A stretch of DNA of 20,737 nucleotides. Origin: a virus. A model generated the notes under the pieces. That model was given only the letters and a program-made list of their open reading frames with translations. It did no database searches and was not told the origin of the DNA. The stretch lies in the IMG/VR virus record IMGVR_UViG_3300035212_001990, positions 1 to 20,737 of that record; one strand, 5' to 3'. Every line of letters starts with the position of its first letter. Within the stretch, counting starts at the first letter, position 1. Position numbers and translations under genes: made by a program. Below are positions 1 to 20,737 of this stretch, piece after piece.

Positions 1-1077
1 TTTGAAAAGATTATCGATGGCTCAGCACACTTTAGGTGGTCGCGCGATAAGTCAAACTACTTCTTAGAAAACACTAAGACCAAATCAAAGATATTCTTTA
101 TGGCTGAAAACATAAGCCATGACCCCGAGTTAAATGCTTTCTTAGGACTTGAAACAAACGGAATATACTTTGAGCAAATTGAAGAGTTAAGCAAGAAGTT
201 ATGGAATATCGGCAGCTCGCGTGTTGGCTCCTGGTATATTGATAAAATGCCAACACCTTTGATATTAGCAACATTTAATCCGACTCAAACGTGGATTAAA
301 GATGAAATACACATACCGTATTTAAAGGGCGAGTTAGGTGAGGAGTTTTACTATCAGTTAGCCATGCCAGATGATAATGCATTCGTAACTGATGAGCAGC
401 GTAAAGTTTGGTCACGTATGGATGAGCGTTATCGTAGGCAGTTTATCGGTGGCGATTGGACTAACTTCGATATGGATGGCAATCGTTGGGCATATGCTTA
501 CGATTCGACTAAACACCTTAAGCCCGTTGAACTTAACAAACAACTGCCCATCATACTTAGTTTTGATTTTAACCGTAATCCTATTTGTTGCTCAGTGCTT
601 CAAGTTATGCCGCCATCAACGATAAGAGTTAAAGAAACGATTAAGTTAGCCAATAGCGACATCTACCAACTTTGCGATGTGATTAAGTCTAAGTATGGCA
701 ATGCACTTTACCAAGTAACTGGCGATGCAAGTGGCAAGTCATCGAGTGCATTGGTGCAGGATAACCTCAACTATTACGTTGTTATTCGACAGAAGTTTAA
801 CCTCAGCAACAATCAAATGTTAGTACCAAGCGTTAACCCATCGTTAGAAGACAACCGAATGTTAGTCAACTCATTACTTGCGCGTGGCAATGTAGAACTT
901 GACCCTCAGTTTACTAAGGGATTGCAATTCGATTTAGAAAACGTGGCGGTGCTACCCGATGGCACTATAAAGAAAACAGACCGTAACGATCCGACTCAAC
1001 AAGCCGATGCATTAGACACATTTCGTTATGCTTGTAACACTTATCTAAAAAATTTCATATATTTGTCAAATGTTTAG
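1..1077 (+). CDS. terL: Terminase large subunit, C-terminal part (5' end outside window)
   Basis: This is the motor and nuclease that packages phage DNA into the prohead through the portal. The frame is open from base 1, so the gene is cut by the window edge and the ATG at 100 is internal. The Walker A and B motifs must lie upstream. Numbering from the Met at 100, I see 'LATFNPTQTW' (55-64), which fits the ATPase coupling motif. A 'YRRQFIGGDW' stretch (111-120) is typical of the linker. The RNase H-like nuclease shows 'LSFDFN' (153-158), 'TGDASG' (207-212) and 'ADALDTFRY' (302-310), which supply the expected acidic residues. The stop overlaps the next gene by 8 bases. No small terminase is visible; it may lie upstream. 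The family call is strong even though the protein is partial. Confidence 0.93.
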   Translation, partial: FEKIIDGSAHFRWSRDKSNYFLENTKTKSKIFFMAENISHDPELNAFLGLETNGIYFEQIEELSKKLWNIGSSRVGSWYIDKMPTPLILATFNPTQTWIKDEIHIPYLKGELGEEFYYQLAMPDDNAFVTDEQRKVWSRMDERYRRQFIGGDWTNFDMDGNRWAYAYDSTKHLKPVELNKQLPIILSFDFNRNPICCSVLQVMPPSTIRVKETIKLANSDIYQLCDVIKSKYGNALYQVTGDASGKSSSALVQDNLNYYVVIRQKFNLSNNQMLVPSVNPSLEDNRMLVNSLLARGNVELDPQFTKGLQFDLENVAVLPDGTIKKTDRNDPTQQADALDTFRYACNTYLKNFIYLSNV

Positions 1078-1690
1078 CGTAATAATTCCAACAATGTGGA
1101 AATCTCCACGCATCACACAACTGTTAACCGATTTGTGCAACTGCGAATTAGTAGGCGAGGTTATCATTATTGATAACAACCCGAGCGAAAGTCAACCGTT
1201 GCCACTTAACGCTAAGTATGACATACACTTAATGGCTGAAAATATTTATGTAAATCCTGCATGGAATTACGGAGTTGAACGTTCCCAATTTGAGAACATA
1301 TTAATTTGCAATGATGACATTAACTTTAACCCATCGTTCTTAGGCATCTATGATGACAGTTTGCAGCACGTTGGCATTATCGGAATGGCATTTGAGAACT
1401 ACCAACTAAAGGCAGACCATAACATCCACCTCAAACCGATGAAAGAACGCCCTTATGGATGGGGCTGTTTGATGTTAATTCACAAATCAAAGTACACACC
1501 GATACCCGATGATTTACTTATTGCAAACGGTGATGATTGGTTAGCACAACACGCGACACCGTTTGTATTGCATGGCTTATCGATTCAATCCGAGATTAGC
1601 ACCACATCGAGAATGGAGGAGTTTGGAATGATACAACACACCGATAACGAAACTTATAAACTAAAATATGGCACACCAAGAACAAGTTGA
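1070..1690 (+). CDS. Glycosyltransferase, GT2-like (GT-A fold)
   Basis: It probably transfers a sugar from a nucleotide-sugar to an unknown acceptor. The 206-residue protein opens with 'FSVIIPTMW' and then 'VIIIDNNPSE' (31-40), the nucleotide-binding strand pattern of GT2 enzymes. 'NPAWNYGV' (62-69) and 'ILICNDDINF' (77-86) follow; the latter, with D82 and D83, is the likely DxD-equivalent metal site. 'YGWGCLMLIHK' (129-139) and 'GDDW' (154-157) fit the acceptor and catalytic-base region. It is shorter than many cellular GT2 proteins, so it is close to a bare catalytic domain with no membrane segment. The start overlaps terL by 8 bases and the end overlaps the methyltransferase by 23, so the three are probably co-transcribed. 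Family call is good; donor and acceptor are unknown. Confidence 0.82.
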   Translation: MFSVIIPTMWKSPRITQLLTDLCNCELVGEVIIIDNNPSESQPLPLNAKYDIHLMAENIYVNPAWNYGVERSQFENILICNDDINFNPSFLGIYDDSLQHVGIIGMAFENYQLKADHNIHLKPMKERPYGWGCLMLIHKSKYTPIPDDLLIANGDDWLAQHATPFVLHGLSIQSEISTTSRMEEFGMIQHTDNETYKLKYGTPRTS

Positions 1691-2201
1691 ATGGTGCGAG
1701 CTTGTTAAGCACGCGCACCCAGAATTCTTTATCGGCACTAACGTTTTAGACATCGGATCACTTGATATCAATGGCAACAACCGTTATTTGTTTGAGCAAT
1801 GCGACTATACTGGCATCGATATCGGAGATGGGCCTAATGTTGACCTTGTAATTAAGGGGCACTTGCATAGGACAGACATCGATAACGATTACGATGTGGT
1901 TATTTCAACTGAGTGCTTTGAGCATGATGAGCATTGGCAACAAACGTTAAAAAATGTAATTAAAAACTTATTGAGCAAAGGTGGTTTATTTTTGTTTAGT
2001 TGTGCCGCGCCAGGCAGACCCGAACATGGTACAAAGCGCACAAGCCCAAAAGATTCACCGTTTACTAATCACTACTATCGCAACTTAAGCGAGGCCGATA
2101 TTCGCAGCGTGTTGGATTGCGACAAAGTATTTTCGAATTATAAATTCAAAACACGTACAGAGTTTCCACAAGATTTGTATTTTTACGGAATAAAAAAATA
2201 A
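1668..2201 (+). CDS. SAM-dependent methyltransferase, class I (type 11-like)
   Basis: It is predicted to transfer a methyl group from S-adenosylmethionine. In the 177 residues, motif I is 'VLDIGSLDING' (26-36). The acidic end of strand 2 is 'YTGIDIG' (47-53, D51). A 'DYDVVISTECFEH' stretch (74-86) is the post-II region, and 'LLSKGGLFLFSCAAPG' (101-116) resembles the strand 5 region. The NPPY/DPPY motif of DNA adenine or N4-cytosine methylases is absent, as is a PC-containing C5-cytosine motif, so DNA methylation is not favoured. A small molecule, sugar or protein substrate is more likely. It overlaps the preceding glycosyltransferase by 23 bases, suggesting the two act on the same product. 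The substrate cannot be read from the sequence. Confidence 0.83.
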   Translation: MAHQEQVEWCELVKHAHPEFFIGTNVLDIGSLDINGNNRYLFEQCDYTGIDIGDGPNVDLVIKGHLHRTDIDNDYDVVISTECFEHDEHWQQTLKNVIKNLLSKGGLFLFSCAAPGRPEHGTKRTSPKDSPFTNHYYRNLSEADIRSVLDCDKVFSNYKFKTRTEFPQDLYFYGIKK

Positions 2202-2204
2202 AAC

Positions 2205-2564
2205 ATGGCTATACTTAATTGTTTAACAAGCTACACTCAAGATGTAAGCGGATGTGCTGAAACATTAGAATTCAGTTCCCCCACGTTCACAAACGATACT
2301 AACTACGTTGTAAAATTTACGTATGCAAATGGATGGGTGCTTAAACGCGAAGCAACAAGCGGCCTATACGATGCAGTAATTGAAATAAACAATAACGGAT
2401 TCTGGAACATTGGAACGGGCCCCGTAAAAGTTGAAATACTTAATGGCTGCGATGTCACAAATTTTGATATTTGTGGGACAGTTTATTCATCAATTACACT
2501 TAACTTCATAAACATAACTGAAGATGATACTATTGCCATTATCCCTTGTCCTTGCCCTGAATAG
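2205..2564 (+). CDS. Hypothetical beta-rich, Cys-containing protein (possible virion component)
   Basis: I do not recognise this 119-residue protein. It begins MAILNC and is rich in Asn, Thr, Val, Ile and aromatic residues in alternating patterns, which suggests an all-beta fold. It has no clear signal peptide. Cysteines occur at 6, 17, 80 and 89 and in the ending 'IIPCPCPE'. It starts three bases after the methyltransferase stop and its last 41 bases overlap the next gene. The composition resembles the minor tail proteins at 6037-9134, so a small structural role is possible, but this is inference from composition and location only. Confidence 0.6.
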   Translation: MAILNCLTSYTQDVSGCAETLEFSSPTFTNDTNYVVKFTYANGWVLKREATSGLYDAVIEINNNGFWNIGTGPVKVEILNGCDVTNFDICGTVYSSITLNFINITEDDTIAIIPCPCPE

Positions 2565-2814
2565 CCTATGTTGTTTAGGTGTTCACTGCCTAACGCGTGA
2601 GGATATGTTATTTGAGAAAGCAGCAAACTATATTCGACATTATGTTGGTGAATTTTGGAGCAAACCATTGTTCGATTGCCCGCCATGTATGGCATCGGTA
2701 TGGGGTTTAATCGGTTGGTTATATTTTGTAACCGACTTGCATTTGATACCTTACTTACTTATACTATGTGGATTAAACGCGTTAACATCTAAAATGTTTT
2801 ATTATGGAGATTGA
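2524..2814 (+). CDS. Small membrane protein with CPPC motif, unknown function
   Basis: This is a 96-residue protein with an N-terminal hydrophobic stretch (about 1-21). A second hydrophobic region spans about 58-88, with a short break near the central 'VTDLHL', so it likely spans the membrane two or three times. Between them is the motif 'FDCPPCMASVWG' (50-61). A Cys-x-x-Cys followed by Trp-Gly at the membrane edge recalls small DUF1360-like membrane proteins, but I cannot confirm that family. The chosen ATG overlaps the previous gene by 41 bases. A later ATG at 2605 would remove the first hydrophobic segment. A membrane protein in a late phage operon could be a holin, an exclusion factor or a membrane-anchored assembly factor; none is demonstrated. 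Confidence 0.55.
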   Translation: MILLPLSLVLALNSLCCLGVHCLTREDMLFEKAANYIRHYVGEFWSKPLFDCPPCMASVWGLIGWLYFVTDLHLIPYLLILCGLNALTSKMFYYGD

Positions 2815-3004
2815 AGATGCACATAAGTTTCTGTTATCACTCGGCTACACTTACACTGGTCAAACATGCGGATGTGGAGGCAGTTCAAAGAAACGCACTT
2901 ACAATAAAACAGATAGTAAAATTATAATTAACTTAAGAACGAAACACTATACACATAACAATGAACTTCCGAAACCTATTCAAGAACTCGCCACCAGTTT
3001 ATAA
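2804..3004 (+). CDS. Small CGCGG-motif protein, unknown function
   Basis: This 66-residue protein is of unknown function. After a short helical start it has 'TCGCGGSSKKRTY' (21-33), a Cys-Gly cluster followed by basic residues. A Lys/Arg/His-rich segment follows, with 'IIINLRTKHYTH' near 40-51. The cluster could bind a metal, but with only two cysteines it would need a partner or dimer. The gene overlaps the membrane protein by 11 bases and the tail chaperone by 44 bases. A related-looking Cys-Gly-Gly end occurs in the 18-codon gene at 13000-13056. The long overlaps on both sides keep confidence moderate. Confidence 0.5.
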   Translation: MEIEDAHKFLLSLGYTYTGQTCGCGGSSKKRTYNKTDSKIIINLRTKHYTHNNELPKPIQELATSL

Positions 3005-3551
3005 ATCCGAATTCCCGCTTGAATTCGCGTTCAAGTGTGGAGGCGTTGACTACTTTGAGTTTGTCGATAAGAACAACCTACCTTATGAGCGTGGGTTAGA
3101 AGCGTTGACATTTTACCAAGAAATGCAGAACGGAGTTACAAACGATTACATCAAGAATTACAACGCGGCAATGAGCAAGTTGTTAAGTGATCCAAAGAAA
3201 ATCAACCTCAACGAAATCATTAAACTACAAATGCGATTCGAGGAGCGTTGTAACTTCATTATAAGCAAGGATATTATCTACAAGGTTGCTTCGGTTGCGT
3301 TTGTGGATAAAAGTGAGCCATTGACACGTTATGACTTTAAGGCTAACGAAAAAAAGATTAAGAACTGGAAAGAGAATGCAGGCGATAGTTTTTTTTTGTC
3401 AATGCCAATAAAGAAATTAGTTCCGTTTTTAGCGAAGTCAGGCGACACTTCCCTGACGTATTTAGCGATAGTGGAAAAAGTAGAGCAGATTCAACGGGAT
3501 ATAGTTTCGTTACAGACATTAGGGATGGAATTGCAAGCAGAGAAAGATTAA
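2961..3551 (+). CDS. Tail assembly chaperone, short (unshifted) form, gpG-like
   Basis: This gene sits directly before the tape measure, the position of the tail assembly chaperone that coats the tape measure during tail assembly. The 196-residue product is rich in charged residues and predicted helix. It has 'GGVDYFEF' (27-34) near the N terminus and a helical C-terminal region ending 'GMELQAEKD'. Sequence similarity to lambda gpG is not obvious by eye; the call rests on position, size and the frameshift arrangement. A run of nine T at 3389-3397 lies in frame as TTT TTT TTG, and the -1 frame is open from the T run to 3667. The start overlaps the upstream small gene by 44 bases. Confidence 0.72.
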   Translation: MNFRNLFKNSPPVYKSEFPLEFAFKCGGVDYFEFVDKNNLPYERGLEALTFYQEMQNGVTNDYIKNYNAAMSKLLSDPKKINLNEIIKLQMRFEERCNFIISKDIIYKVASVAFVDKSEPLTRYDFKANEKKIKNWKENAGDSFFLSMPIKKLVPFLAKSGDTSLTYLAIVEKVEQIQRDIVSLQTLGMELQAEKD

Positions 3552-3670
3552 AGATTACCGTATTAAAATATTTACCCGCGAATTATCAAATTAATTTACT
3601 AAATTTGTGGGATTTCTTTTTCTTTGCTAATGAGGCAAAGAAGCCACAACCAAAAACGCCTAAAAAGTAA
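2961..3670 (+). CDS. Tail assembly chaperone, long form by -1 frameshift, gpGT-like
   Basis: A -1 shift at the T run would read 145 codons in the first frame and then 91 in the -1 frame, giving a product of about 236 residues that ends at TAA 3668-3670. The -1 frame has a TAG at 3386-3388 immediately before the T run and no stop from there to 3667. The extension beyond the normal stop at 3551 is about 40 residues. It looks like real protein, with 'LKYLPANYQINLLNLWDFF' followed by a Lys/Pro-rich end. It also fills the otherwise unexplained 125-base gap before the tape measure. In lambda and many other siphoviruses and myoviruses the chaperone gene makes both forms by -1 frameshifting, the long form contacting the tape measure and tail tube. 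Frameshifting here is inferred, not shown. Confidence 0.68.
3389..3398 (+). promoter_or_regulatory. Slippery sequence for -1 frameshift (T9 run)
   Basis: The run TTTTTTTTTG holds two overlapping ideal X XXY YYZ heptamers in the chaperone reading frame: T TTT TTT (3389-3395) and T TTT TTG (3392-3398). Both tRNAs could re-pair after slipping back one base. The last stop of the -1 frame ends at 3388, the base before the run. RNA polymerase slippage on nine T could give the same result. Confidence 0.65.
3425..3457 (+). promoter_or_regulatory. Second possible slip heptamer with downstream stem-loop
   Basis: G TTT TTA (3425-3431) is in frame with the chaperone. Five bases later a 6-bp stem begins, GTCAGG (3437-3442) pairing with CCTGAC (3452-3457) around a 9-base loop. 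The spacing fits a frameshift stimulator. The heptamer is poorer than the T run because the P-site tRNA would mismatch after slipping. It could be a secondary site or chance. Confidence 0.28.
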
Positions 3671-3676
3671 TGGCAG

Positions 3677-6040
3677 TTGGAAAATGTAATAATTAAATTC
3701 GTTGCAGACACATCAGGACTTGAGCCTGCGATTAAGCAACTTGAATTACTTGGTAAGATAAGCAAAGATGATGCGGCCGCGTTTGCGCAAGTTAACAATG
3801 AGCAAAAGGAATTCATTCAAAACTTAAATAAATCCACAACCGAAATGGGCAAGTTGTCCAACGAAGTCGATGGGCTTATGGCCGAGATTCAAGCGGGAGT
3901 GATGGAGGGATTTGCAGACCATTTAGCTGAGGTAACAAAAGAAACCAAGCAAGCAGGAACGGGTTTCAAGTCAATGAAGCAAGAGTTGAAAGAATTAAAA
4001 GCTCAGATTGCAAGTGGGTCATTAGGCGAAAAGGAATTAAGAGAAGCCACAAAACGCGCTGCAGAGTTAACCGATACTATTGGCGATGTCAACGATAAGG
4101 TTAAGGCATTAGCGAGCGACACAAAGCGAATTGATGCGGTTGTAACTGCGTTTAGAGGAATAGCCGCTGCGGCTTCGGTTGCTGCGGGTGCTGCAACATT
4201 GTTTGGAAGTGAGAACGAAAAGTTAACTAAAACATTAGCGCAAGCTCAGGGCGCGATGGCATTGTTGCAAGGTGTCCAAGAGTTAGCGAATATAGCCACA
4301 ACTGAGGGCGCATTGAGAACAATGGTGTTGGATGGGGCGCAAAAAACCGCTGCGGTTAGTGCCAGGTTAATGGGTACAAGTATAGCAGGAGCAACTGCGG
4401 TTGCAACTGCAGGAGTTAGCTTGTTAGTTATTGGTTTGGTTGCGCTTGTTTCTTATCTAAATGATACAGCAGATGATGGTGTAGAAAACTTCAATAAAAA
4501 AATAGCTGAAATAGGTAGAGATGAGGGCAGCCTTGCAGTGATAAAAACAAGAGTTGAGTTAATTCGTAAAGGATTATCCGATGAAACAAAAATGCGTGTA
4601 GATGCTATAATTTCAAGGAATAAATCTCAAATGCAGTTTGAAAGAGAAATGCGTAAAGATATAAAAACACTTGATGATGAATTTAATGCATTAGACATTA
4701 GTGATCAAATTAGAACAAATAAAACATATCAAGCCGAACGTTTAAGAATATACAACCAATATGTTAAAGATTTTAAACTTGCAGAAAAATCTTATAATGA
4801 TGATATAGCAGATATTAATGAGGCCGCAGCCAAAGCTAAATTGCAAAAAGAAAAAGATACAAGTAAAGCAGTTGTAAAAAATAAAAAAGAGGAAGTAGAT
4901 AACACAATAAAAGAGGAAGAACGCAGATTGCGTGAGGAAATAGCAGCTAATCAATTAGCATTAGAGTCTTCCACATCAATTGATGACCAAGCGTTTTACT
5001 TTAAAAAAATAACTGAATTTAAAAAAGACCAAGTAAGGTTAACTGAAGATTTAACTGATAGTGAATTAATATTAAAATTAGAGCAGTTTGACAAAGAATA
5101 TGATGCATTTGTTAGGATGTTGGTGGATAAAAAATACGCGCAAGATGATTATTACGATGCAGATTTAGAAGCATGGGCAGCGGCAGAACAAGCAAAATTA
5201 GATGCAGCAAAAGAAGCCGCAGATAAGAAATCCGCATATGATAAAGAAAAAATTAAGGCATACACTGACTTAGCTCTATCTTCAGCACAAACCATCTCCG
5301 ACACCATCTTCACAATCAACCAACAAAACAGAGATGCCGAAACCGCATCAATATTAGATTCACTTAGCATGCGTAAAGATGCCGAGTTAAGCAATAAAGA
5401 GCTAACCGATGCACAACGCTTACAGATTGAGGAAAGATACGCACAACAAGAAGCCGAAATCAAAACACGCGCGTGGGAGGCACAAAAACAAGCGGCAATA
5501 GCACAAGCAATAATGAATGGAGCTTTAGCAATTGGTAACATACTTGCAACAGTTCCAGGTGGGCCATTAAGTCCTGCAACAATAGCATCGTTAGCGGCCG
5601 CAGCCATATCAACTGCCGCACAAGTCGCAATCATCGAATCAACACAACCGCCAAAGTTTGCCGATGGTGGTATGGTAGGCGGTCAATTGCATTCAAGTGG
5701 AGGCACATTGATTGAGGCTGAGCGCGGTGAATACGTTGTAAACAGACATGCAGCAGCCGAATATTTACCAGTATTGAAAGCCATTAATGAGGGTGAGCCT
5801 ACATTTGCAAACAATATATTAGCATCATTAGCCACACAGAATTTCGCACTTGCGGCACAATTTCAAACCAAACAAAGTGCAAGTAGTGATGGCATTAACT
5901 ACGATAAGTTAGACCGAATTATGGCAAAGCACAAATCGAATTTAAATGTCAATATTGATGAGCAAGGTTTAACAACATTTTTGCTCAAAGAAAATAGCCG
6001 CGTTGAATTTAGAAACAAAAAAATGAGATACAGAGCATGA
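3677..6040 (+). CDS. Tail tape measure protein
   Basis: This is the longest gene of the window (787 residues); it sets tail length and occupies the tail lumen. The N terminus 'VIIKFVADTSGLEPAIKQL' is typical of tape measures. Residues about 60-160 and 290-510 are long charged helical or coiled-coil regions. Hydrophobic stretches lie at about 161-178, 236-262 and 611-655. Near residue 660 come 'FADGGMVGG' and 'GGTLIEAERGEYVVN', a C-terminal pattern common in these proteins. At about 0.15 nm per residue the tail would be roughly 118 nm. The start is unusual: the frame begins at TTG 3677, while an ATG at 3670 in a TAATGG overlap is out of frame. About 4480-5270 is markedly AT-richer than its flanks. 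The stop overlaps the next start as ATGA. Confidence 0.9.
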   Translation: MENVIIKFVADTSGLEPAIKQLELLGKISKDDAAAFAQVNNEQKEFIQNLNKSTTEMGKLSNEVDGLMAEIQAGVMEGFADHLAEVTKETKQAGTGFKSMKQELKELKAQIASGSLGEKELREATKRAAELTDTIGDVNDKVKALASDTKRIDAVVTAFRGIAAAASVAAGAATLFGSENEKLTKTLAQAQGAMALLQGVQELANIATTEGALRTMVLDGAQKTAAVSARLMGTSIAGATAVATAGVSLLVIGLVALVSYLNDTADDGVENFNKKIAEIGRDEGSLAVIKTRVELIRKGLSDETKMRVDAIISRNKSQMQFEREMRKDIKTLDDEFNALDISDQIRTNKTYQAERLRIYNQYVKDFKLAEKSYNDDIADINEAAAKAKLQKEKDTSKAVVKNKKEEVDNTIKEEERRLREEIAANQLALESSTSIDDQAFYFKKITEFKKDQVRLTEDLTDSELILKLEQFDKEYDAFVRMLVDKKYAQDDYYDADLEAWAAAEQAKLDAAKEAADKKSAYDKEKIKAYTDLALSSAQTISDTIFTINQQNRDAETASILDSLSMRKDAELSNKELTDAQRLQIEERYAQQEAEIKTRAWEAQKQAAIAQAIMNGALAIGNILATVPGGPLSPATIASLAAAAISTAAQVAIIESTQPPKFADGGMVGGQLHSSGGTLIEAERGEYVVNRHAAAEYLPVLKAINEGEPTFANNILASLATQNFALAAQFQTKQSASSDGINYDKLDRIMAKHKSNLNVNIDEQGLTTFLLKENSRVEFRNKKMRYRA

Positions 6041-8241
6041 ATTGGAAGTTCACATTAATAGACAGTTCAAGTGTTTCAACCGTTGTTGAATCGCCAGTTG
6101 GTTGGAATGGTATTGGTGGCAACTTAACGCGCAACATCATAAGTCATGGCATCAATATAAACATATCAACTGATTCATTCGAGTGGGTTGGTGAAGCTTA
6201 CGATTTGCTTTATACAGAATTTCAAACGAATGGCGCTAACGGTCAATATCAAGTGCAAATCGATTACGAATGTGCCGAGGGCGATGGCTATACTAACTAT
6301 TTTATAGGTGCATTTGACTTCAATACATTTGAAAGACAATGTGCTGACTATTGCTTTATTAAGTTAAGCGTTACCGCATCAAAGTGCACCGATGTGTTTA
6401 TGAGTAGAATGGGTCAAGATGTTGATATTGAAGCAACAACTAACTTTGATGGGCAAGCGATTACACCACCATTGTTGAGGGTATTGAATATTGAGGGGCA
6501 AGATGTGTTGTTGCAGAATAAAGCGTTTAACACCGATGGAAGTTTATTTAATATCAGTGGGAGTTATGGAACAACTGGCTCAAAGGTTTTTTGCATCCCA
6601 GTTTATTTGCCAAACAATCCCTTAATTGAAATTGGAGATTTTGCAATTAACAATGTAACTCAGTTTATTGTTGAAAATCCTGCTCAAGATGGATTTTTAC
6701 CACCTGCCGACCTTTTAGATTGGAACAAAAACGGGTCAAACCTTGCAATTTGGGAACGAACAACAGACCCATTAAATTGCATTAATAATGATGCCACTAT
6801 TAGATGGCGAAGCAAAGGAGGTTATGAGATAAATACTAATTTCAATGGTAGCGTTACAGTGACATTGGTTATGTCAAAATATGATATTGATACCAATAGT
6901 TATACTGTTATTTCATCAAATCCAACGGGAGGCGGTTCAATGACAGTAACAAGTGGCGTTCCTATTGTAGAAACATTTGACTTGTCGTATAGCAATACAC
7001 CAGCCTATGAAGAAGCACAATATTTGCTTTACTTTTGGGCGGTTGTATTTCAAGTTAACACAGGCTCACCAAGCAACTTTACTTTTGATTTGAGTTATGA
7101 TGCAGGCAATGCAAACAACTATTTCACAATGGAACTTAACTCCAATTGCGATGCCACAACATGCACATCAGTTTATTTGCCTGAGTTGTTAAAGTTTCTC
7201 CCATCGGCATACATGGATGAGGATTGCCCATCGTTAGTTATGGAAGAGGAATTAAATCAATGTTTAGACTTTTATCAAATAACTAAGGGCTCATTTATTC
7301 GCCAAGTAACCGAGCCAAGCACACCCAAATTATTTACATCATACGAATATTTATTTGAGCAATGTCGCAAAATATTTAACATCGGGTGGGGGTTTGATAA
7401 CAACGAAACCGAGTTAAAGATTGCACGTATTGAAGAGTTTTATAAGTCAACAATAGTAGTTGATGTCGGATTGGTTGACAAAGCTATATTCACAACTGCC
7501 CAAGATTTGATTTATGGCACGATTAACGTGGGATATGACAAATGGGAAGCCGAAGAGTATAACGGTCTTGATGAGATGAATACCGAGCGACAATATCGCA
7601 GAAACATCGACTCAAATCCAACAGAGTTAGACCTAATGGCTGATATCATTAGCGCAGGATATACGATTGAAGTAACACGTAGAAAAAACCAAGCGAGAAC
7701 GGGAACAAGTGATTGGCGTTATGATGATGACTTGTTTATTGTTAACGCAGTTGTTGAGGGTGGTAATTTATATGCTTACAGAGGTGTTGACAATGGAGCT
7801 GCAAATATCTATTCTCCTGCAACACGAATGAACTACGTATTAACACCTTTGCGTAACTTAATGAGGTGGTTTAAATCTATTGTTGCAGCACAACCAACGG
7901 TGGCAAATGAGGAATTAATATTTACAAGCGGCACTGGTAACTATATTGCTGAGGGGCAAATGACTACTTACTGCCCTATTGAGGGAAGTGTTATTGCAGA
8001 AAATGAAACAATAAGCGTTGCAGATTTTGATAATTCATATTACACCACACCAATTTGGAAAACAGAATATGTAACCTTTACCGCACCGTTTTCGATGGCA
8101 GACTTTGAAGATGTTAAAGTAAATCCTTATGGTGCAATTCGTTTTAGATGCTCAGACACTTACTACATTGGCAACATTGTCGAAATCAATCACGATCCGA
8201 ATGAGGGATTAGCAGAATTTAAACTTTTAATTAGAAGATAA
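6037..8241 (+). CDS. Tail tip / distal tail (hub-like) protein
   Basis: This 734-residue protein directly follows the tape measure, where the distal tail and tail-tip genes usually lie. The N-terminal part (about 1-130) is beta-rich, with 'WNGIGGNLTRNIISHGI' (24-40) and Cys-rich strands. A middle region (about 220-370) is Asn/Thr/Ser-rich and strand-like, resembling a carbohydrate-binding or Ig-like insertion. The C-terminal part has 'LFEQCRKIFNIGWGFD' (about 439-454), 'INVGYDKW' and 'GLDEMNTERQYRRNID', followed by beta-rich sequence, suggesting a hub-like domain. No protease or lysozyme motif was seen. It starts in an ATGA overlap with the tape measure and ends in a TAATG overlap with the next gene. 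The role is placed by context; I did not recognise a named family. Confidence 0.65.
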   Translation: MNWKFTLIDSSSVSTVVESPVGWNGIGGNLTRNIISHGININISTDSFEWVGEAYDLLYTEFQTNGANGQYQVQIDYECAEGDGYTNYFIGAFDFNTFERQCADYCFIKLSVTASKCTDVFMSRMGQDVDIEATTNFDGQAITPPLLRVLNIEGQDVLLQNKAFNTDGSLFNISGSYGTTGSKVFCIPVYLPNNPLIEIGDFAINNVTQFIVENPAQDGFLPPADLLDWNKNGSNLAIWERTTDPLNCINNDATIRWRSKGGYEINTNFNGSVTVTLVMSKYDIDTNSYTVISSNPTGGGSMTVTSGVPIVETFDLSYSNTPAYEEAQYLLYFWAVVFQVNTGSPSNFTFDLSYDAGNANNYFTMELNSNCDATTCTSVYLPELLKFLPSAYMDEDCPSLVMEEELNQCLDFYQITKGSFIRQVTEPSTPKLFTSYEYLFEQCRKIFNIGWGFDNNETELKIARIEEFYKSTIVVDVGLVDKAIFTTAQDLIYGTINVGYDKWEAEEYNGLDEMNTERQYRRNIDSNPTELDLMADIISAGYTIEVTRRKNQARTGTSDWRYDDDLFIVNAVVEGGNLYAYRGVDNGAANIYSPATRMNYVLTPLRNLMRWFKSIVAAQPTVANEELIFTSGTGNYIAEGQMTTYCPIEGSVIAENETISVADFDNSYYTTPIWKTEYVTFTAPFSMADFEDVKVNPYGAIRFRCSDTYYIGNIVEINHDPNEGLAEFKLLIRR

Positions 8242-9134
8242 TGGCAGCGATATTAAACATACCTAATAGCTTTGTAACCTTTTACAACCTGGCGAATGAC
8301 TTAGGCATACCCGAGTATGTAACTGATACAGAATGTGGCATTCAAAAGGATTTTTGCTTACCTATTTATGATGTTGGCGATGTGGCTTTTCAAACGCAAA
8401 TAGTATCAAGTGAGGTAATAAGTAGCGTGACAGTTTATAAAGTGCCGACAAGTGGCACTGGTGTAATTTTAAACGACGTAATAACAAGCATTGTGACTAA
8501 TGGAACACAAAGCGGAGTGCCGATTTACAATATTTATTTTTCCTTTGTGTTTTCTGATTTACTTGATAATACTTTCGATGGCGATTGCTTTCAGTTAGCG
8601 TTTGCTTGTGGTATTTCGGAGCCAAGTTTTTTTATATCTAATCAATGCTTTAAAAAGGTTAATGATAAATGCTTAACCACTAAACTTGCATACACAAACA
8701 CATCAAACGCATTTGGTTTTTATTATAGGACTGCGGTTGTTGTTATTAACCCACCTCCTGCACCACCATTGCTTATACCTACAACTAACTATATCCGATT
8801 ACCATTATACTTCAAAGAGCCAAACATTAGCAGCGACAAAACTGTTTATGTTCGACCAGATGGAAGCCGCCAATTATTATCGGCACGATTGGCAAAGCGT
8901 TATAAAGGTTATGTCGATGAGGTGCCCGAGGAAGTGCATCAAAACTTAGTAATTGCATTGAATCACGATGGCATTTACTTCACACCCGAAAACTTTACAA
9001 CTCAAATACAAGCACGATTTGAGGATGAGTATAACAATAATTATCCCGAAATAATGCAGAACGTAAACATTTGGAGCTCAGATTTTACTATCTTTGAAAC
9101 GCCATTTAATAACTTCAATTCAAACTGCGAATGA
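8241..9134 (+). CDS. Minor tail protein with Pro linker, two domains
   Basis: The 297 residues appear to form two domains joined by the linker 'NPPPAPPLLIP' near 169-179. The N-terminal domain is beta-rich and has six cysteines, including 'TECG', 'GDCF' and 'FACG'. The C-terminal domain contains 'VYVRPDGSRQLLSARLAKRY' and 'EEVHQNLVIALNHDG', a mixed helix and strand module. Coupling by one base to the tail-tip gene places it in the tail tip or as an adaptor for fibres. It has no signal peptide or membrane segment. The exact role is not recognisable from the sequence. Confidence 0.55.
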   Translation: MAAILNIPNSFVTFYNLANDLGIPEYVTDTECGIQKDFCLPIYDVGDVAFQTQIVSSEVISSVTVYKVPTSGTGVILNDVITSIVTNGTQSGVPIYNIYFSFVFSDLLDNTFDGDCFQLAFACGISEPSFFISNQCFKKVNDKCLTTKLAYTNTSNAFGFYYRTAVVVINPPPAPPLLIPTTNYIRLPLYFKEPNISSDKTVYVRPDGSRQLLSARLAKRYKGYVDEVPEEVHQNLVIALNHDGIYFTPENFTTQIQARFEDEYNNNYPEIMQNVNIWSSDFTIFETPFNNFNSNCE

Positions 9135-10000
9135 CAACTGGAATACTCTTAATCGGAATCGGCCATAAAAACTATGGGTGCATGGCTGCAAACCTTGCGA
9201 TGTCATTGCGTGCAAACGGTTGTCACTTGCCTATAACATTAGTAACGCAAGCCGATACTATCACGCGTTTAGATGAGGATTACAAAGCATTGTTTACCGA
9301 GATAAAATACATTGAGCCACATTGCTACACACTTGCCGATAACGAAACGTGTTACATCAAAGCAAAGGCGCACATTGATGAGTTAACACCATATGACTAT
9401 ACGTTGTTTATTGATGCGGATGTGATAATGATTAACAACCATTCCATTAATGCAGAGATTGAGAAATTAAAGGGTATTGATTTCGCGGTAAAAAATAGCG
9501 GGTTTAAAAAATATGATAGTGATGAGATTACTGCCGATTCAAAGCAATGGGCTAACTTATTAGAAGTAAAAGAGGCGTTTGGATTCACAACTGAAAAGAT
9601 TTGGAATGTGCATTCCGAGTTTATATGGTGGAAAAAAGGCCATCCTTTGTTTGCAAAGTGGGTGGAAAATTTTGAGAACATACGTGTAAAAAACATTGAG
9701 TTTGCAGGATGCATACCCGATGAGTTACCGCTATGGATTGCAATGTGCCAATTAGGTGTTGACTGCCACCAAGAAATGTATCATCCTACTTTTTGGCCAA
9801 TGGATTCAACTAAAACAATGCGATTAAAAGACTTAACAGATGACTATTGTGGCATATCTATTGGAGGTAACAGAATAAGTGAAGTGCAATTAACAATCTA
9901 TAACAACCTTGTGCAAATTCATGCATTAAGAATGAATATGCGATATAAATTTTTACAACAGCCTAAAAGAAGATGGGCTCCAGAACGCCATACTTATTAA
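9131..10000 (+). CDS. Glycosyltransferase, DxD type (GT8-like, GT-A fold)
   Basis: This 289-residue enzyme is predicted to transfer a sugar from a nucleotide-sugar. It starts 'GILLIGIGHKNYG', a nucleotide-binding first strand. It then shows 'YIKAKAHIDELTPYDYTLF' followed by 'IDADVIM' (94-100); D95 and D97 form the DxD metal site. The lysine-rich lead into 'FIDADV' is the pattern of glycogenin-like and related GT8 enzymes. Downstream, 'NVHSEFIWWKKGHPLF' (about 159-174) and 'HPTFWPMDS' (about 217-225) fit the acceptor side. It is distinct from the GT2-like enzyme at 1070-1690. It is translationally coupled to the minor tail gene by an ATGA overlap and followed at once by the portal, so it is expressed with virion genes. 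Acceptor unknown: virion protein or host surface glycan are both possible. Confidence 0.75.
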   Translation: MTTGILLIGIGHKNYGCMAANLAMSLRANGCHLPITLVTQADTITRLDEDYKALFTEIKYIEPHCYTLADNETCYIKAKAHIDELTPYDYTLFIDADVIMINNHSINAEIEKLKGIDFAVKNSGFKKYDSDEITADSKQWANLLEVKEAFGFTTEKIWNVHSEFIWWKKGHPLFAKWVENFENIRVKNIEFAGCIPDELPLWIAMCQLGVDCHQEMYHPTFWPMDSTKTMRLKDLTDDYCGISIGGNRISEVQLTIYNNLVQIHALRMNMRYKFLQQPKRRWAPERHTY

Positions 10001-11737
10001 ATGGAAACCGAAAACAAATACATTATTATTGATGCCGATATCGTTGCCGATGTCGCACGTAATCCACATATAGAAGATGAGGAATATGTTAACTTCCAAT
10101 ACTATTCCGATGGAGAATATCCGCGTAAATTAATTGATGAGGTAAGACCTAACGAACACATAATAGTTAAGGAGTATCGTAAGAAAACTTATGAGGCGGT
10201 GTTTAGCGAAGTTTACGATCGCGTTTTAAATGCACTAAATAAAATACAACGTGCGGATGGATTCTTTTTAAAGTTTCCCGACACGCAATATCCACGAATA
10301 GCAAAAGATGAGGATTTAAAAACATACCTTACAAAAAACTTTACCGCTTCCAAGTCATTAATGAATTGGGCTTTTCAAGTGGGATTAAAACAATACACAA
10401 TTGATGCTAACGGTGTTATTATTGTTTGGGCTGAACAAGCTGAGCCAACTGAATATAAGAAGCCGAAACCTTACGTAATCAATTCAAGTAATATTGTTTA
10501 CCATTACGAGGGCAATAGCATCGTTTACAAAGATGATGACAATGGCAATGTATATTATTCGATTGATAAAATTAGTTGGTCAAAGTGGCGCAAAAAAAAG
10601 AAAGGCAACGGTTTTGATTTAGTTGAGGAAACATTCCATGGCTTAGGTGTATTCCCTGGCTTTACAATCGGTGGTGTTGTAGAAGAGGAAGAGGAACTTG
10701 GCCGCGAATATCAAAGTAGATTAAAAGCAATGTTACCATGGTTAAACGTGGCAACGGTTGAGTTTAGCGACTTACGTGCTGAAATAACGCAGCACATCCA
10801 TTCAACGGTTTGGATATACCAAGATGAGCAATGTAAGTCATGCAACGGTCAAGGCTTTACCTTTACCAAAGAGCAAGAGCGTGTGCCATGTACGAATAGC
10901 AAGTGTAAAGATGGGCAGATTCCGACATCGCCTTACGAAACTATACGTGTAAGACCTGCAAAAACAACGATGGGAGAAGTGCCTGCACCGACTCCACCGA
11001 TGGGCTACATTCAAAAGCAAACCGAGATTGCTGAGTTGCAGGACAAACGCATAAACGAGATGCGTTATCGTTCGTTAGCTGCCATCAATATGCAGTTTTT
11101 AGAGGCACAACCAGCTGCTCAAAGTGGTGTTGCAAAGGCTTATGACCGCGATGAAACTAACAACACATTTTACGGTGTTGCAGTTGACATAGGAACGATA
11201 ATGACTAACATTGCTGATTTGTGTGCGATGTGGAGATATAAAGAGATATACGATGTTGCAACCATTAAGTCAATGGTGCCCGTTTGCGTTGTGCCTAATC
11301 AGTTTGACATCTTAGGCAGTCAACTAATATTGGAAGAGATTAAAGCGGCTAAGGATAGCGGCTTAAACGATGCGGTGTTAAGTGCGCAAGAGTTGGAATA
11401 TATCGTTAAGAGATTTCCTAACGACATTGCAATGCAAGATATGTTACGTGATGCATTTAACCTTGACCCTGCGAGTGGTAAAACGCAAGAGGAGAAAGCG
11501 TTGTTGGTAAGCAATAAGATGATGTCAAAAACAGATGCAGTTATAAGCACATACATTCAAGACTTTGTTCAACGTGCATACGCTGAGAATCCCGAATTCA
11601 ACCGCTTAGATAAGTCAAGGCAGCAAGCGGTATTGAATGGATTTGCAGTTGAGAAATTGAAAGAAATAAACACTAAGGATATATTGTTTAATCAGATATT
11701 TGGTGCTACTATTGTAGATAATGGCGCAAGCGAATAA
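10001..11737 (+). CDS. Portal protein with zinc-finger-like insertion
   Basis: The portal is the dodecameric ring at the capsid vertex through which DNA enters and leaves. At 578 residues the size fits. Support includes 'GLGVFPGFTIGG' (214-225), a following helical region, and 'AQPAAQSGVAKAYDRDET' (369-386), which resembles the 'SG(V/R)A' segment of SPP1/HK97-type portals. It lies directly before the Mu F-like head morphogenesis gene, the usual portal partner. An unusual feature is a Cys cluster, 'CKSCNGQG' (278-285) and 'CTNSKCKDGQ' (297-306), with cysteines at 278, 281, 297 and 302. This spacing resembles the DnaJ CxxCxGxG zinc site. The ATG directly follows the previous stop, and the end overlaps the next gene by 17 bases. 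Confidence 0.8.
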   Translation: METENKYIIIDADIVADVARNPHIEDEEYVNFQYYSDGEYPRKLIDEVRPNEHIIVKEYRKKTYEAVFSEVYDRVLNALNKIQRADGFFLKFPDTQYPRIAKDEDLKTYLTKNFTASKSLMNWAFQVGLKQYTIDANGVIIVWAEQAEPTEYKKPKPYVINSSNIVYHYEGNSIVYKDDDNGNVYYSIDKISWSKWRKKKKGNGFDLVEETFHGLGVFPGFTIGGVVEEEEELGREYQSRLKAMLPWLNVATVEFSDLRAEITQHIHSTVWIYQDEQCKSCNGQGFTFTKEQERVPCTNSKCKDGQIPTSPYETIRVRPAKTTMGEVPAPTPPMGYIQKQTEIAELQDKRINEMRYRSLAAINMQFLEAQPAAQSGVAKAYDRDETNNTFYGVAVDIGTIMTNIADLCAMWRYKEIYDVATIKSMVPVCVVPNQFDILGSQLILEEIKAAKDSGLNDAVLSAQELEYIVKRFPNDIAMQDMLRDAFNLDPASGKTQEEKALLVSNKMMSKTDAVISTYIQDFVQRAYAENPEFNRLDKSRQQAVLNGFAVEKLKEINTKDILFNQIFGATIVDNGASE

Positions 11738-12638
11738 AGAAATACAATCAACTTTAAACGCCATTGATAATGGTTTGATTACTTGGAATGAGGCAATGCC
11801 AAAAATCCAAGAGCAAATCTATCGGAGGCTATTACAATTCCAACGTGAGTTAGGTGTTCAGGGCGATACAATAACAAACTCGGTTAAGAACATCAAACTG
11901 CTATCGAGTCTTAAGAGTGATTTGGAAACAATCATTTTAGATGACTCGGATTATGGCGAAAGCGTAACGAAATTTGCAAAGCTTTACGATAAGGTAAACG
12001 CATTGAATTTTTCTTATTACAAAGCACTTGAAAAGAAATTCAAACCGCCTAAAGTAGTTGAGGCAATAAGGCAACAATCAATATCGGTAACGTTGGAGGG
12101 ATTAACCGAATCGGGATTGAATCAAAACCTCATCACACCGGTAAGAGAAATGATTAACACCTATGTAACTACGGGTGGAAGTTACTCTAAGTTGTCAAAG
12201 GAACTAAACAACTACATCAATGGCACACCAACGATTGATGGCGCGTTGGTTAAGTACACAAAACAGATTGCAACTGATTCAATTAATCAATACAACGCAA
12301 CCGTTAACCAAGCTATAAGCGCGGATTTGGGTTGGGATTGGTTTCGATATGTCGGTAGTAATATAAAGACAACACGCACGTTTTGTAAAGCATTGACTCA
12401 AAAGCAATACTATCATCGTAGTGAACTGCCAAAAATTATCAAAGGCAACTTTGCAGAATTTAAAGAAATGAAAGGAGAAATCTATGAGCGTACTGGATTA
12501 CCGCAAGGAATGATTGAGGATACTAACCCAAGTAACTTCCAAACTTATCGCGGTGGTTATAACTGCGGGCACCAAGCATATCCGATACCCGCATCGCTTG
12601 TACCTAAGAATATAATTGCTACATTTGCAAATAAATAA
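11721..12638 (+). CDS. Head morphogenesis protein, Mu F / SPP1 gp7-like
   Basis: Proteins of this family are minor head proteins that bind the portal and help capsid assembly or DNA ejection. The 305-residue product has a helical N-terminal half. The family signature region begins 'WFRYVGSNIKTTRTFCKAL' (about 207-225) and ends 'GGYNCGHQAYPIP' (about 278-290). In relatives this corresponds to the 'R..C...(15-60)...YNCxCxxxP' core. Here the second Cys of the usual NCRC is replaced, giving NCGH, so C223, C282 and H284 are the likely metal or structural residues. It overlaps the portal gene by 17 bases, consistent with the known portal-gp7 partnership. Confidence 0.85.
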   Translation: MAQANKEIQSTLNAIDNGLITWNEAMPKIQEQIYRRLLQFQRELGVQGDTITNSVKNIKLLSSLKSDLETIILDDSDYGESVTKFAKLYDKVNALNFSYYKALEKKFKPPKVVEAIRQQSISVTLEGLTESGLNQNLITPVREMINTYVTTGGSYSKLSKELNNYINGTPTIDGALVKYTKQIATDSINQYNATVNQAISADLGWDWFRYVGSNIKTTRTFCKALTQKQYYHRSELPKIIKGNFAEFKEMKGEIYERTGLPQGMIEDTNPSNFQTYRGGYNCGHQAYPIPASLVPKNIIATFANK

Positions 12639-12655
12639 TTAAACCCAATAATAAA

Positions 12656-13000
12656 ATGGAAACAAATCCGACACTATTCAAATTATTAAAGATTACAAAC
12701 GTGCGAAACGAAGTTAATTACTTCCCACTAAACCGCACAAACAAACAATTTCATGAAACTTATAAGCGTTCTTTAAGCAATGAAAAGCGCGAGAAGTACA
12801 AAGTTGAGGAAGTTGAATTAACAACCGAGCAAGCGGCAGAGTTAGGTGTTGCTGAAGCACACGCTATTCTTTACCCACCGACACGCAAAGGGCAACCGAA
12901 TGCAGCAAACACAAACATCATGGAGATGTTAATTGCGCAAAATGCTAAGTTAATGGAGATGTTAGAGGCTAAAAACGAAACCACTAAACCAAAGAAATAA
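12656..13000 (+). CDS. Hypothetical small charged protein in head module
   Basis: This 114-residue protein is not recognised. It begins METNPTLF and contains a mixed strand and helix N-terminal region. 'VELTTEQAAELGVAEAHAI' follows near 53-71, and a C-terminal amphipathic helix repeats 'MEMLIAQNAKLMEMLEAKN' (about 89-107) before a lysine-rich end. The last helix looks able to form a coiled coil. It lies between the head morphogenesis gene and the scaffold with a 17-base A-rich leader. A capsid assembly accessory role is plausible, but nothing in the sequence proves it. Confidence 0.6.
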   Translation: METNPTLFKLLKITNVRNEVNYFPLNRTNKQFHETYKRSLSNEKREKYKVEEVELTTEQAAELGVAEAHAILYPPTRKGQPNAANTNIMEMLIAQNAKLMEMLEAKNETTKPKK

Positions 13001-13056
13001 TGGCAAAGCAAACTAAACCTAAAGGCGGCTGCAAAGGATGTGGCGGCTCACGTTAA
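13000..13056 (+). CDS. 18-residue Cys/Gly micro-protein
   Basis: A complete ATG-to-TAA reading frame encodes MAKQTKPKGGCKGCGGSR. Its ATG overlaps the previous stop as TAATGG, the same coupling used by the genes at 8241 and 16110. The product is basic, with a CxxCGG core and no hydrophobic segment. It resembles the 'TCGCGGSSKKR' stretch of the protein at 2804-3004. A frame this short can arise by chance, but the stop/start coupling and the non-random composition favour a real gene. Function unknown; metal binding is a guess. Confidence 0.45.
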   Translation: MAKQTKPKGGCKGCGGSR

Positions 13057-13079
13057 TTATAATTTAAAACACAAAAACA

Positions 13080-13958
13080 ATGGCAATATTAGCTGATACA
13101 ATTAAAAAATTACTTACCAAAGCGGGTTTCGATTTAAACTCTGAAACATACAGACAACTTATAGGCATCAAAGAACTTGTTGCTGAGATACCTGATGAGG
13201 TAGACCAATCATTGACTACTCTTATGAGTGCAAATGAGGCTAAGAATAACATCGACATTAAGAAACATTTTAAAGCAGAGGCACTTGATCCGTTTAACAA
13301 TAAAGTATCAACGTGGTTAAAGGATAATGGCGCAGATGATGATACTATCAAACTGATTACCGATGACCCAAACACGTATAACAAAGTTGAGGTTGCAATT
13401 AAAAAGATTGCTGAATTGAAATCAAAGCAAATTGATGGCAAAGGTGACAAGGCAGAGTTAGAACGTAAGATTAACGAACTAAGTGCACAACTTTCCAAGG
13501 CTGCAACCGATGCCGCATTTGAAAAGCAAAGTGCTATTGATGCTATTGTTGCTAAGTATGATGGCGAGTTTACAGAGATGGAAATTAATCGCATTATTTC
13601 ATCTAAGAAGTTGCCAGGGCAGTTTGGTTTGGATGTTGAAAGTAAGATTGCGCGTGAGTTTTTAAATAAGAAACTTGCTGAAAAAAGTGCAGCAATAAAA
13701 AAAATTGATGGTAAGTTAAAATTAGTTGCAAAAGATGATGATAAAATGCTTATCTTTGACAACGGAAAGGAACTCGACCTTGACACTCTCACAGATATGG
13801 CCTTGGCCGACAACAAGTTTTTGAAAGTATCTGACAATGGAGGCGGTATGCCACCAAAGTCGACACAGAGCCAACAAAGCTCATCTAAACCATCTGCCGC
13901 GGCAGCCAACGCTTTAAGCGACTTAGACATCGCATTGCAAGGTTTCGGGCAGAAATAA
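13080..13958 (+). CDS. Probable capsid scaffolding protein
   Basis: This gene lies directly upstream of the major capsid protein, the usual scaffold position. The 292 residues are highly charged and largely helical, with a coiled-coil-like stretch at about 117-165 ('ELERKINELSAQLSKAATDA' lies inside it). The C-terminal tail is Ser/Gln/Ala-rich ('SQSQQSSSKPSAAAANA') and ends in a short helix 'DLDIALQGFGQK'. Scaffolds often use such a C-terminal helix to bind the capsid protein. I see no serine-protease signature of a prohead protease in it. A 20-base A-rich leader without Shine-Dalgarno precedes the ATG. The long open frame on the opposite strand is a shadow of this gene. Confidence 0.7.
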   Translation: MAILADTIKKLLTKAGFDLNSETYRQLIGIKELVAEIPDEVDQSLTTLMSANEAKNNIDIKKHFKAEALDPFNNKVSTWLKDNGADDDTIKLITDDPNTYNKVEVAIKKIAELKSKQIDGKGDKAELERKINELSAQLSKAATDAAFEKQSAIDAIVAKYDGEFTEMEINRIISSKKLPGQFGLDVESKIAREFLNKKLAEKSAAIKKIDGKLKLVAKDDDKMLIFDNGKELDLDTLTDMALADNKFLKVSDNGGGMPPKSTQSQQSSSKPSAAAANALSDLDIALQGFGQK

Positions 13959-13972
13959 ACACATAAAATATC

Positions 13973-15085
13973 ATGGCATTAGGTTATTGCCCCGCGATGC
14001 TCCAACATATGAAATTCATAATTGGACAAAACGCACCAGAACATAAAATTACTCCTACGGGATTTTTACGCGCTGCCTTAGAGAAAGGCGCAAACGCGAC
14101 ACCAATCGCTGACTCTTTACAACTTGCAAACACTGCGGGCCACATTAAAGATTTAAGATTGAAATACTACCAACGTACAACTCCTGCACAAATGTCAACT
14201 GCTGACAACTGTGATATTGACTTAGTACAAGCGTATGATGAGATTACTATTGATACAACTTCAATCGTAAAATTCGGATTACACTTTGACCAAGCAACTA
14301 TCGCACGTTACTGCGATGAGGCTTCTGCAACTGTATCAATCGGTGGTGCACCAACTCCATTTATGCAAGAGCACTTAGCAGGCTTAATGGCTGCTATGAA
14401 TGGTTTCGTTGGTAAGATTGACCAAACATTGTTAGGTCAAGTTACATGGGGTACAAATGTCGTTACGGGCGCAAATACTGCGGTTACCGTTAACTTCAAT
14501 GATGACTCTACTGTAAACAACTTTTCAGAGGGTTGGACAAAGGTATTAACTGATTACAGAAGCAATGAGGGTCAAGGTAGACCAATCGTTGTTGGAAGTG
14601 GTTTAGTTGATTCTGCATACGTTCAATCTTTAAACCCTGCAATGACTCAATATGCTACGTTAAACAACGCGGCCGCTGCTGGTAACATTGATTACTACCA
14701 CGATATCTATTCAGGTACATCTTGGGGGTCAAATCAGTTTGCAGTATTGATGCCTGGAACTTTTGGAATCGTTGAATTAGACAGATATAAAGGATTCAGA
14801 GCACAACAACTTGGTTTATCTACATTCTGGAACATGGCAATGCCATTTGAAATGCCAGGAAGTGAGGGTACATTAGGTATGTTAAACATCGATTTCCAAT
14901 TAAGAGAGATTGACTGCCCTACTGAAACCACAGTTGGTTACGAATCTGCAACGCTTGGAGCAGGTTATTCTTTGATTATGTCTAAGAGATTTGCATTATG
15001 GCAAGTGCCAAGTGATGCTTACTTAGCATCTGACAGATTAACTGGCAACAATGGAAGTTTACGTTACACCGCAACTAACTCTTAA
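13973..15085 (+). CDS. Major capsid protein
   Basis: This is the main shell protein, 370 residues, probably HK97-fold. The context is strong: scaffold before it and connector candidates after it. The sequence has the usual Gly/Ala/Thr/Asn-rich composition and few lysines. It contains 'TIDTTSIVKFGLHFDQATI' (about 93-111), 'VVGSGLVDSAYVQSL' (about 204-218), an Ala-rich turn 'NNAAAAGN' and 'FAVLMPGTFGIVELDRYKG' (about 249-267). The C-terminal strands include 'MLNIDFQLREIDCP'. Codon choice is smoother and C-ending codons are frequent, consistent with high expression. I see no cleavage-linked delta domain at the N terminus, so no proteolytic maturation is implied. It ends two bases before the next ATG. 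Confidence 0.83.
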   Translation: MALGYCPAMLQHMKFIIGQNAPEHKITPTGFLRAALEKGANATPIADSLQLANTAGHIKDLRLKYYQRTTPAQMSTADNCDIDLVQAYDEITIDTTSIVKFGLHFDQATIARYCDEASATVSIGGAPTPFMQEHLAGLMAAMNGFVGKIDQTLLGQVTWGTNVVTGANTAVTVNFNDDSTVNNFSEGWTKVLTDYRSNEGQGRPIVVGSGLVDSAYVQSLNPAMTQYATLNNAAAAGNIDYYHDIYSGTSWGSNQFAVLMPGTFGIVELDRYKGFRAQQLGLSTFWNMAMPFEMPGSEGTLGMLNIDFQLREIDCPTETTVGYESATLGAGYSLIMSKRFALWQVPSDAYLASDRLTGNNGSLRYTATNS

Positions 15086-15087
15086 AA

Positions 15088-16110
15088 ATGAGTTGTTTTG
15101 ACGGAATCGTAAAACTTAACGGTTGCTCAATTACAGAGGTGCCGCAGGCTGTTTATTCTTTAAACAGCCTGCCCGGCATTTCATTAAAATCATTTGAGCA
15201 AGTAGCCAATAGTGAGCAACAAAACTATATTGGCGTATGGAATGCTATCAATGAACGTGCTGAGGCGCGTATGAAGAATCAAATTATATCGTACATGTCA
15301 ACCCGTTACGATATTAAAAGAGTGCGTAGGACAGTCGATGTGTTTGGCGATGATGAGTTACCCTCAACAAGTAACGATTTATTCAAGGGCATCGTTATAA
15401 ATTCGGCTTATACACTTGTAGACAATTGGAAGATTAGCCCATTGCAAACAACAACGGTTGACAAAATAAGATTTTACAAATCGGCAACAACAACTGCAAC
15501 GACAATTGATGTAAAATTTTTTAATTATTTATCTAAGGAAATACTATTCACTAAGACCTTAACCGTAGCTAATATGGTTAATGGATGGAATGAATTCTCT
15601 ATATTAAAACAATTCGATTGCGCTATTTTGGCCATCGGATTTTTAGACACAAACATTAACGGTGTTACTTATTCAACTACCGATTCAGATACGTTTTTTG
15701 CAAGTTGCTTCAGTGCTTATTATGACTGCGGAACATGCGGCCAAATCAATGGTTTTGTGTCATCAAATACAAGCGTAAACGGAACACTAACATACAACAC
15801 TATTGCTGACTCATTACAAGTATTGTTAACGCTTGGATGCAGTTATGATTCTGCGGTGTGCTCAAATAGAATGCTGTTTGCTGAGGCGTATTGGTATGCA
15901 TTAGGCATCGAGTTTATGACTGAGCGTTTATACTCTGAAAGAACTAACTTCTACACAACGGTTAAACGTGAGGAGGCTAACGAGTTGTTAGCACTTTACA
16001 CCACACGTTATGAGGAGGCAATTAAGAACGCTTTAGGCGGCATTAAATTAGAATGTGATGCATGTTTAGAGTGCAATAGTCAAGTACAAGTGTTTACTCA
16101 GCTACCTTAA
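15088..16110 (+). CDS. Virion protein, probable head-tail connector with beta-domain insertion
   Basis: This 340-residue protein follows the capsid gene, where connector or adaptor proteins are expected. The N-terminal about 75 residues and the C-terminal about 80 residues are helical and could form one adaptor-like domain ('INERAEARMKNQIISYMSTR' near 54-73; 'ALGIEFMTERLYSERTN' near 271-287). Between them is a beta-rich region (about 95-215, with 'DKIRFYKSATTTATTIDVKF') resembling a jelly-roll or carbohydrate-binding insertion. The protein is Cys-rich, with 'DCGTCGQ' (about 213-219) and 'ECDACLEC' near the C terminus. A strong hairpin lies inside the coding sequence at 15144-15172. Family not recognised; the role comes from position. 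Confidence 0.6.
   Translation: MSCFDGIVKLNGCSITEVPQAVYSLNSLPGISLKSFEQVANSEQQNYIGVWNAINERAEARMKNQIISYMSTRYDIKRVRRTVDVFGDDELPSTSNDLFKGIVINSAYTLVDNWKISPLQTTTVDKIRFYKSATTTATTIDVKFFNYLSKEILFTKTLTVANMVNGWNEFSILKQFDCAILAIGFLDTNINGVTYSTTDSDTFFASCFSAYYDCGTCGQINGFVSSNTSVNGTLTYNTIADSLQVLLTLGCSYDSAVCSNRMLFAEAYWYALGIEFMTERLYSERTNFYTTVKREEANELLALYTTRYEEAIKNALGGIKLECDACLECNSQVQVFTQLP
15144..15172 (+). promoter_or_regulatory. 12-bp perfect hairpin inside the gene after the capsid gene
   Basis: GCAGGCTGTTTA (15144-15155) pairs without mismatch with TAAACAGCCTGC (15161-15172) around a 5-base loop. GCC 15141-15143 can also pair with GGC 15175-15177 across a 2-base bulge. It is 59 bases downstream of the capsid stop. 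No T tract follows, so it is not a classical terminator. It may block exonucleases or slow ribosomes or polymerase, setting capsid mRNA above the downstream mRNA. Confidence 0.65.
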
Positions 16111-16550
16111 TGGACATAACCTCAAACATACCATTTGTGATTGGCAATATCCTTGCTAAGTTTCGTGAACTTGGAAACCCCGAAACGGTTTCAAGGGCTG
16201 CTGCAGTTGCGGTGCTGCCTGAGTTGCGTTATCGCATTCATGTAGATGGAAAGAATTCAAGCGGTGCAGCAATCGGAACTTATAGCAATAGTTATTTAAA
16301 GATTCGTGAGCGTGAGAATAGAGGAACAAGCACTAAGGTAATCATATCGTTAACGCGCCAACTTGAGAATGGCTACACATTAAAGGCCACAGAGAAAGGT
16401 TATACAATAGGCAACACATCGCCCGCAAACGAGGAGATAATCGGTCACTTAACTGAGAAGTATGGCGACATTTGGCAGCTAACAGAACGTGAGCTTGAGA
16501 TGAGTCAAATAGTTGCGCAAGAAACAGCTTTATTAATTATGAACAAATGA
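16110..16550 (+). CDS. Tail completion / neck protein (HK97 gp10 or Mu gpG-like)
   Basis: This 146-residue protein is of the small alpha/beta type that joins head and tail. 'GTYSNSYLKIRERENRG' (about 56-72) and 'VIISLTRQLENGYTL' are followed by 'YTIGNTSPANEEIIGHL'. 'KYGDIWQLTERELE' (about 120-133) then leads into a C-terminal helix. The segment order resembles the virion morphogenesis/HK97 gp10 family, in which a conserved Arg/Lys region and a 'G...IF..(S/T)..E' stretch near the C terminus are typical. The position after the connector and before the tail terminator fits. It overlaps the previous gene in TAATGG and the next in ATGA. Confidence 0.62.
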   Translation: MDITSNIPFVIGNILAKFRELGNPETVSRAAAVAVLPELRYRIHVDGKNSSGAAIGTYSNSYLKIRERENRGTSTKVIISLTRQLENGYTLKATEKGYTIGNTSPANEEIIGHLTEKYGDIWQLTERELEMSQIVAQETALLIMNK

Positions 16551-17098
16551 ATTTAAAGCAAGTAATAACCGAAATTGACAACGCTATTATCGCAGCGTTA
16601 CCATTAACACCTAACAAGGCGTTTGGACTTGCTGAGTTTTACTACGATGGCGAGAAGCGTTATCCTGGCATTAACATTAATGGCGAAGTAACTAACTGTT
16701 TATTGCAGGATCAATACGCAATCAGTTGGTATCATCGTTCGGAATCATCACGTTTAACAGTAATTGAAAATAATTTTGGTGACAAGATGGATAAGGTGGA
16801 GGAAACAACACCCGTTACGCTTGTTATCTATGCAAATAAAACATTGACATCGCAAACAATTAAGGACATATTTGTTTCGGCTATTCCAAGTGTATTAAGT
16901 AAGTTAGTGTGTGAGAGCATTAACGTATTTGATTGCACATTCGAGTTAACGGAAACCGAAATGAATTCAACTTTAGTGTTTCGTGAGGAATGTTCTATAC
17001 CCGATGTGAGAGTCGGTCTAAACCATGGACTGTTAGCAGTTCGATACGAAATCAAACAAACATATCGCAGAGGCTGTACTGTCATCTGTGAGTGCTAA
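16547..17098 (+). CDS. Tail terminator-like protein
   Basis: The 183 residues begin with a helix 'LKQVITEIDNAIIAALPL', a common opening of tail terminator proteins that cap the tail tube before it joins the head. 'TPVTLVIYANKT' (about 85-96), a helix 'SQTIKDIFVSAIPSVLSKL' and a strand-rich C terminus ending 'YRRGCTVICEC' follow. The position, just before the tail tube genes and after a gp10-like gene, matches gpU/gp17-like proteins. Sequence similarity by eye is weak, so the call leans on context. The final three cysteines are unusual for the family. It is followed by a 12-base A-rich gap before the tail tube ATG. Confidence 0.55.
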   Translation: MNLKQVITEIDNAIIAALPLTPNKAFGLAEFYYDGEKRYPGININGEVTNCLLQDQYAISWYHRSESSRLTVIENNFGDKMDKVEETTPVTLVIYANKTLTSQTIKDIFVSAIPSVLSKLVCESINVFDCTFELTETEMNSTLVFREECSIPDVRVGLNHGLLAVRYEIKQTYRRGCTVICEC

Positions 17099-17110
17099 AA
17101 ATAAATAATC

Positions 17111-17653
17111 ATGGCATATTATCCATCGGGTTGTGATGAAAACATTACCGCCCACACTTGTGGAACTTGTGGCGTTGAGTTATCGCGCGTAAGAGGAACT
17201 GCATTTATAAATAAAAGCTATTACCCGACACTATCTACTGACTTCGAAGATGAAGCGTTGTGGAATGCGGGCATAGCATCAGGCGCAATCATTGTATATC
17301 CTGAAACACAAGGCGAATTTGATGGCGGAACACCTAACATGGGCCAAGGTTATGGCGACACAGAGGAGAGTTTAAATTCTTACACTTTCTTATTGTCATT
17401 CAAAGACCCTAACTATGTAGGTAATCGTAACCATTACAATAGCGTTAAGGGCTCACGTAATTTTCACGTAGCTTTCAGAAGTGAAACAGTGCTTGCCATC
17501 AGTGATGAGCCTTGCACAATCGTACCAAAGAATCCAATCGCAAACGATTTAAAAGTTGAGCGCACTTGGGATGTAGAAGTTAAGTGGACAAGCGATAACT
17601 TCCCTGAAGAGTCGGCTATTCCAAATAACTTGTTTACTTGTTACGTAGTTTAA
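17111..17653 (+). CDS. Major tail protein (tail tube), copy 1
   Basis: This is a 180-residue, mostly beta protein with the size and position expected of the tube subunit. It has an N-terminal 'HTCGTCGVELSRVRG' (15-29) and a core 'FKDPNYVGNRNHYNSVKGSR' (97-116) followed by 'NFHVAFRSETVLAIS'. The C-terminal strands end 'NNLFTCYVV'. It is about 45% identical by eye to the protein encoded at 17704-18297, so one duplicated from the other. A strong hairpin follows 6 bases after its stop, as expected for a highly expressed gene. The exact tube assignment is inferred from context, since I did not match a named family. Confidence 0.68.
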   Translation: MAYYPSGCDENITAHTCGTCGVELSRVRGTAFINKSYYPTLSTDFEDEALWNAGIASGAIIVYPETQGEFDGGTPNMGQGYGDTEESLNSYTFLLSFKDPNYVGNRNHYNSVKGSRNFHVAFRSETVLAISDEPCTIVPKNPIANDLKVERTWDVEVKWTSDNFPEESAIPNNLFTCYVV

Positions 17654-17658
17654 TCATT

Positions 17659-17686
17659 GGCGGTAACACCCCGTAAGGTGGCCGCC
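17659..17686 (+). terminator. Hairpin between the two tail-tube genes (terminator-like)
   Basis: GGCGG (17659-17663) pairs with CCGCC (17682-17686) and CACC (17667-17670) pairs with GGTG (17677-17680), with a small internal loop and a 6-base apical loop. TTTAATAATTT follows, an imperfect T tract. It may partly terminate transcription or protect the 3' end of the first tube mRNA, lowering expression of the second copy. This gap is 50 bases, among the longest truly non-coding gaps here. Confidence 0.55.
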
Positions 17687-17703
17687 TTTAATAATTTAAA
17701 ATA

Positions 17704-18297
17704 ATGGCATTCTATCCATCTAATTGTAATACTATTGAGAGTCACAACGCTTGTGGATGTGGCATTGAGCTTGCCCGCGTTCGTTCGGTGGCATTGATAC
17801 ACAAAACATTCTACCAACAGTTAATGACTGACCCCGAATCTGCATTGATTTGGCAAACAGGCATCACTGCGGGAATGATAATCGTTTTGCCGCAAACACA
17901 TGGCGAGTATAACGGTGGCAGCCCTATTGTTGGTCGTGGATTTGGTTGGAGTGATGAAACATTGATTGCCTATAATTTTGAAGTAAATTATAAAGATCCT
18001 GACTACGTTAGTAACTTACCGCATTACAATTCAATTACGGGAAGCCGCAACTTTTACTTAGCATTTTGCTCGGAAACATTGATGCGAATTTCACAAAGAC
18101 CAGGCACATTAATTGCAACAAATCCGATTACAAATTCATTAAAGGATGAGGTAAACTTTGTATTAAATTACAAGTGGATACACGATAAGATGCCATTGGA
18201 GTTTAGCATTCCAGATGGCGTATTTGTTTGCGCCCCATCAGTAGTGTATGGTGCAAGTTTCGATAATAGTTTTGATGAATCCTTTGATATACCTTAA
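17704..18297 (+). CDS. Tail tube paralog, copy 2, with SFD-repeat tail
   Basis: This 197-residue protein aligns over its whole length with the 17111-17653 product. Shared blocks include 'CG.ELARVR' near the N terminus, 'KDPDYVSNLPHYNSITGSRN' (100-119) against the corresponding copy 1 segment, and 'AF.SET...IS'. Copy 1 has the extra residue in CGTCG; copy 2 has CGCG. Copy 2 carries an added C-terminal tail 'SFDNSFDESFDIP' with three SFD units. It could be a second tube subunit, a tube-tip or terminator-proximal ring, or a decorated tube variant. It is downstream of a terminator-like hairpin, so it may be the less abundant form. Three bases separate its stop from the tail-fibre ATG. Confidence 0.68.
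   Translation: MAFYPSNCNTIESHNACGCGIELARVRSVALIHKTFYQQLMTDPESALIWQTGITAGMIIVLPQTHGEYNGGSPIVGRGFGWSDETLIAYNFEVNYKDPDYVSNLPHYNSITGSRNFYLAFCSETLMRISQRPGTLIATNPITNSLKDEVNFVLNYKWIHDKMPLEFSIPDGVFVCAPSVVYGASFDNSFDESFDIP
18256..18288 (+). repeat. Three Ser-Phe-Asp units at the end of tail tube copy 2
   Basis: The codons for Ser-Phe-Asp recur three times at a spacing of four codons (18256, 18268, 18280). The wording differs (agt ttc gat, agt ttt gat, tcc ttt gat), so this is not a recent DNA slippage repeat. Copy 1 has no counterpart. Confidence 0.7.
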
Positions 18298-18300
18298 ATA

Positions 18301-20079
18301 ATGGCACAAAAGAATAGAGCAAACATGCTCACAGATATTGTAAATAATATCTACAACAATTTAATAAACTTTATTACGGGGCAAAACGCGCAAGATAGGT
18401 TTGTAAACTTACTTGATAGTAGCCCAAATATATTGAGCGATAAAAACCAAGCAAGTGGCTACGTTGGAACAGATGCAAATAATGAAATGCTATCAGGTTA
18501 TTACATTGAGCAGTTAAGTGTTGTAGCAGCACAAACCCTTATTGCTGGTAGTGATTTAGTATCATTGAAAGCATACCTTCTTGATGATGCTGATGCTGGC
18601 AATCGAATAATTAAAGTTTTGGCTGCTGGTGGTGTTACCAATCAATTTTATCAATATGGTATCGATGCCACAACTGGCGAAATAGGCACATACGACATTA
18701 CAACTGATGTGTTTTCGCCTATCGTTAGCAGCGCACAAACGCTTGCACAAACATTAATATTAGGCAACACTTCAGGCGCCAACGATATTCAATTTGATGC
18801 CACACAAGGTTTGTTGTTTGACAACTCATCGAGGTTAAGAGAAGGCACAATTGATGCTGGACTTGGAGGATTAAAAGGTATTGCTCAAATATGTGGTGCT
18901 GGCTATGAATTGAAATGGGAGAATGGTCGGTTGTATGTGATGGGCAGTTCAGGCAACACCATTAGACAATCTTTGTATAATTTGACCACAACTCCAACTG
19001 TCACCGATGATGACACATTAGGATATTCAGTTGGCTCACTATGGACATTAGATGATGGAACTGTTTATGTTTGCAGCGATGCAACTACGGGAGCTGCGGT
19101 GTGGGCAATCGGTGGCATACCCGACCTCCAACAAGTAACAACTGCTGGTGCTACAACAACAAACGGAATTACAGTTGATAATGGTTTAGGAGAAAGCGTT
19201 GTAATTAAGCACGACCGAATAAAGATAGTAAACGCATTAGGAGCAGATGCAGTAATACTCTCACCAACACTTGCAACTGCAACTGAATTTCAACTGCCCG
19301 ATAAATTGTCAAGCCCACAAACATTTGCAATGTTGGAGGATGTAACTGCACTTTCATTTGTTCCTTACACTGGAGCAACTGCCGATGTTGACTTAGACAA
19401 TAATGGACTTGATGCTAAATTTGTAAAGATTAAAGGCACTGCAGGCAACGGGCATCTAAACCTTAAGCATCAATCTTCGGGAGCAACTGCAGGCGGCAGC
19501 GAAAGTGTTTTATATGCCGATAATAGTGGAAACCCTGCGTGGAAAAACGATGGCAATGCGCTTCAATCTTTACTTACCAATAGCAATATTACACAAGTTA
19601 TAACCAACGGTGTGACAGACAAAGCACCAAGTGAAGATGCGGTGTTTGATGCGTTGGCATTGAAAACTAACACGCAAACATTAACTTGCATAGGACTTGT
19701 AATTGTAACCGTTAACGATGCAGCGAATTATCATATTGGAACTATTGCAGCCACACCTGCTGGAATTGATGCAAGAAGGGCTTTCAAACCAACCGCAAAC
19801 TGCACAGTTACCGCAGCATCATTGTCATTAGAACAAGTGGGTAATGGAAGCAATGAAACGGTGTCTATTTACCTTAGAAACGTAACCGATGCAACTGAAA
19901 CATTGATAGGCACATTTACATCTGATTTCGGAGCAAGTACAACATTGAAAACTTTGTTTAGTGGATTATCAATATCATTGGTGACCACTAAGGATTACAC
20001 TATAAGATTTACAACTCCAACATGGGCAACAAATCCATCACAATGGATTCCTGCAGTAACTTTACAAATGACACTATGA
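18301..20079 (+). CDS. Tail fibre / receptor-binding protein
   Basis: The 592 residues have the look of a trimeric fibre. The N-terminal region is a helical attachment segment ('NRANMLTDIVNNIYNNLINF', 5-24, then 'GQNAQDRFVNLLDSSPNIL'). It is followed by Gly/Asn/Asp/Thr-rich beta repeats, including 'YTGATADVDLDNNGLDAKF' (about 359-377), a phrase I associate with Bacteroidota phage fibres. 'VTDKAPSEDAVFDALALKT' (about 440-458) is a short coiled segment common before fibre heads. The C-terminal about 120 residues ('SIYLRNVTDATETLIGTF' within) resemble a jelly-roll head that would bind the host receptor. I see no intramolecular chaperone or hydrolase motif. The stop is in an ATGA overlap with the next gene. 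It would decide host specificity, by analogy. Confidence 0.78.
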   Translation: MAQKNRANMLTDIVNNIYNNLINFITGQNAQDRFVNLLDSSPNILSDKNQASGYVGTDANNEMLSGYYIEQLSVVAAQTLIAGSDLVSLKAYLLDDADAGNRIIKVLAAGGVTNQFYQYGIDATTGEIGTYDITTDVFSPIVSSAQTLAQTLILGNTSGANDIQFDATQGLLFDNSSRLREGTIDAGLGGLKGIAQICGAGYELKWENGRLYVMGSSGNTIRQSLYNLTTTPTVTDDDTLGYSVGSLWTLDDGTVYVCSDATTGAAVWAIGGIPDLQQVTTAGATTTNGITVDNGLGESVVIKHDRIKIVNALGADAVILSPTLATATEFQLPDKLSSPQTFAMLEDVTALSFVPYTGATADVDLDNNGLDAKFVKIKGTAGNGHLNLKHQSSGATAGGSESVLYADNSGNPAWKNDGNALQSLLTNSNITQVITNGVTDKAPSEDAVFDALALKTNTQTLTCIGLVIVTVNDAANYHIGTIAATPAGIDARRAFKPTANCTVTAASLSLEQVGNGSNETVSIYLRNVTDATETLIGTFTSDFGASTTLKTLFSGLSISLVTTKDYTIRFTTPTWATNPSQWIPAVTLQMTL

Positions 20080-20387
20080 ACATAAAATTCAAACAACAAG
20101 GCGATGGTCGCAAATCGTGGATAGTTGACCAAACAGAATTAATCTACGATAGCCCAACAAACAAGTATCATAATGAAATGATGCAAGAAATATTAACAGA
20201 TAAAAACTACTTATCTATCGGTGAGGTATCAATGTGGATTAACGATGTGGAATTTGGTGAAGAGGCGCAAAGTATTATTGATTGGTGGATTACCACTTGC
20301 AAGTTAGTGGCTAATTATGTAGCTTTGAATCCAAATGAAGAAACTGCAGCAGAATTTTTAGCAACTTTACCAACTTATCCTTTATGA
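20076..20387 (+). CDS. Hypothetical acidic protein downstream of tail fibre
   Basis: I place the start at ATG 20076, which overlaps the fibre stop as ATGA. An in-frame ATG at 20022 exists but would overlap the fibre gene by 58 bases. The resulting 103 residues begin MNIKFKQQGDGRKSW and contain 'DSPTNKYHNEMMQEIL', 'WWITTCKLVANYVAL' and end 'AAEFLATLPTYPL'. It is soluble-looking, without signal peptide, and not recognised. Position between fibre and membrane genes would suit a fibre assembly factor or fibre accessory protein. That is inference only. Confidence 0.65.
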   Translation: MNIKFKQQGDGRKSWIVDQTELIYDSPTNKYHNEMMQEILTDKNYLSIGEVSMWINDVEFGEEAQSIIDWWITTCKLVANYVALNPNEETAAEFLATLPTYPL

Positions 20388-20590
20388 TACATTCCCACCA
20401 TCCCGACAATAGCATATTAGTCATCATTACAAGCGTCATCATTCAAGCAGGGGTATGGACATCGGACTGGTTTGGCAATATGAATTTAGTCGGCATCTAT
20501 GACACGATTTATGACTTCGCTAAACTTGGTGCATTAGTAGTTTCGATGTGGGCATCGTATCGTGTTGCAAAAAAAAACAAGAATGAGTAA
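20384..20590 (+). CDS. Small two-segment membrane protein, possible holin
   Basis: This 68-residue protein has two hydrophobic segments (about 10-27 and 46-62), a short polar loop with 'GVWTSDWFGN', and a basic C terminus 'RVAKKNKNE'. That topology and size fit a class II holin, which forms holes in the inner membrane at lysis. It lies after the tail fibre, a common site for lysis genes. No endolysin is visible in the window. It overlaps the previous gene by 4 bases and the next by 8. A run of nine A lies in the basic tail codons (20569-20577). Other small phage membrane proteins look the same, so the holin call is tentative. Confidence 0.55.
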   Translation: MIHSHHPDNSILVIITSVIIQAGVWTSDWFGNMNLVGIYDTIYDFAKLGALVVSMWASYRVAKKNKNE

Positions 20591-20737
20591 GGAAATGGTA
20601 TTGCTTATAGCACTATTATCAATAGTAATAATTGGTATTGTATATTGGTATTACGTTCAAAAACGTGAATATAAATCGTTGATAGAACGGTTGAAACAAG
20701 TGCCTATGGTTTGTGCGATATTAGTTTTTTTGGGAAT
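20583..20737 (+). CDS. Small membrane protein, partial (3' end outside window); possible spanin-like
   Basis: The frame opens at ATG 20583 and runs without a stop to the end of the window, so only 51 codons are seen. The start is 'MSKEMVLLIALLSIVIIGIV', a single N-terminal membrane anchor, followed by aromatic and basic residues ('YWYYVQKREYKSLIERLKQ') that look helical. N-terminal anchor plus charged helix next to a holin candidate is the layout of an inner-membrane spanin. A second hydrophobic stretch begins near the window edge, which argues against a simple spanin. The end lies outside the window, so the call is weak. Confidence 0.45.
   Translation, partial: MSKEMVLLIALLSIVIIGIVYWYYVQKREYKSLIERLKQVPMVCAILVFLG

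What the first reader, a model, noticed from the sequence alone, without database searches (positions are those of the whole stretch)
3380..3670. Programmed -1 frameshift in the tail chaperone at a T9 run
The first frame continues through the T run to a stop at 3549-3551. The -1 frame has a TAG that ends at 3388, exactly one base before the T run, and is then open to 3667, giving a sensible extension that fills the gap before the tape measure. Two overlapping in-frame heptamers (T TTT TTT and T TTT TTG) allow perfect re-pairing. A long/short chaperone pair is established for lambda and many other tailed phages; the site here, with a shift point about 50 codons before the short-form stop, is unusual because both frames must stay functional over about 150 bases. 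A nine-T run could also act by transcriptional slippage.
Basis: partly seen in the sequence, partly recalled or inferred. Interest (0 to 1): 0.72.

Follow-up and report, generated by a model that had tools for sequence, protein, structure and literature searches.

The report
Tail-gene frame switch at nine Ts
A gene of an uncultured tailed phage, next to the gene that sets tail length, seems to make two proteins by slipping one base at a run of nine Ts; its relatives keep exactly nine Ts and keep both reading frames intact over the following 150 bases, a long-overlapping variant of a known phage trick.

Summary
In detail: T9 at 3389-3397, short frame to 3549-3551, -1 frame open 3389-3667. It is conserved. 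Of 74 viral contigs found, 70 cover the site, and all 70 keep exactly nine Ts in the same register, including a relative at 27% identity. The overlap after the run is 154 nt in 68 of the 69 sequences that reach the short stop. Substitution rates show purifying selection in both frames there. No ATG, GTG or TTG occurs in the first 50 codons of the -1 frame in 69 of 69, so internal initiation is unlikely. The extension ends at the tape-measure gene. I conclude that this is a programmed frame switch making a short and a long form of a probable tail assembly chaperone, like lambda G/GT and P2 E/E+E'. The two products part 154 nt before the short stop, against 20 nt in P2. The chaperone role rests on position; no family or fold matched. 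Whether ribosome or RNA polymerase slips is unsettled: the run holds two in-frame ribosomal heptamers and is also long enough for polymerase slippage. No expression data exist.

The parts
2961..3551 (+). 0-frame gene: short form, 196 aa, probable tail assembly chaperone (gpG-like role)
   Evidence: Open frame. Relatives at 27-100% identity. Sits directly upstream of the tape-measure gene. No match in Pfam, PHROGs or the PDB sequences.
3389..3397 (+). T9 slip site; with the next base it holds the 0-frame heptamers T TTT TTT (3389-3395) and T TTT TTG (3392-3398)
   Evidence: Exactly nine Ts in the same register in 70 of 70 relative contigs covering it.
3398..3551 (+). 154-nt dual-coded overlap: last 50 codons plus stop of the short form, and the same bases read in -1
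   Evidence: Length 154 nt in 68 of 69 sequences that reach the short stop. Purifying selection in both frames.
3389..3667 (+). -1 frame extension, 93 codons, giving a 236-aa fusion when joined at the T9; stop TAA at 3668-3670
   Evidence: Conserved protein; no ATG/GTG/TTG in the first 50 codons after T9 in 69 of 69.
3677..6040 (+). tail tape-measure gene (787 aa from TTG 3677, the first start in its frame); in 29 of 66 sequences with a tabulated spacing the first start is a GTG sharing a base with the extension's stop (TAGTG)
   Evidence: PHROG 3336 'tail length tape measure protein' E 4.7e-9; short matches to tape-measure genes of Dinoroseobacter and Cellulophaga phages; spacing.

Best explanation
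The gene at 2961 makes two proteins with one N-terminus. Most readings give a 196-aa short form; a fraction change into the -1 frame at the T9 run and give a fusion of about 236 aa that ends at the tape-measure gene. The two forms most likely act as a lambda gpG/gpGT-type tail assembly chaperone pair: many short copies coat the tape-measure protein, and a few long copies recruit tail-tube subunits. Shown here: site, conservation, both frames under selection, no start codon in the early -1 frame, position before the tape measure. Inferred: that both proteins are made, their ratio, the chaperone role. The shift is a one-base slip on the T9/U9 run without a detectable RNA stimulator. For the agent my odds are: ribosome alone 0.40 (P2-type slip on U UUU UUG or U UUU UUU), ribosome plus RNA polymerase 0.30, mainly RNA polymerase 0.25, other 0.05.
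For: T9 exact and in register in 70 of 70 contigs that cover it, plus the window, including seven found by search patterns far from the site. The synonymous freedom to lose it is unused: given the amino acids, the chance of T9 is 0.028-0.143 per source in 12 sources, and of T at wobble position 3389 alone 0.18-0.35. Overlap length is 154 nt in 68 of 69. In eight hand-picked sister pairs, changes silent in both frames run at 0.188 and silent changes in the single-coded upstream part at 0.145, but changes that alter only the 0 frame run at 0.031 and only the -1 frame at 0.040. No ATG/GTG/TTG in the first 50 codons of the -1 frame after T9, 69 of 69. The extension ends at the tape-measure gene. 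The extension is recognisable down to 42-46% identity in the most divergent relatives that the search confirmed. P2 uses TTTTTTG in the gene before its tape measure. In Dinoroseobacter phage R5C, whose tape measure matches this one over a short stretch, two genes annotated as tail chaperones lie directly before the tape measure.
Against: No expression data. No Pfam, PHROG, PDB-sequence or fold match names either protein; the extension was tested against Pfam for the window only. The extension model is poor (pLDDT 57.7), so a gpT-like domain is not shown. In Cellulophaga phage phi46:1, the other tape-measure match looked at, the gene directly before the tape measure is an 1,833-nt structural protein, not a chaperone. 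In L224 the last 20 or so residues of the 0-frame tail are not conserved while the -1 frame is. With the mutation rate left free the two constraints are weaker (w0 0.46, w-1 0.58), and for four divergent pairs the -1 constraint is not significant (2dlnL 0.6); the upstream part of those pairs was compared without allowing for indels. The pairs were chosen by eye, not from a tree. The major tail protein was not identified, so 'between major tail protein and tape measure' could not be checked.
Confidence: 0.9

Rival explanations
1. Ribosome only: a P2-like programmed -1 ribosomal frameshift on the in-frame heptamers U UUU UUU / U UUU UUG, low efficiency, without a stimulator.
For: Both heptamers are in the 0-frame register. 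P2 and P2-like phages use TTTTTTG with no downstream hairpin (passages of PMC3091744). SPP1 is said to use UUUUUUC putatively (passages of PMC6316719). The review passages treat tail-chaperone shifts as ribosomal (PMC5009743). No stimulator was found here either.
Against: A P2-type heptamer needs only 3392-3398. The wobble T at 3389 is kept in every lineage though unforced, and needs the second heptamer or a run-length effect to explain it. In E. coli U_UUU_UUU is a weaker site than A_AAA_AAG.
Confidence: 0.4
2. RNA polymerase slippage: the polymerase adds one base at T9, so some mRNAs carry ten Us and are read by normal translation as the fusion; it acts mainly alone (0.25) or beside the ribosome (0.30).
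For: Run length is exactly nine in every contig that covers it, including the wobble T. A run of 9 As or Ts slips efficiently in vivo in bacteria, and the Thermus RNA-DNA hybrid is 9-10 bp (passages of PMC5009743). A downstream D/E-F-F-F motif that could hold a longer T run never exceeds eight Ts, 67 of 67. The third frame, into which transcripts with eight or eleven Ts would shift, closes after 3 codons in 64 of 69 and 6 in the other 5.
Against: Runs of nine or more A/T are depleted in coding DNA (A: 6 vs 19.9 expected; T: 2 vs 4.9, 20 of 300 shuffles as low) while shorter runs mostly are not (T7 is: 24 vs 40.3). But noncoding DNA shows the same trend (3 vs 7.2, 14 of 200), so the depletion may be mutational or an assembly effect. 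In the FFFF motif the C bases would also break most ribosomal heptamers (my reading). The early third-frame stop may follow from coding constraint. No paper passage seen records a tail chaperone that uses it (and the passages).
Confidence: 0.55
3. The -1 frame is a separate gene with its own start, overlapping the end of the first gene.
For: Overlapping genes are common in phages (general knowledge); one divergent relative, L224, is open for 67 codons upstream of the run in the -1 frame.
Against: No ATG, GTG or TTG in the first 50 codons of the -1 frame after T9 in 69 of 69, while the conserved protein starts at the run. In the 61 loci the -1 frame is closed 0, 1 or 8 codons before the run.
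Confidence: 0.02
4. Sequencing error or decayed gene: one frame is not real.
For: Homopolymers are error-prone (general knowledge).
Against: Same nine Ts in 70 other contigs, both frames open and constrained.
Confidence: 0.01

Closest known systems
Phage P2 gpE / gpE+E' (-1 shift at TTTTTTG in the FETUD tail operon)
   Same: T TTT TTG heptamer, -1 direction, gene directly before the tape measure (P2 gene T), no stem-loop; similar local peptide (P2 GFLS, here SFFLS).
   Different: P2 shifts 20 nt before the short stop (19685 vs 19705) with T6G; here T9 and a 154-nt overlap with a constrained short-form tail. The phage collection, which holds P2, gave no sequence match.
Phage lambda gpG / gpGT
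   Same: Short and long form sharing an N-terminus, just before the tape-measure gene, long form by -1 shift (passages).
   Different: The lambda frames can overlap by at most 64 nt; the GGGAAAG string near the end of G is the slip site from my own knowledge. No sequence match here.
Bacterial genes that use polymerase slippage (Thermus dnaX, Shigella mxiE)
   Same: A homopolymer run in the gene (nine bases in dnaX; a run of Us in mxiE) yields two products (two sections of PMC1088944 and passages of PMC5009743).
   Different: Reported there from mRNA and protein work; not testable here. This run also holds ribosomal heptamers.

Membership tests
lambda G/GT-type tail assembly chaperone pair | gene lies directly upstream of the tape-measure gene | tested here: met
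   Extension stop 3668-3670, tape-measure frame from 3677; tape-measure match tested for the window only. A long open frame follows the extension in the 66 sequences (window included) with a tabulated spacing (first start -4 to +9 nt from the stop, +110 in L246; two were too short).
lambda G/GT-type tail assembly chaperone pair | two conserved reading frames joined by a -1 change, sharing the N-terminus | tested here: met
   (sequence evidence only; products not seen).
lambda G/GT-type tail assembly chaperone pair | lies between the major tail protein and the tape measure | tested here: inconclusive
   Only small unassigned ORFs precede it (2205-3004); the major tail protein was not identified.
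lambda G/GT-type tail assembly chaperone pair | sequence or fold of known tail chaperones | tested here: inconclusive
   No Pfam/PHROG hit for the window protein; best PHROG hit among 23 relatives E 0.0071 to an unnamed family; viral fold hits weak, best unnamed at E 0.013, one 'Tail assembly chaperone' at E 0.28; nothing significant in the PDB.
lambda G/GT-type tail assembly chaperone pair | binds tape measure and tail-tube protein, absent from virions | not testable with these tools
   needs proteins
P2-type -1 ribosomal frameshift site | in-frame T TTT TTG heptamer | tested here: met
   69 of 71 sequences (70 contigs plus the window) have T9G; L096 and L097 have T9A, giving T TTT TTA.
P2-type -1 ribosomal frameshift site | shift just before the short-form stop | tested here: not met
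   154 nt here versus 20 nt in P2.
programmed transcriptional slippage | conserved run of nine A/T with conserved layout of the two frames | tested here: met
   criterion as in the Results of PMC1088944.
programmed transcriptional slippage | mRNA population with extra or missing bases | not testable with these tools
   needs cDNA reads

The most novel reading that the evidence does not exclude
A tail chaperone pair made wholly or largely by RNA polymerase slippage on an invariant T9 run, with a 'forked' design in which both the short-form tail (50 codons) and the long-form tail are functional and encoded by the same 154 bases. One search found four papers (three listed) holding both 'tail assembly chaperone' and 'transcriptional slippage'; the passages I saw of the three report no such case, but I did not read them whole.
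Probability: 0.4. Interest if true: 0.75.

Novelty: new variant of a known kind. Interest (0 to 1): 0.52.

Why it matters
It extends the tail-chaperone frame switch to an uncultured phage lineage whose chaperone gene has no match in the phage or GTDB genome collections searched. It is a case where the short form keeps its own constrained C-terminal tail instead of ending soon after the slip site. The long conserved overlap and the invariant nine-base run make 'ribosome or polymerase?' directly testable in this gene class.

Tried and rejected
Downstream RNA stimulator: 10 sequences folded over 111 nt gave z -0.94 to 1.33, and an alignment of 17 gave a consensus energy of -0.27 kcal/mol with 0 of 6 pairs changed on both sides; rejected as a feature. 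A TCAGG/CCTGA hairpin about 40 nt downstream is seen in the window and some relatives but is broken in others. Shine-Dalgarno-like GGNGAT before the run is not shared by all lineages.

Nine-base-run avoidance as proof of polymerase slippage: seen in coding DNA (319,392 coding bases from 12 sources, 12 ORFs taken as the chaperone excluded by a motif rule) but also, as a trend, in noncoding DNA (20,481 bases), so I do not use it as proof. The smaller earlier count is superseded.

Second T9 in coding DNA: T9A in a terminase-like gene (named by eye) of contig G021; its -1 frame is open for 15 codons only, so not a second programmed switch. A T9 in a G012 ORF was listed, but looked in the wrong piece and did not find it; not pursued. 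Genome prophages: none in two GTDB scans. Fold searches gave nothing significant; the list covers mainly residues 14-160. Nonlabens phage P12024S was looked at because of a weak viral fold hit (which of its genes that hit is was not worked out); the two genes examined before the long ORF gp49 showed no comparable run or overlap. A motif pattern over the loci found nothing, probably because I wrote it wrongly, so it says nothing. Terminase and capsid searches placed the phage only loosely: weak terminase matches to a Bacteroides and two Stenotrophomonas phages, none for the capsid; the host is unknown.

Full report
What is there. The window is a virus record of 20,737 bases. A gene runs from ATG 2961 to TAA 3549-3551 (196 aa). 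Inside it, at 3389-3397, is a run of nine Ts, read in the 0 frame as AGT TTT TTT TTG. In the -1 frame a TAG ends at 3388 and the frame is then open for 93 codons to 3667 (stop TAA 3668-3670). The tape-measure gene follows from TTG 3677: its best named PHROG match is a tail length tape measure family, E 4.7e-9, and it has short matches to tape-measure genes of Dinoroseobacter and Cellulophaga phages. Without the extension, the 125 bases between the two genes would be uncoded on this strand.

Relatives. The 0-frame protein found 50 loci, the extension 63, and an alignment of the 0 frame, whose search patterns lie far from the run, 71 loci including seven new contigs at 27-57% identity. A later extension search added one more contig, L279. 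Together these are 74 contigs. Four do not reach the run: those of L083/L050, L113, L048 and L049. The 70 that cover it are 61, seven (L223-L227, L244, L246) and two (L045, L279). All 70 have exactly nine Ts in the same register; 68 have G after the run and two (L096, L097) have A. Only stretches confirmed by tblastn were examined, and one of six patterns was the FFF peptide itself (which allows TTC). The sequences are not independent: 53 of 69 are distinct over 210 nt, and by eye, without a tree, they form about eight divergent lineages. The chaperone gene has no match in the phage collection (none; 21, 22 only chance-level hits) or in two GTDB genome scans; the tools say that records very near the window may be left out.

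More than chance. Using each source's codon usage, the chance of the T9 given its amino acids is 0.028-0.143, and of a T at the wobble position 3389 alone 0.18-0.35, in 12 sources. With the short-form protein fixed and codons redrawn from the window's usage, the -1 frame stays open over the overlap with probability 0.0001-0.049 in seven sources; with the -1 protein fixed, the 0 frame stays open with probability 0.015-0.47. So the open -1 frame is the more remarkable of the two.

Both frames are constrained. From the base after the run to the end of the short stop the length is 154 nt in 67 of 67 and in L279; L246 is longer (74 codons). In eight hand-picked sister pairs the substitution rate per opportunity was: single-coded upstream part, silent 0.145 and altering 0.012; overlap, silent in both 0.188, altering only the 0 frame 0.031, only the -1 frame 0.040, both 0.023; single-coded part of the extension, silent 0.089 and altering 0.004. 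With the mutation rate left free, the fit gave w0 0.46 and w-1 0.58 (2dlnL 15.1 and 6.9). A second set of seven pairs, which shares sequences with the first, gave w0 0.46 and w-1 0.66 (16.6 and 4.5). In four divergent pairs the effect was weak (w0 0.69, w-1 0.87; 4.7 and 0.6). One relative, L224, keeps the extension but not the last 20 or so residues of the short form. Internal initiation is unlikely: no ATG, GTG or TTG within 50 codons after the run in 69 of 69. In 29 of 66 sequences with a tabulated spacing the first start of the next long frame is a GTG sharing a base with the extension's TAG; in 28, including the window, it lies 6 nt after the stop; nine others range from -4 to +110; two more (L069, L073) were too short to judge.

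What it does. By position, and by the two-product layout, the best reading is a tail assembly chaperone pair. Passages of a review (PMC5009743) describe lambda gpG binding the tape measure and the T part of gpGT binding the tail-tube subunit. The identity is inferred: no family, solved-structure or fold match supports it. Of the two cultured phages whose tape measure matches here and whose gene order I looked at, one has two annotated tail chaperones directly before the tape measure (Dinoroseobacter phage R5C) and the other does not (Cellulophaga phage phi46:1). The short form was modelled at pLDDT 75.8 and pTM 0.61: two strands, then helices, ending in a C-terminal helix drawn over 162-195, of which 162-168 has pLDDT under 50. 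The extension model is too poor to use (57.7).

How the frame changes. Two machines can slip here. For the ribosome, the run holds U UUU UUU and U UUU UUG in register; P2-like phages use TTTTTTG without a hairpin, and no structure is detectable here. For RNA polymerase, the same review states that slippage is efficient in vivo at runs of nine As or Ts. Favouring a run-length effect: the exact nine, the kept wobble T, and a nearby D/E-F-F-F motif that never exceeds eight Ts in 67 of 67. Following the randomisation described in PMC1088944 (Results section), coding DNA of 12 sources avoids A runs of nine or more (6 seen, 19.9 expected, 0 of 300 shuffles as low); T runs of nine or more are 2 against 4.9 (20 of 300); A runs of 6-8 and T runs of 6 and 8 are not depleted, T7 is (24 against 40.3). 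But noncoding DNA shows the same trend (3 against 7.2, 14 of 200), so this may not be about transcription. I give ribosome alone 0.40, both 0.30, mainly polymerase 0.25, other 0.05.

Compared with known systems. In four reference phages the -1 frame limits the overlap to at most 37 nt (P2), 64 (lambda), 52 (HK97) and 151 (Bxb1), against 163 by the same measure in the window; P2's annotated site lies 20 nt before the short stop. Bxb1 by this measure could have as long an overlap; that its site lies near the end is my reading of a G5AAG string there, not an annotation. I did not survey further phages. Here the short and long forms part 154 nt before the short stop, each with its own conserved tail, which makes it a new variant of a known kind.

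Literature seen. Passages: PMC5009743, PMC10885494, PMC2853527, PMC3711429 (two tail-chaperone sites measured at 6 and 7%), PMC3091744, PMC6316719. Outline and two sections: PMC1088944. Searches for a Flavobacterium-phage frameshift, for dual coding in tail assembly genes and for slippage in Flavobacterium held no paper with all terms; the Bacteroidetes-phage search listed two papers, of which I saw passages of one. Xu et al. 2004 and Christie et al. 2002 were not seen; I know them through citations.

Noticed in passing
window 3400-3411 and the same place in relatives: The third reading frame closes after 3 codons in 64 of 69 sequences and after 6 in the other 5; in the alignment the early stop sits at one position, TAA in most and TGA in L098 and L279. 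It could limit products of other slips, or follow from coding constraint.
   Followed up: partly
L057 (contig 3300042307_000526), start of the 0-frame gene: This near relative has a different, longer N-terminal region (216 codons before the site instead of 151) while the rest is nearly unchanged; possibly a recombinant or assembly join.
   Followed up: no
12 phage sources: A/T runs of nine or more are rarer than expected in coding DNA, with the same trend in noncoding DNA, while most shorter runs are not; cause unknown (mutation, selection or assembly).
   Followed up: partly
G021 (L274), minus strand: A second T9 (followed by A) lies inside a terminase-like gene with the same FFL reading but no long open -1 frame.
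   Followed up: yes
window 1070-1690, 1668-2201 and 9131-10000: Between structural genes lie ORFs that look by eye like glycosyltransferases and a methyltransferase; not tested.
   Followed up: no
window 20569-20577: A run of nine As near the end of a 68-aa ORF (20384-20590), the only other nine-base A or T run in the window.
   Followed up: no
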